NCBI RefSeq assembly: GCF_000511385.1
Contig: NC_023137.1
Coordinates: forward strand, 387,001-451,000
Origin: Phaeobacter gallaeciensis DSM 26640
GTDB taxonomy: Bacteria > Pseudomonadota > Alphaproteobacteria > Rhodobacterales > Rhodobacteraceae
Reading direction: 5' to 3'
Length of the DNA: 64,000 nucleotides
Part shown: positions 1 through 64,000 of the stretch, one piece after another
Position numbering within the stretch: the first letter of the stretch is position 1
Layout: each line of letters opens with the position of its first letter
Notes under the pieces: generated by a model
What the model was told of the DNA's origin: nothing
Database searches by the model: none
Seen by the model: only the letters and a program-made list of their open reading frames with translations
Program-made: the position numbers and the translations under genes

Positions 1-1
1 A

Positions 2-1564
2 CCCGGATCCTATTATGGGTTGCTGGCAGAGAGTCTGGAGTATCCGGAGAGCCAGGACTGGGTGATTTTCAACATGCGCCCTGAAGCACGGTTTTCTGAT
101 GGGACGCCCGTGACGGCTGAGGATGTTGTCTTCTCACACAACCTTCTGTTGGAGCAGGGGCTGCAATCCTACGCGGAGGCCGTCAAAAAGCGCATTCCGA
201 AGGCAGAAGCGCTTGGGCCGCATCGGGTGAAGTTCTATTTCTCACCGGATTTCCCGCGCCGGGCGATGATCACACAGGTCGGTGGAACCTCAGTGTTTTC
301 CAAGGCCTGGTTTGAGGCAGATCCGGAGAACCGGCGTCTGGATGAGCCGCGGTTGGATCCGGGTATCGGGTCTGGCCCGTATGTGCTCGAAAGCGCGGAT
401 GTGAACCAGCGTATCGTCTATAAACGCAATCCCGATTACTGGGGCAACGACGTGAATGTAAATGTCGGGCGCCACAACTACGATCGCATTCGGATTGAGT
501 ATTTCGGCGACAGTGTTGCCGCGATGGAAGGGTTCAAGGCCGGGGTCTATACCATGCGCCCGGAGAACAGCTCCAAGAGCTGGGCCACTGCCTATGGGTT
601 CGACGCGGTCAAAGAGGGCGATGTGGTGAAAGGGGAATTCCCCGATGGTAATGTTCCCGCTGCCAGCGGGTTTGTAATGAACCTTTTGCGCCCCAAATTT
701 CAGGATCCCCGCGTGCGCGAAGCGATCCAGCTTGCCTATAATTTTGAATGGACCAACGACAGTCTGCAATATGGGCTGTTCGCGCAGCGCCATTCGTTCT
801 GGCAGGATTCGGCTCTTGAAGCGACGGGGCTGCCCGAGGGACGCGAATTGGAAGTGTTGCAGGATTTGGGTGATCAAATTGATCCGGCGCTGCTGACAAG
901 TGAGCCGGTGATGGCGCATAGCTCAAAACCTGCGCGGCCAGCGGATCGGCGCAACCTGCGCCGGGCGATGAAACTGCTGGATGAGGCGGGCTGGGCTGTT
1001 GGCGATGATGGTCTGCGCCGCAATGCAGAGGGCGAGCTGTTTAAGCTTGAGTTCCTGATCGATTCGCCCACGATTGAGCGGATCGTACAGCCCTATATCG
1101 CGAACCTGCGGCAGATGGGGGTGGATGCCATCTCTAACCGGGTCGATTTCGCGCAATATACAAGCCGTCGCCGTGAAAAAGACTTTGATATGATCACCTT
1201 CGCCTATCCAAAATACCTGCAGCCCTCGACCGGGTTGTATCAGCAGTTTGGGTCCGACGCGCATGAGTTTTCAGTGTTCAACCCGGCGGGGATGGCGGAT
1301 CCGGCGGTTGATACGCTGATTGGCGCCATCGTGAAGGCGGAAGATCAGGAAGAGCTCTACGCCAATGTGCGCGCGTTGGACCGCGTCCTGCGGGCTAAGC
1401 GTTTCATGGTTCCCACTTGGTATCTGGATGTGAATTGGGTGGCCTATTGGAATTTCTATGAGCAGCCCGAGACCCTGCCGTTGTTCGATCTGGGATTGCG
1501 CGATGTTTGGTGGGTCAACGCCGAGAAAGAAGCGGCATTGAAATCCTCTGGCGCATTGCGGTAA
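2..1564 (+). CDS. yejA: Peptide ABC transporter, periplasmic substrate-binding protein (5' end outside window)
   Basis: The reading frame is open from the first bases, so the N-terminus and signal peptide lie upstream of the window. What remains (about 520 residues) is a family 5 extracellular solute-binding protein: a segment reading FSDGTPVTAEDVVFS is the family signature, followed by the two-lobe body that binds oligopeptides in the periplasm. Two permeases and a double ATPase follow on the same strand, 9 bp, 3 bp and about 76 bp apart, the order of the Yej peptide importer (also the microcin C uptake route in enterics). The gene ends with TAA just before yejB. YejA is preferred over DppA/OppA because of the B-E-F partner set. 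The true substrate cannot be read from sequence. Confidence 0.9.
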   Translation, partial: PGSYYGLLAESLEYPESQDWVIFNMRPEARFSDGTPVTAEDVVFSHNLLLEQGLQSYAEAVKKRIPKAEALGPHRVKFYFSPDFPRRAMITQVGGTSVFSKAWFEADPENRRLDEPRLDPGIGSGPYVLESADVNQRIVYKRNPDYWGNDVNVNVGRHNYDRIRIEYFGDSVAAMEGFKAGVYTMRPENSSKSWATAYGFDAVKEGDVVKGEFPDGNVPAASGFVMNLLRPKFQDPRVREAIQLAYNFEWTNDSLQYGLFAQRHSFWQDSALEATGLPEGRELEVLQDLGDQIDPALLTSEPVMAHSSKPARPADRRNLRRAMKLLDEAGWAVGDDGLRRNAEGELFKLEFLIDSPTIERIVQPYIANLRQMGVDAISNRVDFAQYTSRRREKDFDMITFAYPKYLQPSTGLYQQFGSDAHEFSVFNPAGMADPAVDTLIGAIVKAEDQEELYANVRALDRVLRAKRFMVPTWYLDVNWVAYWNFYEQPETLPLFDLGLRDVWWVNAEKEAALKSSGALR

Positions 1565-1573
1565 GCGCCTGAC

Positions 1574-2659
1574 ATGGCAGCCTATATCCTTCGACGTTTT
1601 CTCCTGGTGATCCCGACGCTGTTCGGGATTCTCGTTATCAATTTCGCTCTGGTGCAATTTGTGCCGGGTGGTCCGGTTGAACAGATGATTGCGCAGCTGG
1701 AAGGCGGCGGCGATGTGTTCGAGGGGTTCGCCGGGGGTGGCGGTGACGCTGGCGGAGAGGCCATCGCGGCCAATGACAATTACGCAGGCCGACAAGGGTT
1801 GCCGCCTGAGTTGATCGCAGAGCTGGAGCAGCAGTATGGCTTGGACAAACCGCCGTTGGAGCGATTTTTCCTCATGCTCGGCAACTACATGCGCTTTGAT
1901 TTCGGTGAGAGCTATTTCCGCAAGATTGATGTGATGGATCTGGTTCTGGAGAAGATGCCGGTGTCAATCTCGCTGGGGCTTTGGTCGACGTTGATTGCCT
2001 ATCTGATCTCCATCCCGTTGGGTATCCGCAAGGCTCTGCGGGACGGCAGCCGGTTTGATACCTGGACCAGCGGTCTGATCATCGCGGCCTATGCAATCCC
2101 CGGTTTTCTGTTTGCGATCCTGCTCTTGGTGTTGTTTGCCGGCGGGTCCTATTGGCAGATTTTCCCGCTGCGGGGGCTGACCTCTGATAATTGGGAAAAC
2201 CTCAGCCTCTTTGGTAAAATCGCCGACTATTTCTGGCACATCACGCTGCCGGTTGTGGCCTCGACCATTTCGGCCTTTGCGACGCTGACACTGCTGACCA
2301 AAAATTCGTTCCTGGATGAGATCAAGAAGCAATATGTGATGACCGCACGCGCGAAGGGGCTGAGCGAACGGCGGGTGCTTTATGGTCATGTGTTCCGCAA
2401 TGCGATGCTGATTGTGATCGCGGGATTTCCGGCGGTCTTTATCGGGGTGTTCTTCTCCGGCAGCCTGATCATCGAGACGATCTTCTCTCTCGACGGTCTG
2501 GGTCGCCTGGGGTTTGAGGCCGCGGTGGCGCGCGATTATCCGGTGATCTTCGGCACGCTGTTCATTTTCGGCCTGATGAGCCTTGTGGTCGGGATTATCT
2601 CCGACATCATGTATGTGATTGTCGATCCGCGTATCGACTTTGAGAAGAGAGAGGGCTGA
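1574..2659 (+). CDS. yejB: Peptide ABC transporter permease YejB
   Basis: A 361-residue inner-membrane permease of the DppB/OppB family. It opens with a membrane helix ([19 protein letters not shown]) and carries the usual periplasmic segment before the other helices. The binding-protein-dependent transport motif that docks the ATPase is visible in the C-terminal half near [15 protein letters not shown]. Residues about 45-70 hold a glycine-rich low-complexity insert, a common feature of YejB proteins. It lies between the substrate-binding protein and the second permease, so it is one half of the membrane channel of the importer. Confidence 0.93.
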
Positions 2660-2662
2660 CAG

Positions 2663-3769
2663 ATGGCATTGTCCCCGCTCAACCAGCGCCGCTGGAGCAA
2701 TTTCTGCCGCAATCGCCGGGCCTTCTGGTCGCTTTGGATCTTTTCCGTTCTGTTCGGGATTTCGCTGTTTGCTGAGTTTGTCGCCAATGACAAACCGATG
2801 CTGGTGAACTATCGCGGTGAGTATTTTACACCCGTTTTCAATTTCTACCCGGAGACGGCTTTTGGCGGGGATTTCCAGACGGAGGCTGCTTACCGTGATC
2901 CGGAGGTACAATGTCTGATTGCCTCTGGCGGCGTTGAGGACTGCTTTGACGATCCCGAGGGAATTCTGGAAGAGATCGAAGCCGACACGTTTGCGGCGGA
3001 TGGGTTTGTGGAAGGGTGGGCGATCTGGCCGCCAATACCCTATTCTTTCAACACCACGGTCGACCGGCCCGGCGCAGCGCCGTTGCCACCTAATGGGCAA
3101 AACCTGTTGGGCACGGATGATACCAAGCGCGATGTCTTGGCGCGCGTCATTCACGGGTTTCGTCTGTCGATCCTGTTCACCCTGATGGTCACCGGAGCCG
3201 CCACCTTGGTGGGCATTGCGGCGGGCGCGGTTCAGGGTTTCTTCGGTGGCTGGTTAGATTTGATTTTCCAGAGGGTGATTGAGATCTGGGGCTCCATCCC
3301 GCAGCTCTATGTCATCATCATCATGTTCGCCATTCTGGGGCGCAGTTTCTGGCTGCTGGTTGTACTGATGATCCTGTTCAGCTGGACCGCTTTGGTCAGT
3401 GTGGTCCGGGCAGAGTTCCTGCGGGCGCGCAATCTGGAATATGTGCGTGCTGCCAAGGCATTGGGGGTGGGCAACATGACCATCATGTTCCGCCATATGC
3501 TGCCGAATGCAATGGTTGCGACCCTGACATTTCTGCCGTTCATCGTGACCGGCACCATCGGAACGCTTGCGGGATTGGATTTCCTAGGATTTGGCTTGCC
3601 ATCTTCCGCCCCGTCGCTCGGGGAACTGACATTGCAGGCCAAGCAGAACCTTGAGGCGCCCTGGCTGGCATTCACCGCCTTCTTTACCTTTGCCATCATG
3701 CTGTCCCTGCTGGTCTTTATCTTTGAAGGGGTGCGCGATGCCTTCGATCCGAGAAAGACGTTTTCGTGA
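2663..3769 (+). CDS. yejE: Peptide ABC transporter permease YejE
   Basis: A 368-residue permease of the DppC/OppC family, starting 3 bp after the yejB stop. After the first helix there is a long periplasmic segment (roughly residues 40-150), which is typical of YejE and longer than in DppC. The docking loop for the ATPase is near YVRAAKALGVGNMTIMFRH. It pairs with YejB to form the transmembrane channel. The start ATG follows a GAGAGAGGGC stretch that can act as ribosome binding site. Confidence 0.93.
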   Translation: MALSPLNQRRWSNFCRNRRAFWSLWIFSVLFGISLFAEFVANDKPMLVNYRGEYFTPVFNFYPETAFGGDFQTEAAYRDPEVQCLIASGGVEDCFDDPEGILEEIEADTFAADGFVEGWAIWPPIPYSFNTTVDRPGAAPLPPNGQNLLGTDDTKRDVLARVIHGFRLSILFTLMVTGAATLVGIAAGAVQGFFGGWLDLIFQRVIEIWGSIPQLYVIIIMFAILGRSFWLLVVLMILFSWTALVSVVRAEFLRARNLEYVRAAKALGVGNMTIMFRHMLPNAMVATLTFLPFIVTGTIGTLAGLDFLGFGLPSSAPSLGELTLQAKQNLEAPWLAFTAFFTFAIMLSLLVFIFEGVRDAFDPRKTFS

Positions 3770-3845
3770 TGAGATCAGGCCCTAACATGCACGTCAGAGA
3801 CGAATTGCTGATCTGTTTTGTGCCGAGACGCAGCGCAACAGGCAG

Positions 3846-5468
3846 ATGTTCCAACCTATGGGCTATTCGATGACCGTACCTGAAAAATCCACCCCGTTGT
3901 TGAATGTCCGGGATCTCCGCGTGTCCTTCCGCCAGGATGGCAAGGTGACAGAGGCGGTACGCGGTGTGTCCTTTTCGGTAGGTCGAGGGGAAACAGTTGC
4001 GTTGGTGGGCGAGAGCGGTTCCGGCAAATCAGTTTCGGCTCTGTCCACGGTTTCACTGCTGGGTGACAGCGCCACCGTCACCGGTTCCGTCACTTATGAT
4101 GGAACCGAGATGGTCGGCGCCAGTGAGCGCCATCTTCGGCAGGTACGAGGCAATGATATCAGTTTCATCTTTCAGGAACCGATGACCTCTCTCAACCCGC
4201 TTCATACGATTGAGAAACAGTTGGCGGAATCCCTGGCGCTGCATCAGGGGTTGGATGGTAAGGCGGCACGGGAGCGGATCGTTGATCTGTTGAACCGGGT
4301 TGGTATCCGGGACGCAGAGACCCGTCTGGACGCCTATCCGCATCAGTTGTCCGGCGGACAGCGCCAGCGGGTGATGATTGCCATGGCCCTTGCCAACAAA
4401 CCCGACATTCTGATTGCGGATGAGCCGACAACTGCTCTTGATGTCACCATTCAGGTGCAGATCCTCGACCTGCTCGCGGATCTGAAAGCCAGCGAGGGCA
4501 TGGGGTTGCTGTTCATCACCCATGATCTGAGCATTGTGCGCCGGATCGCGGATCGCGTTTGCGTCATGCAGGCGGGTGAGATCGTTGAAAGCGGCCCCAC
4601 GGCTGAGATTTTTGCCAATCCACAGCATCCCTACACGCGCAAACTGCTGGATGCCGAGCCGACGGGCCAGCCTCAACCGGTGCCCCAGGATGCCAAGGAG
4701 CTGATCCGAACCGAGGATCTGAAAGTGTGGTTTCCCATTCAAAAGGGCTTGCTGAAACGCACTGTCGGCCATGTGAAGGCGGTCAACCCAACGTCGCTTT
4801 CTGTCCGCGCGGGTGAGACGTTGGGCATTGTGGGCGAAAGCGGATCTGGCAAGACTACGCTGGCGCTGGCTATCATGCGGTTGATCGCCTCGGACGGGCG
4901 GGTCGAATTTCAGGGACAGGATCTGCGCCAATGGTCAACACGGGATTTGCGCCGGTTGCGGGCGGATATGCAGATCGTGTTTCAGGATCCCTTTGGGGCG
5001 CTCAGCCCGCGGATGACCTGCTCCCAGATCATCGCCGAGGGCTTGGCCATTCACAATGTTGATCAGGATCGTGATCCGCGGGATTTGGTTGCTGAGGTGA
5101 TGGCTGAGGTGGGGTTGGATCCGGCGTTTATGGATCGCTACCCGCATGAATTCTCAGGTGGTCAGCGGCAACGGATTGCGATTGCGCGGGCGATGGTGCT
5201 GCGACCAAAACTGGTGGTGTTGGATGAACCAACATCGGCACTGGACATGACTGTGCAGGTGCAGATCGTCAATCTGTTGCGTGACCTGCAGGAGCGGTAT
5301 GGGCTCGCGTATCTGTTCATCTCGCATGATTTGAATGTGGTGCGGGCCATGTCGCACAAGATGATCGTGATGAAACAAGGTGATGTGGTTGAGGCGGGAT
5401 CGGCCGCTGACCTGTTCAACAATCCGTCGGATCCCTACACGCAGCAACTTCTGGCCGCTGCCGGGTAG
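3846..5468 (+). CDS. yejF: Peptide ABC transporter ATP-binding protein, duplicated nucleotide-binding domains
   Basis: A 540-residue protein with two complete ABC ATPase domains in tandem. Each has a Walker A motif (GESGSGKS in the first, GESGSGKT in the second), an ABC signature (LSGGQRQRV and FSGGQRQRI) and a Walker B followed by DEPT. Fusion of both ATPases in one chain is typical of YejF. It powers the importer from the cytoplasmic side. The start is uncertain: ATG at 3846, 3858 and 3870 are all in frame, and the segment before [15 protein letters not shown] is not conserved-looking. The 76-bp gap after yejE holds no obvious terminator, so it belongs to the same operon. Confidence 0.92.
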
Positions 5469-5756
5469 GGTGCAGTTTGCGCGAATGTATCTAGCGGTTT
5501 CGCAGTGGGGCCGCTTGGATTGTCGCGACAGTATGGCACATCCCGCCAATTAGGCTACAGGTATTGGTGCCGGGAAGCGGATAAGCCCTTGTCATCGTTA
5601 TGAGGGGCGGCACCTTGGCTATTGCCGGCGAGGGGTGCATTCCCAGCGCGACACTCCAACAAACGCGGCGTCGCCAATTGTGATTTGCGCGGTACATGTT
5701 TAAATTGATACCGCTAGGTGAGCATTAGCCTTAGCGCAGATCAAATCGGACCTCTC

Positions 5757-6497
5757 ATGAACGCTCCTACCATTCAAAACGTCAATTGCGGCGATTGCCC
5801 TATTCGTCATCGCGCTGTTTGCGCGCGCTGTGATGCGGACGAATTGGAAATGCTGGACTCTATCAAATATTACCGCACCTATGATGCGGGCCAACCGATC
5901 ACCTGGTCCGGTGATCGGATGGATTTTGTCGGCTCCGTTGTCTCGGGCATCGCAACCTTGACGCAGACGATGGAGGACGGGCGGACCCAGATGGTTGGTC
6001 TGCTGCTGCCCAGCGATTTTGTTGGCCGACCCGGGCGCGATACGGCAGCTTATAACGTGGTAGCAACCTCAACCGTGGTCATGTGCTGTTTTCGCAAGAA
6101 ACCGTTTGAGGAGATGATGGCCCACACCCCGCATGTGGCACATCGTCTGCTTGAGATGACGTTGGACGAACTGGACGCTGCCCGGGAATGGATGCTGGTT
6201 CTGGGGCGTAAAACGGCGCGCGAGAAGATCGCCAGCTTGTTATCTATTCTGGCCCGGCGCGATGCGTCCTTACAGCTCCATAAGGATAGCAACCGACGCG
6301 TTTTTGATTTGCCGCTGACCCGCGAGGCTATGGCTGATTATCTGGGGCTGACGCTGGAAACTGTCAGTCGGCAGGTGTCGGCGCTGCGTAAGGACGGCGT
6401 GATCGAGCTGGAAGGCAAGCGGCATGTGACCGTGCCTGACATGGGGCGCCTGATGGAAGAGGCCGGAGATGACAGCGACGGCGGTTACCTGATCTGA
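5757..6497 (+). CDS. fnrL: Oxygen-sensing CRP/FNR family regulator FnrL
   Basis: Transcriptional regulator of the anaerobic/microaerobic response. The N-terminus holds clustered cysteines in the pattern CGDCPIRHRAVCARC and a further CC pair in the middle of the protein (VVMCCFRKK), which together can ligate an oxygen-labile [4Fe-4S] cluster. A cyclic-nucleotide-binding-like beta roll and a C-terminal winged helix follow, with recognition helix around LTLETVSRQVSALRKDG; the E..SR spacing matches FNR-type recognition of TTGAT half sites. ATG at 5757 is chosen because the protein then begins just before the cysteine cluster; an in-frame GTG at 5718 would add 13 residues. Likely targets are visible in this window: FNR-type boxes before ccoN and ccoG. 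Confidence 0.93.
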   Translation: MNAPTIQNVNCGDCPIRHRAVCARCDADELEMLDSIKYYRTYDAGQPITWSGDRMDFVGSVVSGIATLTQTMEDGRTQMVGLLLPSDFVGRPGRDTAAYNVVATSTVVMCCFRKKPFEEMMAHTPHVAHRLLEMTLDELDAAREWMLVLGRKTAREKIASLLSILARRDASLQLHKDSNRRVFDLPLTREAMADYLGLTLETVSRQVSALRKDGVIELEGKRHVTVPDMGRLMEEAGDDSDGGYLI

Positions 6498-6536
6498 CGC
6501 TGGTATCAGGCAATACTTGAAGCGAGAAGAGAGTAG

Positions 6537-6560
6537 GGGGCCGGTTTCTGGCCCCTTTTT
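6537..6560 (+). terminator. Rho-independent terminator after fnrL
   Basis: GGGGCC, a seven-base loop, GGCCCC and a run of five T. It sits 40 bp after the fnrL stop and just before the end of the convergent universal stress gene. Confidence 0.8.
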
Positions 6561-6581
6561 GTTGCGTGCACATATATTGTT

Positions 6582-7421
6582 TTAGTGCGCCATCAGCACA
6601 GGCACTTTTGCCTTCTCCAGCATATTGCGGGTGGCGCCACCAAGGATCGCCTCGCGAAAGCGGGAATGCCCATAGGCGCCCATCACGATCAGATCTGCCG
6701 CCGTATCGACCGCATGTCTGTTCAGCACATCTGAGACGCGGGTCATGGTTTTGCTGAGCACATCAATCTCACATTTGACCCCATGGCGGGACAGCATCTG
6801 ACACAGCAACCCGCCCGGATCTGAGCGCTCCGGCCCGTGCTGGGGCGGGTCAATGACAACGACGCGCACCACATCCGCCGCCTGTAGCATTGGCAGCGCC
6901 TTGCGAATGGCGGTCATGGCTTCGATGCTTTCGTTCCAAGCAACCAATACGGTTTTTGGCTGCGCGGGCAGGGGGGCATCATCTGGTACAACAAGTACAG
7001 GTGCGCGGCCTTCAAAAAGGGCCGCTTCGACGATGGCCTCTGCCTCGGCGGGGCGGTCCTTGCCGTAGGGTTGACCCAGTACCACCAGGTCGGAAAACCG
7101 TGCCAGGCGGGCAACGTGACGACCGATATCCGCCATCTGAGCGACGCCTGTTTCAACGTTGAAGCTGACCGCTGACCGGGTCAGACGCTCGGTAGCGGTA
7201 GCTTCGATGCCGCTGACTTCTTCCTTGGCACGAGCGAGGGTTTCTTGCAGCACCATCGCGTTGGCCCCAGCGTAGTAATAGCCGGTCTGGGTACGATCCA
7301 CGCCAAGGCACAGCGCGTCCACATGGCCATCAGTTAGCCGCGTCAGCGAGATTGATTGCTCCAGTTGAGCACCGGTATTGGCGGGGGTTGTCAGAACCGT
7401 CAGCAGTGTTTTGTAGGACAT
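6582..7421 (-). CDS. Universal stress protein with tandem Usp domains
   Basis: A 279-residue protein with two Usp (adenine nucleotide alpha hydrolase-like) domains, about residues 1-140 and 155-279. The C-terminal copy ends with a G-x2-G-x9-G-type nucleotide-binding loop (MGAYGHSRFREAILGGAT). It is divergent from ccoN, with a perfect FNR box in the 206-bp gap between the two starts, an arrangement seen in other Rhodobacterales. It is therefore probably induced at low oxygen. The biochemical role of tandem Usp proteins is not established. Confidence 0.9.
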   Translation of the reverse strand: MSYKTLLTVLTTPANTGAQLEQSISLTRLTDGHVDALCLGVDRTQTGYYYAGANAMVLQETLARAKEEVSGIEATATERLTRSAVSFNVETGVAQMADIGRHVARLARFSDLVVLGQPYGKDRPAEAEAIVEAALFEGRAPVLVVPDDAPLPAQPKTVLVAWNESIEAMTAIRKALPMLQAADVVRVVVIDPPQHGPERSDPGGLLCQMLSRHGVKCEIDVLSKTMTRVSDVLNRHAVDTAADLIVMGAYGHSRFREAILGGATRNMLEKAKVPVLMAH

Positions 7422-7520
7422 ATTAACCTCGCAAGGATATGTGCGACCGCAACGAACTTGTGGTTGTGTCGCGAGTTACGTCATTATGAAGGTGCTTCTC
7501 ACATTCTGCGGCAAACTGTC

Positions 7521-7534
7521 TTGATACAGATCAA
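7521..7534. promoter_or_regulatory. FNR box between uspA-like gene and ccoN
   Basis: TTGATACAGATCAA, a perfect TTGAT-N4-ATCAA dyad. It is centred about 100 bp before the ccoN start and about 106 bp before the divergent stress gene start, so one FnrL dimer could serve both promoters. Confidence 0.9.
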
Positions 7535-7627
7535 GGCGTTGTCTGGCGCAGTTTTGCATTTAAGGCTCAGAAAAAACTGTCTGACGCGGACCAGAGAATC
7601 GTGTCGGGCAAGGAAAAGGGACGCAAG

Positions 7628-9238
7628 ATGTCTAATTATATCAAGCTAATCGTGCTTGGTTTGGTCACGCTCTTTGCGATGATCGCGACCAATTACGCGC
7701 GGGATTTGGCCTATCAGGTACATGCGATCATCATCATGATCGTGGCTGGCGGGCTGTTTCTATACACCCTTCGACACACTGATGAGCCGGTGATCGCAAC
7801 GGGATCGCTACAGGGCGAATACTTTGACAGTGTGGTGCGCGCCGGTGTGGTGGCAACCGCGTTCTGGGGCGTGGTCGGGTTTCTGGTTGGGGTCTATATT
7901 GCCTTCCAGCTGGCCTTCCCGGTCCTGAACTTCGAATGGGCCCAGGGCCTGGCCAACTTCGGGCGGCTGCGCCCGTTGCATACTTCAGCGGTGATTTTTG
8001 CCTTTGGCGGCAATGCGCTGATCGCGACCTCATTTTACGTGGTGCAGCGCACCTCGGCCGCCCGTCTCTGGGGCGGTAACTTGGCGTGGTTTGTGTTCTG
8101 GGGCTATCAGCTGTTCATCGTACTGGCTGCGACCGGCTATCTGTTCGGGTCGACCCAGTCCAAGGAATATGCGGAGCCGGAATGGCATGTCGATCTCTGG
8201 TTGACCATCGTCTGGGTGGCCTATCTGGCTGTGTTCCTGGGCACTGTGATCAAGCGTAAGGAGCCGCATATCTATGTCGCCAACTGGTTCTATCTCGCGT
8301 TTATCGTGACCGTTGCGATGCTGCATCTGGTCAACAACATGACGATACCCGTCAGCATTTGGGGCTCCAAATCGGTGATCATGTGGTCAGGCGTGCAGGA
8401 TGCGATGGTCCAATGGTGGTATGGTCACAACGCTGTGGGCTTCTTCCTGACCGCGGGCTTCCTTGGCATGATGTACTACTTCGTGCCAAAACAGGCTGAG
8501 CGCCCAGTGTTCAGTTACAAGCTGTCGATCATCCACTTCTGGGCGCTGATCTTTCTCTACATCTGGGCCGGTCCGCACCACCTGCATTACACCGCGCTGC
8601 CGGATTGGGCCTCGACCCTTGGTATGGTGTTCTCAATCGTGCTGTGGATGCCCAGCTGGGGTGGCATGATCAACGGCCTGATGACTCTGTCTGGCGCTTG
8701 GGACAAGCTGCGCACCGACCCGGTAATCCGAATGATGGTGATCTCGATCGGCTTTTACGGCATGTCCACCTTTGAAGGTCCGATGATGTCGATCCGTGCC
8801 GTGAACTCGCTGTCGCACTATACTGACTGGACCATTGGTCACGTTCACTCTGGCGCGCTTGGCTGGAACGGCATGATCACCTTTGGTGCGCTCTACTTCT
8901 TGGTGCCGGTCCTGTGGAAACGTGAGCGTCTCTACAGTCTGAGCCTGGTATCCTGGCATTTCTGGTTGGCCACCATTGGCATCATTCTATACGCGGCATC
9001 CATGTGGGTGACCGGCATCATGGAAGGCCTGATGTGGCGTGAAGTCGATGCCAACGGGTTCCTCGTGAACTCCTTTGCAGACACCGTGGCTGCGAAATTC
9101 CCGATGTACGTGGTGCGCGCTCTGGGTGGGGTCATGTTCCTCGCTGGTGCATTGATCATGTGCTACAACCTGTGGATGACTGTACGGCGTGCGCCGGCCA
9201 AAGAGGCCAGCCTGACCGTCGCAGTCCCTGCTGAATAA
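7628..9238 (+). CDS. ccoN: cbb3-type cytochrome c oxidase catalytic subunit I
   Basis: A 536-residue, roughly 12-helix haem-copper oxidase subunit that reduces O2 at low concentration. Ligand histidines are recognisable: the low-spin haem ligand in [10 protein letters not shown], the CuB region in [11 protein letters not shown], the CuB pair in PHHLHYT, and the paired haem ligands in [14 protein letters not shown] at 7628 is chosen because the peptide [13 protein letters not shown] begins a membrane helix and the preceding GGGACGCAAG can serve as ribosome binding site. The FNR box at 7521 lies upstream. ccoO, ccoQ and ccoP follow in one operon. Confidence 0.97.
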
Positions 9239-9252
9239 GGAGGGCCCGAGCA

Positions 9253-9981
9253 ATGGGAATTCTCGACAAACACAAAATCCTCGAGACCAACGCGACCCTC
9301 CTGCTGGTGTGCAGCTTCCTGGTTGTCACCATCGGTGGTCTGGTCCAGATCGCACCGCTGTTCTGGCTGGAAAACACCATCGAAGAGGTGGAAGGCATGC
9401 GTCCCTACACCCCGCTGGAGCTGGCCGGGCGTGACGTCTACATCCGCGAAGGATGCTATGTCTGCCACAGCCAGATGATCCGTCCAATGCGAGATGAGGT
9501 CGAACGTTACGGGCCGTATTCACTGGCCGCAGAGTCGATGTATGACCACCCGTTCCAGTGGGGGTCCAAGCGGACGGGGCCGGACTTGGCCCGTGTGGGC
9601 GGTCGCTATTCGGATGAATGGCATGTCGATCACCTGCGCGATCCCCAGTCAGTTGTCCCCGAATCCGTGATGCCGAAATATGGCTTCCTGGAGAACAATC
9701 GCATCGACGGAAAATATATCGGCGATGTGATGGCGGCGAATGCTTTTGTGGGCGTTCCGTACTCTGATGAGATGCTGGAAAACGCACAGGCTGACTTTCG
9801 CGCCCAGAGCGACCCGGATGCGGACTATGACGGCCTGCTGGAACGCTACGGCGAAAAGGTCAGCGTCCGGAACTTTGACGGGCAGCCCGGGGTCTCTGAA
9901 GCTGATGCTTTGATTGCTTATCTGCAGATGTTGGGGACATTGGTTGATTTCTCGACCTTCACCCCCGTCGCCAACCGTTGA
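9253..9981 (+). CDS. ccoO: cbb3-type cytochrome c oxidase subunit II, monohaem cytochrome c
   Basis: A 242-residue membrane-anchored cytochrome. It has one N-terminal helix (about residues 15-37) and a periplasmic domain with the haem c site CYVCH around residue 75. Its stretch [22 protein letters not shown] is highly typical of CcoO. It begins 14 bp after ccoN, behind AAGGAGGGC. It passes electrons from CcoP to CcoN. Confidence 0.97.
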
Positions 9982-9993
9982 TTGGAGGCAGAG

Positions 9994-10191
9994 ATGGATA
10001 TCTACACACTGCTTCGCGAATTTGCGGATAGCTGGATGCTGCTGTTCCTGTTTGTGTTCTTTCTGGCCGTGGTGATCTGGGCGTTTCGACCCGGCAGTAC
10101 CAAGGTCTACAAGGATACCGCTAATATCCCCTTCCGGCATGAAGACAAACCCGCCCCAGAAATGGGTAAAGCCAAGGAGGCGCGGTCATGA
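9994..10191 (+). CDS. ccoQ: cbb3-type cytochrome c oxidase subunit CcoQ
   Basis: A 65-residue single-helix protein. The helix covers roughly residues 13-32 ([18 protein letters not shown]) and a short polar tail follows ([15 protein letters not shown]), the standard CcoQ layout. ATG at 9994 follows GGAGGCAG; the upstream TTG would add only four residues. Its stop overlaps the ccoP start by 4 bp, so the two are translationally coupled. It stabilises the oxidase complex. Confidence 0.93.
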
Positions 10192-11057
10192 GTAAGAAAG
10201 TGAAGAAGTTCGAGGACGATCCGAACACCACTGGCCATAGCTGGGACGGGATCGAAGAGTTCGACAATCCGATGCCGCGTTGGTGGCTCTGGACCTTCTA
10301 TGCGACCATTATCTGGGCCATCGGCTATACCGTTGCCTACCCGGCCTGGCCGGGGATCCAATCGGCGACAGCCGGTGTGCTGGGCTGGAACTCTCGGGCG
10401 CTGGTCGCTGAGGAAATCGCAGCCGTGAACGAGGCCAACGCCCCGATCAACAGCCGTCTGGAGGAGATTGAGCTGGCCTCTATCAGCACCGATCCCGAGC
10501 TGAATGGCTATGCGGTCTCGGCTGGTTCGGCGGTGTTCAAGACCTGGTGCGCCCAGTGTCACGGTGCCGGCGCGGCTGGCGCGAAAGGGTATCCGAACCT
10601 TTTGGATGACGACTGGCTTTGGGGCGGGTCGATGGAGGACATTCACGCCACTATCGCCCATGGTATTCGCAACGAAGAAAGCGACGATGCGCGCTACTCG
10701 GAGATGCCAGCCTTTGGCCGGGATGAGTTGCTGGAGAAGGAAGAGATTGATCAGGTCGTGAACTATGTGATGTCTCTTTCGGGTGAGCCTCAGGATGCTG
10801 CCAAGGTTGAGGCGGGGGCGGTGCTCTTCGCGGACCATTGTGCTTCTTGCCACATGGACGATGGCACCGGTGACCGCTCCCAGGGGGCGCCGAACCTCGC
10901 AGATGCCATCTGGCTCTATGGTGGGGATCACGCGACACTGACCGAAACCGTCTACAACTCGCGTTACGGGGTCATGCCCAATTGGAATGCGCGCCTGACA
11001 GAGGCCCAGATTCGCGCGGTCACCGCCTATGTGCACCAATTAGGTGGTGGCGAATAA
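10188..11057 (+). CDS. ccoP: cbb3-type cytochrome c oxidase subunit III, dihaem cytochrome c
   Basis: A 289-residue protein: N-terminal FixP domain with one membrane helix (about residues 30-55, [20 protein letters not shown]), then two cytochrome c domains with haem sites CAQCH and CASCH. It accepts electrons from the bc1 complex or soluble cytochromes and feeds CcoO. It overlaps ccoQ by ATGA and is followed by a strong terminator, closing the ccoNOQP operon. Confidence 0.97.
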
Positions 11058-11091
11058 GGCTGCGACTTTCCATACATTATCAACATCAAGC

Positions 11092-11117
11092 GGGGCTGCC
11101 TTCAGGCGGCCCCTTTC
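11092..11117 (+). terminator. Terminator of ccoNOQP
   Basis: GGGGCTGCC, loop TTCA, GGCGGCCCC, followed by TTTCC. One G-T pair in an otherwise perfect nine-base stem, 34 bp after the ccoP stop. Confidence 0.8.
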
Positions 11118-11152
11118 CGTTTCAGCACGTCGGTTCATGGTTGATTTTCCCC

Positions 11153-11183
11153 TTGAAGCTACAGTCGCTGTAGGATGTAGCAG
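11153..11183 (+). promoter_or_regulatory. MerR-type metal-responsive promoter (19-bp spacer with dyad)
   Basis: A -35 TTGAAG (11153-11158) and a weak -10 TAGCAG (11178-11183) are separated by 19 bp, the overlong spacing corrected by MerR-family activators. The spacer begins with a perfect dyad CTACAG-TCG-CTGTAG. It is closely related to the promoter before the Zn/Cd ATPase at 27864. It drives the transglutaminase-like gene. Confidence 0.65.
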
Positions 11184-11209
11184 GGGTGGGCAATCAGATA
11201 GGTGATCTC

Positions 11210-11983
11210 ATGCCCAATAGCCGTTTTCTTGACGTAACACAGATGCTTGACAGCAAGGCTGCAGCAATAGCAGCCCTGATCTCAGATCGTGGTTGGCAGC
11301 AGCTGTCACCTCATGAACGGATCGGTGCGGCCTATGACTACGTCCGCGATGAGATCCTGTTTGGCTATAACGTGGCCGATACGCGCCGCGCCTCGTCGGT
11401 TCTTGCGGATGGGTATGGTCAGTGCAACACCAAGGCGACGCTGCTGATGGCCTTGTTACGCGCGCTTGGTATTCCGTGTCGACTGCACGGGTTCACCATC
11501 GACAAGAGCCTACAACGCGGCATAGTGCCTGAACTTGTTTATTGGATGGCGCCGCGCAACATCCTGCATTCATGGGTTGAGGTTCGTCTGGACGGGCAAT
11601 GGATCAATCTTGAGGGGTTCATTCTTGATCAGCAGGTCTTGAGCTCGTTGCAAGCGGCGTTTCCGGGCCGGACGTCGTTATGTGCCTATGGTGCGGGGAC
11701 CGACTGCCTGCAAGCGCCAATGGTCACGTGGCAGGGGCGGGATACCTACATTCAGCGAACCGGTATCAATGCCGATCTTGGTGTTTTCGACAGTCCGGAT
11801 GCGTTCTTCAGCGAATATGAACAGGCACTGACCGGGGTACGGGGGTGGCTTTACCGAAACATCATCCGTCACTGGATGAACCACCGGGTCGCTGCGATCC
11901 GGCGCGGGGCTGTGCCGACGCTGCCTGGCGATGGCAACGCACTGATGCCGGATGTTCCGGCTCGGGTATTTACGGATCGCTGA
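11210..11983 (+). CDS. Transglutaminase-like cysteine peptidase family protein
   Basis: A 257-residue soluble protein with a transglutaminase-like core: the catalytic cysteine in GYGQCNTKATLL (about residue 78) and a histidine in ILHSWVEV, followed by INLEGF where the Asp-equivalent residue would lie. ATG at 11210 is chosen because AGGTGA lies 5 bp upstream; GTG at 11186 would add 8 residues and sit almost on the -10 element. It stands alone between the ccoNOQP terminator and ccoG. Its promoter is MerR-like, which suggests metal-induced expression. Substrate and role are unknown. Confidence 0.8.
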   Translation: MPNSRFLDVTQMLDSKAAAIAALISDRGWQQLSPHERIGAAYDYVRDEILFGYNVADTRRASSVLADGYGQCNTKATLLMALLRALGIPCRLHGFTIDKSLQRGIVPELVYWMAPRNILHSWVEVRLDGQWINLEGFILDQQVLSSLQAAFPGRTSLCAYGAGTDCLQAPMVTWQGRDTYIQRTGINADLGVFDSPDAFFSEYEQALTGVRGWLYRNIIRHWMNHRVAAIRRGAVPTLPGDGNALMPDVPARVFTDR

Positions 11984-12009
11984 AATCGCAGCACCTATTT
12001 TATGGTTCT

Positions 12010-12023
12010 TTGATCCCTGTCAA
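12010..12023 (+). promoter_or_regulatory. FNR-type box with class II spacing to a -10
   Basis: TTGATCCCTGTCAA, extended to TTTGATCCCTGTCAAA. Its centre (12016.5) lies 32 bp from the centre of TAATAT, which places it near -41.5 of a start at about 12058. No gene begins close downstream. Confidence 0.65.
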
Positions 12024-12136
12024 ATACCCAAGCAGCGTTGCTGGGTAATATCCCTTCTTGAGACAGTGCCGTCGGTTCGCCCTTTCCAGCGCCGATGGCT
12101 GTCCAGTTCGCCCTCCTGCTTTGCAGGGGCGGACCC

Positions 12137-12184
12137 GGCGTCGGCTTTTCGATCTGTTCGCGCGTTTCCTGAAAAGCCGACGCC
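12137..12184. repeat. Perfect 14-bp inverted repeat with 20-base loop
   Basis: The left arm GGCGTCGGCTTTTC at 12137-12150 and right arm GAAAAGCCGACGCC at 12171-12184 are exact complements. No T-run follows directly, so it is not a standard terminator. It could be the structural core of a small RNA or an operator. Confidence 0.6.
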
Positions 12185-12467
12185 CTGACGCTCCCAGATG
12201 ACTGACAGGGCTGCTGTATCCTTGCAAACGTCGCGCTACCTAACGCGCAGCGATCGCGCTATGCTCTTTTGTAGAGTGAAAGTGCCCAGCGAATGAGCCT
12301 GCGCTCTGGTGTCACATCTGCGACGCGGCGACGCGCGGGGGCTTGTCGCAAAAACATGTAAACACCTGTATTATATGAGATTATGCTGTGTGCTGTAATT
12401 TCGGACAGAATGCCGCGCCCGGTTGACGGCGTCCGAGTAGCGGCAAAGATGCGTTCTGTATATGCGT

Positions 12468-12481
12468 TTGATCCACGTCAA
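12468..12481 (+). promoter_or_regulatory. FNR box before ccoG
   Basis: TTGATCCACGTCAA, one mismatch from the TTGAT-N4-ATCAA consensus, centred about 67 bp before the chosen ccoG start. It implies FnrL control of the oxidase assembly operon. Confidence 0.8.
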
Positions 12482-12541
12482 GGTTCGTCCGTGGCGCATC
12501 TGGGACAACCGCTGCAACAAAGCAAGATTTGGAGTGAGTCC

Positions 12542-13981
12542 GTGAGCGATTCCGATCCCGCCCCCAGCCTGTATGCCGCCCGTGAGCCGATATTCCCTCG
12601 CCGTGTATCCGGCCCCTTTCGAAACCTGAAATGGTATATCATGGCGGTGACGCTGGGGATCTACTACCTGACCCCGTGGATCCGGTGGGACCGTGGTCCG
12701 GCGCTTCCCGATCAGGCGGTTTTGCTGGATCTGGCCAACCGGCGCTTTTACTTCTTCTGGATCGAAATCTGGCCGCATGAATTCTACTTCGTCGCTGGCC
12801 TGCTGATCATGGCCGGTTTGGGCTTGTTTCTATTCACGTCGGCGCTTGGCCGTGTCTGGTGTGGCTACACCTGTCCGCAGACTGTCTGGACCGACCTCTT
12901 TATTCTGGTGGAACGCTGGATCGAGGGGGATCGGAACGCACGATTGCGTCTGCATCGCCAGAAAAAGCTGGACTTCAGAAAGGCACGCCTGCGGGTTACC
13001 AAATGGGTTGTCTGGCTCCTGATCGGTTTGGCGACCGGGGGCGCATGGGTGTTCTACTTTGCAGATGCACCGACCCTGCTGCGTGATCTGTTGACGGGTC
13101 AGGCTCACCCCGTTGCCTATACCACGATGGCCATTCTGACCGGCACCACTTTCCTTTTCGGTGGGTTCGCCCGAGAACAGATCTGTATCTATGCCTGCCC
13201 CTGGCCGCGTATTCAGGCCGCGATGATGGATGAGGATACCTTGACCGTCGGGTACCGCGAATGGCGTGGAGAGCCGCGTGGCAAGCCTCGCAAGACCGAT
13301 GAACCGGGTCTGGTGCATGGCGACTGCATTGATTGCATGGCCTGCGTCAACGTCTGCCCGATGGGGATCGACATTCGCGATGGGCAGCAGATGGAATGTA
13401 TTACCTGTGCCCTCTGTATCGATGCCTGTGATGATGTGATGGAACGGATCGGCAAGCCGCGCGGATTGATCGACTACATGGCGCTGAGCGATGAGGCGAA
13501 CGAGCGCGCAGGCCATCCCCCGAAAAACATCTGGAAACACATCCTGAGGCCACGCACCATTATGTATACGGCTCTGTGGGGGAGTGTTGGTCTGGCGCTG
13601 TTGTTTGCCCTGTTCATCCGCTCTGACATTGAACTGACGGTCGCCCCGGTGCGCAACCCGACTTTTGTGACCCTCTCCGACGGATCGATCCGCAACACTT
13701 ACGATGTGCGGTTGCGCAACAAGACCGGTGAGCCTCGTCCGTTTGAGCTGTCGATCAAGGGGGAGCCTGCAATGCAGCTGAATCTGGAAGGCATCGATGG
13801 CACGATTGTTACCGTACCTGCGGATACCAGCTTCCTTCAGCGGGTCTATATTGTGGCACCAAAAACCGCCGAGGCTGCATCTGCACGCAGTACGCCGGTG
13901 CGGATCTGGGTCGCCGATCTCGACAATGGGGAGCGCGCGTATAAGGATACGGGCTTCAACGGGCGGGGAGCCGGGCAATGA
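12542..13981 (+). CDS. ccoG: cbb3 oxidase assembly iron-sulfur protein CcoG (RdxA/FixG), cupric reductase
   Basis: A 479-residue membrane protein with several helices and two ferredoxin-type [4Fe-4S] motifs, CIDCMACVNVCP and CITCALCIDACD (roughly residues 265-305). There are earlier conserved cysteines in CGYTCPQTVW and CIYACPWPR, and a C-terminal immunoglobulin-like domain. In the family it reduces Cu(II) for insertion into CcoN. GTG at 12542 is chosen because GGAGTGAG precedes it and the FNR box lies upstream; the frame runs further up to 12383, but that would put the box inside the gene. It overlaps fixH by 4 bp. Confidence 0.93.
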   Translation: MSDSDPAPSLYAAREPIFPRRVSGPFRNLKWYIMAVTLGIYYLTPWIRWDRGPALPDQAVLLDLANRRFYFFWIEIWPHEFYFVAGLLIMAGLGLFLFTSALGRVWCGYTCPQTVWTDLFILVERWIEGDRNARLRLHRQKKLDFRKARLRVTKWVVWLLIGLATGGAWVFYFADAPTLLRDLLTGQAHPVAYTTMAILTGTTFLFGGFAREQICIYACPWPRIQAAMMDEDTLTVGYREWRGEPRGKPRKTDEPGLVHGDCIDCMACVNVCPMGIDIRDGQQMECITCALCIDACDDVMERIGKPRGLIDYMALSDEANERAGHPPKNIWKHILRPRTIMYTALWGSVGLALLFALFIRSDIELTVAPVRNPTFVTLSDGSIRNTYDVRLRNKTGEPRPFELSIKGEPAMQLNLEGIDGTIVTVPADTSFLQRVYIVAPKTAEAASARSTPVRIWVADLDNGERAYKDTGFNGRGAGQ

Positions 13982-14448
13982 GTGAAGGTAAAACACCACG
14001 GCAATTCACTGGCTGGCATATGCTCATGGTTTTTGGCGGGGCGTTCACCGTAATCATCGGCGTCAATATTGCGCTGGCGGTCAATGCGGTGCGCACCTTT
14101 CCAGGGCTTGAGGTGAAAAACAGCTATGTCGCCAGCCAGAGCTTTGATGCTCGTCGTGATGCGCAGCAAGCCCTGGGCTGGTCGGTCTATGCCTCGGCTG
14201 TCGGCGATCAGGTGAAACTGGAAATCACCGATGCCGATGGCGCGCCGGTTGAAGTGGCGTCGTTGCAAGCGACCCTTGGGCGCGCGACCCATGTGAAGGA
14301 CGACCAGACCCCGGATTTCCGGTTTGATGGCACGGCCTATGTTGCTCCGGCTGAGTTGAGCGCTGGAAACTGGAATATTCGCATGGTGGCTCGGGCGGAG
14401 GACGGCACAGAGTTCACGCAGCGTGTCATCCTGCATGTGGCGCGGTAA
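13978..14448 (+). CDS. ccoH: FixH family cbb3 oxidase assembly protein
   Basis: A 156-residue protein with one N-terminal helix (about residues 14-36, HMLMVFGGAFTVIIGVNIALA) and a periplasmic FixH domain. The family is needed for stable cbb3 oxidase assembly together with the copper ATPase. Its ATGA overlap with ccoG and 6-bp gap to the ATPase fix its place in the ccoGHIS operon. Confidence 0.9.
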   Translation: MSEGKTPRQFTGWHMLMVFGGAFTVIIGVNIALAVNAVRTFPGLEVKNSYVASQSFDARRDAQQALGWSVYASAVGDQVKLEITDADGAPVEVASLQATLGRATHVKDDQTPDFRFDGTAYVAPAELSAGNWNIRMVARAEDGTEFTQRVILHVAR

Positions 14449-14454
14449 CCGACC

Positions 14455-16635
14455 ATGAGTACCGCCGTCCGCCCACAACTTGCCGCCTGTCCAGGCTGCG
14501 TTGCCGCACCAAATGGCACAGTGGAGCAGGCGCCAACCGAGGCGCGTCTGGCGCTGTCATTGCCCAGTATCCACTGTCAGGCCTGCATCTCAACCGTTGA
14601 GCGCGGGCTGAACGCGGTGCCGGGCGTGCGGAACGCGCGGGTGAATCTCACATTGAAACGCGCGCTGATTGAGGCGGACCCCGAGGTGCGCGCATTGGAT
14701 CTGGTGCCGGTTTTGGAGCGCCTGGGGTTCGAGGCGCATGAGCTGGACCTCGCGGCGCTAAGTGCAACCCAGACAGATCAGGCCGGTCGTGACCTGTTGA
14801 TGCGATTGGCGGTTGCCTTCTTTGCCTCCATGAACGTGATGCTGCTGTCGATTTCGGTCTGGTCCGGGGCGAGCGACGCAACCCGCGATATGTTCCACTG
14901 GATTTCTGCGGCGATCACCTTCCCGGCAATCCTATTTGCTGGGCAGCCGTTCTTCCGCAACGCCTGGCAAGCCCTGCGGGTGGGGCGGCTGAATATGGAC
15001 GTACCGATTGTTCTGGCAATTGTTCTGGCCCTGCTGACTTCGCTGTGGGAGACCTCCCTTTCTGGAGAGCATGCGTATTTCGATGCGGCGCTGACGTTGA
15101 CGTTCTTTCTACTGGCGGGGAGATATCTGGACCATCGCACTCGCGCGGTCGCTCGATCCGCTGCGGAGGAATTGGCCGCCTTGGAGGTGCCGCGTGCGCT
15201 GCGCCTGGATTCGGCGGGGCAAACGGTGGAAGTGGCGGTCGCAGATCTGGTCATCAATGACCATATTCTTGTGCGTCCCGGTGGGCGAATGCCCGTGGAT
15301 GGCGTCGTGCTGGAGGGCCAGTCTGAACTGGACCGATCCCTGCTGACCGGCGAAACGCTACCGGTTTTTGCCGAAGTCGGAAGCTCGGTTTCGGCAGGTG
15401 AGGTCAATCTGACCGGTCCCTTGGTGATCCGTGCGACGGCGGTCGGGAACGAAAGCTCTCTGCATCAGTTGGCGGATCTTGTCGCCATCGCGGAATCCGG
15501 TCGCTTGCGCTACACTTCACTGGCAGATCGTGCGGCAAAGCTCTATGCACCGGGGGTTCACATCCTGTCGGGGCTGGCCTTTCTTGGCTGGTACCTCTTC
15601 ACCTTCGACATGCGGGTCGCGCTGAATATCGCAGCAGCTGTTTTGATCATCACATGCCCCTGTGCACTGGGGCTGGCGGTTCCTGCGGTGACCACCGCAG
15701 CCTCTGGTCGGTTATTCAAGAAAGGCATGTTGATCAAGCAAGCTACCGCGCTGGAACGTCTGGCGGAGGTCGATACCGTGGTTTTCGATAAAACCGGCAC
15801 CCTGACCAACGGGCAGCCACACTGTGACGACTTTGATCAATTGTCGCTGTCGGATCAGAGGCTGGCCTTTGCGTTGGCGCAGGGGTCGGACCACCCGCTG
15901 TCAGTCGCAATCTGTCGCGCCGCTGAACAGGCCGGGGTTGAAGCTATCCCCCTGAGCGGGCGGCAGGAAGTTCCCGGATATGGCAGTGAAGCCTTGTATG
16001 AGGGGCAACGGGTGCGTCTTGGTCGTGCGGCCTGGGTCGGAGCCGAACCGGGGGAGAAGACAGCGGCTTATCTTGATCGGGGGGCAGGCGCACCGCAGGC
16101 TCTGACGTTTTCTGACAGTTTGCGGCCCGGCGCTGCTGACGCCGTTGAGGCACTTTTGAAAGCGGGCAAGGATGTCTGGCTGATCTCCGGTGATGCAGAG
16201 GGGGCGGTTCGTGATCTCGCAACACGTCTTGGAATTAAGAGCTGGATTGCCGCAGCCTTGCCACAAGACAAATGCGACCAGGTATCGCTGTTGTCGCAGC
16301 AGGGGCATCGGGTGTTGATGGTGGGCGATGGGCTTAATGACACGGCAGCGCTGGCGGCGGCCCATGTCTCCATCTCGCCGGCCTCAGCGCTGGATGCAGC
16401 ACGGGTTGCCTCAGATATTGTTCTGCTTGGGCAGGATCTGTCACCTATTGCTGAAGCCTGCACCGTTGCCCAGAAAGCCACCCGCCGCATCCGCGAGAAT
16501 TTCCGCATTGCGACGCTTTACAACGTGATCGCAGTCCCTCTCGCAGTTGCTGGTTTGGCGACCCCATTGGTGGCCGCCTTGGCGATGTCGACCTCGTCCA
16601 TTACAGTATCCCTGAACGCGCTGCGCCTGCGGTAA
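14455..16635 (+). CDS. ccoI: Copper-translocating P1B-type ATPase for cbb3 oxidase assembly
   Basis: A 726-residue P-type ATPase. An early CPGC segment and an HMA domain with CQAC (residues about 40-110) lead into eight helices. TCPCALGLAVP is the metal-site CPC motif, LTGET the actuator motif, DKTGTL the phosphorylated aspartate, and GDGLNDTAAL the hinge. The CPC-ALGLA type and the operon position identify it as the copper exporter that supplies CuB of cbb3 oxidase (FixI/CcoI) rather than a detoxification pump. ccoS follows 43 bp later. Confidence 0.94.
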   Translation: MSTAVRPQLAACPGCVAAPNGTVEQAPTEARLALSLPSIHCQACISTVERGLNAVPGVRNARVNLTLKRALIEADPEVRALDLVPVLERLGFEAHELDLAALSATQTDQAGRDLLMRLAVAFFASMNVMLLSISVWSGASDATRDMFHWISAAITFPAILFAGQPFFRNAWQALRVGRLNMDVPIVLAIVLALLTSLWETSLSGEHAYFDAALTLTFFLLAGRYLDHRTRAVARSAAEELAALEVPRALRLDSAGQTVEVAVADLVINDHILVRPGGRMPVDGVVLEGQSELDRSLLTGETLPVFAEVGSSVSAGEVNLTGPLVIRATAVGNESSLHQLADLVAIAESGRLRYTSLADRAAKLYAPGVHILSGLAFLGWYLFTFDMRVALNIAAAVLIITCPCALGLAVPAVTTAASGRLFKKGMLIKQATALERLAEVDTVVFDKTGTLTNGQPHCDDFDQLSLSDQRLAFALAQGSDHPLSVAICRAAEQAGVEAIPLSGRQEVPGYGSEALYEGQRVRLGRAAWVGAEPGEKTAAYLDRGAGAPQALTFSDSLRPGAADAVEALLKAGKDVWLISGDAEGAVRDLATRLGIKSWIAAALPQDKCDQVSLLSQQGHRVLMVGDGLNDTAALAAAHVSISPASALDAARVASDIVLLGQDLSPIAEACTVAQKATRRIRENFRIATLYNVIAVPLAVAGLATPLVAALAMSTSSITVSLNALRLR

Positions 16636-16678
16636 TGAAACGCGCAGGCGACGGTGAACCCAGACCAAGAGAGTTCTG

Positions 16679-16837
16679 ATGAGTGTACTGACCTATCTGA
16701 TTCCAATCTCTCTGTTTCTGGGAGGCGTTGGCCTTGTCGGGTTTCTCTATACCGTGCGTTCGAATCAATATGATGATCCTGAAGGGGACGCCCGCCGCAT
16801 CCTGAGCGATGAGTGGGACGACCATCCGAAGCCCTGA
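16679..16837 (+). CDS. ccoS: cbb3 oxidase maturation protein CcoS
   Basis: A 52-residue protein starting at ATG 16679 after AAGAGAG. It has one helix (about residues 4-25, LTYLIPISLFLGGVGLVGFLY), then the typical CcoS sequence RSNQYDDPEGDARRIL and an acidic tail. CcoS is needed for cofactor (haem/copper) insertion into CcoN. It is the last gene of ccoGHIS and is followed by a strong terminator. Confidence 0.9.
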   Translation: MSVLTYLIPISLFLGGVGLVGFLYTVRSNQYDDPEGDARRILSDEWDDHPKP

Positions 16838-16862
16838 TAAGGCCCTGTAGCAGTCAGTCAAA

Positions 16863-16893
16863 AGAAAAGGCGCCTCAGAGGCGCCTTTTCTTG
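16863..16893. terminator. Bidirectional terminator between ccoS and the carboxypeptidase gene
   Basis: A perfect 14-base stem, AAGAAAAGGCGCCT paired with AGGCGCCTTTTCTT, around a three-base loop, with A and T runs at the two ends. It serves both convergent genes. Confidence 0.9.
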
Positions 16894-16913
16894 TTGGCTC
16901 TGCGATCCCGCGC

Positions 16914-18503
16914 TTAGGAGGGACCGACCGTTTCGCAAGTGATATTGCGGGCAGAGAGGCGGCGGCAGGCGAGGGCCGCACTCTCTTTGGTCATGCCAAG
17001 GAAATTGGCATCAAAGCCACGAGGTGTTCTGACAACTTTGCGCAGGCTGCCGTCCAGGGTCGCCATTTCGGCCAGGGCGGTACGCAGCAGCACTTTTTCC
17101 GCCTGATAGCGGCTGCCATAGCGCCCGACATTGATCCCCCAGTAGCGCCCACCTGATGTGGAAAGGCGGGTGACAACGACGGGTTCCGGTTCTGCGGTCG
17201 TCTGGTTTTCAGCCAGCCGCGCGGGACGCGCCATCGGGCGCAGCCCGACAAAGGGACGCGGCTTGGCGATCGGGGTTGAGGCTTGCTCGGCTACAGCAGC
17301 GATGACTTCTGCCTCGGCAATCGCTGCGGTGATGCTGGCCTGTAGCACGTCGCGATCCAGTTTTGGTGCGTCGTCGCTTGCGGCCGAAGGTGCTTCGGTG
17401 GTTAGCGCATCGGCGGTCGGGGTGTTTGTCTGCGCCTCTGCCAGCAGTGTCGCGGTGCCCGGTTCGTCTGATGCCGGGCGACCCTTCGGACGCAAGCTGG
17501 TCTTCACCAGACCTGAAACGCGGATTGTTTTACCTGCAGCACCATTTGGTGTGCTGTCGCTAGCGCCGGCCAGCTGTGTTCCGAGACCGCGATTGCCTTG
17601 ATAAGGTGGGCGGGCCGGGCGGCGGAGTTTGGCGCGACTGGGCGCCCGGCGAAAGCCGAGATCCAGCAGTTCGGCGACCTTGGCGTTGCGGGAAGTGGAG
17701 GATTTGCCGCCAAAAACCGTTGCGATGACCCGCTCATTGCCACGTTCGGCCGAGGCGACGAGGTTGAAACCGGCGGCACGGGTGTAGCCAGTCTTGATTC
17801 CATCGGCGCCACGGTAGGCCGCCAGCAAGCGGCGGTTGGTGTTGGGCACCTTGCGCACGCCCGCATCCGTCGACCGGCGCGAAAAGAGGTTGTAATATTC
17901 AGGATAGTCATAGAGCAGGTGCCGCCCCAGCGTTGTCATGTCGCGGGCGGTGGACATATGCCCCTTCTGGGTCAGGCCGTGCGCATTTTTGAAAGTGGTG
18001 CGCGACATGCCGAGCGCCTTGGCGGTGCGGGTCATACGCCGGGCAAAAGCGGCCTCTGATCCAGCCAGTGTCTCGCCGATGGCTGTGGCGGCGTCATTGG
18101 CGGATTTCACTGCGGCGGCACGGATCAAGTAACGAAAGGCAATGCGCTGACCAGTTTTCAGGCCCAGCTTGGAGGGCTGCTCGGAGGCGGCGTTGCGGCT
18201 GATTTTGACCTTGGTATCAAGGCTGATCTCGCCGTTGCGGACCGCTTCGAACGCGATGTAGAGCGTCATCATCTTGGTCAGGGAGGCGGGGTGCAGCCTT
18301 GTATCAGCGTTGCGCGAGTGCAAGACCTCTCCGGTCCGGGCGTCAATCACCATCGCAGCGTATGGCGCAGCCATCGCTCCGGGCGGCGCGGTTGCGACCA
18401 TCGATAGGAAAATAACCAGTCCCAAGACCCAACGCCCCAGACGGGAACACGCCCGTCCTGCGCGGATCAGCGGAGTCCGCGTGACCTGCACGATATCTGC
18501 CAT
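16914..18503 (-). CDS. D-alanyl-D-alanine carboxypeptidase with C-terminal SPOR domain
   Basis: A 529-residue penicillin-binding protein of the S11 (DacA/DacC-like) family. Signal peptide ending near GAMAAPYAAM, active-site SLTK, SAN and KTG motifs (about residues 75, 133 and 240). A proline/alanine-rich linker of about 170 residues follows, then a SPOR domain (GGRYWGINVGRYGSRYQAEK) that binds denuded glycan at the septum. It trims pentapeptides in periplasmic peptidoglycan. The start at 18503 follows AGAGGC; an upstream ATG at 18566 would place 21 charged residues before the signal peptide and is less likely. Confidence 0.88.
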   Translation of the reverse strand: MADIVQVTRTPLIRAGRACSRLGRWVLGLVIFLSMVATAPPGAMAAPYAAMVIDARTGEVLHSRNADTRLHPASLTKMMTLYIAFEAVRNGEISLDTKVKISRNAASEQPSKLGLKTGQRIAFRYLIRAAAVKSANDAATAIGETLAGSEAAFARRMTRTAKALGMSRTTFKNAHGLTQKGHMSTARDMTTLGRHLLYDYPEYYNLFSRRSTDAGVRKVPNTNRRLLAAYRGADGIKTGYTRAAGFNLVASAERGNERVIATVFGGKSSTSRNAKVAELLDLGFRRAPSRAKLRRPARPPYQGNRGLGTQLAGASDSTPNGAAGKTIRVSGLVKTSLRPKGRPASDEPGTATLLAEAQTNTPTADALTTEAPSAASDDAPKLDRDVLQASITAAIAEAEVIAAVAEQASTPIAKPRPFVGLRPMARPARLAENQTTAEPEPVVVTRLSTSGGRYWGINVGRYGSRYQAEKVLLRTALAEMATLDGSLRKVVRTPRGFDANFLGMTKESAALACRRLSARNITCETVGPS

Positions 18504-18837
18504 TTTTGCCTCTTGCCGCCGGTTTTCCGACTGACGTTTTTTGCCTGTATTAAAAAAGCGTAACACAGGGTCTATTCGGAATAAACAGTGAGGTTTTTAA
18601 GGGAAAATCGCGAACAGGCCGGAGGTTTCGATATCTAGTGGAGCACCCGGAGAGCACCCACTACATCGGCGGTTGGTTAAAGAAGTGTTAGTAAAAAAAG
18701 TTGCAAAGCTTGCGGTCTTTGGCGGTTGTGCGCTGCCGTCTGGTGCCGACATGCAACAAGGTCGAGCGCAGGCACTCCCTGTTGGGTGCTCGCAAGTGTG
18801 GCGGGTCGCTTGCAGCCCCTTTGGCTGGGCTCATCGT
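18504..18837. other. 334-bp intergenic region
   Basis: Upstream region of the carboxypeptidase gene and downstream region of the CHMI-like gene. Apart from AT-rich stretches near 18550-18600, which may hold the carboxypeptidase promoter, I see nothing definite. Confidence 0.4.
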
Positions 18838-19164
18838 TCAGGGGTGATGTTGGCCGGTGATATAGAAGGGGCCTGTATAAGCCAGCTCCAGAGAAAACGC
18901 ACAGGGGACAGAGATTCGCGCAGTGATTGCCGCGTGTAGCGACTTAAGTAACGTGTTGGAAAAATTCGCATCGCGATGCGGCTTCACCAGCACAGAGACC
19001 TTCACCGCAACATGGGTGTGGTGATAGGTATCGGTCGAATAACCGCGCCCCTTGCAATCGCCCGCACCATCGTCATGGGACAGGATGACCTGTTCGATCT
19101 CAGCAAGAATCGCGGGGATATCAAGATCGAGATTGCTGCTATATTTTATTTCGGCATGAGGCAT
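18838..19164 (-). CDS. 5-carboxymethyl-2-hydroxymuconate isomerase family protein
   Basis: A 108-residue protein of the tautomerase superfamily. It begins MPHAEIKYSSNLDLDIPAIL, close to the CHMI N-terminus, so the start at 19164 leaves proline as residue 1 after Met removal; Pro-1 is the catalytic base in this superfamily. An upstream ATG at 19176 would bury this proline and is rejected for that reason. In homoprotocatechuate breakdown CHMI isomerises 5-carboxymethyl-2-hydroxymuconate, but no other genes of that pathway are nearby, so the substrate here is open. It lies 52 bp downstream of the HAD gene on the same strand. Confidence 0.72.
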   Translation of the reverse strand: MPHAEIKYSSNLDLDIPAILAEIEQVILSHDDGAGDCKGRGYSTDTYHHTHVAVKVSVLVKPHRDANFSNTLLKSLHAAITARISVPCAFSLELAYTGPFYITGQHHP

Positions 19165-19216
19165 TGGCGTGTCCATTGTGTTGGGCCTTGGGGCGTTTGC
19201 TGAGGCCGGAAGCGGA

Positions 19217-19930
19217 TCACCTGATCCGCGCCACCAGCGCGGGCAGGGCGCTCAGATCGGCAATTTCAGTATATCGGGAGCTGTGAACCGGGGCTGGGGC
19301 GTATTCGACTTCCCAGACCAAGCCATGCGGAACATAGGTGCCCCAGCCACCCGCCTCGATGACGGGCACCACGTCGGATCGCATGGAATTCCCCACCATC
19401 ATCGCGTGTTCGGGGCCATCACCGTGTCGTGCAAAAATCTCGGCATAGATCTGTGGCGTTTTCTCCGACACGATCTCAACGCCGTCGAACAGATCCCCCA
19501 AACCGGACTGCGCCAGTTTACGCTCCTGATCCAATAGATCGCCCTTAGTGACCAGCACCACCCGGTGGCTGTCAGCCAGCGCCTCCACCGCGCTTCGTGC
19601 GCTGGGCAGCAATTCGATCGGATAGGACAGCATCATCTGGCCTGCGACAATCAACTCCTGAATCACGCTTGCCGGGACGTGGGCATCCGTCACCTCAATG
19701 GCGGTTTCGATCATCGACAGGGTGAAGCCTTTCACGCCGTAGCCATAGCGGCCAAGGTTCTGCTTCTCCGCGGCCAGCAGACGTGCGCCGAGAGCTTGCG
19801 AATCGAGCTCCTGCGGGACGTGGTCCATCAGCAATTCGGCAAAGCGATCCTGAGTAATGCGGAAAAATCGTTCATTATGCCAAAGGGTATCATCGGCATC
19901 GAAGCCAATTGTTGTCAATTTTCGGGTCAA
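19217..19930 (-). CDS. HAD superfamily hydrolase
   Basis: A 237-residue haloacid dehalogenase-like phosphatase. Motif I is FDADDTLWH (nucleophile and acid aspartates), motif II is VLVTKGD, and motif IV is around [13 protein letters not shown] helical cap lies between motifs I and II (residues about 20-100). It begins divergently from clpS with about 90 bp between starts. The substrate is not identifiable. Confidence 0.86.
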
Positions 19931-20018
19931 TACAACACGCTCAATGCCTTTTCCTATTCACCAGAAAGGCTATATAAGCGGGACACCAAAATCCATCCAC
20001 GATCGGAAGTCTGTGCCA

Positions 20019-20360
20019 ATGCTGCCCACGCCAGTTATGATGTCGGATCATTCAGATGACGATACCGATCTCGGTGTCCTCACCAAGACCCGGCCCAAAA
20101 CGCAGCGTCCGCCGCACTATAAGGTGCTGTTGCTGAACGATGACTATACCCCGATGGAATTCGTGGTCATGGTGCTGGAACGGTTCTTCAACATGACACA
20201 TGCCGAGGCGTTTGAAGTGATGTTGACCGTGCATAAAAAAGGCGTCGCTGTGGTTGGCGTGTTCAGCCATGAAATCGCCGAGACCAAGGTGGGGCAAGTC
20301 ATGGATTTTGCCCATCGCCATCAGCATCCGTTGCAATGCACGATGGAAAAAGAAGAATAA
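20019..20360 (+). CDS. clpS: ClpAP adaptor protein ClpS
   Basis: A 113-residue adaptor that delivers N-degron substrates to the ClpA unfoldase. A flexible acidic N-terminus is followed by the ClpS core: [19 protein letters not shown] contains the ligand-pocket residues, and [19 protein letters not shown] follows. ATG at 20019 is chosen for the GGAAG about 10 bp upstream; ATG at 20037 and 20040 are alternatives that change only the disordered tail. clpA is not in the window. Confidence 0.93.
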
Positions 20361-20374
20361 AAAGAGGCTTCTAG

Positions 20375-21367
20375 ATGTCTATTCGTCTGTCCCTGGCCGT
20401 CGAGACGGGTGGATTTTCCGTGCCCGAAACCGGTCGTATCGCGGTGTTTCATCCCGCCTCTGATGTGGACCTTTCGGCCCTACCGAAAGAGCGGGTTCTG
20501 ATCGTTCAGCCCTTTGCTCCTGATTATGCTGCGCTTGTGGCGGGGGGCTATGACTGCGTGCCTGAGGTGCCTGCTGAGGCACGGTTTGCGGCAGCGGTTG
20601 TGTTCCTTTCGCGTGCCAAGGCGCTGACGCGTGGCCTATTGGCGCAGGCGGCAGCGCTCAGCGACGGGCCTGTTCTGGTCGATGGCAGCAAGACGGACGG
20701 CGTTGATTCGGTGCTGAAAGCTCTGCGCGCGCGCTGCGAGGTGTCGGCACCCATCTCAAAAGCCCACGGGAAGGCGTTCAGCTTTGATGCGACAGGCACA
20801 GATCTGAGCGACTGGCAGGCTGCAACCACGCAGATTGACGGAGAGTTTCAGACCGCTCCGGGAGTGTTTTCCGCCGATGGTGTGGATCCGGCCTCGGCCC
20901 TGCTTGTCGCCGCCCTGCCGGAGAAGCTGGGCCGTAATGTGGTCGATCTTGGCGCCGGCTGGGGATATCTGTCTTCAGCGGTATTACAACGAGAGACAGT
21001 GCAGACGCTGCATCTCGTCGAAGCTGACCACCGTGCGCTCAGTTGTGCACGACAGAATATAAACGATCCCCGCGCCCAGTTTCACTGGGCGGATGCCCGC
21101 AGTTGGCAGGCACCGGAACGGGTCGATTGTGTCATCTCCAACCCGCCGTTCCACACCACACGCGCTGCGGAGCCGTCGCTGGGGCAGGCCTTCATCACAG
21201 CAGCCTCCGGTATGCTGGCGTCCGCTGGCGCTTTCTGGTTGGTTGCCAACCGGCATCTTCCCTATGAGGCCACACTTGCCGAACAGTTTGCTACGGTGAC
21301 GGAGGTCGCAGGTGACAATCGATTCAAAGTGCTGCAGGCCAGTCGCCCACGCCGTCACCGGCGCTGA
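20375..21367 (+). CDS. rsmC: Class I SAM-dependent methyltransferase, RsmC-like (16S rRNA m2G)
   Basis: A 330-residue protein. The N-terminal half is a degenerate methylase-like domain. The C-terminal half has the SAM-binding loop VVDLGAGWGYLS (about residue 190) and the catalytic NPPFH motif (about residue 255), the combination found in RsmC/RlmG guanine-N2 methylases. It starts 14 bp after clpS and probably shares its transcript. Assignment to 16S G1207 rests on family resemblance only. Confidence 0.82.
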   Translation: MSIRLSLAVETGGFSVPETGRIAVFHPASDVDLSALPKERVLIVQPFAPDYAALVAGGYDCVPEVPAEARFAAAVVFLSRAKALTRGLLAQAAALSDGPVLVDGSKTDGVDSVLKALRARCEVSAPISKAHGKAFSFDATGTDLSDWQAATTQIDGEFQTAPGVFSADGVDPASALLVAALPEKLGRNVVDLGAGWGYLSSAVLQRETVQTLHLVEADHRALSCARQNINDPRAQFHWADARSWQAPERVDCVISNPPFHTTRAAEPSLGQAFITAASGMLASAGAFWLVANRHLPYEATLAEQFATVTEVAGDNRFKVLQASRPRRHRR

Positions 21368-21473
21368 CAGAGGCGGATGACAAAGGGTGGTTCCCTTGTT
21401 TCTGTCCGCAGTCTAGGTTGCAGAAAAGAGGCTGGCCGCTGGTCCATCCTCTCGGTCCTGACGGAGGTCATTC

Positions 21474-22277
21474 ATGTCTTTTTCCATTTCTGGCAAAACG
21501 GCCATCGTTACCGGCTCAGCCAGTGGCATCGGCTTGGCTATAGGTAAGCAATTTGCTGCGGCTGGTGCCAATGTGATGTTTGCCGATACCGATGAACGGG
21601 CCTTGCTGAGTGAGCTGGGCACCCAGGCGGATGAGAGTAATATCCGCTATTTTGCCGGAGATCTGCGGGAACGGCTGACCATCGCTAATCTCCTATCGGC
21701 AACTATTGATGCCTTTGATGAGGTCGATATTCTGGTCAATGGCGCTCGGCAGGTGGTGCCGACCGATCCGCTGGATCCAGAAGATAAGTCGATGGAACTG
21801 CTGCTCAATGAAACCCTGCTGCCGACGATGCGTCTGTCGCAACAGGTGGCGCGGCGGATGATCAAACAGGGCGAGCAGCGCGACAGCAGTGGACCGAATG
21901 GCGCGATCATCAACCTGTCATCCATCGCAGCGCGCCGGTCCCACCCTGAGCTTATGGCCTATTGCGTGGCGTCTGCGGCGCTGGACCAGCTGACCCGCTC
22001 GCTTTCGGTATCGCTTGCGCCGCACCGGATCCGGGTCAATTCCATCGCTTTCGGCTCGGTGATGAGTGCCTCGATGCAGGCCACGCTGAAGGATAATCGC
22101 GCTTACCGGCAGGATATCGAACGGCATACGCCGCTGGGCCGGATTGCCTCTCCCAGCGAGCTGACCGAGGCCGCGCAGTTCCTTGCCTCCGACGCCGCCG
22201 CCTTTATGACAGGACAGATTGTCACATTGGATGGCGGGCGCACGTTGCTGGACACGGTTGCCGTGCCGGTCCATTAA
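21474..22277 (+). CDS. Short-chain dehydrogenase/reductase
   Basis: A 267-residue SDR oxidoreductase. The cofactor loop is TGSASGIGLAIG (about residues 13-24), the NAG-equivalent is VNGARQ. The catalytic Ser is in INLSSIAARR. Where a YxxxK is expected there is LMAYCVASAAL: the tyrosine is present but the usual lysine four residues later is alanine. The protein ends with the usual SDR tail MTGQIVTLDGG. It lies directly before hemF on the same strand. With the catalytic lysine missing it may have weak, altered or no dehydrogenase activity. Confidence 0.85.
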   Translation: MSFSISGKTAIVTGSASGIGLAIGKQFAAAGANVMFADTDERALLSELGTQADESNIRYFAGDLRERLTIANLLSATIDAFDEVDILVNGARQVVPTDPLDPEDKSMELLLNETLLPTMRLSQQVARRMIKQGEQRDSSGPNGAIINLSSIAARRSHPELMAYCVASAALDQLTRSLSVSLAPHRIRVNSIAFGSVMSASMQATLKDNRAYRQDIERHTPLGRIASPSELTEAAQFLASDAAAFMTGQIVTLDGGRTLLDTVAVPVH

Positions 22278-22314
22278 ACCAACTCCCACCTCTCCTGCGG
22301 ACATAGGCGACCAG

Positions 22315-23208
22315 ATGAGCACCGATATGATCAACGAAAAGGCCCGCGCAGCGGCCTGGTTCAAATCTTTGCGCGATGACATCGTCGCGGCTTTCGAAGC
22401 ACTGGAAGACAGCCACAACAGCGGCCCCCTCTGCGATCAGCCTGCCGGGCGGTTTGAGGTCAGCGAAACCACCCGCGGCGCCGAGGATGGCAGCGATGCC
22501 GGTGGCGGCCTGATGAGCGTGATGCGTGGTGGTCGCGTGTTCGAAAAGGTGGGTGTGAATATCTCGGAGGTCTACGGCACCCTTGGCGCCCGCGCACAAG
22601 CTGCGATGGCAGCCCGTAAGGGCATCCCGGGCATGCAGGACGACCCGCGGTTCTGGGCCTCTGGTATTTCACTGGTGGCCCATATGCAGAACCCCCATGC
22701 GCCTGCCGTCCACATGAACACGCGGATGTTCTGGACTCCGCACGCCTGGTGGTTCGGTGGCGGCTCGGACCTTAACCCCTGTCTTGAGTATGATGAGGAC
22801 ACGGCCCATTTCCACCGCACCCAAGAGGAGCATCTGGCGCCGCATGGGGACACTCTCTATGGGGAGTTGAAGGAATGGGCAGATGAGTACTTCTATATTC
22901 CCCACCGCAACCGGGCACGCGGCGTTGGCGGCATTTTCATGGACGATCGCAACAGTGGTGATTGGGAGGCGGATTTCGCTCTGACGCAGGATATTGGCCG
23001 TGCCTTCTTGCCTGCCTATCTGCCATTGGTCGAGAAGCGTCGGGCGATGGCATTTGGCGCACCGGAAAAGGATACTCAGCTGGTCCATCGCGGACTCTAT
23101 GCGGAATATAACCTCGTCTATGATCGCGGCACGAAATTCGGGCTGGAGACCGGGCATGATGCCAATGCGGTGCTGATGAGCCTGCCGCCAATGGCGAAAT
23201 GGGTCTGA
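22315..23208 (+). CDS. hemF: Oxygen-dependent coproporphyrinogen III oxidase
   Basis: A 297-residue aerobic enzyme of haem synthesis that converts coproporphyrinogen III to protoporphyrinogen IX. Signature stretches are FHRTQEEHL, HMNTRMFWTP, WWFGGGSDLNP, FYIPHRNRARGVGGIFMDD and EYNLVYDRGT, all standard for HemF. ATG at 22315 follows GGCGACCAG, and the protein then opens with the usual helix (NEKARAAAWFKSLRDD). hemC and hemE lie 1-2 kb downstream. Confidence 0.96.
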   Translation: MSTDMINEKARAAAWFKSLRDDIVAAFEALEDSHNSGPLCDQPAGRFEVSETTRGAEDGSDAGGGLMSVMRGGRVFEKVGVNISEVYGTLGARAQAAMAARKGIPGMQDDPRFWASGISLVAHMQNPHAPAVHMNTRMFWTPHAWWFGGGSDLNPCLEYDEDTAHFHRTQEEHLAPHGDTLYGELKEWADEYFYIPHRNRARGVGGIFMDDRNSGDWEADFALTQDIGRAFLPAYLPLVEKRRAMAFGAPEKDTQLVHRGLYAEYNLVYDRGTKFGLETGHDANAVLMSLPPMAKWV

Positions 23209-23326
23209 TCGCGCGGGCTTCTGCTGACGGCAGCGGGCGGCGAGCTTGAGCATTGCCCTCAACGGTCGTGCAGGCTTTACTGATGCAAAGCGCGATAAAG
23301 CGCGCGGTGTCAGGCAGGTAGGGCAG

Positions 23327-24166
23327 ATGGTTATGGGCAGATTCTGGGTGGGGCTTGCGGCTATACTGGTGTTGACTGCCTGTGCAGCAGACAGGGCGCC
23401 GTCACCGTCCCCGGCCATAGGGCAACCGGTGCAGCCCGGCGCAACACAGGCCAGCCTTGCGGCAGCGCGAGCACAGCTCATTACCCATCCTAAATTCGCC
23501 GATACCGATCCGCATCCCTGGGAGGGACGCACACCCTGGTCCTATCCCATCCACGGGATCGATGTCTCACGTTGGCAGGGGGACATCAACTGGCGCCGGG
23601 TGAAGGCCGCAGGCATCAGCTTCGCTTATCTCAAGGCGACCGAGGGCGGTGATCTGGCGGATCCGAAATTCCGTGATCACTGGCGCCGCGCGCGGCGGGC
23701 GGGGGTGAAACGCGGCGCGTACCATTACTTCTACTTCTGCCGCCCAGCGGCGGAGCAGGCGCGCTGGTTCATCCGTCATGTCCCGCGCGACAGTCAGGCC
23801 TTGCCCCATGTGCTCGATATGGAATGGACGCCTCATTCGCGCACCTGCACCAAACGGCCTTCCGGCAGTAAAATCCGTGCCGAGGCGGATCGGTTTCTCG
23901 ATATTCTTGAGGCGCATTACGGACGCCGCCCAGTGCTCTACACCACCGTTGATTTCTACCGTGATACTGGCATCGGCCGCCTGAGGGGCACCGAATTCTG
24001 GCTGCGCTCTGTTGCGGATCACCCCCATGTCACCTATCCCGGCGCGCTATGGCGGTTCTGGCAATATACCGGCACCGGGCGCGTGCCGGGGATTGAGGGG
24101 AACGTCGACCTGAATGTCTTTGGCGGTGGGCCAGAGCGTTGGTTGCGCTGGTCCGGTCAGATCTGA
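23327..24166 (+). CDS. Glycoside hydrolase family 25 lysozyme, lipoprotein
   Basis: A 279-residue putative lipoprotein: a short signal sequence with lipobox LTAC (about residues 20-23), a linker, then a GH25 catalytic domain from IHGIDVSRWQGDINW (residue about 90) through YLKATEGGD, AYHYFYFC and the acidic catalytic pair in VLDMEW. It should cut the MurNAc-GlcNAc bond of peptidoglycan from the outer-membrane or periplasmic face. ATG at 23327 places the signal peptide correctly. Whether it acts in cell-wall turnover or in competition is unknown. Confidence 0.87.
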   Translation: MVMGRFWVGLAAILVLTACAADRAPSPSPAIGQPVQPGATQASLAAARAQLITHPKFADTDPHPWEGRTPWSYPIHGIDVSRWQGDINWRRVKAAGISFAYLKATEGGDLADPKFRDHWRRARRAGVKRGAYHYFYFCRPAAEQARWFIRHVPRDSQALPHVLDMEWTPHSRTCTKRPSGSKIRAEADRFLDILEAHYGRRPVLYTTVDFYRDTGIGRLRGTEFWLRSVADHPHVTYPGALWRFWQYTGTGRVPGIEGNVDLNVFGGGPERWLRWSGQI

Positions 24167-24210
24167 GGCACCACACTTGGCGCATCTTCTGGCTGAAAAT
24201 ATCCCGGAGC

Positions 24211-24227
24211 GCGAGGCAGCGCCTCGC
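24211..24227. terminator. Hairpin between convergent lysozyme and hemC genes
   Basis: GCGAGGC, AGC, GCCTCGC: a perfect seven-base stem. It lies within a segment ending a run TATCCCGGAGC, similar to a common intergenic element of Rhodobacterales. No T-run, so termination strength is uncertain. Confidence 0.5.
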
Positions 24228-24243
24228 ATCCTGTGGCCTAGCC

Positions 24244-25206
24244 TTAGCGTCTCCAGTCGAAGAAGCCTGCCCCGGCTTGCGCCAGCAGCTTTGCCGCCAT
24301 CTCACGGCCCAGTTCTGCGCCATCCTCAACCGGGCAGAACTGCTCATCGCTGATCGCCTCGGAACCGTCAGGGCGTAGAACTTCGCCGCGCAATCTCAGT
24401 GTCCCGCCGTTCAGGGTTGCCAGCCCGGCAATCGGGGTTTCGCAGGACCCATCAAGTGCGGCCAGAAATGCACGTTCTGCGGCCAGACGCTCTCCGGTTC
24501 GGCGGTCATGCAGCGCGGCCAGCATATCGCCAGTGCGGTTGTCATCCGCGCGCCGCTCAATCCCAATGGCGCCTTGGGCTACGGCGGGCAGCATGTCCTC
24601 AGGCGGAATGGGGGTTGCGGGCACCTGATCTGCGCCGAGGCGGTTCAGGCCGGCCATTGCCAGAAACGTACATTCCGCGACACCATCGCGCAGCTTGGCC
24701 AGGCGAGTCTGAACGTTACCGCGAAATTCCACGACTTGCAGGTCGGGGCGGCGATGCAGCAGCTGGGCACGCCGCCGCAGGGAAGAGGTGCCGACAATGG
24801 CCCCCTCGCGCAGATCGGCAATTGCGGTGACATCCGGCGAGACGAAGGCATCACGCACGTCTTCGCGGGGCAGATAGGTCTCCAGCAGCAACCCGGCAGG
24901 CTGCGCCACAGGCATATCCTTCATCGAATGCACCGCGATATCGATGGCGCCGGACAACAAATCCTCTTCGATTTCCTTGGTGAACAGCCCCTTGCCGCCC
25001 AGTTCTTTCAACGGTTTGTCCGCCGCGATCAGCGCCTGATTGTCGCCGCTGGTCTTGATGACCACGATTTCGAACGCCGCCTGAGGCAGGTCGAAGGCGG
25101 CACTCAGCCGGGCGCGGGTTTCATGGGCCTGAGCCAGCGCCAGAGGCGAACCGCGGGTGCCGATTTTCAGGGGCGAAGCGGGGGAGGGCAGATCGATCTT
25201 TGTCAT
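24244..25206 (-). CDS. hemC: Hydroxymethylbilane synthase (porphobilinogen deaminase)
   Basis: A 320-residue enzyme joining four porphobilinogens into hydroxymethylbilane. Visible landmarks are IGTRGSPLALAQ at the N-terminus, KELGGKGLFTKEIE, HSMKDMP, the arginine-rich GTSSLRRRAQL, and the usual tail segment around LDGSCETPIAGLA whose cysteine carries the dipyrromethane cofactor. ATG at 25206 (MTKIDLPS) is chosen; the frame continues upstream but would overlap the divergent hemE upstream region. It is divergent from hemE. Confidence 0.96.
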   Translation of the reverse strand: MTKIDLPSPASPLKIGTRGSPLALAQAHETRARLSAAFDLPQAAFEIVVIKTSGDNQALIAADKPLKELGGKGLFTKEIEEDLLSGAIDIAVHSMKDMPVAQPAGLLLETYLPREDVRDAFVSPDVTAIADLREGAIVGTSSLRRRAQLLHRRPDLQVVEFRGNVQTRLAKLRDGVAECTFLAMAGLNRLGADQVPATPIPPEDMLPAVAQGAIGIERRADDNRTGDMLAALHDRRTGERLAAERAFLAALDGSCETPIAGLATLNGGTLRLRGEVLRPDGSEAISDEQFCPVEDGAELGREMAAKLLAQAGAGFFDWRR

Positions 25207-25316
25207 GTATTGACCCTTAATCGCGACATAATGCCATGACAAGCACCGGTCCTGCTGCCCTTGACAATTTGCCGCCAAGGCTAGACCTCAGATGCAACAT
25301 AGATATGAGGGTGACC

Positions 25317-26351
25317 ATGGCCGAACAGAAGAAACTGCTGCGCGCATTGGCGGGCGAGACACAGGATGTGCCGCCGATTTGGATGATGCGTCAGGCCGGT
25401 CGCTATCTGCCGGAATATCGCGCCACACGGGCCGAGGCAGGTGATTTCCTGTCGCTCTGCTACAATCCGGAGCTGGCAACCGAGGTCACTCTGCAGCCAA
25501 TCCGCCGCTACGGGTTCGACGCTGCGATCCTTTTTGCCGATATCCTACTGGTGCCGCAGGCTCTGGGGGCGGATCTTTGGTTTGTGACCGGCGAGGGGCC
25601 GCGGCTGTCGACAGTCACCACTGAGGCGGATTTCGCCAGACTGGGCCCGGTCAGCGATATCCACGAAACGCTGAACCCGATCTATGAGACCGTGCGTTTG
25701 CTCTCTTCAGCGCTGCCGTCTGAGACCACGCTGATCGGCTTTGCCGGTGCGCCCTGGACTGTCGCGACCTATATGATTGCCGGGCGCGGCACCCCGGATC
25801 AGGGGCCTGCGCATCTGCTGCGTCAGGAGAACAACCCGCTGTTTGAGGCTTTGCTGGCGCGCATCACAGAGGCGACGATCGAATATCTGTCGATGCAGAT
25901 CAAAGCCGGTGCAGAGGTGGTCAAAATCTTTGACAGCTGGGCAGGCTCGCTGCCTGGTGAGGCGTTTGAGAAATATGCGCTGGAGCCGTGTCGTCAGATC
26001 ACCGAGGCGCTGAAGCAGCGTCATCCGGGCATCCCGGTCATCGGTTTCCCGCGTGAGGCGGGCGAAAAATATGTCGGGTTTGCCAAGGCAACCGGGGTGG
26101 ATTGCGTCGCGCTTGATAATTCGGTGGATCCTGAATGGGCGGCAGCCCATGTGCAGGTGGACGGCTGTGTGCAGGGCAATCTTGCCTCGCGTCATATGGT
26201 CAGCGGGGGGCAGGAACTGGTGGATGAAACCCGCCGCATCGTCAAAGCCTTTGGCAATGGGCCGCATATCTTCAACCTTGGTCATGGTATCACGCCTGAT
26301 GCGGACCCGGACAATGTGCAACGCATGATTGATGCGGTACGGGGCGGCTGA
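25317..26351 (+). CDS. hemE: Uroporphyrinogen decarboxylase
   Basis: A 344-residue enzyme converting uroporphyrinogen III to coproporphyrinogen III, two steps after HemC and one before HemF. Signatures are [17 protein letters not shown] near the N-terminus, the [12 protein letters not shown] aspartate, [21 protein letters not shown] and the late segment [16 protein letters not shown] at 25317 follows GAGGGTGA. Confidence 0.97.
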
Positions 26352-26450
26352 TCCGTCTGCGCTCCACAATGTGATGCTAGTAATAATCTTGCGCGCTGAG
26401 GCCAATTGCGGCATCAGCGCCTTTTGCGATCACGCCGAAAGGGCAAGTCG

Positions 26451-26618
26451 ATGGACTACAAGAAATCTGGCGTCCCCAAAAAGGGCAAGAACAGCCCGCG
26501 CCACCAAGAACACAACGCCAAAGGGTCCGACAACAACCCATACGGCGGCCGCAATCCGAAAGCTGACCTGCTGGCGCGAATGAAGGCGGCGGCTGAGAAA
26601 GCCAAGAAAGCCGACTGA
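26451..26618 (+). CDS. Small basic protein of unknown function
   Basis: A 55-residue lysine- and asparagine-rich protein beginning MDYKKSGVPKKGKNSPRH and ending in an alanine/lysine helix (MKAAAEKAKKAD). ATG at 26451 follows AAAGGGCAAG. No helix long enough for a membrane and no known domain. It lies 99 bp after hemE and ends 2 bp before the stop of the convergent CoA transferase gene. Composition suggests a nucleic-acid- or ribosome-associated protein, but that is a guess. Confidence 0.6.
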   Translation: MDYKKSGVPKKGKNSPRHQEHNAKGSDNNPYGGRNPKADLLARMKAAAEKAKKAD

Positions 26619-26619
26619 C

Positions 26620-27720
26620 TTAGCGTCGGCGCTGCATCAGGTCGGCCAGTATCTGGGCTGTATGCTCACCGCGTTCTGGCGCGGGAGGGGCGGTCCACTC
26701 TCCCTGACCTGAGAAACGCGGCGCGGGTGCAGCTTGCAGGCCATTGGCTGCCATGATCCATGTCCCGCGCGTGTTCATTGGATGGGTCACGGCTTCTTCC
26801 GGTGACAGGACGGGGGCCACGCAAGCGTCGTTGCCATCGAATAGATCGGCCCAGTAGTCCCGCGTCTGGGTCGCAAAGATCCCGGTCAGTCGTGCGGCGA
26901 GCACCGGCCACAGCCCTTTATTATGCTGCTGAGCGAATTGTGCGTCCTCGTCCAGATCCAGACGTGACAGAAACTCTGCATAGAACTGTGGTTCCAGACA
27001 TTGCACGCTGATATGGCCGCCGTCAGCGCAGAGGTAGCAACGGCTCCAATGGGGCCCATCCAGCAGGCTCGCCCCGCGCGCTGTCACAAATTGTCCGGCC
27101 TGTTGCAATGTCATCAGCAGGTTCATCATATGGGCTGAGCCATCGTATATCGCTGCGTCAACCACACATCCGGACGGGCTATCATCTTGGACGTTTCCAC
27201 GCTTAACAAGTGCTGCGAGAATACCTGCGACCAGATAAAGCGCGCCTCCACCAATATCGCCTACCAGTGTCGCAGGCGGCTGGGGTGGTGTTCCGGGCGT
27301 CGCGTCATACCAGAGTGCGCCTGAAAGCGCGGTATAGTTCAGATCATGGCCTGCAGTCTGCGCCAGTGGGCTGTCCTGCCCCCAGCCTGTCATGCGCCCA
27401 TAGATAAGATCAAGGTTGCGAGCATGACAGGCCGCAGGCCCAAGGCCCAGGCGCTCCATCACGCCGGGACGAAACCCTTCTATCAACGCATCGGCGCTTT
27501 CGACCAGCTGCAGCAGCGTCTCCACATCGGCCGCAGATTTCAGATCCAGCATGATGGAGCGTTTGCCACGGTCGATGATCGGATGTGGTGGCATTAGGCC
27601 TGCGTTTTGCCCTTTGCGGTGGACGCAAATAACGTCAGCCCCCAGATCTGCCAGCATCATCGCGGCAAAGGGCGCAGGACCCAGTCCTTCAATTTCGATA
27701 ACACGAATACCCTGCAGCAC
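26620..27720 (-). CDS. CaiB/BaiF family CoA transferase (alpha-methylacyl-CoA racemase-like)
   Basis: A 366-residue class III CoA transferase family protein. It begins LQGIRVIEIEGLGPAPFAAMMLADLGADVICVHR, the Rossmann-like nucleotide segment. The catalytic-type aspartate lies in the region GHDLNYTALSGAL, the combination with H-D typical of the AMACR branch. The most likely activity is 2-methylacyl-CoA epimerisation in branched-chain lipid breakdown; CoA transfer is the alternative. It stands alone, upstream of and divergent from the Zn/Cd ATPase. Confidence 0.85.
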   Translation of the reverse strand: MLQGIRVIEIEGLGPAPFAAMMLADLGADVICVHRKGQNAGLMPPHPIIDRGKRSIMLDLKSAADVETLLQLVESADALIEGFRPGVMERLGLGPAACHARNLDLIYGRMTGWGQDSPLAQTAGHDLNYTALSGALWYDATPGTPPQPPATLVGDIGGGALYLVAGILAALVKRGNVQDDSPSGCVVDAAIYDGSAHMMNLLMTLQQAGQFVTARGASLLDGPHWSRCYLCADGGHISVQCLEPQFYAEFLSRLDLDEDAQFAQQHNKGLWPVLAARLTGIFATQTRDYWADLFDGNDACVAPVLSPEEAVTHPMNTRGTWIMAANGLQAAPAPRFSGQGEWTAPPAPERGEHTAQILADLMQRRR

Positions 27721-27863
27721 GGCGGCGCCTCCTTGGTCGTGGTGCTGGCGGATCGGCCAGGCGTTCTGCGCAGCTTAGCGGCTTTCTGTCCTTTCCCAAC
27801 AAGGCCGTTGCGGCACGTCTTGAGCGCGGATGAATTTGGATCGGGTTTTTCTGAAGAAATGTC

Positions 27864-27894
27864 TTGAAGCTCTAGTGGCTGTAGCAACTACATA
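27864..27894 (+). promoter_or_regulatory. MerR-type metal-responsive promoter of the Zn/Cd/Pb ATPase gene
   Basis: TTGAAG (-35), a 19-bp spacer with an imperfect dyad (CTCTAG-TGG-CTGTAG), and TACATA (-10). The long spacer is diagnostic of MerR-family activation (ZntR/PbrR/CueR type). It ends 41 bp before the ATPase start. Confidence 0.8.
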
Positions 27895-27935
27895 GTGCGC
27901 TGACAGCATATGAGAGCAGGAAAGGCGGCGTTTAC

Positions 27936-30116
27936 ATGGCCAAGGATACGGGTGAGCAGCTGGAGTGGCGGGTCACAGGGATGGACTGTGCCTCCTGCGC
28001 GACCAAACTGCGCGGCGCGGTTGAACGATTGCCAGGTGTCAGCGGCGTTGAGGTTGCGATGATGGCGGAACGGCTGCGCCTGGATCTGGACCCGCAAGAG
28101 GGGTCGGTGATCGCTGTGGAGAAGGCGGTGCGCAGGCTCGGATTTGACCTGATGGCCCGTGGAGACGGGGCCGTGACCGACCGGACCCTCTGCTGCGGCA
28201 ACACGCAGGTCAGCGCTGCCACAGTGACTGAGACACCTGCATGGTATCGCAGCGGTAAGGGGCAACTGCTGTTAGGAACCGGTTTGCTGCTGGCGCTGGC
28301 CTGGGCGATCAAACTCATGGCATCCCCTACGGTGGGCCTCTGGGCGTTTATGCTGGCAACCCTGATTGGCGTGGCTCCCATCGCACGCCGCGCCTTTGCG
28401 ATGCTCCGGGCGGGAATGCCATTCACCATCGAAATGCTGATGTCGATTGCGGCGATTGGCGCCTTGTTTATTGGCGCTGCCGAAGAGGCTGCGCTGGTGG
28501 TGTTCCTCTTTGCCGTGGGTGAAATGCTGGAAGGGTTGGCCGCGAACAAAGCACGAGACGGGATTCGTGCGCTGGCCGATCTCGTGCCCAAAACTGCGTT
28601 TGTGGAGCGGGGTGATGTGTTGGAGGAGGTCGCAGCAGACAGCCTGCGTGAAGGTCAGATCGTTGTGGTTCGCCCCGGTGACCGGGTGCCAGCGGACGGC
28701 GCAGTTATCGATGGGGTCTCCGGCGTCGACGAAAGCCCGGTGACAGGCGAAAGCGTTCCGTGCCTGAAAGAGCCCGGTTCCGAGGTTTTTGCCGGATCGA
28801 TCAATGCCGAGGCCGTCCTGCGGGTGCGCGTGACCCGTGCGGCAGCAGATAATACCATCTCGCGGATCATTCGCTTGGTTGAAGAGGCCGAGAGTGCCCG
28901 CGCCCCGACTGAGCGATTTATCGACCGTTTCAGCCGCGTGTATATGCCCATCGTTGTTGGGGTCGCGCTGTTGGTGGCACTGGTGCCCCCGCTTGGCTTC
29001 GGTCTGGATTGGGACACCTGGATTTATCGCGCGCTTGCGTTGCTGCTGATTGGTTGCCCCTGCGCGCTAGTGATCAGTGTTCCGGCGGCCATTGCGTCGG
29101 CTTTGTCAGCCGGGGCGCGCCACGGTCTGCTGCTGAAGGGGGGTGCGGTCATTGAGGCCGCGGCTGGCACCACACATGTGGCTTTTGACAAGACCGGGAC
29201 GCTGACCTGTGGGCGGCCGCAGGTCACGGACATCGTTGTTCATCATGGTAGCGAGGATAAGCTGTTGGAACTGGCCGCTGCTGTTGAACGCGAGTCGAGC
29301 CACCCGCTGGCGGAAGCGATCTGCGCGCGGGCGGCTGCCCGCGGCGTGGATATTCCGTTGGGACAGGAGGCACGTGCGGTGCCGGGCAAGGGCGCCTCTG
29401 CTAAGGTTGGATCTGTTATGATCACTGTCGGATCTCCGCGTTTTGCCTCAGAGACCGGTGTCATGACAGAGGCCGCCCTTGCGCAGGCGGCCAAGCTGGA
29501 ATCGCAGGGCAAGACGGTCGTCGTTCTGTTCAGCGAAGAGATGCTCTACGGGCTAATCGCGCTACGTGATGAACCCCGCGAAGATGCGGCTGACGCAGTA
29601 CAAGAGCTGAGGCGGATGGGGATCAATACGACCATGCTGACCGGGGACAACACCCGCACGGCAGAGGCGATTGCCGGGCACTTGGGCCTGGACCATCACG
29701 CGGAGCTGATGCCGGAGGATAAGGTCACGGCGCTGCAGGATCTTACCCGGAGCGCTCAGGTCATGATGGTTGGCGACGGGATCAACGATGCGCCTGCGCT
29801 CGCGACGGCTCAGGTCGGAGTCGCAATGGGATCGGGCACAGATGTGGCGCTTGAGACCGCAGATGCGGCGATCTTGCGGAACCGGGTCAGCGATGTTGTT
29901 GGTGTCATCCGACTGTCACGGGCGACGCTGAGCAACATTCGCCAGAATGTTGCTGTGGCGTTGGGGCTTAAGGGGGTGTTTCTCGTGACCTCGGTTCTTG
30001 GCATCACCGGTCTGTGGATTGCCATCCTTGCAGATACCGGCGCCACGGTGCTAGTCACGCTCAATGCGCTGCGCTTGCTGTCGTTCAAACCGTCCCCGGC
30101 GAGCAGCGACGGCTAA
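27936..30116 (+). CDS. zntA: Zn(II)/Cd(II)/Pb(II)-exporting P1B-type ATPase
   Basis: A 726-residue metal exporter. The HMA domain carries GMDCASC (about residue 14-20), and a second cysteine pair (LCCGN) lies near residue 88. CPCALVIS is the membrane metal site, TGES the actuator, DKTGTLT the phosphorylated aspartate and GDGINDAPAL the hinge. The last helix contains LADTGATVLVTLNALRLL, whose aspartate is typical of the divalent (ZntA/CadA) class rather than copper pumps. A MerR-type promoter directly upstream supports metal-inducible detoxification. The regulator gene itself is not in the window. Confidence 0.92.
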   Translation: MAKDTGEQLEWRVTGMDCASCATKLRGAVERLPGVSGVEVAMMAERLRLDLDPQEGSVIAVEKAVRRLGFDLMARGDGAVTDRTLCCGNTQVSAATVTETPAWYRSGKGQLLLGTGLLLALAWAIKLMASPTVGLWAFMLATLIGVAPIARRAFAMLRAGMPFTIEMLMSIAAIGALFIGAAEEAALVVFLFAVGEMLEGLAANKARDGIRALADLVPKTAFVERGDVLEEVAADSLREGQIVVVRPGDRVPADGAVIDGVSGVDESPVTGESVPCLKEPGSEVFAGSINAEAVLRVRVTRAAADNTISRIIRLVEEAESARAPTERFIDRFSRVYMPIVVGVALLVALVPPLGFGLDWDTWIYRALALLLIGCPCALVISVPAAIASALSAGARHGLLLKGGAVIEAAAGTTHVAFDKTGTLTCGRPQVTDIVVHHGSEDKLLELAAAVERESSHPLAEAICARAAARGVDIPLGQEARAVPGKGASAKVGSVMITVGSPRFASETGVMTEAALAQAAKLESQGKTVVVLFSEEMLYGLIALRDEPREDAADAVQELRRMGINTTMLTGDNTRTAEAIAGHLGLDHHAELMPEDKVTALQDLTRSAQVMMVGDGINDAPALATAQVGVAMGSGTDVALETADAAILRNRVSDVVGVIRLSRATLSNIRQNVAVALGLKGVFLVTSVLGITGLWIAILADTGATVLVTLNALRLLSFKPSPASSDG

Positions 30117-30145
30117 AAAGCGCCACAGTCAGCCGTCACAGAAGA

Positions 30146-30340
30146 TCAGTAATGCGGTGGGCGTTCGTCACCGATGACAACCCCGCCGCCGCCGTCCTGC
30201 TCACGGGCGGCTTCGCGCTGATACAGCATGGCGACGCGATGAGTCAGCCGGTCGATCTCTGATTGCTGCCGGTTGATGACCTCGCTCAGATCATCGACGG
30301 TGCGCGTCAGGTGGGCGATCTGTTCTTCGAGATGTTGCAT
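30146..30340 (-). CDS. slyX: SlyX family protein
   Basis: A 64-residue coiled-coil protein: heptad-rich EEQIAHLTRTVDDLSEVINRQ, and the family's end signature DERPPHY. ATG at 30340 follows GGAGA at 6 bp; the frame extends upstream to 30415 but without a ribosome binding site. Function of SlyX is unknown. Confidence 0.88.
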   Translation of the reverse strand: MQHLEEQIAHLTRTVDDLSEVINRQQSEIDRLTHRVAMLYQREAAREQDGGGGVVIGDERPPHY

Positions 30341-30545
30341 GGCTGTCTCCTTAGGGCTCACGCTCTCATATGCGCTGGCGGCGCGCGCGTCCATGCTGTC
30401 ACAAGTCTGAAACACAGTGCCTGCATGTGAGGCAGGGCAGAGACGCCTTGCCGGGTGTGCACCTCTGCCGCCTTGCTGTCAGCCCGCCCTTGGGCTAGAC
30501 CGCCGAGCGAGTATCTGACCCATTTGACACCCCGAGGAGGCCAAG

Positions 30546-32033
30546 ATGGCCAAAGTCAAGAAACAGCCCCGCCCCAAGGCGATCACGCCCAAGGGCTTCC
30601 GTGACTATTTCGGCGAAGAGGTGAGCCAGCGCAGCGAGATGCTGCAGGCCATCGCGGGGGTTTATCATCTCTACGGGTTTGATGCGCTGGAATCTTCTGC
30701 GGTGGAAACCGTTGAGGCGCTGGGCAAATTCCTGCCCGATGTCGATCGTCCGAATGAGGGGGTTTTCGCCTGGCAGGAATACGACGACAGCGGCAACGGT
30801 GATTGGATGGCGCTGCGCTATGACCTGACTGCCCCGCTGGCTCGGGTTTACGCCCAGCACCGCAACGACCTGCCGACGCCGTATCGCCGCTACGCGATGG
30901 GGCCGGTTTGGCGCAATGAGAAGCCCGGTCCGGGGCGCTACCGCCAGTTTTACCAATGTGACGCTGATACCGTTGGCACTGCCTCGATGGCGGCGGACGC
31001 TGAGATCTGCGCGATGCTTTCTGATACGTTGGAAACCGTCGGCATTCCGCGCGGCGACTATCTGGTGCGGGTGAACAATCGCAAAGTGCTGAATGGCGTG
31101 CTGGAGGCCATGGGGCTCGAGGCAGGCGATGCCAAGCGCGACGATGTGCTACGCACCATCGATAAATTCGATAAGGTTGGCGAGGCAGGCGTACGCGAAT
31201 TGCTGACCAAGGGGCGTCTGGATGCATCCGGTGCGTTTATCGATGGTGTTGGTTTGTCGGAAGATCAGGCCGCGCCGGTGCTGGCCTTCCTGACGTCCAA
31301 GGGGGCGGACGCTGCCAAGACCCTTGCCAACCTCCGCGAGGCGGTTGGCAGCAGCTCCATTGGTGCTGAGGGTGTTGGCGAGCTGGAGCAGATCGGCGAA
31401 CTACTGGCCGCAGGCGGCTACGGTGCTGACCGCATCGACATTGACCCATCGGTGGTGCGCGGTCTGGGCTATTACACCGGGCCAGTTTATGAGGCGGAAC
31501 TCACCTTTGAGATCCTTGACGAGAAAGGCCACAAACGGCAGTTCGGTTCGGTTTCTGGCGGTGGCCGCTATGATGACTTGGTAAAGCGGTTTACCGGTCA
31601 GGAAGTTCCGGCAACTGGCGTGTCCATTGGCGTCGACCGTCTGTTGGCGGCGCTGCGCGAAAAGGGCCGGATCAAGGCCGAGGCCACTGGACCCGTCGTC
31701 GTTACCGTGATGGATAAGGCCCGCATGGCGGACTATCAGACCATGGTGGCCGAGCTGCGTAATGCAGGTATCCGAGCCGAGGTCTATCTGGGCAACCCCA
31801 AGAATTTCGGCAACCAGTTGAAATATGCGGACAAGCGCAACTCGCCCATCGCGGTGATCGAGGGTGGCGAGGAAAAAGATAGCGGTGTGGTGCAGATCAA
31901 GGATCTCATTCTTGGCGCGCAAATCGCTGAGAATGCGACTCTTGAGGAGTGGAAAGAGCGTCCAAGCCAGTTTGAAGTGCCACGCGGTGATCTTGTTGCC
32001 AAGGTGCGCGAAATCCTCGCAGGGCAGGGCTGA
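30546..32033 (+). CDS. hisS: Histidyl-tRNA synthetase
   Basis: A 495-residue class II synthetase. Motif 2 is [25 protein letters not shown], the histidine loop is around [15 protein letters not shown], and motif 3 is [12 protein letters not shown] with the later [11 protein letters not shown]-terminal anticodon domain ends the chain. ATG at 30546 follows CGAGGAGGCC. hisZ starts 3 bp after the stop; hisZ is a paralogue of its catalytic core. Confidence 0.96.
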
Positions 32034-32036
32034 ACG

Positions 32037-33125
32037 ATGAGTGATCGTCTAAGCGCCCTGTCGCTGGCCGCGCGGCTGCGCATGAGTTTTGAGGCTGCTG
32101 GCGCACGGGTTGTGGAGCCGCCGTTCCTGCAGCCTGCGGAGACACTGTTGGATCTCTATGGTGAGGACATCCGTGCCCGCGCTTATGTGACCTCAGATGC
32201 GCTGCGCGGAGAGCAGATGCTGCGGCCTGATTTTACCGTGCCAGTGGTCGAAATGCACATGCGCGATGGCGCAGAGCCTGCGCGTTATACCTATGCGGGC
32301 GATGTATTTCGCCGTCAGGAACACGACGAAGACCGCGCCAACGAGTATCTTCAGGTCGGGTATGAGGTCTTTGAACGCAATGATCCCGCCGGATCCGATG
32401 CCGAGGTGTTTGCGCTGATTGCGCTGCAACTGCGCGACCTGCCTGTGCGGGCGGCGACCGGGGATATCGGTATTCTGATGGCTGCGGTCGAGGGACTTAA
32501 CACCACGTCGTTGCGCAAGGCAGCCCTGATGCGACATATCTGGCGACCGCGCCGGTTCCGGGCGATGCTTGACCAGTTTGCCGGGCGCAGCCCAGTTGCG
32601 GAAAGCCGTCGCAAGCTGCTGTCGACCGAAGGGGTGTTGACGGGGAAGGTGCCCGCCATTGGCAAACGTCGCCCCGCGGAGGTCGATGCCCGTGTTGAGG
32701 CCCTGCGCGCTGATGCGGCAGCCCCGCCGATTGCTGAGAACGAGCTGACCGCACTAGAGGCGCTGATGGCGGTGCGCGAGACCATTCCGTATGCATCTGA
32801 ACAGCTGCGCGATATCGCGGTGGATCTGCCTGCGATCAACCCTGCGCTGGACCGGCTTGATGCGCGTACCGCAGCGATGAAGGCGCGGGGCATTGATGTC
32901 GACAGCCTTGATTTTGAAGCCTCATACGGGCGCACGTCAATGGAATATTACGATGGCTTCGTGTTTGGATTTTACGCTGATAGCCGTCCAGATCTGCCGG
33001 TGATTGCCAGCGGTGGTCGCTATGACGCGCTGACGCGGCAGCTTGGGCAGGGGGCAGAAATCCCCGCCGTCGGCGGTGTGGTTCGTCCCGATCTGATGCT
33101 GCTGCTGGAAGGGGCGAAGTCATGA
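32037..33125 (+). CDS. hisZ: ATP phosphoribosyltransferase regulatory subunit HisZ
   Basis: A 362-residue HisRS-like protein without the full catalytic set. It keeps a motif 2-like stretch (ARYTYAGDVFRRQE) and a late GGRYDALTRQLG but lacks the histidine-activation loop. It is required with short-form HisG for the first step of histidine synthesis and mediates histidine inhibition. Its stop overlaps hisG by 4 bp. Confidence 0.94.
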   Translation: MSDRLSALSLAARLRMSFEAAGARVVEPPFLQPAETLLDLYGEDIRARAYVTSDALRGEQMLRPDFTVPVVEMHMRDGAEPARYTYAGDVFRRQEHDEDRANEYLQVGYEVFERNDPAGSDAEVFALIALQLRDLPVRAATGDIGILMAAVEGLNTTSLRKAALMRHIWRPRRFRAMLDQFAGRSPVAESRRKLLSTEGVLTGKVPAIGKRRPAEVDARVEALRADAAAPPIAENELTALEALMAVRETIPYASEQLRDIAVDLPAINPALDRLDARTAAMKARGIDVDSLDFEASYGRTSMEYYDGFVFGFYADSRPDLPVIASGGRYDALTRQLGQGAEIPAVGGVVRPDLMLLLEGAKS

Positions 33126-33814
33126 GCCTGAAGCTTGGGGTGCCGTCCAAGGGGCGGCTGATGGAGAAGACCTTCGAGTGGTTTGCAAAACGCGGAATTA
33201 CCCTGTCGCGCACCGGGTCGGACCGTGAATATGCCGGCGCAGTCGAGGGGATTGAGGGGATCGATCTGGTGCTGCTGTCCGCAGGGGAGATGCCCCGTGA
33301 ACTGGCCGCCGGGCGCATCCATCTTGGGGTGACCGGGACCGATCTGGTACAGGAAAAACTACCCCTCTGGGAGCAGCAGGTTGAAGAAATCGCAGGGCTG
33401 GGCTTTGGTCATGCCGATCTCATTCTGGCGGTGCCACAAGTCTGGGTCGACGTAGAGACCATCGACGATCTGGATGCGGTCGCCGCCGCTTTCCGTGCGA
33501 AACACGGCCATCGGTTGCGCATCGCGACGAAGTATCACCGTCTTGTGCGTGAATATCTGATGGACGCAGGTGTTGCGGATTATCAACTGGTTGATAGCCA
33601 AGGCGCGACCGAGGGCACCGTCAAGAACGAGACGGCTGAAATGGTTGCCGATATCACATCGACCGGGGAAACCCTGCGGGCCAACCACCTGAAGCTGATG
33701 TCGGACGGTCTGATCCTGCGCTCGCAGGCCACGCTATGGCGCAGCCGGGTGGCAAAATACAGCGCTGAGGAAAAGGCCACATTGGGTGACCTGCTGGAAC
33801 GCCTGCACGGGTAA
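33122..33814 (+). CDS. hisG: ATP phosphoribosyltransferase catalytic subunit, short form
   Basis: A 230-residue short-form HisG lacking the regulatory C-terminal domain, consistent with the adjacent hisZ. The N-terminus reads LKLGVPSKGRLMEKT; the PRPP-binding loop is around LVDSQGATEGTVKNE. It transfers phosphoribosyl from PRPP to ATP, the first committed histidine step. A strong terminator follows. Confidence 0.96.
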   Translation: MSLKLGVPSKGRLMEKTFEWFAKRGITLSRTGSDREYAGAVEGIEGIDLVLLSAGEMPRELAAGRIHLGVTGTDLVQEKLPLWEQQVEEIAGLGFGHADLILAVPQVWVDVETIDDLDAVAAAFRAKHGHRLRIATKYHRLVREYLMDAGVADYQLVDSQGATEGTVKNETAEMVADITSTGETLRANHLKLMSDGLILRSQATLWRSRVAKYSAEEKATLGDLLERLHG

Positions 33815-33870
33815 TCTGGGCACGAAATTCGAGCCTAATTGGCGGATCAGAGCCAATTGGAGATACATAA

Positions 33871-33908
33871 AAGAAAGCCGCACCGAGAGATCTCAGTGCG
33901 GCTTTCTT
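33871..33908 (+). terminator. Terminator of hisS-hisZ-hisG
   Basis: AAGAAAGCCGCAC paired with GTGCGGCTTTCTT around GAGA/TCTC, an almost perfect long stem with T-rich end, 56 bp after hisG. Confidence 0.88.
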
Positions 33909-34080
33909 CCGTTATGGGGGTTCATCCTTGGCGGGTGTGCTTAGCTCAAGTTTGAAAACCTCCTGCTGGCCTCTACTTAAAGGTTGGCAAGCGTATGTGC
34001 CCGCAGAGCAGGGTCCGTGATATCGTTCTGCTAGAATGCGGTCAGGCGCTCGCTTCGATACAACAAGGGAGACTAGAAAG

Positions 34081-34743
34081 ATGACAGTGACCATGGCAGC
34101 GGCAAAAGCCGCGCTGATCGCTATCCCGCTGCTCTTGAGCGCTGGTGGGGCTGCGCTGGCTCAGGACACCAGCATGAGCTTTTTTGTGACCAGCGTCGGC
34201 TCGGGTAAGGGCGGTGATCTCGGCGGGCTCGCGGGTGCAGACGCGCATTGTGCCAGCCTCGCCGAAGCGGCCGGTATCACGGGCAAAACCTGGCGCGCCT
34301 ATCTCAGCACACAGGAAGAGGGCAAGCGCGGGATTTCAGCGCGTGAGCGGATTGGCAGCGGTCCTTGGCACAATGCCAAGGGTGTATTGATCGCGGGCAA
34401 TCTGGATGAGCTGCATCTTAGTCCCAATATTGTCAAAGCCACTGGGCTGGATGAGAATGGCAATCTGGTGAATGGTCGGGGTGATCGCCCGAATGTCCAT
34501 GATCTGCTGACCGGCACCATGGCGGATGGCACTGCTTACTTTCCATGGATGGAAGGCGATAAGACCTGTAGCAATTGGACCAGTTCCGGTGAGGGCAGTG
34601 TCACGGTCGGACATCACGATCGCCATGGTGGCGGCAATACATCTTGGAATGCGGCCCATGACACGCGTGGATGTTCGATGGAAGCTCTTGCCATGACAGG
34701 TGGCGCCGGGTTGTTCATGTGTTTTGCCACAAACGGCGGCTAA
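34081..34743 (+). CDS. Secreted lectin-like (DUF1554/C-type-lectin-fold-like) protein
   Basis: A 220-residue exported protein. An N-terminal signal peptide (AALIAIPLLLSAGGAALAQ) is followed by FVTSVGSGKGGDLGGLAGADAHCASLAEAAG and TWRAYLST, the opening of a family often annotated lectin or DUF1554. Later come SARERIGSGPWHN, a region NWTSSGEG, and a cysteine near the end (LFMCFATNGG). The four cysteines of the mature part could form disulfides. Start at ATG 34081 after GGGAGAC. It ends shortly before the integrated element. Ligand unknown. Confidence 0.72.
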   Translation: MTVTMAAAKAALIAIPLLLSAGGAALAQDTSMSFFVTSVGSGKGGDLGGLAGADAHCASLAEAAGITGKTWRAYLSTQEEGKRGISARERIGSGPWHNAKGVLIAGNLDELHLSPNIVKATGLDENGNLVNGRGDRPNVHDLLTGTMADGTAYFPWMEGDKTCSNWTSSGEGSVTVGHHDRHGGGNTSWNAAHDTRGCSMEALAMTGGAGLFMCFATNGG

Positions 34744-34769
34744 AGGCGGAGCACTAACCTGAAAACACA

Positions 34770-34796
34770 AAAGGCGCCCAAGGGCGCCTTTGCATA
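34770..34796. terminator. Terminator hairpin beside the left attachment site
   Basis: AAAGGCGCCC, AA, GGGCGCCTTT: a perfect ten-base stem. It closes the lectin-like gene. It sits 6 bp from the left copy of the tRNA 3' end and is inferred to be the original downstream terminator of tRNA-Pro before the element inserted. Confidence 0.8.
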
Positions 34797-34797
34797 T

Positions 34798-34844
34798 TTG
34801 GTCGGAGCGAGAGGATTCGAACCTCCGGCCCCTGCCTCCCGAAG
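34798..34844. repeat. attL: Left attachment site of the integrated element (47-bp direct repeat)
   Basis: 47 bp identical to 47192-47238, i.e. the 3' part of tRNA-Pro from the CCA end through the anticodon loop. The similarity stops abruptly after GAAG. This is a partial tRNA left by site-specific integration, not a functional tRNA. Confidence 0.93.
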
Positions 34845-34982
34845 GCGAGTGACCGGGGCAAAGATCAGCAAAATAAGGGGTTCTGGTGCCGGTCACTGAG
34901 CTTCAGTGGTAGTTGGTGCCGGAAAAACTTTGCGGTTTCATTGCGAACAAATCCCGCCACAAATCCCCATACACGTCATCGC

Positions 34983-34988
34983 TATAAT
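34983..34988 (+). promoter_or_regulatory. Consensus -10 before the XRE-like gene
   Basis: TATAAT, a perfect -10, 44 bp before the upstream ATG at 35032. No good -35 is seen at 16-18 bp spacing. Confidence 0.4.
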
Positions 34989-35073
34989 GAAGAATAGAAA
35001 CTCGATCTACATCCAATCGGAGAGGATAGTGATGACCAAAAACCCGCACGAAGATACACCGTTGGCGAAATAA

Positions 35074-35433
35074 GTGGAACGCCGGGTGCTCGAACTGAAA
35101 GGTCAGAAGAGCCAGTCAGAAATCGCCGCCGAAGCCGGATATGTCAACCAGAACATGATCACGATGATCAAGCAGGGGAGCTCCAAGGTCGCTCTGGATC
35201 GCGTCCCGGCCTTGGCGCGCGCACTGGAGGCAGATCCGGCCTTCGTGATGCGGCTCGCTTTAGAACAAGCGATCGGCCAGACGGCGGCTGAGGCAGTCGT
35301 GGAGGTGTTCGGCGAACCCGTCACCGCGAACGAAGTTGGTTGGCTGCAGGCGATCCGTGAGGCCTCGAACAACACGGATCCCCGGCTTACCAGCAGATCG
35401 CAGGCGGCGATCAAGTCGATCTTCGGGAGGTAG
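35074..35433 (+). CDS. XRE-like helix-turn-helix regulator, N-terminus cut by an in-frame stop
   Basis: A 119-residue DNA-binding protein as read from GTG 35074. The helix-turn-helix is at the start: KSQSEIAAEAGYVNQNMITMIKQGSSKVALDRVPALARALEAD. A second possible start lies in the same frame: ATG 35032, preceded by AGAGGAT and the -10 at 34983, reads 13 codons (MTKNPHEDTPLAK) and then meets TAA directly before the GTG. A TAA here is one change from a tyrosine codon, which would restore a continuous protein. So this is either a recent nonsense mutation with internal restart, or a leader peptide with coupling. Its place next to the left end suggests an element regulator. Confidence 0.65.
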   Translation: MERRVLELKGQKSQSEIAAEAGYVNQNMITMIKQGSSKVALDRVPALARALEADPAFVMRLALEQAIGQTAAEAVVEVFGEPVTANEVGWLQAIREASNNTDPRLTSRSQAAIKSIFGR

Positions 35434-35440
35434 GTAACAT

Positions 35441-35646
35441 GTGCCGCTGACCCCCAACGAACGCGCCTGGCTGCGCTTCCTGCGCGAGGTGAGCAACTCG
35501 GCCCACCTTGCGTCGGGTGCAGCTCCTGCGGCGTCGCTGCGCGCCTCGATCTGGATGAGTTGGACTTATGCTGGGACCACGGTGAGGAATGGCTCGATCG
35601 TTGCGCTTCGCCGGGTCCCGAATACTTCCGCAGCAACAAGCGATAG
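35441..35646 (+). pseudogene. Small accessory gene split by a frameshift
   Basis: From GTG 35441, after GGAGG, the frame reads PLTPNERAWLRFLREVSNSA, a convincing protein start. The frame that follows to 35704 looks random. In the next frame, from about 35539, the sequence reads RLDLDELDLCWDHGEEWLDRCASPGPEYFRSNKR and then stops at 35644-35646, which looks like the true C-terminus. A single-base deletion between about 35500 and 35545 joins the two. It follows the XRE-like gene by 7 bp and was probably its operon partner. No family recognised. Confidence 0.5.
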
Positions 35647-35656
35647 GGTTGTCATG

Positions 35657-35815
35657 GGGTTTACATGGGCTGACATCCGACAACTTCAGCGCCGGTTCAC
35701 GTAAACCCCGAACCCTCGAAAACACCGCAAAATCAGCCTTCAGGGTTTACCTAAGATTTACATAAAGTTGACGGATTGAAGCCGAAAACGGCGTTTTTCA
35801 CGAGAAATGTAAACC
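35657..35815. repeat. Cluster of five GTTTAC motifs (possible iterons)
   Basis: Copies at 35657 (GGGTTTACAT), 35701 (GTAAACCCC, inverted), 35742 (AGGGTTTACC), 35755 (GATTTACAT) and 35807 (ATGTAAACC, inverted). The first and last are exact reverse complements over nine bases. An AAAACGGCGTTTTT dyad lies between them near 35786. Spacing is irregular. Confidence 0.5.
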
Positions 35816-36452
35816 TCTGTCGGTGAGGAAGCCAAGGAAACAAGGGGCTTCGGTGTCAGTCCAGCACTGTAGAAGAGCGCGTACAACATCGATAGCGTGC
35901 GTGCAGCATACGAAACGCATCAGAACATGGACCGCGCTCAGCGACGCAAACAGCGCGCCTGAGAACACACTATGTCAGTGTCGCAGTTACCGCCCGGATC
36001 GAGCAGAGTGTGTCCAGAGTGATGGTGCCGCGTGATAGACCGTCCGGCACGTTAATCATGGATTGGGTGGAACAAAGTGCGCCAGATCGTCCAGAGGAGC
36101 TTACGGACGCGCCATCGCAACCACATCCTGTCCGTTAGCCGTGGATAGAAAGCTCCCATGCCTCACTTTCAGACGCGGTCGATAGATCAGATCACGGAAA
36201 CATTTGGACATTGAAGCCCTTCTCGCCGTGCCAAGGAATGGCTCGACATCCCGGTAGGTCCCGTCGGTGCCAGACATGTGAAGCGAAGTCCTAGGTTTTT
36301 TAGATGGAGACTAGGGGGATGCATTCTGGCGCCGCGAGCAACCTTGAAACGGAAGTTCCCATGCCAGTTGGCTACTTGCCTGAGCTTCTCAACAGCTTCA
36401 GGGCTGCGCATCGCAGGCTGCCTGCTACAATGACGACGCTGATAGTCTAAGT

Positions 36453-36491
36453 GCCCGCCAGAGAGCGCCCCAGCCATCCTGGTGGGCTTTT
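36453..36491 (+). terminator. Terminator upstream of the HUH gene
   Basis: GCCCGCCAG and CTGGTGGGC pair over nine bases with one G-T pair around a 17-base loop, then TTTTC. Confidence 0.55.
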
Positions 36492-36615
36492 CGGATTCAA
36501 GGGTCGTGCACCGACCTCCAGAAGCTGGTAATTATTTTTAGCCCATTTTGCGCGTCCCGTGAACGCGGTTGCTATAGTGCCCAGTGGACCGTAAATCACC
36601 GAAGGAACCGGACAC

Positions 36616-37131
36616 ATGAAGGACTGGGCAGGAAAGGGAGCGATTGGCAGAGGAGGGCGCTGTGCTCTGCACCAGCGCATACGCCAGGAGCTGCGCACCA
36701 AGCTGCTTGACTACGATTTCACGCACTTCATTACGCTGGCATCGAACCACCAGCCATTGGGTTATCTGCGTATGCGCGCTTTGCTGAAAGAGTGGGATGC
36801 ACGTGTGAACCGTGAGATCAACGGGCCGAAGTGGGGTAAGCGGCCGGACGAGCGCTTGGTCTGGTTCGCCTTCCCAGAGAAAATGGACGTGAATCCGCAT
36901 TGGCACATGATTGTGCAGGTGGATCAGGACATCGAATCTTCCACACGAGCCGAGCGCACCGAGCGCTTGTTCGAGATCGGGCACATGCACTGGCTGAGCT
37001 TGGTGCGGCAGGGATCTTTTGACTGTCAGGGCGTTGAATCTGCTGGGGTTATCCAATATATTGCGAAGATGAGTGCCGAGGAGACACATTTCAATAAGTT
37101 CGTTGTCTTCCGAGAGTTCATGAACATCTAG
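36616..37131 (+). CDS. Small HUH-type endonuclease (replication initiator-like)
   Basis: A 171-residue protein with the three motifs of HUH nucleases in the right order: motif I HFITLASN (residues 37-44), motif II PHWHMIV with H95 and H97 flanking a bulky hydrophobic residue, and motif III QYIAK with Y148 and K151. Such enzymes nick one DNA strand and stay bound through the tyrosine; they start rolling-circle replication of plasmids and phages or act as relaxases or transposases. At 171 residues with no helicase or primase part it is minimal. ATG 36616 follows GGAACC poorly. Element context suggests replication after excision. The family name cannot be given without a search. Confidence 0.62.
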   Translation: MKDWAGKGAIGRGGRCALHQRIRQELRTKLLDYDFTHFITLASNHQPLGYLRMRALLKEWDARVNREINGPKWGKRPDERLVWFAFPEKMDVNPHWHMIVQVDQDIESSTRAERTERLFEIGHMHWLSLVRQGSFDCQGVESAGVIQYIAKMSAEETHFNKFVVFREFMNI

Positions 37132-37462
37132 GTGACCGCCAGGGGCCTGTCTGCAACGCTGCAGGTGACCAGCAATTTCCTTTACAGTCGACTTCTTATG
37201 CGGCCTACTTTTGGGCTGTAATGGTGTTCTATGGTTTCGAACTGGAACACAATGAATAGGCGATCAACGCTTGATAACAAGGCACACGACTTGGTTGAGC
37301 GCCGACCAAAGGGAGGTGCTCATCGGACTGAGAGAGACCTTAGGCCGAACGAGGGAGAAGATAGCTTTTAGGGTGAGGTCAGCGTGTAGAGGTTGCTACG
37401 AGAATGATGTTTGGTGTTTGCGATGGCAATGGTCAAAATGAACATGAGGAGATACCGAGATC
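37132..37462. other. 331-bp region without a clear gene
   Basis: A 46-codon frame at 37231-37371 (MVSNWNTMNRRSTLDNKAHD) is rich in charged residues but lacks a ribosome binding site. Nothing else stands out. Confidence 0.3.
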
Positions 37463-37636
37463 ATGACAGAAACATGCTCCACTAATCTGAAGCTCGCTGA
37501 CGAAAAGATGCGTGCTGAAATCGCTAGAATTCAGTCTAAGCGGTATCGGATCGACGTGGGCACGTTTCTGGTGCCTTTTCTCATAGCGGCGTGTTTGATG
37601 GGGGTGACGGGCGCCATCACAAAGCTCTTCTTATGA
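37463..37636 (+). CDS. 57-residue single-helix membrane protein
   Basis: ATG 37463 follows ATGAGGAGA at 11 bp. The first 30 residues form a charged helix (LADEKMRAEIARIQSKRYR), and residues about 33-55 form one membrane helix (GTFLVPFLIAACLMGVTGAI). Such short proteins sit beside replication or lysis genes of small phages and satellites, but also occur as uncharacterised membrane peptides. It is on the opposite strand to the neighbouring restriction cluster and follows the HUH gene by 330 bp. No family recognised. Confidence 0.55.
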   Translation: MTETCSTNLKLADEKMRAEIARIQSKRYRIDVGTFLVPFLIAACLMGVTGAITKLFL

Positions 37637-37776
37637 CGAACCTCAATTTCAAGAACGAGAAAGTGGCCTAAACGAGCACCTGGGGCGGCTCAAAAACGGG
37701 ACACGTCCACCTCTGGCCTGTATCTGCACGGCGCTCTGACCAGCTACAAAGACACGGCTGCTCCTGCTTTGCGTGG

Positions 37777-39452
37777 TTAAAATACGTCGTGCAATCCTAC
37801 GCTTTCACCATCGCAAAGTTTCAACATCACACCTTCTATCATTTTGGCTCGTGCCTCAAGGAATTCATTGAAGTCACCAGTTGTCAGCTTTTGCACAGGA
37901 ATGGCATGTGAGCTGAGGCGGCGACTTACTTCGGCTTCGTCTATATCGATTTCTTTAGCACGTTCGGCGATATAGGTTGCCGGCGGTTTTGCTCCAATCG
38001 AGCGATTGGTTCGCCAGCTAATTAGTGCGCAATTCAATGCGCAAAATATGTCACGTTTCTCGAAATTCTTCTCAAGTAGAGCTTTAGGAAACAAGTGGTG
38101 GTATTCGCGTTTTTCGAAACTTTCTTGGCCAAAGGGTGCTTCATCGGCAAAGTCATACCCGCCGATGCGTAGCGAAGCAGTCAGGATGGCGCGCCCAAGA
38201 CGATCTTTCGTCTTCGGCCAACCACCGGTCTTGAGCTCCCCAACTGTCGGCAGTGGAGTGCGTTGACGGTCTAGGAGTTCAGGTAGAGGCCCATTCTCAT
38301 CGCGATAAGCAATCAGTTGTCGAACATCGAGGGCTGCTCTGGTCGCGCTTGTCTTTTGGTAGCGTTCCGAGAAAGCACCGCTCCAGAGCGCTTTTCGAGC
38401 CAGACGTCGAGCAGCGCCTTTGGCATCCTTCCCTTCTGCCGCGGTAGCCCAAAAAGCTGCCAGCACCGAGAGGATAGGATCCGAAGGTAGAAGCTTGGCA
38501 TTAAATATTTTTTCTTCGGCAAGGAAGCCGATAGCCCTTAATAAGCCTCGCTCAACATCAGCCCAATTCTTTGCGAGGGATGCCCCAAAATCCTTGGATA
38601 GGTAAGTCGCGCGATTTGGTGGTCGATCCAAAAGAATGGCTCCCACCTGCATCGCTATTTCACCAGGATCACCAAATCTTGAGGCGCCTGGCACAGCCGC
38701 TTTTAGTGCCTCAACCTTTTCGTGGAGTGATGCGTCCATCTCCGCTTCAACCTGTGCCACTACGATGTCGAACGCGGACAGCGCGGTATTTTGAGTATTC
38801 ATCTTGATGAAAACGTCAAGCGCTGCATCCCTTGAAGTGCCCAAGGGAAGTGAAAGAAATGGTAGTGAATATTTGGCAATGCGTCCTCGAAGCTCGTTTG
38901 CGATTTCATTGATTTCACTATAGAAATCCATATCACCAGCGGCTGCTTCTTTGCTCCAGACTTTTAAGCGACCACGGCCTGCTTCATCCGGGGCGAGCAT
39001 TTCGACAGGTATGCGACGCCGTTTCCAGGTTTCTACAGGGCTATTGCACCAACGAGGATACCTTTGCCCCTTATTGTCATACCGTCGAATGGCGTCGATT
39101 TCGGGCTCCTCATTGCTGTCAACGTTCACCATGTAGGTAAAGTCCGGATATAGACCATTCAGACTGCGCCAGAGAGCTGTAACACGCTGCTGACCGTCTA
39201 ATAGATGATAGCCAGGTCGACCTTGGGGTTGTGGAGCGCCGGAAATCGGGCGCGCATGGAACGGCGGTGTCTCTCCAACTTCAAGGGTCAACAGAGCTCC
39301 AACAGGCAGTGCCGGTTTGCGTAGGATGTTTTCCAGGATGCCTTGAACCTGCCACCACCCCATGCCTCAAACCGCTGAAACCTGGGAAGCACGACATGAC
39401 CATCGCGGATCCAAGCAAACCAATCCTCAATTGTGCGGTTTCGTGCTTCCAT
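37777..39452 (-). pseudogene. GmrSD-like DUF262/DUF1524 nuclease, N-terminus frameshifted
   Basis: The long frame from ATG 39363 gives 528 residues: the DUF262 nucleotide-binding signature LLDGQQRVTALWRS (residues about 54-67) and a C-terminal DUF1524 HNH-type site with HHLFPKA (residues 422-428) and a later asparagine region (ALNCALISWRTNRSIG). The proper start is upstream in another frame: ATG 39452 reads MEARNRTIEDWFAWIRDGHV then VLPRFQRFEAWG, the standard DUF262 opening. One base missing in the G-rich stretch near 39355-39364 joins them as EAWGWWQVQGIL. Family members are type IV restriction nucleases (GmrSD, BrxU, SspE). The gene follows the GIY-YIG gene by 43 bp on the same strand, so it belongs to that cluster. 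It could be a real loss, a slippage switch, or a sequencing error. Confidence 0.75.
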
Positions 39453-39495
39453 TTGTTTTTCCTAATAATTTTAACCAGCCTTATAGTTCGACGGG

Positions 39496-40710
39496 TTACG
39501 ATGCCTTGGTTCTGGGTGAAATTTTCTGGCTGGTCGGATCATACCAGAACTCATGCAGCCGCCCTTCTCGGATCAACGCTGCGGCATGACTCACATGCTC
39601 TGGCAAAACAAAGAACCATTCCTTGGGGTGGTGCATCTTATTGCCAAAACGATCTGGGACAGTGAGTTTTGCAGGACGCGCTGCTTCGAAGAACCGATGA
39701 AGAAGCTTCTCGACCCTTTCCCTGGGTAAGTTTCTTAAACGGTATGTTGCGACGATCTCAACAGGGGCCAGCAGAAAGGTTGGGTCATTCTTGGCATCTG
39801 CCACACGACGTTTCACGTCCTGGCTGGTCACACCGATCTTGTGAAGAATGTCGCGGTGTGGCCGGATGTTAGGATCATCGGACATAGATTTTGCGACATA
39901 GATTATCCCGGTGACGGCCAGCTGGTCCGCCTCCCATTCCGGATCGAGTGGCCCCAACCCAACCTTCTGAACGGAACGGGCGGTTTTGTCATCGTTCAAC
40001 GCTTTGCGGAATGAAGCGACCATGGGGTCACTTTCCGTGCCGTTGGACAGCACTATGCGCAACCGGTCTTCCTGAGACAACCCGCCTGAAGATTTACGCA
40101 TCCGCTCGACTACGAGGCACAGAAGCCCATTTCGGATGAAAACATCCCCGGCGACAGGTTCGATAATCGCCCATTTCTCAACGATCCTGGTTTTCCGCTC
40201 ACCTGCTTCTAGAGCGGCCTGAATCTGCGAGAACTTGGCTTCGAATTGGTCGAATTCTTGGCAAGGGACAAACTCTGCACGGTGTTCTGGCTGATGCCTC
40301 TCCGCAGACGGCGTAACATGACGGAGGTCCGAGAATTCTGTTGGCACCTCCAGATCATCATCAGCAAATATATCGTCCAGACTGTCTGGGATAACATCTT
40401 CAGTTGGCTCGTCGCGCCAGTTCGCGTGTTCAGGTTCTGCGGCAGTCAAGAGGCCCAGCCTATCCGCCTCCAACATGTCTTGGGTCGGGGCTTGCCTCAA
40501 CTTGTCCCAAATGGTTCCCAGGCGCATCTCTTCGTGGTCTTCCGCGTCCGGATCCGGCAGACGACCGTGCTGCTCGAAAAACCGCGTAACGTCGCTGAGA
40601 ACCGCTGTCCCGCCGTCAGATTTCGACGCAACCTGCTTCTGAGGGGCGACTTGAAGAAGGCCAAACTCGTCAGGCTCGGCGAAGATGTCATCAAGTGTGG
40701 GTCTTGGCAT
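39496..40710 (-). CDS. GIY-YIG nuclease domain protein (third gene of the methylase-helicase-nuclease cluster)
   Basis: A 404-residue protein. The C-terminal third (about residues 262-380) is a GIY-YIG nuclease of the T5orf172 type: GIIYVAK (268-274), KIGVT (291-295, the YIG strand), arginines 301-302, glutamate 334 in VEKLLHRFF, and KEWFFV at the end. The N-terminal 250 residues have no recognised domain; LDDIFA occurs twice (residues 6-11 and 111-116), each before an acidic patch. Its ATG overlaps the helicase stop (TGATG), so it is translationally coupled. It resembles B. subtilis YeeC, which also follows a methylase and a helicase gene. Likely role: DNA cleavage for the cluster. Confidence 0.75.
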   Translation of the reverse strand: MPRPTLDDIFAEPDEFGLLQVAPQKQVASKSDGGTAVLSDVTRFFEQHGRLPDPDAEDHEEMRLGTIWDKLRQAPTQDMLEADRLGLLTAAEPEHANWRDEPTEDVIPDSLDDIFADDDLEVPTEFSDLRHVTPSAERHQPEHRAEFVPCQEFDQFEAKFSQIQAALEAGERKTRIVEKWAIIEPVAGDVFIRNGLLCLVVERMRKSSGGLSQEDRLRIVLSNGTESDPMVASFRKALNDDKTARSVQKVGLGPLDPEWEADQLAVTGIIYVAKSMSDDPNIRPHRDILHKIGVTSQDVKRRVADAKNDPTFLLAPVEIVATYRLRNLPRERVEKLLHRFFEAARPAKLTVPDRFGNKMHHPKEWFFVLPEHVSHAAALIREGRLHEFWYDPTSQKISPRTKAS

Positions 40711-42782
40711 CAGAGCGCCCCTTCACGCATTCGTTTGGCTTTCTGGGTTTTGAGCCAGGCCAAGGTCTCGGCCATCCGCTTCTCCAATGCATCAGCTGCG
40801 TTCAGATTGGGTTCACGCCCCTCGGAAGCCCGAAACGCCTTGATCCGTGGCCAAAGCGTGCGTGCCTCTTCCTCGGTCATGGCGACGCGGATGGCGACCA
40901 TGGCGGACTGGACGTGCTGCAGCAACTGAGCGTCGAGCGACTTGGAAGCGACTTCAAACCGTTCTTGGAAGGCATTCACACTGTCAATCAGATCTACGTC
41001 GATTTCGCGCACGTTGATGAATTTCTTCACCATTTGCAGAAGTGTGTTCGGGGCACCCTCTGGTTCTTCTTCACCGTTGTCGTCAACATCAGTTGGCTTG
41101 CCTTCAAAAACCGCCGCAGCCTCCGCCATCCCACGCTGCTCTTCCTGCCGGGCAAGGGTCAGGATGTTCATATGCGCAGCGAGATGCTGGCGGGCGCTTT
41201 CGGTTTCTTCGTCATTGAGGTCCGGATAGCGCGTTTCGATGATGTCTGTCAGAACCATCTGGGTAGCGACCTCAGGGGCCGTGTCAGGCGCCAGAACCCG
41301 CTTGTCCATGGCCTGGCAGGCCGCAGCCAGCAGATCATGCATATCCTGCTCGCAGATCTCTTTGGCGCGCACAGTGGGCGGCTCGATCAAGCCCTTGATG
41401 CCGATCATGACGTTGCCCTGGCCATCGCTATGCACCGGCTCACGCACGTCCCCGTCTTCGCGGCGATAAAACTTGAAGTTCGGGGCCAGCACCTGCTCCA
41501 TCAGAAGCGAACCAGAGATCGCCTTGAGCATGTCGTTGACCGCGTCCGAAACCACATCGGTTTCGACCCCTGGCTCTGCCACCAGGTTGGTGAAAGCAGC
41601 GCGCGGCTTTCCCGGAGCATCGCGCGTGGCGCGGCCGATAATCTGCACGATTTCTGTGAGCGAGGATCGATACCCGATGGTCAGCGCATGCTCGCACCAG
41701 ACCCAGTCGAACCCTTCCTTTGCCATGCCAAGCGCGATGATGATGTCCACCTTGGCTCGATCCGCCGCATCATCTCGTTTCCCATCCACGCCCTTTATCT
41801 CGCGCGACAGGGCCGTCTTGACGATGCCGCGCCCTGGACCATCGTCAACGAGGTCGGCAACCTTCAGAACCCGCCCCTCGGGCAATTCGATCAGATCGAA
41901 CCCGGTTTCCGGATCCCGACCGACGTGCTTGCCAAGGAAATCCATGATCTTTCCGACCTCATTGTTCTTGTCATCGAACGCCTCGGACGAGCCACGGTGA
42001 GGAATGTGGATGATGGTCTTCTGTGCCGGGTTCAGCACACCTTCCAGTCCGTTGGTATAGTTGCCTTTGTAGAACTGGTAATTCACCCCCAGCGCCTTGA
42101 GGTGCTCATAGCCCTCCAGCTGTTCGTAGTAGCTGTAGGTGATCGTGGTGAACTTGGCCTCATCCTCGGGGCGCAGCACGGGGTCGGCGTCGCCACGGAA
42201 ATAGCTGCCGGTCATGGCCATCAAATGGCATTTCTCGCGAGCCACCAAGGCTCGCAAAATCACGCCGAGGCGGTTGTTGTCCGAGGCCGAGACGTGATGG
42301 AATTCATCCACTGCGATGAAGCAATCGTCAAACGCCTCGATCCCCTGATCTTCCATCACCTTGTCATAGGCAAAGCGGAAGGTGGCGTGAGTGCAGACCA
42401 GGACCTCAGCGTCTGAGCCCATGAAGTCGACAAAGGCTTTCACCTTCTGATCCTGGGCGTCATCGCCAGTCAGGCAGAGGTTCCACTTGTCCTCGACCTC
42501 CCAATCCGCCTCGAACCCATAGCTGGTCAGATCCGTCGAGCGGAATGACCCGCCGATCGAGGTTTCTGGCACGCAGACGATAGTCTTTTCACGGGCCTGA
42601 TGGCGCATCTTGTCGAGTGCGATGAGCATCAGTGCCCGGCTTTTCCCCGCCGCCGGGGGCGCTTTCAGCAGCAGGAATTGTGCCGCCCGCGCCGCATAGG
42701 CCCGCGCCTGCATTTCGCGCATGCCCATGGCGTTGGTCGAGGACTTCGAGCGCCCGTAGGTCACATTGAGCATCTGAGCCAT
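40710..42782 (-). CDS. SF2 DEAD/DEAH-type helicase of the restriction-like cluster
   Basis: A 690-residue helicase/translocase. Motif I is LKAPPAAGKSRA (residues 40-50), motif II is FIAVDEFHH (a DEFH box), motif III is MAMTGSY, and motif VI is IVQIIGRATRD. The C-terminal 250 residues are acidic then helical, with no recognised nuclease. ATG 42782 lies directly after the TAG of the methyltransferase gene; the stop shares one base with the GIY-YIG ATG. The arrangement implies fixed stoichiometry of a three-protein machine. Closest remembered relatives are YeeB-type proteins next to MmeI-like methylases. Confidence 0.82.
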   Translation of the reverse strand: MAQMLNVTYGRSKSSTNAMGMREMQARAYAARAAQFLLLKAPPAAGKSRALMLIALDKMRHQAREKTIVCVPETSIGGSFRSTDLTSYGFEADWEVEDKWNLCLTGDDAQDQKVKAFVDFMGSDAEVLVCTHATFRFAYDKVMEDQGIEAFDDCFIAVDEFHHVSASDNNRLGVILRALVAREKCHLMAMTGSYFRGDADPVLRPEDEAKFTTITYSYYEQLEGYEHLKALGVNYQFYKGNYTNGLEGVLNPAQKTIIHIPHRGSSEAFDDKNNEVGKIMDFLGKHVGRDPETGFDLIELPEGRVLKVADLVDDGPGRGIVKTALSREIKGVDGKRDDAADRAKVDIIIALGMAKEGFDWVWCEHALTIGYRSSLTEIVQIIGRATRDAPGKPRAAFTNLVAEPGVETDVVSDAVNDMLKAISGSLLMEQVLAPNFKFYRREDGDVREPVHSDGQGNVMIGIKGLIEPPTVRAKEICEQDMHDLLAAACQAMDKRVLAPDTAPEVATQMVLTDIIETRYPDLNDEETESARQHLAAHMNILTLARQEEQRGMAEAAAVFEGKPTDVDDNGEEEPEGAPNTLLQMVKKFINVREIDVDLIDSVNAFQERFEVASKSLDAQLLQHVQSAMVAIRVAMTEEEARTLWPRIKAFRASEGREPNLNAADALEKRMAETLAWLKTQKAKRMREGAL

Positions 42783-45500
42783 CTATTTGCTCCTTTTGCC
42801 GCGCTTGCCTTTCGCAGCCTGTTTTTCAATCTGTTTGATCTTGGCGGCATAGAGCTTGAAAAGATGCTCCAGCCGTTCGGTGTCATTGCGGAAGGGCCGC
42901 CCGATATACATGGTCTCCAACAGATCATCATTCTCCCGATGCACCGCGCGCAGGTCGTCGGGCATCTTCTCCGGGTCATAGAGCTGGGCGATGGTCGCTG
43001 GGTAATGGGAATAGCGGCACTTCAGGATCTTGCGGGCCGAGGCATTGAGTGCCTCAAGCTGTTCCTCCGAGAACTTTGGCACAGGGAAGGTGTTCCAACC
43101 CAAAGTGTTGGAATAGCGGAAATCGGATTTCAGCTTGCCGCAGACGGTTGCGATCCAGATCAAATGGATGCGAGAGGCAATCAGGGCAAGGCACCAGTCG
43201 GGAGAGTCCGGGATCAGAAATGCCAAGTTGGAAACCACAGCGCCACGCTCAAGCTTTCCTACAGGGAACCACGCTCTCCGTTCTGAGCTCACAGAGGGAA
43301 TAATCGTGGGGGAGCCAACTCTCGGCCCTACATGTTGAAAGCGATGGGGCACGGTTGAAAGAAACTCTCTGGTTTCCTTCTTTTTACTCACTTTGCGGAT
43401 TTCTGCGACCCGCCGTGTCCTCTCACAGACCTCTTCGATCTTCATTGCTTCAGGCAAAGCATCGTCGTCAATCGCCAAACACCAACGGTCCAGCGACTTG
43501 ATAAAATCTTCTGATCCGGCAAAACGTCGAAGGAACTGGGTAGCGCTGGGTGCTTCGCCCAGCAGGTTGGCCTTCTCAATGTTGGACAGGATCAGATTTC
43601 CCCCGTCATTGGGGACGCTACCAGTTACCATCTTTGGAAGAAGGTTAAATATTGGGTTTGGAGCACTCGCTACCGGCACGTCCACCGCGTTAATCAAATA
43701 CCGATTTATCTGATCGCACTCATGAACAACCCCATCCGAAAAAAGCCTTCTGGTGGTTCCTGTGCTCGGATTTCTCAGACCTACGATAACGCAATTGACT
43801 GCAGCCTTGCCTGAGGCGTTATTAGACCACTTGAAGGTTGTATGTGCGAAAAAGATCTCAGCTCCCTTGGAAAGAAGCGCAGGCCACAGTTGGTCAACCT
43901 GACGACCTTGGCAAACCGAGTTCGTGGCAACCAGTGCGAATTTGGCAGCTCTACCTGCAATAAAATCCGAAGCAAGAAGGAACCAGCAGCCTACATAGTC
44001 GACATATCCATATTTTTTCAGCCGGTCACCGAAGATATACTCCATGTCCTGGAGATGCTGAGTTTCTTTCTTGCCCTTTCCAAGAAACGGCGGATTGCCT
44101 GCTATGAACACCTCTTCGCCCTCTCCAGGCGGCGGGCAAACCTCTTCCCAATCCACCTGTAGGGCGTTGTCACAGACGATGTGGGCGCTCTCGCGTAGCG
44201 GCAGGCTGGGCGGGCTCTGTCCAAAAACCTCCTTGAACACCGCGTTGGCCTGATACTCCGCGATGAACAGCGCCAGCTTGGCGGTTTCTGCGGCGAAATC
44301 GGTGATCTCGATCCCGTGGAAATTGGCGATTTTCACGGCCGAGAACATTTCCTTGGTGCTCTCACCCGTCAGTTCCTCCAGCCGCTCCAGGATCCGCATT
44401 TCGCGTTCGCGCAGCTGACGGTAAGAAACGACCAGGAAATTGCCTGATCCACAGGCGGGGTCAAAAACCCGGATCCCCTCGATCCGCGTCAGCGCCCTGC
44501 GCAGGCCATTGGGCCGTTCCCAAGCCCTCACTATCTCGGCATCAAGATCATCCAGGAACAGCGGCCCGATCACCTTCATGATGTTGGGCACCGAGGTGTA
44601 GTGCATCCCCAGCTCGCTGCGCTGTTTTGGATCAGCCACCGACTGGATCATGGAGCCAAAGATGTCCGGATTGATCTCGCGCCAATCCTCATCACAGGCA
44701 TCGCGCAGATAGCGATAGGCGGTCACGTCAAAGACGGGCGCGTCGATAGATCCCGCAAAGAGCCCGCCGTTCACATATTCCAGGTCACCCGCCCAGGCAG
44801 GAAGATCGCTGCGCTTGTCCTTGGGTTGGTTCATGGCGGTGAAGGAAGCGATAATCACCTCGCGTGCTTCCTCGCCCTTGTTGCCCGCATGGTTGAACAG
44901 GATCTGGCTGAACTGGTTATCGGGGAAGATGCCCACGTCCTCGGCAAACATGCAGAAGATCAGCCGCATCATCAGCTGGCTCATCTCATGCCGACGCGCG
45001 TCGCTGGCCCAATCCGGGTTCTTGCGCACCAGAGCGTCATAGAGCTTGGCCAGCTTGGCGGTGACCTTGACGTCGATCGGGTTTTCTTCGGCTGCCTCAT
45101 AGCGTTCCTTGCCCGCAGCAGGCAGGAAGAAGCCGAATTTGTCCCCGATCTCGTCAAAACGGCAATGCAGGGTCTCTCCGCTAACCCGCTGTTGGGCAGC
45201 CACCATTTCGCCATCGGTGGCGATCAGGATCGCCGGTTTGGCGGTGGCGGTCTTCTTGGAGTTTCGCAGGGCCTCCAGGGTGACATCGGCCATGCCAGAC
45301 ATGGCAGGCGCAAAGTGGAACTTCTTGTTGACCAGGACGCCGCCGGGCTGATCCGACTTATTGGTCGTGCCATTGCGCAGCTTAGCAATAGCCGCCTGGG
45401 CGACATCCGTGGCCTGGGCAAAATCGAACGGGAATTCGTCAGCGTCGAACGGTTTGTCGGAGATCTGTTCCAGGGCTTCGAAGATCTCGGTGGGGTTCAT
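42783..45500 (-). CDS. MmeI/YeeA-like adenine-specific DNA methyltransferase
   Basis: A 905-residue protein of the type IIL/MmeI (COG1002-like) class. SAM motif I is VFDPACGSGNFL (residues 345-356) and the catalytic motif IV is NPPF (469-472), indicating N6-adenine methylation. LGMHYTSVPNIMKVI before motif I is a strong family mark. The region beyond 600 should hold target recognition and the C-terminal helix. In MmeI itself the N-terminus is a PD-(D/E)XK nuclease; here residues 1-130 show no such pattern, so cleavage is probably done by the GIY-YIG protein. The start at 45500 (MNPTEIFEALEQ) fits the family better than the upstream ATG at 45587. It is the first gene of the minus-strand operon. 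Confidence 0.85.
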   Translation of the reverse strand: MNPTEIFEALEQISDKPFDADEFPFDFAQATDVAQAAIAKLRNGTTNKSDQPGGVLVNKKFHFAPAMSGMADVTLEALRNSKKTATAKPAILIATDGEMVAAQQRVSGETLHCRFDEIGDKFGFFLPAAGKERYEAAEENPIDVKVTAKLAKLYDALVRKNPDWASDARRHEMSQLMMRLIFCMFAEDVGIFPDNQFSQILFNHAGNKGEEAREVIIASFTAMNQPKDKRSDLPAWAGDLEYVNGGLFAGSIDAPVFDVTAYRYLRDACDEDWREINPDIFGSMIQSVADPKQRSELGMHYTSVPNIMKVIGPLFLDDLDAEIVRAWERPNGLRRALTRIEGIRVFDPACGSGNFLVVSYRQLREREMRILERLEELTGESTKEMFSAVKIANFHGIEITDFAAETAKLALFIAEYQANAVFKEVFGQSPPSLPLRESAHIVCDNALQVDWEEVCPPPGEGEEVFIAGNPPFLGKGKKETQHLQDMEYIFGDRLKKYGYVDYVGCWFLLASDFIAGRAAKFALVATNSVCQGRQVDQLWPALLSKGAEIFFAHTTFKWSNNASGKAAVNCVIVGLRNPSTGTTRRLFSDGVVHECDQINRYLINAVDVPVASAPNPIFNLLPKMVTGSVPNDGGNLILSNIEKANLLGEAPSATQFLRRFAGSEDFIKSLDRWCLAIDDDALPEAMKIEEVCERTRRVAEIRKVSKKKETREFLSTVPHRFQHVGPRVGSPTIIPSVSSERRAWFPVGKLERGAVVSNLAFLIPDSPDWCLALIASRIHLIWIATVCGKLKSDFRYSNTLGWNTFPVPKFSEEQLEALNASARKILKCRYSHYPATIAQLYDPEKMPDDLRAVHRENDDLLETMYIGRPFRNDTERLEHLFKLYAAKIKQIEKQAAKGKRGKRSK

Positions 45501-45896
45501 GGAAAGTCCGTTCTTGATAGTTCTGTCTTGGCGAAGCCAAAATTGACTGCGTGGGAAATTTCTAAGTGCGGATAGTGGCTTGCGCAACCTATTGTTGATT
45601 TCATCGACCGTGTTTCGGAAGCACGTAGCCGCTAAGATTTTTCAGCTTCTGAAACAATTCCTGAAACACCTATGATCGAATTTTGCTCATTAAAATCATA
45701 TATTTAATATTTTCCTTTGGGGTTTGGTGCGCATACGAAGTCGCAGTTGCTATAGAGTATTCTGTTAACATGAAAACAGGAGTTGTTCTCGCAATGAGCA
45801 AAAGCATCCAGCATGAGGCCCGCAAGAAACGATCCTTTACCATCAGCATGTTCTGCAACACCCTGCCGATGTTCTTGCCGACCCAGGCAGGCCAGC
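45501..45896. other. 396-bp divergent control region between methyltransferase and excisionase genes
   Basis: An AT-rich block at 45675-45715 and a possible promoter near 45748-45770 (TTGCTA and TATTCT) face the integrase side. A 45-codon frame at 45770-45907 overlaps the excisionase start (ATGAGAGCTGA) and might be a leader; the evidence is weak. No other gene is seen. Confidence 0.4.
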
Positions 45897-46199
45897 ATGA
45901 GAGCTGACGAAGCGTTTTTGACTGTTGAAGATTTTGCAGCAGCTTTGCACCGCACCATTTCGTCCAGAACGGTTAGGACGATGATCCACGATGGACAAAT
46001 TAACGCGACCAAGATTGGGCAGCGTTTTTACATGACACGTGAAGAACTGGCGAGGTTCGTTTCCACATGCCACGCAAACGCAAACCGGCCCGACTCTTCC
46101 AGCGCAAAGACGATGGCGCTTGGGTCATCCTCGACGGAGGACAGCAGATCCGGACAGGTTTTGGTGACGGATTTCATAAGGAAGCAGAAGAAGTCCTGA
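45897..46199 (+). CDS. Excisionase-like helix-turn-helix protein
   Basis: A 100-residue protein. FLTVEDFAAALHRTISSRTVRTMIHDGQINATKIGQRFYMTREELARFV is a MerR/excisionase-type winged helix-turn-helix that bends DNA at attachment sites. The tail (from residue about 57) overlaps the integrase gene by 133 bp in another frame, so the pair is coupled and the tail may be unconstrained by its own function. It follows the usual xis-int order toward the tRNA. ATG 45897 is chosen because the domain begins right after it. Confidence 0.7.
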   Translation: MRADEAFLTVEDFAAALHRTISSRTVRTMIHDGQINATKIGQRFYMTREELARFVSTCHANANRPDSSSAKTMALGSSSTEDSRSGQVLVTDFIRKQKKS

Positions 46200-47086
46200 G
46201 TGATTACATCGCACGGAAGAGACGACAGGATGATCATGTTTACGAGCCGGGTGAGATCACCGTCGGCGAAGTCCTGGTGCACTACGGTGAAGCCAAGATG
46301 AAGACGGTGCGCGACAAGGACCGTTTACTATACACAATTCAGGCTCTGTCGCCTTACTGGGGTGACCTGAAAGTGTCGGAAATCGACATCGATAGGTGTC
46401 GTGGTTACACGGCCTGGAGAAAATGTGCAGCTTGGACCGTTCGGCGCGAGATGACGACGCTGAATGCCGCGGTTAAATACGCCTTGGCGACGCGCAGGAT
46501 CAGTTATGCTCCGATTGTGACCTTGCCGGAAAAGGGGGGTGCGAATGACCGCTGGCTGACTGAGGAAGAAGTGCAGCGTCTGTTGGGCGCTTCCGCACCG
46601 CACGTCCAGAGGTTCATCAAGATTGCGCTTTATACTGGGCGCCGCAAGACGGCGATCACGCGACTGAAGTGGATGCCTTCCCTGGATAGTGGTTGGGTCG
46701 ACCTTGACACTGGTGTGATCCATTTTCTCGGCAAGGCCGAGGCTGAAACCAAGAAGCGCAAAGGCTTGGTCAGGATGCCCGCCACGCTCCACGAGGAAAT
46801 GAAAACTTGGGTTCAGGAGGGAAGCCACGTGGTGTCCTTCAAGAACACCTCGATACACCGGATCGATAAGGCCTTCCGAGCCGCTGTCGAGCGCGCCGAA
46901 CTGAAGGACGTAACGCCCCACACCCTCAAGCATACGGTAGTAACCTGGGCGTTCAAAAGGGGCATGACCCTGGAAGACGCGACAGCCTACTTTGCTACCT
47001 CGCGCGAAACCTTGGAGAACGTCTACCGATCCTACAGTCCGGATGCGCTGAAGAAGGCCGCCGGGATCATGGACTGGAAAATTTGA
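46067..47086 (+). CDS. int: Tyrosine recombinase/integrase
   Basis: A 339-residue integrase of the element. N-terminal arm-type and SAM-like segments (residues 1-150) precede the catalytic domain: arginine in ALYTGRRKTAI (about 192-193), then PHTLKHT where H285 is followed by K288 instead of the usual arginine, and the nucleophile region NVYRSYSPD with Y320 (Y323 possible). Similar HTLKHT variants occur in alphaproteobacterial integrases, so it is probably active. It ends 105 bp before the right attachment site in tRNA-Pro, the typical position. Confidence 0.9.
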   Translation: MPRKRKPARLFQRKDDGAWVILDGGQQIRTGFGDGFHKEAEEVLSDYIARKRRQDDHVYEPGEITVGEVLVHYGEAKMKTVRDKDRLLYTIQALSPYWGDLKVSEIDIDRCRGYTAWRKCAAWTVRREMTTLNAAVKYALATRRISYAPIVTLPEKGGANDRWLTEEEVQRLLGASAPHVQRFIKIALYTGRRKTAITRLKWMPSLDSGWVDLDTGVIHFLGKAEAETKKRKGLVRMPATLHEEMKTWVQEGSHVVSFKNTSIHRIDKAFRAAVERAELKDVTPHTLKHTVVTWAFKRGMTLEDATAYFATSRETLENVYRSYSPDALKKAAGIMDWKI

Positions 47087-47161
47087 CGCGCCCTGGCAAC
47101 GAATGCGCACATCCACCGCACGAAATGTTGCGAATGTCGTTGCGGCAACTTCGCTGAAAAC

Positions 47162-47190
47162 AACAAAGACGCCTTAGGGCGCCTTGTTTT
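47162..47190 (-). terminator. tRNA-Pro terminator supplied by the element
   Basis: On the minus strand, GGCGCC...GGCGTC with one mismatch and one bulge, flanked by AACAA/TTGTT, then TTTGTTGTTTTC. It replaces the original terminator, now 12.4 kb away at 34770. Confidence 0.6.
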
Positions 47191-47191
47191 A

Positions 47192-47238
47192 TTGGTCGGA
47201 GCGAGAGGATTCGAACCTCCGGCCCCTGCCTCCCGAAG
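47192..47238. repeat. attR: Right attachment site of the integrated element (47-bp direct repeat)
   Basis: Identical to 34798-34844. It covers the 3' part of tRNA-Pro from CCA to the anticodon loop, so integration rebuilt an intact tRNA. Confidence 0.93.
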
Positions 47239-47269
47239 ACAGTGCTCTACCAGGCTGAGCTACGCTCCG
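47193..47269 (-). tRNA. tRNA-Pro(CGG)
   Basis: 77 bases with encoded CCA. Acceptor stem CGGAGCG/CGCTCCG, D arm GCTCAGCCTGGTAGAGC, anticodon stem CTGTC/GGCAG with loop TTCGGGA (anticodon CGG at 47235-47233), and T loop GGTTCGAATCC. It reads the CCG codon. Confidence 0.96.
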
Positions 47270-47312
47270 ACCGTGGCGCGGAATTACACGGCAGGAATTG
47301 GATATGCAAGCC

Positions 47313-48269
47313 CTATTCCGCTGGTTTATCCTCGCTTTGCCGTTTCAGCATGAGTGATACATTGGTGCCGCCCGCAGTATATCCACGGCTCCGGGTGCGC
47401 AGAACCGGAGTATTGTCGGAGCGCCCGCCAAAGGCTTCTCGCAGCACAATAAAAATGCCGCTGGCGATGATGATGGCGGCGCCGACCAATGTCATCAAAT
47501 CGACCTTTTCGTTGAAGAGAACCACGCTGAAAAGAGTGGCCCAGATGATCTGCGAATACTGCATGGGGGCGACGATCGCGGCCTCACCGATGGTATAGGC
47601 GCTGACGGTCAGCAGGGTTGCGCAGAAGCCAAACAGGGCCACAATCGCGATGCCGCCAAAGGTCACGCCTTCCAGTGGAACATAGACCAGAGGCAGCGCC
47701 AATCCCATCACCGCGAAGGTCATCAGCATCGGATAAATCATCAGTACGACCCGGCGTTCATCAGCGCTGATTTTACGCAGAACGACCGATTGGAAGGCGG
47801 CACAAAAAGAGGCAAAAAGCGCCGCTGCATGACCCAAGCCAAAACTGGTTGCGCCGGGGCGCAACACCACCATTACGCCGACAAAGCCGACCACGACCGC
47901 TGCCAATCGCGGCAGCCCAACGCGTTCGCCCAAGATCGGGATCGACAGCAGAGTGATCAGCAGCGGCGTGGCAAAAAGCAACGCATAGGTTTCCGCCAGC
48001 GGCAGTTCGGAGAAAGCATAAAAGGCGCTGGCAGGGATCACAGCCATTGTTGCGGACCGCGCAGCCATCCACCAGGGATGGACAGGTCTCAGATGGCCAG
48101 GAGTCGCATCTTTCACCAGCATCAGAACCAGCAGAGGAAAGGATAACAGGCTGCTGAAGAATACCAACTGAACCGGCGACACATCGGCGCCGAGGATCTT
48201 GACCACCACATCGTGAGTGGAAAAAATCGCATAGGCCAAGAGGGCAAGCAGAGCGGCTTTTATGTTCAT
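47313..48269 (-). CDS. EamA/DMT family transporter
   Basis: A 318-residue membrane protein with about ten helices in two EamA repeats (residues about 5-140 and 150-290). ATG 48269 (MNIKAALLALLAYAIFS) begins directly in the first helix; the upstream ATG at 48371 would add a poorly conserved stretch. Family members export metabolites or amino acids or import nucleotide sugars. The C-terminal 35 residues are polar and cytoplasmic. It ends 43 bp from tRNA-Pro. Confidence 0.88.
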   Translation of the reverse strand: MNIKAALLALLAYAIFSTHDVVVKILGADVSPVQLVFFSSLLSFPLLVLMLVKDATPGHLRPVHPWWMAARSATMAVIPASAFYAFSELPLAETYALLFATPLLITLLSIPILGERVGLPRLAAVVVGFVGVMVVLRPGATSFGLGHAAALFASFCAAFQSVVLRKISADERRVVLMIYPMLMTFAVMGLALPLVYVPLEGVTFGGIAIVALFGFCATLLTVSAYTIGEAAIVAPMQYSQIIWATLFSVVLFNEKVDLMTLVGAAIIIASGIFIVLREAFGGRSDNTPVLRTRSRGYTAGGTNVSLMLKRQSEDKPAE

Positions 48270-48478
48270 AGGCTTATCCGGATGGCTGCAAAACGCGGCA
48301 GATAGCCTGCACCATAGCGCTAACACTGTCAGGGAAATACTAAAAAAACCGATGATTGTCGCGGATCGCACCGTCCAATCGGCGCGTGGTCTGGCTGCCG
48401 CGTGTCAGGTTTGCGACCGGTCTGAGGCTGATGCGGCGGGGCCATCGGTGGCCCGCGCCGCGATTTATGCCGAAGCCC

Positions 48479-49582
48479 TTAGAGGCTGGCGTCAAGGGCG
48501 GCGATGATCACATCGCCCATTTCAGACGTGCTGATCGGAGAGACGCCTTCTTCGCCCAGCAGATCGCCGGTGCGGTGACCATCAGCCAGAACTTTCTCTA
48601 CCGCAGTTTCCAGACGGTCCGCCTCGGACCCCTGATCAAAGCTGTAGCGCAGCGCCATCGCAAAGCTCAGGATACAGGCAATCGGATTTGCCTTGCCTTG
48701 GCCCGCGATATCCGGCGCGGACCCGTGTACCGGCTCATACAGCGCCTTGGGTCGGCCGTTTGCCATCGGCGCACCGAGCGAGGCAGACGGCAGCATGCCC
48801 AGAGAGCCGGTCAGCATTGCGGCACAGTCGGACAGGATATCGCCAAAGAGATTGTCGGTGAGGATCACGTCAAACTGCTTGGGCGCGCGCACCAGCTGCA
48901 TCGCGCCGTTGTCAGCATACATGTGGGACAGCTCGACCTCGGGGTAGTCGGCAGAGACGCGGGTGGTCACTTCGCGCCACAGGATGCCGGACTCCATCAC
49001 ATTGGCTTTTTCCATCGAGCAGAGTTTTTTGTTCCGGCGCATGGCCAGTTCAAACGCAGACCGTGCGGCGCGTTCGATTTCACTCTCAGTATAGCGCTGG
49101 GTATTGATTCCGACGCGCTCATTGCCCTCTTCAAAGATGCCGCGCGGCTCACCGAAATAGACACCTGAGGTCAGTTCGCGCACGATCATGATGTCGAGAC
49201 CGGCAACGATGTCCTTTTTCAAGGAGGAGAAATCCGCCAGTGCGTCAAAGCATTGCGCCGGGCGCAGGTTGGAGTAGAGATCCATCTCCTTACGCAGACG
49301 CAGAAGGCCGCGCTCGGGCTTCACAGAGAAGTCGAGATCGTCGTATTTCGGGCCACCTACGGCGCCTAGCAGGACGGCGTCGACCTCCTGCGCCTTCTCC
49401 ATGGTCTCATCCGCCAGCGGTTTGCCATGCACATCGTAGGCGGCACCACCAACAAGATCCTCGCTCACATCGAACTGTAGATCGCGCTTTTCGCCATACC
49501 AGGTGATGACCTTGCGGACCTCGGCCATGACCTCGGGGCCGATCCCGTCGCCGGGCAGAATCAGAATCGATGGATTGGACAT
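48479..49582 (-). CDS. leuB: 3-isopropylmalate dehydrogenase
   Basis: A 367-residue NAD-dependent enzyme of leucine synthesis. [15 protein letters not shown] opens the fold; the substrate arginines are in [17 protein letters not shown]; the signature [27 protein letters not shown] and the late [14 protein letters not shown] are standard. ATG 49582 follows AAGGAGTACCC. leuC and leuD lie 4-7 kb away on the same strand; four unrelated genes intervene. LeuA is not in the window. Confidence 0.97.
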
Positions 49583-49723
49583 ATGGGTACTCCTTGAAAG
49601 CGTTGCTGTCGGGGTAACGGCACATCGCACTTGGGTCAATGTTTCGGGGGCATATAGCGGCTAATCGCTTTGTTTTTATGGCTGAGAGGGCGGTATTCTC
49701 GCCATCTTGTTGCAGTGAAACTG

Positions 49724-50788
49724 CTACGGAATATTCAAATCTGTCCAGACCAGCGCATGACGGCTGGCAGGGCGGTTCGTGTCGCCGTCTGTGGCCGGGA
49801 TGTTAGCAGGCCATATCAGCCCTGACGCGACAACCTGCAACGCTTGTGAAGGCAGGATGTAGTCGACACGCATCGACCCGGATGTGCCCCAGTTGACGGT
49901 ATCTGTGTGTCCTGCATTATCCCGTGGCCGTGGATCTTGCAGGCGCGGATCGCGAAGTAGGTCGGCGATGGCCGCGCGGCGACCGGCGCCTTTCTCCGGG
50001 TCGAGGTTGGCCCCGCCCACGATGACCCATGGTTCGGCTGGTCTGGGACCAAGCCCACCATCCAGCAGGACCTGCCAAAGCCTGATTTCGTCTTGGTTGC
50101 GCAGTCCGTTACGGTCCTCCGGCCCGTCAAACAGCGGGGGTGTTGCCTGAAATGCCAGTACTGATAGCGGTTCACCACTGGGCAGCAGGATGGGGACAAC
50201 CCAGTGCCCGGTTGTAGACAGACGCTGCGCTGCCAGCGCGTCACGGCTGGGAAAGGGGGGGCCATTGGAGTCGGTTGGCAGTGTGGCGCCGGGCAAGTCC
50301 TGCCAGAGCAACTTAGACAGATCTCTCACGTCATCGCGTAGAATAGGCAGTCGAGAGAGGATGGCCATGCCATCCTGCCCGGTGAAGCGGCCATAGCCCT
50401 GTGCATCCCGTGCGGTACCCAATCGCCCATCACCGTCCATGTCGCGCCCGGTCTGCATGCCAGTGTTGGGCCGCGCGGCGTAGATATGGCCATAACGGGG
50501 AATGCGTTTGGCCAGGAGGTTGCGCAGTTCGGTTGCGCTGCGGCCTTCATAGTCCCAATCAATCCCCTGCAAGACAAGTATATCCGCATCGGCCTCGGTG
50601 AGGGTCTGCAAAATGGCGGTTATCTGCGGATCCTTGCTGCGTTGCAGATCTCGCAACAAAAGGCCGGGGCCCTTGCGGGACAGCTCCGTATTGAAGCTGG
50701 CGATGCGCAACGTCTTTGCAGGGTCTGCGTCGGCAGGGCTGATCAAGGGCAGAAGAGCGGCCAGCAGAAGCGTGGCCAGCTGTCTCAT
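49724..50788 (-). CDS. Exported endonuclease/exonuclease/phosphatase-fold protein with altered catalytic residues
   Basis: A 354-residue protein with signal peptide (residues 1-21) and an EEP fold: LRIASFNTELSR, then VLQGIDWDYEG, VIVGGANLDPEKGAG and ASRHALVWTD. Each position that normally holds a metal-binding or catalytic acid is changed: the E of LQE is G, the D of GDxN is G, and the D of the SDH motif is R. The asparagine of FN and the late histidine remain. It may bind nucleic acid or lipid without cleaving. Its stop side faces the leuB side; its ATG overlaps the stop of the membrane protein gene upstream. Confidence 0.82.
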   Translation of the reverse strand: MRQLATLLLAALLPLISPADADPAKTLRIASFNTELSRKGPGLLLRDLQRSKDPQITAILQTLTEADADILVLQGIDWDYEGRSATELRNLLAKRIPRYGHIYAARPNTGMQTGRDMDGDGRLGTARDAQGYGRFTGQDGMAILSRLPILRDDVRDLSKLLWQDLPGATLPTDSNGPPFPSRDALAAQRLSTTGHWVVPILLPSGEPLSVLAFQATPPLFDGPEDRNGLRNQDEIRLWQVLLDGGLGPRPAEPWVIVGGANLDPEKGAGRRAAIADLLRDPRLQDPRPRDNAGHTDTVNWGTSGSMRVDYILPSQALQVVASGLIWPANIPATDGDTNRPASRHALVWTDLNIP

Positions 50789-51618
50789 GCGGTTTGCAAT
50801 GCCTCTGAACTGGCATAGGCCGCGCGGCGCTTCTGTGCGATCAGATCTGAAATCCGCAGCATCGCGAGCCCGCGCATGATCATCGACGCAGGAACAAAGG
50901 CCCAGGCAGAGACGACCCAGACCAGGGTCTGCGGGGCCGCCAGCAGGCCGGGATCCACCACACTGGAGGCGAGCTTTACCATTGCAGGCAGCGCAAAGGG
51001 CAGAAGCACGCCACCAACGATATTGATCCGGGCATCCCGTTGCAGTCGCTCAACCACATCGCCGCCGGTCGTGGGGTCGAAGAGAGGCAGATTGGTCCAG
51101 ACATTGAAAGGCCCGTTGCCGAGCGGCCAGTCCCGAAGCCGGATCGCCAGTGCAAAACCCAGGATGGTGGTGAGGGCAATCATATAGCTGAGCGCCGCTG
51201 CCGCCATCACCTGTGTGATAAGATCTGGCGCCACATGGGCAGGCATCATCAAACCGGTCAGCTGGATCGGGGAAAACGCAAAATCAAGTGTGTCGCCCAG
51301 CCCTGAGGCCAAACCATGGACCAGCGAGGTGAGGGCGGTGGCTTCCATCGGATGACGGGCCACTAGGCTGACCAGAATGACGATCAGGGCCAGCGATATG
51401 AACCGCATTCTGTTCAGCGGAGGAGCCTCGCGAAACTCCACGAAACTTGGATAGCTTGAAAAATACTCGGCGAAGGTCAGCGCTGCGGCGAGGATGGCAA
51501 GCAGAGCGATCACCTCGGGTGATCGTGTCGCTGCATCCGGCAACAGGAGCGATGGCATTGCAATCAACAATGCAACAAAGATGCCGCGGATGGCCGCGCC
51601 TGTAATCCGTGCTATCAC
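50785..51618 (-). CDS. Conserved multi-pass membrane protein of unknown function
   Basis: A 277-residue protein with about seven hydrophobic segments (for example residues 10-30, 35-52, 70-90, 125-155, 195-225 and 230-250). A cytoplasmic-type tail carries RISDLIAQKRRAAY. No known family recognised; the FNVWTNLPLFDPTTGGDVVERLQRDARIN stretch (about residue 170-200) is a distinctive loop. Its stop overlaps the following EEP-fold gene by 4 bp, so both are one operon. Confidence 0.75.
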   Translation of the reverse strand: MIARITGAAIRGIFVALLIAMPSLLLPDAATRSPEVIALLAILAAALTFAEYFSSYPSFVEFREAPPLNRMRFISLALIVILVSLVARHPMEATALTSLVHGLASGLGDTLDFAFSPIQLTGLMMPAHVAPDLITQVMAAAALSYMIALTTILGFALAIRLRDWPLGNGPFNVWTNLPLFDPTTGGDVVERLQRDARINIVGGVLLPFALPAMVKLASSVVDPGLLAAPQTLVWVVSAWAFVPASMIMRGLAMLRISDLIAQKRRAAYASSEALQTA

Positions 51619-51977
51619 GCCTCGATCCCTTCAAACTGGACTGGCCGGTGCATTGCCGTGCCGTTGTTCCAACTTGATGCCCGCATGCATTTCTTGGTGA
51701 AATGTCTCTGCTGAGCGCTGCCTCATTTCCGCCTTATTTGTGCCTGTCAGCGGGATATTGCTCAAGTTCGCACCAGAGTTTCAGCAGGGTTTTGTGTGTT
51801 TTGGGTGGTAGGGTGGTGCTGGTTTGCATCAGTGATCGTGGCTGGGGTCGAATAAAAACAACGGTTTATACGGTCGTCCACAAGATGTTGTGGCAGGGCC
51901 GCACGGCCGGGATAGTAGGGCCACTCGGGGGAGGTCACGTTTGGCGCGTGCTGCTCGTGGTTTAGTTGGAGGCTGGG
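51619..51977. other. 359-bp intergenic region
   Basis: Divergent upstream region of the membrane protein operon and the DUF2332 gene. An open frame at 51702-51965 lacks protein-like composition and I reject it. No operator or terminator is recognised. Confidence 0.4.
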
Positions 51978-52955
51978 ATGATTCATCATATTGCGGAACG
52001 CTACATCAGATTCGCACAGTTTGAGGCCGCAGGTCAGTCACCCATCTATGAGAGGCTGGCGCTGCATGTGGCTCACTCGCAAAACTGTCTCGGCTTTCTG
52101 TCGGTGCTGCCTGCGGATCGCCAGCAACCCAACCTGCTGTTTGCGGCAGTGCGCCACGTTGCAGGTGAGATTTCCTGTTCGGAGGCATTTGATAGGGTCA
52201 TCCGAGACCGGGCCGAGGAAGTCGCCGCGGTCATGCGAAGACGGACGACGCAAACAAATGAGCCGGGACGCTGTGCTGTCTTGCTGCCCCTTTTGGCGCA
52301 GATCACTGGACCGATCGCGCTGATTGAGGTGGGCGCCTCCGCTGGTCTGTGCCTGTTGCCGGATGTCTATGGATATGACTGGGGCGACCATAAGCTGTCC
52401 CCGCCGTCGGAGTTTGCACGTCGCTCTCCGATTTTTCAGTGCAGCGCGTCACCGGGTACGCCGCGACCGGTGGCGCACCCTGATATCATCTGGAGGGCGG
52501 GGCTGGATCTGAACCCTCTTGATGTCAGTTGTGATGCTGACATGGCCTGGCTGGAGCAGTTGGTCTGGCCTGAACATCAGCTGCGCCTTGATCGACTGCG
52601 GTCTGCGATTTCGGTCGCAAAGCATTGTCCGCCACGTGTGGTTTCCGGAGATTTGACGCAGGACCTGCCTGCGCTGATTGCTGAGGCACCGGCCAATGCA
52701 ACCGTCGTCGTCTTTCACACCGCAGTTCTGACCTATGTCGCGGGTCAACAGCGGCGGGATGCTTTCGCCAAGCAGATGCTTGAGAGTGACGCAATATGGA
52801 TCAGCAATGAGGGACCGCGCGTCTTCCCTCAGTTTGCAGCCCGTGCAGGTCAGTCTCGGGACGATATGTTCTTACTTATGCAGGACGGTCAGCCCTTGGC
52901 ATGGACCGGTCCGCATGGGCAGCAGATCGCGTGGCTGTCTGCTGCTGGAGCATAG
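51978..52955 (+). CDS. DUF2332 family protein
   Basis: A 325-residue soluble protein. The DUF2332 start is clear: SPIYERLALHVAHSQNCLGFLSVLPADRQQPNLLFAAVRHV. In the middle ITGPIALIEVGASAGLCLLPDVY resembles a SAM-binding loop, and VVVFHTAVLTYV follows, so a methyltransferase-like fold is plausible. ATG 51978 follows TTGGAGGCTGGG. Function unknown. It is on the opposite strand to its neighbours. Confidence 0.82.
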   Translation: MIHHIAERYIRFAQFEAAGQSPIYERLALHVAHSQNCLGFLSVLPADRQQPNLLFAAVRHVAGEISCSEAFDRVIRDRAEEVAAVMRRRTTQTNEPGRCAVLLPLLAQITGPIALIEVGASAGLCLLPDVYGYDWGDHKLSPPSEFARRSPIFQCSASPGTPRPVAHPDIIWRAGLDLNPLDVSCDADMAWLEQLVWPEHQLRLDRLRSAISVAKHCPPRVVSGDLTQDLPALIAEAPANATVVVFHTAVLTYVAGQQRRDAFAKQMLESDAIWISNEGPRVFPQFAARAGQSRDDMFLLMQDGQPLAWTGPHGQQIAWLSAAGA

Positions 52956-52966
52956 CACGCAAGATA

Positions 52967-52992
52967 AAAAGCCGCCCATGAGGGCGGCTTTT
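52967..52992. terminator. Terminator between convergent DUF2332 gene and leuD
   Basis: AAAAGCCGCCC, ATGA, GGGCGGCTTTT: a perfect 11-base stem usable from both sides. Confidence 0.88.
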
Positions 52993-53024
52993 CGCTGTGA
53001 TATCGAAGGTTACCTGATGTCGAT

Positions 53025-53630
53025 TCAGACCCAGGGGCGCTCTTGCGAAGCTTTGTCTTCAAAGCTGGCGATGGAGGTGGATTTTTCCATGGTCAGACCG
53101 ATGTCGTCGAGCCCGTTCAGCAGGCAGTGCTTTTTGAACGCATCAACGTCGAATTTGATCACCTCACCATCAGACGTGGTGATCTCCTGCGCTTCCAGAT
53201 CGACGGTCATGCGTGCGTTGGCACCTTTTTCCGCGTCCTTCATCAGCAGATCTACCTGCTCTTGCGGCAGGACAATCGGCAAGATGCCGTTCTTGAAGCT
53301 GTTGTTGAAGAAGATGTCCGCAAAGGATGTGGACACAATGCATTTGATACCAAAGTCGGCAATCGCCCAAGGCGCGTGTTCGCGCGATGAGCCGCAGCCA
53401 AAGTTGTCGCCCGCAATCAGGATCTCGGCATCGCGATACTGCGGCTTGTTCAGCACGAAGTCGGCAATCTCGGATCCGTCGCGGTTATAGCGCATCTCGT
53501 CGAACAGGTTCTTGCCGAAACCGGTGCGCTGAATGGACTTCAGGAACACCTTCGGAATGATCATGTCGGTGTCGATGTTGACCAGCGGCATGGGGGCAGC
53601 GATGCCTTGGATTTTTGTGAATTTTTCCAT
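53025..53630 (-). CDS. leuD: 3-isopropylmalate dehydratase small subunit
   Basis: A 201-residue aconitase-swivel subunit. It reads [26 protein letters not shown] near the start, and [14 protein letters not shown], the substrate-binding loop. It joins LeuC to isomerise isopropylmalate. It starts 12 bp after leuC. Confidence 0.96.
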
Positions 53631-53642
53631 TTTGCTGGCTCC

Positions 53643-55046
53643 TTAGTTCAGCTCGCGCACATCGGTCAGCTTGCCTGTCAGGGCAGCAGCGGCAGCCATG
53701 GCTGGGGACACCAGATGGGTGCGACCCTTGTAGCCCTGACGACCTTCGAAGTTCCGGTTGGAGGTTGCGGCACAACGCTCGCCTTCGGACAGCTGGTCGG
53801 GGTTCATCGCCAGACACATGGAGCAGCCCGCAAGACGCCACTCGAAACCGGCATCCTGGAGGATCTCGGCGATGCCCTCTTCCTCAGCTTGGGCGCGGAC
53901 CAACCCGGAGCCGGGTACGACCATGGCACGCATGCCGTCCTTGATCTTCTTGCCCTTCACGACATCAGCCACGGCGCGCAGGTCTTCGATGCGGCCGTTG
54001 GTGCAGGACCCGATGAACACGGTGTCGATCTCGATGTCGGTCAGCTTCTGGCCGGGAGTGAGGCCCATGTATTCGATCGAGCGGCGGGCTGCCTCAATCT
54101 TGCCGCCGGTGAAATCCTCAGGTGCCGGAACAACACCAGTGATCGGCAGCACGTCCTCGGGGCTGGTGCCCCAAGTCACGACGGGTTGGATGTCCTCACC
54201 TTTCAGGGTGATAACTTTGTCGAAATGAGCGCCTTCGTCGGTATAGAGGGTTTTCCACCAATTCAGTGCGGCTTCCCACTGGGCGCCCTTCGGGGCGTGC
54301 GGGCGGCCTTTGACATAGTCAAACGTGGTCTCGTCCGGGGCGATCAGACCGGCGCGCGCGCCGCCCTCGATTGCCATATTGCAGACGGTCATGCGGCCTT
54401 CCATCGAAAGATCGCGGATCGCTTCTCCGCAATACTCAATAACATAGCCGGTGCCGCCGGCGGTGCCGGTTTCGCCGATGACGGCCAGGGTGATGTCCTT
54501 GGCGGTCACCCCTGGTTTCAGCTTGCCGGTGATCTCCACCTTCATGTTTTTGGATTTCTTCTGGATCAGCGTCTGGGTCGCCAGCACGTGCTCCACTTCC
54601 GATGTGCCGATGCCATGCGCCAGCGCGCCAAAGGCGCCGTGGGTTGCTGTATGGCTGTCGCCGCAGACCACGGTCATGCCGGGCAGGGTCCAGCCCTGTT
54701 CCGGGCCGACGATGTGTACGATGCCCTGGCGGACATCATCCACGGGGTAGTAATGTACGCCGAATTCGCGGGCATTCTTGTCGAGTGCTTCGACCTGAAT
54801 GCGGCTTTCCTCATTCTCGATGCCTTTGGCGCGGTCGAGTGTGGTCGGCACGTTGTGGTCTGGCACAGCAATGGTTTTGTCGGGCGCGTGTACCTTGCGG
54901 CCTGCCATGCGCAGGCCTTCAAACGCCTGCGGGCTGGTCACTTCGTGAACCAGATGGCGGTCAATATAGAGCAGGCAGGTGCCGTCTTCTGCTTCATGCG
55001 CAACATGCGCATCCCAGATTTTGTCGTAGAGCGTCTTGGGGGACAT
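53643..55046 (-). CDS. leuC: 3-isopropylmalate dehydratase large subunit
   Basis: A 467-residue aconitase-family enzyme. [29 protein letters not shown], the cluster cysteine in [13 protein letters not shown] and two more in [12 protein letters not shown] that hold the [4Fe-4S] cluster. ATG 55046 follows GGGAGAGGACCT; the frame extends upstream but without family similarity. Confidence 0.97.
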
Positions 55047-55350
55047 AGGTCCTCTCCCGTAGTTTTTGGAGTAAGCTGGCAAAGGGCTGGATCGCAGCCT
55101 TATAGGCGCGCCAGGACCGTGCGGGCGGCACCAAAGAACCGTTCGCGCAAGCGTGCGCGATCTTGCAGCTCTATATGATGGGCCAAAACGAGGGTCATGG
55201 CTGTCAGATACATCCGCTGGGCGTGGCAATCAAGATTCGTTCTGAAATGCAGTGAACAAGGTGTTTGTGCAACGGCGGCGGGCGGTGGCCGATGTCCTGT
55301 CTTGATCCCTGTGGAAAGGGGCGGCAGACTTCGATCACGAAGGGGGCGCT
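55047..55350. other. 304-bp divergent region between leuC and the MscS gene
   Basis: Holds both promoters. No leucine-rich leader peptide with attenuator is visible upstream of leuC, and no known operator was identified. Confidence 0.4.
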
Positions 55351-56712
55351 ATGGATCCGGAAGAACAGATCGAAACCAAAGATGCGCTGGCCGAGGGGAC
55401 AGCCGAGGCGATTGAATTCGGGCAGCGGGTCTGGGGCTTCCTGGCTGATTCTGCTGAGGTGTTGCTGCGACCCTGGAATGCCTATCAGCTAGGGATTACG
55501 GTTGGTCTGTTGCTGCTTGCAGCAGTCTTGGCCCGCCCCATCGCCGGGGCCTTTCACAATTGGCTTCGCGGCCAGACGGGCTGGCCGAGATGGCGAATGC
55601 GGGCCGCGCTTGTCCTGCATAAGCGTATCAGGGGAATCCTCTTTGTCCTGCTGATCTGGACCACTGTCCTGATCATGCAGGAGGTGACCTGGCCCAGTCG
55701 GTCGCGGCTCTTGGTGGTGATCGCCAATCTTTCCCTCGCCTGGCTGATCGTGTCCTTTGCCACCCGCCTTGTGGCCAACCCGCTGCTTCGCAAGCTGGTG
55801 AAATACGGGGCCTGGGCCTGGGTTACCCTCAGGATTCTCGGCCTGACGACTGAGGCGACGGATTTTCTCGACAGTGTAGCGGTTCACTTTGGCGATCTTA
55901 GGATATCCCTGTTCCTGATAGTCCAGGCGATTGTCATCCTCGGCGTGATGCTCACGCTGGCGCGTGCGATTTCATCCGTTGCCGCGAACCGGATACGTAA
56001 CAATCCGGACATTTCACCATCAATGCAGGTTCTGGGTGCTAAACTGGCGCAGATCCTGCTACTTGGCGGTGCCTTCTTTATTGGATTGAAGGCGATCGGA
56101 ATAGACCTGACGGGCCTCGCAGTCCTGTCTGGTGCCATCGGTGTTGGCCTCGGTTTTGGCCTTCAGAAGGTCGTGTCCAATCTGGTATCGGGCCTCATCA
56201 TTCTGCTAGATAAATCCATCAAGCCGGGGGATGTTATCTCACTGGGCGAGACCTTCGGCTGGATCAACTCTCTCGGTGCGCGCTATGTGTCGGTGGTGAC
56301 TCGTGATGGGCGTGAATATCTGATCCCGAACGAAGATTTTATCACCAATGAGGTGGTGAACTGGTCTCACTCCGATCGATTCGTTCGGTTGGATCTGAAG
56401 TTTGGCACGGCTTACAATGATGACCCGCATGAGGTACGCCGCGTTGCGATAGAGGCTGCCAAGGGGGTGGACCGTATTCTGAGCGGCGGGACACGTGCCC
56501 CTGTCTGCCATATCATCGGGTTCGGTGATAGTAGCGTGGACTATGTGTTGCGGTTCTGGATCAGCGACCCCACTGGCGGGCTGACCAATATCCGCGGGAA
56601 TGTCTATCTGGCACTCTGGGACGCCTTCAAGGAGGCTGGAATCTCGATCCCCTTCCCGCAGCGGGAGGTGCGCGTGTTGAACGAGGCTTTGCCTGTGGCG
56701 ATGCAGGACTGA
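55351..56712 (+). CDS. MscS family mechanosensitive channel
   Basis: A 453-residue inner-membrane channel. Four to five helices (residues about 45-240) lead to the pore helix and the family core GLGFGLQKVVSNLVSGLIILLDKSIKPGDVI, then the cytoplasmic beta domain (SVVTRDGREYLIPNEDFIT) and an alpha/beta C-terminus. It releases solutes at hypo-osmotic shock. The N-terminal extension is longer than in E. coli MscS, as in YnaI/YbdG-type paralogues. ATG 55351 follows AAGGGGG. Confidence 0.9.
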   Translation: MDPEEQIETKDALAEGTAEAIEFGQRVWGFLADSAEVLLRPWNAYQLGITVGLLLLAAVLARPIAGAFHNWLRGQTGWPRWRMRAALVLHKRIRGILFVLLIWTTVLIMQEVTWPSRSRLLVVIANLSLAWLIVSFATRLVANPLLRKLVKYGAWAWVTLRILGLTTEATDFLDSVAVHFGDLRISLFLIVQAIVILGVMLTLARAISSVAANRIRNNPDISPSMQVLGAKLAQILLLGGAFFIGLKAIGIDLTGLAVLSGAIGVGLGFGLQKVVSNLVSGLIILLDKSIKPGDVISLGETFGWINSLGARYVSVVTRDGREYLIPNEDFITNEVVNWSHSDRFVRLDLKFGTAYNDDPHEVRRVAIEAAKGVDRILSGGTRAPVCHIIGFGDSSVDYVLRFWISDPTGGLTNIRGNVYLALWDAFKEAGISIPFPQREVRVLNEALPVAMQD

Positions 56713-56940
56713 GACAGGTGCCGACGGGGGAGGTGGCCAGTTAAATTGTCATTTCACGCTGATCTTACGCCTGCGCGGCGCGCATAGCAGCCGGCCGTCA
56801 AGGTTCATTGAAAAACCGCATATGGCTTGCTACATTAAAGCATCCCCAGCGCCGGGGGACCGGCGGCGCGTTATAAGGAGGACAATGTCCTGTCACCCGA
56901 ACCTCAGGCGGCCCCAGATGCTGGCCGCGGAGTGGCCGTA

Positions 56941-57309
56941 ATGGCTACCAAATCACAGCCAACCAGCGATGAGCTGCTGGCGCGTGTTCTTTCCTCGCTG
57001 AATGACGACAAGGCTGAAGATGTCGTGCAGATCGACCTGCGCGGCAAAACGGCTATTGGCGATCACATGGTTATTGCCTCGGGTCGTTCGACCCGTCAGG
57101 TGGCGTCTATGGCTGAAAAGCTGGCTGACCGCCTGAAGCAGGACTACGGCATGGTCTGCAAGGTCGAAGGCAAAGACACCGGCGACTGGGTGCTGATCGA
57201 TACCGGCGATATCATCGTCCATCTGTTCCGTCCGGAAGTGCGCGAATTCTATCAGCTCGAGAAAATGTGGCTGCCTGCGGGCACGTCACCCGCCCAGAGC
57301 GAGAACTGA
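56941..57309 (+). CDS. rsfS: Ribosome silencing factor RsfS
   Basis: A 122-residue protein (Iojap family) that binds uL14 and blocks subunit joining in starvation. DDKAEDVVQIDLRGKTAIGDHMVIASGRSTRQVASMAEKL and the later GDWVLIDTGDIIVHLFRPEVREFYQLEKMW are family signatures. The start is ambiguous: AAGGAGGA at 56875-56882 sits 8 bp before an in-frame CTG (56890) and 2-3 bp before an out-of-frame ATG (56885), whose 18-codon frame ends TAATG on the chosen ATG 56941. Confidence 0.9.
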   Translation: MATKSQPTSDELLARVLSSLNDDKAEDVVQIDLRGKTAIGDHMVIASGRSTRQVASMAEKLADRLKQDYGMVCKVEGKDTGDWVLIDTGDIIVHLFRPEVREFYQLEKMWLPAGTSPAQSEN

Positions 57310-57394
57310 TCCCCAGATCGGATCCGGTTCCATCAGATCGGCCCGTGCAGAGCGTATTATGCGCCTGGCGCGGGCCTGTATCGAAAGTGTCCTC

Positions 57395-57865
57395 ATGAAA
57401 GTTCATTTCTGTGTGGTCGGGCGGCTGCGGGCCAGTCCGGAAAAGCAGTTGATCGACGACTATATTGAGCGCTTCGACCGCACGGGCCGGGCCCTTGGTC
57501 TGGGCCCTTGTCGCATTGTGGAAGTCGAGGACAAGAAAAACGCAGGCATGGCCGCCGAGGCGGAGCTGCTGCGCAAGGCAATCCCCAAGGGGGCTGTCAT
57601 CTGTACATTGAACGAACGCGGCAAGTTGCTGAGTTCGCCTGATTTCTCAAAACGCCTTGCCGATTGGCGTGATACCGGCCGCCAGGATGTGGCCTTCGTG
57701 ATCGGGGGAGCGGATGGAATTGACCCCAGCTTGCGTGCTGAGGCAGATTTTTCGATCTCTTTGGGCAAGATGGTCTGGCCACATATGCTGGTGCGGGTGC
57801 TGTTGGCAGAGCAGATCTATCGCGCCGCCACTATTCTGGCAGGCAGCCCGTATCATCGGGTCTAG
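57395..57865 (+). CDS. rlmH: 23S rRNA (pseudouridine1915-N3)-methyltransferase
   Basis: A 156-residue SPOUT methylase. The knot region reads AFVIGGADGIDPSLRAEADFSISLGKMVWPHMLVRVLLAEQIYRA and the protein ends GSPYHRV, the standard RlmH end. ATG 57395 gives the usual start MKVHFCVVGRL. It follows rsfS by 85 bp, the common order. Confidence 0.96.
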   Translation: MKVHFCVVGRLRASPEKQLIDDYIERFDRTGRALGLGPCRIVEVEDKKNAGMAAEAELLRKAIPKGAVICTLNERGKLLSSPDFSKRLADWRDTGRQDVAFVIGGADGIDPSLRAEADFSISLGKMVWPHMLVRVLLAEQIYRAATILAGSPYHRV

Positions 57866-57904
57866 TCTATAAGACTCCTCAGCAGAGTGGTGTCGTCGCT
57901 GGCG

Positions 57905-58273
57905 TCAGCAGGAGGAGCAGGCAAGAGGCAGCACATAGGTTGCTTCGGACCAGCCATCAACATTGCAGCGGGCCTGGATCAGCACGGTATCCAAGCCCTC
58001 CGGTATTGCCACACCAGCCAATGACCTGGTGAAGGGCTGTTCGTTTACATGCGGATGCGCCAGCTCTCGCAGGCCGAGCACATTGCCGCTGGTGTCCAGC
58101 ACACGCCAGCCATCCGTATAATGGTCCCAGCCGCTGTCCGGATGGGTTAGTGTGACACTGATACGCCAGCTGTCGCCCGTCTGCTGTGCGGTCGCGTCGG
58201 TTATTTGCGGATCATCTGCCAGCGCCACCGCAGGCAGACAAATCAGAGAGAGAAGAGTGATGCGTCGGATCAT
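57905..58273 (-). CDS. Exported protein of unknown function
   Basis: A 122-residue secreted protein. Signal peptide residues 1-19 (cleavage after AVALA), then a beta-rich domain (WRISVTLTHPDSGWDHYTDGWRVLD) with one internal cysteine and a terminal ACSSC. No family name recognised. It follows the DUF599 gene by 36 bp on the same strand. Confidence 0.72.
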   Translation of the reverse strand: MIRRITLLSLICLPAVALADDPQITDATAQQTGDSWRISVTLTHPDSGWDHYTDGWRVLDTSGNVLGLRELAHPHVNEQPFTRSLAGVAIPEGLDTVLIQARCNVDGWSEATYVLPLACSSC

Positions 58274-58309
58274 GGCCCGAGTATAGGCGTGACGCGCATC
58301 CTGTCGCGG

Positions 58310-59068
58310 TCACATCTGCGTGTTGCTTCGGTCGGTGCCTACGGTTGCGCCGGGCGCAGGCGGCGTCGTGTTCGCGGGTACACGTTGCAATATGCTGCGT
58401 GATTGTGAGGCAAACTCGCGGCGGTAGAGTACAGCGAAGGTCACAAGAGTGGCTGCAACCAGCGCCCAGGATCCGATCAGCCAAGCGACGGCGGTAAGCG
58501 CGAAATAGGTCGAGCGCATGGCGCGGTTGAAACTGCGCGCTGCGGTAATGCTGAGATCTGCTGCCTGACTGGCGCGGGGGTAGGCGCGTGCGTCTGCATC
58601 GGTGTTGGGCACCGCCGCCATCAGCACAAAGCAGTAGCCGAACAAACGATGCGCCCAGACATACTTCAGAAATGCGTTCGACAGCAGCAATAGTACCATC
58701 AGGATTTTGACGTCCCAGACAAAGGCTGGCGCGCTCTCCAGGCTCAGGTCTTGCGCGACCCCGGCCAGTTGATCCGTGTTGCCGATCAAAGCGAGCCCGC
58801 CGCCAATGGCGATCATAGAGGCGGAGGCGAAAAAGGCGCTGCCCTGTCGCAGATTGGCGATCAATTGTGCATCAAAGATTCTCGGCTCGCGTTGCACCAT
58901 CTGAATCATCCAGGCATGCCGGAACTCTGCCATCAGGCCAGAGACGGAAGGGTTTTCTGCCGTGGCATTTTCGATGCGCCATCCAATGCCAAGCCAGCAC
59001 AGGATCAAAAACACGCAGGCTGCGAGATCAGCGGGTGAAAACAGGGTGATACGGTCGAGCAGGGTCAT
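58310..59068 (-). CDS. DUF599 family membrane protein
   Basis: A 252-residue protein with four or so helices (residues about 14-32, 75-95, 120-145, 190-215). HAWMIQMVQREPRIFDAQLIANLRQGSAFFASASM is the DUF599 signature. Function unknown. It is divergent from glcD, 90 bp between starts. Confidence 0.83.
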   Translation of the reverse strand: MTLLDRITLFSPADLAACVFLILCWLGIGWRIENATAENPSVSGLMAEFRHAWMIQMVQREPRIFDAQLIANLRQGSAFFASASMIAIGGGLALIGNTDQLAGVAQDLSLESAPAFVWDVKILMVLLLLSNAFLKYVWAHRLFGYCFVLMAAVPNTDADARAYPRASQAADLSITAARSFNRAMRSTYFALTAVAWLIGSWALVAATLVTFAVLYRREFASQSRSILQRVPANTTPPAPGATVGTDRSNTQM

Positions 59069-59158
59069 GTGGTGACCCTAGCTGCAGAACTGCGGGCTTG
59101 CCAGTTGGGAAAATTGGTAATATTAGTTTACCAAACATCGCATCCACAGGAGAGCCCC

Positions 59159-60607
59159 ATGGATATGCCCATCCCAGATCAGACAGTGTTGTCACAGAAG
59201 ACGGAGTTGGCATTGCGGCTTGCGGCGGTCTTGCCGGATGATGCGCTGGTTCAGGACCCGGCGGAGACCCGCGCCTATGAATGCGACGCGCTGACGGCAT
59301 ATAAATGTCCGCCGATGCTGGTTGTCCTGCCGCGCACGACCAAGGAAGTCTCTGATGTGTTGCGGATCTGCTATGCGGCTGGTGTTCCGGTGGTGCCGCG
59401 CGGCGCGGGCACCTCACTTGCCGGTGGCGCTCTGCCGACGGCTGATTGCGTGATCCTTGGCGTCGCGCGGATGAATGCTGTTCTGGAAACGGATTACGAC
59501 GACCGCATTATACGGGTGCAGACCGGGCGCACCAATCTGAGCGTGTCAGGTGCGGTGGAGGAGGAAGAGTTTTTCTATGCGCCGGATCCGTCGTCGCAGC
59601 TGGCTTGTGCGATTGCTGGCAATATCGCGATGAACTCCGGCGGTGCCCATTGTCTGAAATATGGCGTCACCACCAACAACCTGATGGGAGTGACCATGGT
59701 GATGATGGATGGAACTGTTGTGGAAATCGGCGGCGCCCATCTCGATGCTGGTGGGTTGGACCTGCTAGGTGTGATCTGCGGCAGCGAGGGACAGCTGGGG
59801 GTAGTTACCGAGGCTACTCTGCGTATTCTGCGCAAACCCGAAGGTGCGCGCCCGGTGCTGATTGGCTACGACAGCAATGAAGTCGCCGGTGCCTGCGTCA
59901 GTGACATCATCAAGGCAGGCGTGCTGCCGGTTGCAATCGAATTTATGGACCGCCCTTGCATTGAGGCGTGTGAAGCCTTCGCCAAGGCAGGCTATCCGAT
60001 GTGCGAAGCCCTGCTGATCGTCGAAGTCGAAGGCAGCGATGCGGAGATCGACCACCAGCTGCGGCTGATCACCGAGATCGCCCGCTCGCACAATCCGGTG
60101 GAACTGCGCGAGGCTCGCGACAGCGATGAGGCCGCCCGCATTTGGCTGGGCCGGAAATCGGCCTTTGGTGCGATGGGGCAGATCAATGACTACATGTGTC
60201 TGGACGGCACGATCCCGGTCACATCGCTGCCCTATGTGCTGCGCCGTATAGAAGAAATGAGCAAGGAATTTGGTCTGGATGTCGCCAATGTATTTCACGC
60301 GGGCGATGGCAATATGCATCCTTTGATCCTGTTTGATGCTAATAAGCCCGGCGATCTGGAAACCTGCGAGGCCCTTGGCGCTGAAATCCTGAAGCTCTGC
60401 GTGGAGGTCGGTGGCTGCTTGACAGGGGAACATGGTGTCGGGATCGAAAAGCGTGATCTGATGCTGGATCAATATGGCGCTGCGGATATTGAGGCACAGC
60501 TGCGGGTGAAGGATGTGTTCGACCCGAAGTGGTTGCTGAACCCGGCCAAGGTTTTCCCCCTCTCGACCACGCAAAGCCGTCGAACCCCTGCAGCGACTCC
60601 CCTGTGA
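59159..60607 (+). CDS. glcD: Glycolate oxidase FAD-linked subunit GlcD
   Basis: A 482-residue flavoprotein oxidising glycolate (or D-lactate-like hydroxyacids) to glyoxylate. The FAD domain has VPVVPRGAGTSLAGGALP (about residue 80) and DPSSQLACAIAGNIAMNSGG; the C-terminal FAD-oxidase domain has FHAGDGNMHPLILFD and GCLTGEHGVGIEKRDLM. ATG 59159 follows AGGAGAGCCCC. It forms a complex with GlcE and GlcF, encoded next. Confidence 0.94.
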   Translation: MDMPIPDQTVLSQKTELALRLAAVLPDDALVQDPAETRAYECDALTAYKCPPMLVVLPRTTKEVSDVLRICYAAGVPVVPRGAGTSLAGGALPTADCVILGVARMNAVLETDYDDRIIRVQTGRTNLSVSGAVEEEEFFYAPDPSSQLACAIAGNIAMNSGGAHCLKYGVTTNNLMGVTMVMMDGTVVEIGGAHLDAGGLDLLGVICGSEGQLGVVTEATLRILRKPEGARPVLIGYDSNEVAGACVSDIIKAGVLPVAIEFMDRPCIEACEAFAKAGYPMCEALLIVEVEGSDAEIDHQLRLITEIARSHNPVELREARDSDEAARIWLGRKSAFGAMGQINDYMCLDGTIPVTSLPYVLRRIEEMSKEFGLDVANVFHAGDGNMHPLILFDANKPGDLETCEALGAEILKLCVEVGGCLTGEHGVGIEKRDLMLDQYGAADIEAQLRVKDVFDPKWLLNPAKVFPLSTTQSRRTPAATPL

Positions 60608-60619
60608 CAGTGGCCTATG

Positions 60620-60675
60620 GCAGACCCTGTGCGGGTCTGCGGCGGGGGCTTTGCCCCACGACCCCCAGAGTATTT
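60620..60675. repeat. GC-rich intergenic element with hairpin between glcD and glcE
   Basis: CAGACCC/GGGTCTG and GGGGGCTTTGCCCC form hairpins, followed by ACCCCCAGAGTATTTTG. It resembles a dispersed intergenic element I recall from many Rhodobacterales genomes; a related tail occurs at 24200. Confidence 0.45.
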
Positions 60676-60690
60676 TGGAAAGGTGAAAGA

Positions 60691-61791
60691 ATGACACCTC
60701 AGAGCGAGGCCGAACTGGGCCAGATCATCGCAGGGGCAACAGCGCCTCTGGCCGTCTGCGGCGGCGGTACCCGTGGTTTCTCGACGGACGGTGAGACGCT
60801 CAGCGTGGCCGGTCTCAACGGCGTCACGTTTTATGAGCCCGGAGCCCTGACGCTGGTCGTGCAGGCGGGTACACCGTTGGAGGAGGTGCAGGCGCTGCTG
60901 GCAGGGGAAAATCAGCGCCTGGCCTTTGAGCCAATGGATCATCGCGGGCTGTTTGGAACCACAGGAACGCCGACCATCGGCGGGGTTTTTGCTGCCAATA
61001 TCTCTGGCCCCCGGCGCATTCAATGCGGTGCGGCGCGGGATTTCCTGTTGGGGGTGCGTTTTGTCGATGGACGCGGCGCGGTGCTGAGCAATGGCGGCCG
61101 GGTGATGAAAAACGTGACGGGTTACGACCTGGTGAAGCTGTTGGCCGGCTCTTATGGCACCCTGGGGGTCTTGAGCGAGGTGTCGTTGAAGGTCCTGCCG
61201 TGTTCGGAGGCCTGCACGACGGTGACGGTGCATGTCGCGGATCTGGCGTCGGCGGTTGTCGCGATGTCGACGGCACTCGGCTCACCCTATGATGTAACCG
61301 GTGCGGCCCATGACCCCGAAGCGGGCGCGGTTTATATTCGGGTTGAGGGGTTTGAGGCCTCCGTAACTTATCGCGCAGAGGCCTTGAAAGAGGCGCTGGG
61401 TCGATTTGGAGAGGTGAGCCTTACCCTTGGCGCCGGAGATGCACTGTGGGAGGGGATCCGCGATGTCGCGGCGTTTCATGACCGGCCTGGCGATGTCTGG
61501 CGAATCTCGGTCAAACCATCGGATGCAATCGTACTGGCGCCTGCGCTGGAGGCGGAGGGCTTGCTGTTCGACTGGGGCGGAGGCCTGATCTGGGCGTTGG
61601 TTCCGACCGGCAGGGACCTGCGATCCCGGCTGACGGTGCCGGGTCATGCGACTTTGGTACGTGCGAGCATGCAGACACGGGCAGAGCTGGGCCAATTCCA
61701 GCCGCAACCGGGACCACTCGCCGCGATATCTGAGGGGCTGCGGCGCCAGTTCGATCCGCGCGGCATTCTTAATCCGGGACTGATGGGGTAG
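60691..61791 (+). CDS. glcE: Glycolate oxidase FAD-binding subunit GlcE
   Basis: A 366-residue FAD-binding protein. The N-terminal FAD domain has APLAVCGGGTRGF and GLFGTTGTPTIGGVFAANISGPRRIQ, and the signature GRVMKNVTGYDLVKLLAGSYGTLGVLSEVSLKVLP is typical. ATG 60691 follows AAAGGTGAAAG. The stop is 3 bp before glcF. Confidence 0.93.
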   Translation: MTPQSEAELGQIIAGATAPLAVCGGGTRGFSTDGETLSVAGLNGVTFYEPGALTLVVQAGTPLEEVQALLAGENQRLAFEPMDHRGLFGTTGTPTIGGVFAANISGPRRIQCGAARDFLLGVRFVDGRGAVLSNGGRVMKNVTGYDLVKLLAGSYGTLGVLSEVSLKVLPCSEACTTVTVHVADLASAVVAMSTALGSPYDVTGAAHDPEAGAVYIRVEGFEASVTYRAEALKEALGRFGEVSLTLGAGDALWEGIRDVAAFHDRPGDVWRISVKPSDAIVLAPALEAEGLLFDWGGGLIWALVPTGRDLRSRLTVPGHATLVRASMQTRAELGQFQPQPGPLAAISEGLRRQFDPRGILNPGLMG

Positions 61792-61794
61792 ACG

Positions 61795-63129
61795 ATGCAG
61801 ACGACATTCAGCGAAAAACAGCTGCGCGACCCGGGCACCCAGCGTGCAAATGAAATCCTCAGGTCTTGTGTGCATTGCGGCTTCTGCACGGCGACCTGCC
61901 CGACATATCAGGTGCTAGGCGATGAGCTGGACAGCCCACGCGGTCGGATCTACTTGATCAAGGATATGCTGGAGAACGAGCGGGTGCCGGACGCCAAAAC
62001 CGTCAAGCATATTGACCGCTGCCTCAGCTGTCTGGCCTGTATGACCACTTGCCCGTCGGGGGTGCATTACATGCACCTTGTGGACCATGCGCGCGCCTAT
62101 ATCGACAAACACTACGCTCGGCCATGGAGTGATCGTGCCCTGCGTTGGTTGCTGGCCCGGATTCTTCCGTATCCGGGGCGGTTCCGTCTCGCCCTGATCG
62201 GGGCCAAGCTGGCACAGCCTTTCAAGGGGCTCATGCCGGATGCCCGTTTGCGTGCCATGCTGGATATGGTGCCGCGGCATATCCCACCGGTGAGCCGCAA
62301 TGATGACCCCCAGAGCTTTGCTCCCAAAGCGCCGCGTAGAAAACGCGTTGCCCTGATGACAGGCTGTGCTCAGAAAGCGCTCAATACCGATATCAATGAT
62401 GCCACCATCCGTTTGCTGACCCGGCTGGGGTGTGAGGTGGTGGTGGCCAAGGGGGCGGGCTGCTGCGGAGCGCTCACCCATCACATGGGGCGCGAGGAAG
62501 AAAGCCACGCCACCGCCGCGAAGAACATCCGTGCCTGGACAGACGAAATTGACGGGCAGGGGCTGGACGCCATTGTTATCAATACCTCGGGCTGCGGCAC
62601 CACAGTCAAGGACTATGGCCATATGTTCCGCAATGACGCGCTGGCAGAGGATGCGGCGCAGGTCTCGGCCATCGCTATGGATATCTCCGAGCTGTTGATG
62701 CAGCTGGACCTGCCCGAAGGGGAGGATAAGGAAACAACAGTAGCCTATCACGCGGCCTGTTCCTTGCAGCATGGGCAACAGATCAAGACCCACCCGAAAA
62801 CGCTTCTGAAGCGCGCAGGCTTCAGGGTGGTAGAACCTGCCGACAGTCACCTCTGCTGCGGTTCGGCCGGGACTTACAATCTGTTGCAGCCGGAAATTTC
62901 GGCTGAGTTGAAGGCCCGTAAGGTGAAGACATTGGAAGCCAAGCAACCGGATCTGATCGCAGCGGGCAATATTGGGTGCATGATGCAGATCGGCTCCGCC
63001 ACGGATATCCCGATCCTGCATACCGTGGAGTTACTGGACTGGGCCACGGGAGGCCCGAAACCACGGGCATTGATGGCGGGTGGGCCGGGTGCAGATCCCC
63101 GCGCGGGAGAGATCCCGATCCTTAGATGA
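61795..63129 (+). CDS. glcF: Glycolate oxidase iron-sulfur subunit GlcF
   Basis: A 444-residue protein with two [4Fe-4S] ferredoxin motifs (CVHCGFCTATCP and CLSCLACMTTCP, residues about 23-85) and two CCG domains (GAGCCGAL and HLCCGSAG) that pass electrons from GlcD/E toward the quinone pool. It completes glcDEF. Confidence 0.95.
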   Translation: MQTTFSEKQLRDPGTQRANEILRSCVHCGFCTATCPTYQVLGDELDSPRGRIYLIKDMLENERVPDAKTVKHIDRCLSCLACMTTCPSGVHYMHLVDHARAYIDKHYARPWSDRALRWLLARILPYPGRFRLALIGAKLAQPFKGLMPDARLRAMLDMVPRHIPPVSRNDDPQSFAPKAPRRKRVALMTGCAQKALNTDINDATIRLLTRLGCEVVVAKGAGCCGALTHHMGREEESHATAAKNIRAWTDEIDGQGLDAIVINTSGCGTTVKDYGHMFRNDALAEDAAQVSAIAMDISELLMQLDLPEGEDKETTVAYHAACSLQHGQQIKTHPKTLLKRAGFRVVEPADSHLCCGSAGTYNLLQPEISAELKARKVKTLEAKQPDLIAAGNIGCMMQIGSATDIPILHTVELLDWATGGPKPRALMAGGPGADPRAGEIPILR

Positions 63130-63259
63130 TGCAGGTCGGCAAGAAGTCGCTGCCGCCCACCCATATGCTGAGTGCATTCCGGACCCTGCTGCCGTAATTT
63201 TGCCCCAAGCAAAGCATACCCTGAAATGGGAGCGATTGGGACATAGGGCTGGTAGGGCG

Positions 63260-64000
63260 ATGAGCGTAAAGAAACCGATCCGGCAGCGGATGCTGTCACT
63301 GGCGGCGGCGGTGGTCTCCATCGGGCTTGTCTGTGTCGCCGCGCCGACGGGTGCAAGCGCTGACGATAGCCGTCTGCAACGGCTGGAAACCACTGAGGCG
63401 GGGCGTGAGTGGGAGGCGGTCGGACGGCTTGACGTCGATGGCGAAGGTTTCTGTACCGGCGCATTGATTGCGCCTGATCTGGTGCTGACGGCAGCGCATT
63501 GTCTTTATGACCGCGACAGTCGGACCCGGATCGCACCGCAGACCATTGAGTTTCTTGCGGGATGGCGTAACGGGCGTGCCTCGGCTTATCGGAGTATCCG
63601 CCAAGCAGTCATCCATCCCAGCTATATCTACGATGGCAAAATATCGACCGACCGGGTGCGCAACGATATCGCACTGCTGCAGCTACAAAGGCCCATCCGC
63701 AACACCACTGTGATGCCATTTGAAACCGATCAGCGCCCGCAAAAGGGCGCGCGGATTGGTGTGGTATCTTACGCACATGACCGCTCTGAGGCGCCGTCGC
63801 TGCAGGATGTCTGTGCCGTGATGGCCCGGCAGGAGGGCGTGTTGGTGATGTCCTGCGATGTGGACTATGGCTCTTCCGGTGCGCCGGTGTTTTCCTTTGA
63901 CGCAGGGCGCCCCAAGATCGTGTCGGTGGTCTCTGCCAAGGCGGAGGTTTCCGGTCAGCAGGTCGCCCTTGGCTCGGCTCTGGCAGAGGAATTGGCGCTG
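63260..64000 (+). CDS. Exported trypsin-like serine protease (3' end outside window)
   Basis: 247 codons are visible before the window ends, no stop. A signal peptide (residues about 1-34, cleavage after GASA) is followed by an S1 fold: His in LVLTAAHCLYD, Asp in RNDIALLQLQ and Ser in DYGSSGAPVF, where the second glycine motif is G-S-S-G instead of the usual G-D-S-G. Two cysteines pair near the histidine (FCTGALI and AHC) as in trypsins. ATG 63260 follows GGTAGGGCG. Periplasmic; substrate unknown. Confidence 0.85.
   Translation, partial: MSVKKPIRQRMLSLAAAVVSIGLVCVAAPTGASADDSRLQRLETTEAGREWEAVGRLDVDGEGFCTGALIAPDLVLTAAHCLYDRDSRTRIAPQTIEFLAGWRNGRASAYRSIRQAVIHPSYIYDGKISTDRVRNDIALLQLQRPIRNTTVMPFETDQRPQKGARIGVVSYAHDRSEAPSLQDVCAVMARQEGVLVMSCDVDYGSSGAPVFSFDAGRPKIVSVVSAKAEVSGQQVALGSALAEELAL

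Follow-up and report, generated by a model that had tools for sequence, protein, structure and literature searches.

A DnmA-YeeB-YeeC-type methylase, motor and GIY-YIG gene cluster with an exchanged recognition cassette on a tRNA-Pro-integrated element

Introduction

The class of gene cluster to which the locus described here belongs is already in print (PMC7261158, PMC9973331, and Morgan 2009 as cited there), its best-studied member being the dnmA(yeeA)-yeeB-yeeC cluster of B. subtilis, for which a type I-like role has been proposed (PMC7261158). DnmA is described as marking GACGmAG, an asymmetric site carrying m6A on one strand (PMC7261158). Single deletions left both killing and plaquing unchanged for three phages, transformation was unaffected by loss of dnmA, and the DnmA site is not avoided by phages; the authors regard the B. 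subtilis cluster as a non-functional relic (PMC9973331, PMC7261158). Missing stretches in YeeB and YeeC were noted by the same authors (PMC9973331), and homologues in V. crassostreae, as cited in PMC9973331, were effective against some phage subclades and left others unaffected.

Gene cluster and integrated element

The window, i.e. the whole 64,000-nucleotide stretch of Phaeobacter gallaeciensis DSM 26640 DNA that was analysed, carries the three genes at positions 39496-45500 of the minus strand in the order methylase, helicase, GIY-YIG (Table 1). The junctions given in the original prediction were confirmed in the sequence: the helicase ATG lies directly after the methylase TAG, and the helicase TGA and GIY-YIG ATG share one base as TGATG. 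The B. subtilis yeeA-yeeB-yeeC order named there likewise matches the published layout, and the cluster belongs to the published dnmA(yeeA)-yeeB-yeeC kind, so the class is not new. Gene order, domain set and a nuclease-less MmeI-like methylase in first position are shared with the B. subtilis cluster and the V. crassostreae homologues, as is a horizontally acquired setting, as described in PMC9973331. Unlike the B. subtilis copy as described, which was inactive in the tests made and misses stretches of YeeB and YeeC, the window copy has intact motifs (a comparison by description only), sits in a tRNA-Pro element and has a recognition module whose exchange can be demonstrated.

Table 1. Features of the cluster and its element, in window positions
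Feature	Position	Strand	Basis or remark
MmeI-family N6-adenine methylase (DnmA/YeeA-like)	42783..45500	-	905 aa; Pfam, structure match, motifs
Methylase parts			N-terminal domain 1-159 (nuclease-dead), helical spacer, methylase domain, target-recognition domain, C-terminal domain
Exchanged specificity cassette of methylase, residues ~475-764	43209..44078	-	blastn gaps, GC
SF2 helicase-like motor (YeeB-like)	40710..42782	-	690 aa; Pfam, motifs
GIY-YIG (T5orf172/MUG113) nuclease-like protein (YeeC-like)	39496..40710	-	404 aa; Pfam, motifs
Accessory DUF262/GmrSD_N gene	37777..39452	-	ORF 37777-39363; start near 39452 by comparison with L071 and L021
HTH_17 excisionase-like gene	45897..46199	+	Pfam HTH_17 E 1.7e-8; PHROG excisionase E 1e-7
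Tyrosine integrase of element	46067..47086	+	Pfam Phage_integrase E 3e-10; PHROG integrase E 1.8e-34
Attachment-site copy, 47 nt	34798..34844	.	identical to copy in tRNA-Pro gene
Attachment-site copy, 47 nt	47192..47238	.	spans 3' part of tRNA-Pro(CGG) gene 47193-47269

A 12.4-kb integrase element sitting in a tRNA-Pro gene carries the cluster as cargo, with the excisionase-like gene divergent from the methylase gene and with empty integration sites in three congeners. The original interpretation as a candidate restriction or anti-phage system is partly supported, having missed both this element and the recognition-cassette exchange. In a congener (G006) the element has lost the motor and nuclease genes and its methylase is truncated beside a transposase gene. 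The element also carries a DUF262/GmrSD gene whose start was placed by comparison with loci L071 and L021 and which is split in the window, its first ~31 codons lying in a different frame. Among the best 80 of 126 related loci a homologue was full-length only in L021 and L071, while L065 and L066 matched weakly; as it is both rare among the 80 loci and split in the window, this gene was rejected as a fourth core component and is treated as accessory.

A methylase that has lost its nuclease

The methylase has the Pfam domains MmeI_N, _hel, _Mtase, _TRD and _C (Mtase domain E 2.1e-98), matches MmeI structure 5hr4 (E 2.1e-146) and carries the motifs DPACGSG at 347-353 and NPPF at 469-472, with DPACGSGNF and NPP intact in 84/86 methylases (complete ORFs above 100 bits, near-duplicates kept). 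The N-terminal PD-(D/E)XK domain is present with its D, E and K gone, in line with the original prediction, which saw no nuclease motif in the N-terminus, and this holds for the type: D..E.K was missing in 19/19 methylases of the window type and found in 8/8 of the stand-alone MmeI type, in a motif scan that started L104 at an internal Met and left out L127. The nuclease-dead N-termini are homologous to the MmeI-type ones (profile probability 98.4%, E 8.9e-15, 14 vs 8 sequences, five of the 19 nuclease-dead N-termini being omitted), and motif and profile comparison together rule out an intact nuclease in the methylase.

Thirty methylase loci, the window's own among them, were taken as the best-scoring from matches in 125/398 genomes. 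A helicase lay near 17 of the 19 nuclease-dead methylases (window's included) and near none of the six assessable nuclease-bearing ones (Fisher p 1.6e-4), the test having dropped L117 and L125, in which the N-terminus is missing and a helicase adjoins, and L123, L126 and L127, which have too little DNA downstream. The remaining two nuclease-dead methylases, in L132 and L136, lack both a helicase and a GIY-YIG gene in their neighbourhood; the likeness of these two sets, and of inserted genes, was judged by eye. As read off the structure-match alignment, methylase K791/D793 correspond to the base-contact positions E806/R808 of MmeI, and the MmeI code then predicts G as the final base of the site, immediately following the methylated A, which would fit a site ending in ...AG.

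Motor and GIY-YIG protein

The helicase matches Pfam DEAD (E 1.1e-6) and ResIII (E 7.8e-5) and has motifs I, II and VI, i.e. Walker A GKS at 46-48 (conserved in 98/100), DEFH at 159-162 and QIIGRATR at 380-387 (DEFH, Q380, R384 and R387 each 100/100). The third protein matches MUG113 (E 2.1e-10) and T5orf172 (E 4.7e-9), so that the MmeI, SF2 and T5orf172 domains for which a profile search had been proposed were all found. It contains G268, Y271, K291-I292-G293, R302 and E334, with G268, Y271, K291, G293, R302 and E334 each conserved in 98/98, and the catalytic Arg and Glu at issue in the original prediction are thus in place as R302 and E334. These counts cover complete ORFs above 100 bits with near-duplicates kept (n=100 helicase, 98 GIY-YIG). 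The residue set of the nuclease superfamily is complete, and the protein is a putative DNA nuclease. In sequence searches against solved structures the helicase had no match at E 0.01 and the GIY-YIG protein one chance-like match only (E 0.72).

Conservation of the cluster

A helicase query with exact-peptide patterns across 84,980 species genomes gave 126 confirmed loci, of which the best 80 were kept, so that close relatives are over-represented. All three genes occur in the same order and on the same strand, as judged by eye, in 76 of these best 80, some of them broken, which indicates that the grouping is not due to chance. The four exceptions are a helicase fragment standing alone (L069), two loci near a contig end (L072, L090) and one with no methylase detected (L078); broken members include the methylase ORF of L047, the helicase of L068 and helicase fragments in L017-L020 and L069. 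The gap between methylase and helicase was -8 to +4 nt in 50/67 measurable loci, and that between helicase and GIY-YIG gene fell in the same range in 76/87, being exactly -1, as in the window copy, at 34 of these 76 tight junctions; close coupling is general among the loci measured. The original suggestion of a conserved but poorly described class stands as to conservation, and the class, which is still poorly understood, has already been published (PMC7261158, PMC9973331).

Exchange of the recognition cassette

Residues ~475-764 of the methylase, i.e. the second half of the methylase domain and most of the target-recognition domain, had no blastn match to L071 of Leisingera sp. ANG-Vp, L021, L022 or L155, while both flanks matched at 86-96%, with edges varying by up to 6 nt. 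The cassette has a GC content of 50.5%; the left flank and the helicase stand at 59%, the right flank at 55%. Across the family, 80 of the 90 pairs with helicase identity of at least 93% combined modules less than 70% identical with flanks at least 85% identical, these pairs being drawn from 47 loci in 13 groups and non-independent in that they share loci; two of the 13 groups, L058/L060 and L065/L066, have similar modules throughout. Within a subfamily (1920 pairs) helicase distance correlated with that of the GIY-YIG protein (r 0.93) and of the methylase flanks (r 0.91) and scarcely with that of the module (r 0.06), and over all 82 loci, distant subfamilies included, module and helicase distances gave r 0.46, indicating exchange mainly within subfamilies. 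Values of dN/dS outside the module were 0.03-0.11 (window vs L071, L021, L022), with 0.03-0.09 for motor and nuclease, i.e. strong purifying selection. Across the 82 loci, motor, nuclease and methylase flanks evolve jointly, and residues ~475-764 are swapped as a cassette.

No report of this exchange was found in the literature searched, the gene-cluster class itself being already published; no name beyond DnmA/YeeB/YeeC appeared among the matches listed, and a BREX diversity paper (PMC12839542, 2026) contained none of the words searched. The exchange of modules might also be of use in epigenetic switching.

Working system or relic

Cassette exchange together with strong purifying selection elsewhere argues against the relic reading published for B. 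subtilis. It favours instead a restriction-modification machine of the DnmA-YeeB-YeeC kind that works, depends on ATP and switches specificity. This reading of the three genes is given a probability of roughly 0.6 and builds on what was observed here, namely the genes with their motifs and coupling, their co-inheritance, the exchange of cassettes, purifying selection and mobility. The proposal made for B. subtilis DnmA, in which an orphan methylase left over from a defunct restriction system is retained to regulate genes beside a motor and nuclease that have ceased to function, draws on the negative phage and transformation tests in that species (PMC9973331, PMC7261158), and the stripped G006 element and the broken members elsewhere fit it as well. 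It is nevertheless unlikely, since every catalytic residue checked is kept in the window motor and nuclease and nearly family-wide, since both genes are under the constraint given above and are co-inherited with the methylase flanks, and since an enzyme that regulates host genes would be expected to hold on to its target, whereas the recognition module alone is not conserved. Moreover, the B. subtilis YeeB and YeeC themselves miss stretches according to the authors of that work (PMC9973331).

Exchange of modules might instead alter the host methylome and expression, the motor and nuclease serving only to guard against its loss from the genome of the locus's host. DnmA alters expression of a gene subset in B. 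subtilis (PMC7261158, PMC9973331), and specificity-changing methylases of H. pylori form an expression network (PMC7379913). Such a switch would leave the strong constraint on motor and nuclease and the mobility of the tRNA element unexplained, and loss of dnmA with yeeBC present gave no growth defect in B. subtilis (PMC7261158); it is considered very unlikely.

Comparison with other restriction and defence systems

The window methylase shares with MmeI and type IIL enzymes the five MmeI Pfam domains, the 5hr4 match and the base-contact positions. Those enzymes, however, join methylase and D..ExK endonuclease in one chain, whereas here D..ExK is absent and cleavage would need proteins other than the methylase. 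Type I systems (HsdR/M/S) likewise consist of several subunits, among them an SF2 motor, and their specificity part can be exchanged; unlike them, the window cluster is expected to read a contiguous asymmetric site and mark one strand, has its GIY-YIG nuclease on its own chain, and encodes three proteins that gave no Pfam match to HsdS or HsdR_N even with E values up to 1, which separates it from type I.

Type III and type ISP systems mark an asymmetric site on one strand, and CglI has a PLD-like nuclease and an m5C methylase. According to PMC5737866, type III and ISP enzymes communicate between sites by means of a motor, a likeness that may extend by analogy to the window system, although methylase, motor and nuclease are here three proteins without an intact PD-ExK. 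The same source describes CglI and NgoAVII as having, as here, a separate SF2 ATPase and a separate nuclease acting at asymmetric sites, but the CglI complex consists of nuclease and ATPase (R2H2) with the methylase outside it (PMC5737866).

BREX or DISARM membership was ruled out by model scores, in agreement with the original prediction that the layout is that of neither these nor type I or III. The best NCBIfam PglX score was 26.8 against a cut-off of 500, PglZ and BrxC were not found among the element proteins scanned (part of the ORFs), and, apart from partial DrmMI similarity on the methylase (112 bits), no Drm model was matched by the helicase, GIY-YIG or DUF262 proteins. A defence merely resembling BREX or DISARM, in which the methylase marks self and the motor together with the GIY-YIG protein halts or breaks down foreign DNA as it replicates, with no need of two-site cleavage, would accord with the non-palindromic 6-bp motifs that BREX reads and methylates (PMC11341690) and with the lack of avoidance of the DnmA site by phages, which argues against classical restriction (PMC9973331). 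It is judged improbable, however, because the element proteins scanned include no BREX or DISARM partner, the methylase scores 884 bits against a PADLOC type IIG model, compared with at most 112 for DrmMI and 23.5 for PglX models, and the nuclease residues are conserved throughout the family.

Proposed mechanism and significance

For the favoured restriction-modification machine, target, methylation, translocation, convergent cleavage and phage defence can be pictured as follows. The DnmA-type methylase would, by homology, read an asymmetric site of ~6 bp and mark one adenine on one strand, with the recognition module serving as the exchangeable cassette. On meeting an unmodified site it may hand control to the YeeB-like motor, which by analogy would travel along the DNA, and the YeeC-like GIY-YIG protein would nick. 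Because the mark would be one-stranded, newly replicated host DNA would have unmarked sites; the simplest safeguard, modelled on type III and ISP enzymes, would be that two complexes starting at inverted unmarked sites have to converge before the DNA is cleaved, each possibly cutting one strand. A two-inverted-site argument has been made for MmeI enzymes (PMC3874165).

The wider proposal stands at about even odds, namely that DnmA-YeeB-YeeC forms a functional type of ATP-dependent restriction in its own right, in which a motor and a GIY-YIG nicking protein that work with any cassette took the place of the dead MmeI nuclease, re-targeting occurs through a ~870-nt cassette with fixed borders, and the one-strand mark is handled by converging complexes from inverted sites. 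Relatives exchange the part expected to read the target and keep the machine, as would be expected of working discrimination between self and foreign DNA; the best-studied copy was declared a relic, and cassette exchange speaks sharply against that view. Where close relatives share the machine and differ in their cassettes, they are predicted to methylate and restrict different sequences, and a machine able to work with every MmeI-like recognition cassette would form a re-targetable restriction platform. As PADLOC matches for the motor and nuclease were weak here, a scan with it would probably show a type IIG enzyme on its own.

Distribution and mobility

The class is widespread, with the helicase occurring in Alpha-, Beta- and Gammaproteobacteria, Bacteroidota, Verrucomicrobiota and Lentisphaerae. 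A phage origin of the cluster was considered and rejected, there being 2 partial matches only among 50,697 phage records; IMG/VR gave 43 matching loci, of which one, L155, was examined. The helicase was present in 261 of 72,556 plasmid records (E <= 1e-20), over at least 80% of its length in 152, and 116 of the 261 helicase-bearing records are predicted to be conjugative.

Gene content and conservation of the cluster

The cluster is a real, intact and mobile member of the published dnmA-yeeB-yeeC class and is ordinary as a gene set; what makes it interesting is evidence for an active class that re-targets itself. The junctions in the window sequence (an ATG directly after the TAG between methylase and helicase, and TGATG between helicase and GIY-YIG gene) bear out the translational coupling of the three genes put forward in the original prediction. 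By Pfam, all five MmeI domains were found on the methylase, DEAD/ResIII on the helicase and MUG113/T5orf172 on the GIY-YIG protein. From residue 122 onward the methylase matched the crystal structure of MmeI (5hr4, E 2.1e-146), and by PADLOC it was a type IIG enzyme (884 bits); PADLOC gave only weak matches for the other two proteins.

Features of the cluster and its integrated surroundings in the window
Feature	Coordinates	Strand	Remark
Methylase, 905 aa	45500-42783	-	ORF call
Helicase, 690 aa	42782-40710	-	ORF call
GIY-YIG protein, 404 aa	40710-39496	-	ORF call
DUF262/GmrSD_N gene	37777-39452		after the cluster
Small protein, sub-threshold REP_ORF2-G2P match	36616-37131		inside the element
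Excisionase-like HTH gene	45897-46199	+	upstream of the cluster
Tyrosine integrase	46067-47086	+	upstream of the cluster
tRNA-Pro(CGG) gene	47193-47269		upstream of the cluster
Perfect 47-nt repeat, first copy	34798-34844
Perfect 47-nt repeat, second copy	47192-47238		within the tRNA-Pro gene

A helicase match was present in 17 of 195 genomes (own included) and full-length in 15. Among the best 80 of 126 confirmed loci from a helicase query of the genome collection, 76 shared the order and strand of all three genes (a few were broken), as expected of the conserved class that had been suspected, and most junctions overlapped or nearly touched. Active-site residues were kept almost throughout the complete sequences compared: the helicase DEFH (159-162), R384 and R387 in 100/100, the methylase DPACGSGNF and NPP in 84/86, and GIY-YIG G268, Y271, K291, G293, R302 and E334 in 98/98, so that the catalytic Arg and Glu on which the proposed nuclease depended are present. 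Against Leisingera sp. ANG-Vp (L071) and two further relatives (L021, L022), dN/dS ranged from 0.03 to 0.05 in the helicase, from 0.08 to 0.09 in the GIY-YIG gene and from 0.05 to 0.11 in the methylase flanks; a fourth relative (L023) was left out because its synonymous sites were near or past saturation.

Of 77 methylase-containing loci, 20 had an extra stretch of >150 nt between methylase and helicase, and this junction appears to be an insertion point for accessory genes. In L031 (6399-7999) the stretch holds two genes overlapping one another and the methylase stop, an uncharacterised ~259-aa gene followed by an Abi_2/PD-T4-5-like gene (Pfam and PADLOC on this locus only). A gene similar by eye to the latter lies in nine other loci (L026, L032, L033, L035, L048, L059, L072, L074, L081), six of which probably also carry the ~259-aa gene, judging by gap length. 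L085 has a RhuM-family gene at the junction, with a similar one by eye in L099, and other genes occur there elsewhere. Helicase relatives were found on 261 plasmid records, including 72 from Acinetobacter and 33 from Pseudosulfitobacter. In several of the 15 listed, the protein carries the name 'pseudomurein-binding repeat-containing protein', which is likely to be a misannotation. The GIY-YIG protein carries a short acidic-hydrophobic motif twice (residues ~4-20 and ~112-124, TLDDIFAEPDEFGLL and SLDDIFADDDLEV), paralleled by a repeated DDALLAELGVE in distant relatives, which may be a docking motif.

Exchange of the target-recognition module

Comparison with L071 gave identities of 97% for the helicase, 94% for the GIY-YIG protein and 99% for the methylase N-terminus, as against 47% for the target-recognition domain. 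In 30-residue windows, methylase identity was 87-100% to residue 450, 80% at 451-480, 24-63% at 481-780 and 83-100% beyond. Blastn matches to L071, L021, L022 and L155 stopped and resumed at nearly the same places, leaving ~43209-44078 unmatched at 50.5% GC, as against 59% to its left and in the helicase and 55% in the methylase right flank and the GIY-YIG gene; GC is 49.5-51% in the equivalent stretches of all four relatives. The left border of the module (methylase residues ~475-764) falls just after NPPF, at the counterparts of MmeI K487/S488, two minor-groove contact residues (PMC4833311).

This pattern extended across the class. Among 90 close pairs (helicase identity of 93% or more; 47 loci in 13 groups), 80 had modules <70% identical with flanks at least 85% identical, eight had modules at least 85% identical and two were in between. 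Over 1920 within-subfamily pairs, helicase distance tracked that of the GIY-YIG protein (r 0.93) and of the methylase flanks (r 0.91) but was uncorrelated with module distance (r 0.06); over every pair of 82 loci, the module correlation was 0.46. These distances and the low-identity modules of close pairs argue that the three proteins travel as one machine and that the part reading the target is swapped, for the most part within subfamilies. The closest module in the protein database was 66% identical, in a protein that we infer to come from a Rhizobium MAG contig (L051) whose helicase is 73% identical to that of the window. Movement of recognition domains is known in H. pylori type I and III genes (PMC3983042), and MmeI-family specificities are described as extensively diversified (PMC3874165); none of the best matches in our literature searches dealt with exchanged cassettes in dnmA-yeeB-yeeC clusters.

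In the MmeI code, a Lys806-Asp808 pair specifies G:C at position 6, adjacent to the A that is flipped as the target in TCCRAC (PMC4833311). The window methylase has K791 and D793 at these positions, and its site should thus end in AG, a prediction made from this pair only and not from the other contact residues (T626, V629, H723, S736, N758, L759 and R795). Of 86 family members, 54 have K-D at the pair, 19 E-R, 9 R-D and 4 another combination; B. subtilis DnmA methylates GACGmAG (PMC7261158).

A nuclease-dead methylase and its proposed partners

When MmeI-methylase matches were gathered from 398 genomes of the phylum, the best 30 loci separated into two types. Nineteen (own included) had an N-terminus alignable with that of the window methylase, and D..E.K occurred in 0/19 (L104 scanned from an internal Met), in keeping with the earlier reading that no nuclease motif is visible there. 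In the other type (nine loci), [VI]D.F..G...[VA]E.K, presumed equivalent to MmeI D70, E80 and K82 (PMC4833311), was found in 8/8 N-termini examined. A helicase lay nearby in 17/19 of the first type and in 0/6 nuclease-bearing loci with enough downstream DNA (Fisher p 1.6e-4); the two remaining loci were without an N-terminus, hence untyped, and both had a helicase. The N-terminal domains of the two types are homologous (98.4% probability, E 8.9e-15), which indicates that the window methylase retains a dead PD-(D/E)XK domain. The two own-type exceptions (L132:988-7819, L136:3852-9821) had no helicase or GIY-YIG match within the flanking sequence available. Both lie near a shared set made up of a ~141-aa protein, an HTH antitoxin-like gene, a ~160-aa protein and a DUF1828-like protein, the HTH and DUF1828-like members being downstream of the methylase (Pfam on L132 only). 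The same methylase may here be paired with other effectors.

MmeI-type enzymes place their mark on one strand. It has been argued that enzymes of this kind would work from a pair of opposed sites, so that newly replicated DNA is spared (PMC3874165), and CglI provides a precedent for cleavage, after communication along DNA, by an SF2 motor and a nuclease that are separate proteins (PMC5737866). Taken together, these points make a convergent mechanism the best-supported model: the methylase would find its site and read the mark, the motor would then move, the GIY-YIG protein would nick, and a break would be made by two converging complexes, the steps after recognition being inferred.

PMC7261158 and PMC9973331 describe dnmA-yeeB-yeeC as a conserved cluster, noted earlier by Morgan 2009, that makes m6A at GACGAG and whose surroundings are richer in defence genes than random regions are. 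Neither transformation nor the response to three phages was affected by the B. subtilis cluster, which was for that reason termed a 'relic'. In Vibrio crassostreae, deletion of the dnmA and yeeB homologues is reported to have increased sensitivity to some phage subclades but not to others (PMC9973331).

Integration at a tRNA gene

The integrase, the 47-nt repeat shared with the tRNA-Pro gene and empty sites in congeners show that an integrated element of 12.4 kb carries the cluster as cargo. Four of six congeners had the left flanking gene, and in three of these (L150, L151, L152) the site is empty, an intact tRNA-Pro gene joining the two outer flanks without a break. The fourth (G006, locus L153:3591-7587) has the same element at the same place, where the methylase match stops at ~residue 506, next to a transposase gene of the integrase-core (rve) kind; no helicase match was found in the G006 genome, and L153 DNA had no match to the stretch with the helicase, GIY-YIG and DUF262 genes. 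In the window, the first ~31 codons of the DUF262/GmrSD_N gene are in a different frame from L071 and L021, the gene being split into two frames near 39360 and open in both relatives. The small protein inside the element matches the REP_ORF2-G2P replication family below threshold (E 0.0091), and a near-identical copy is present in L153.
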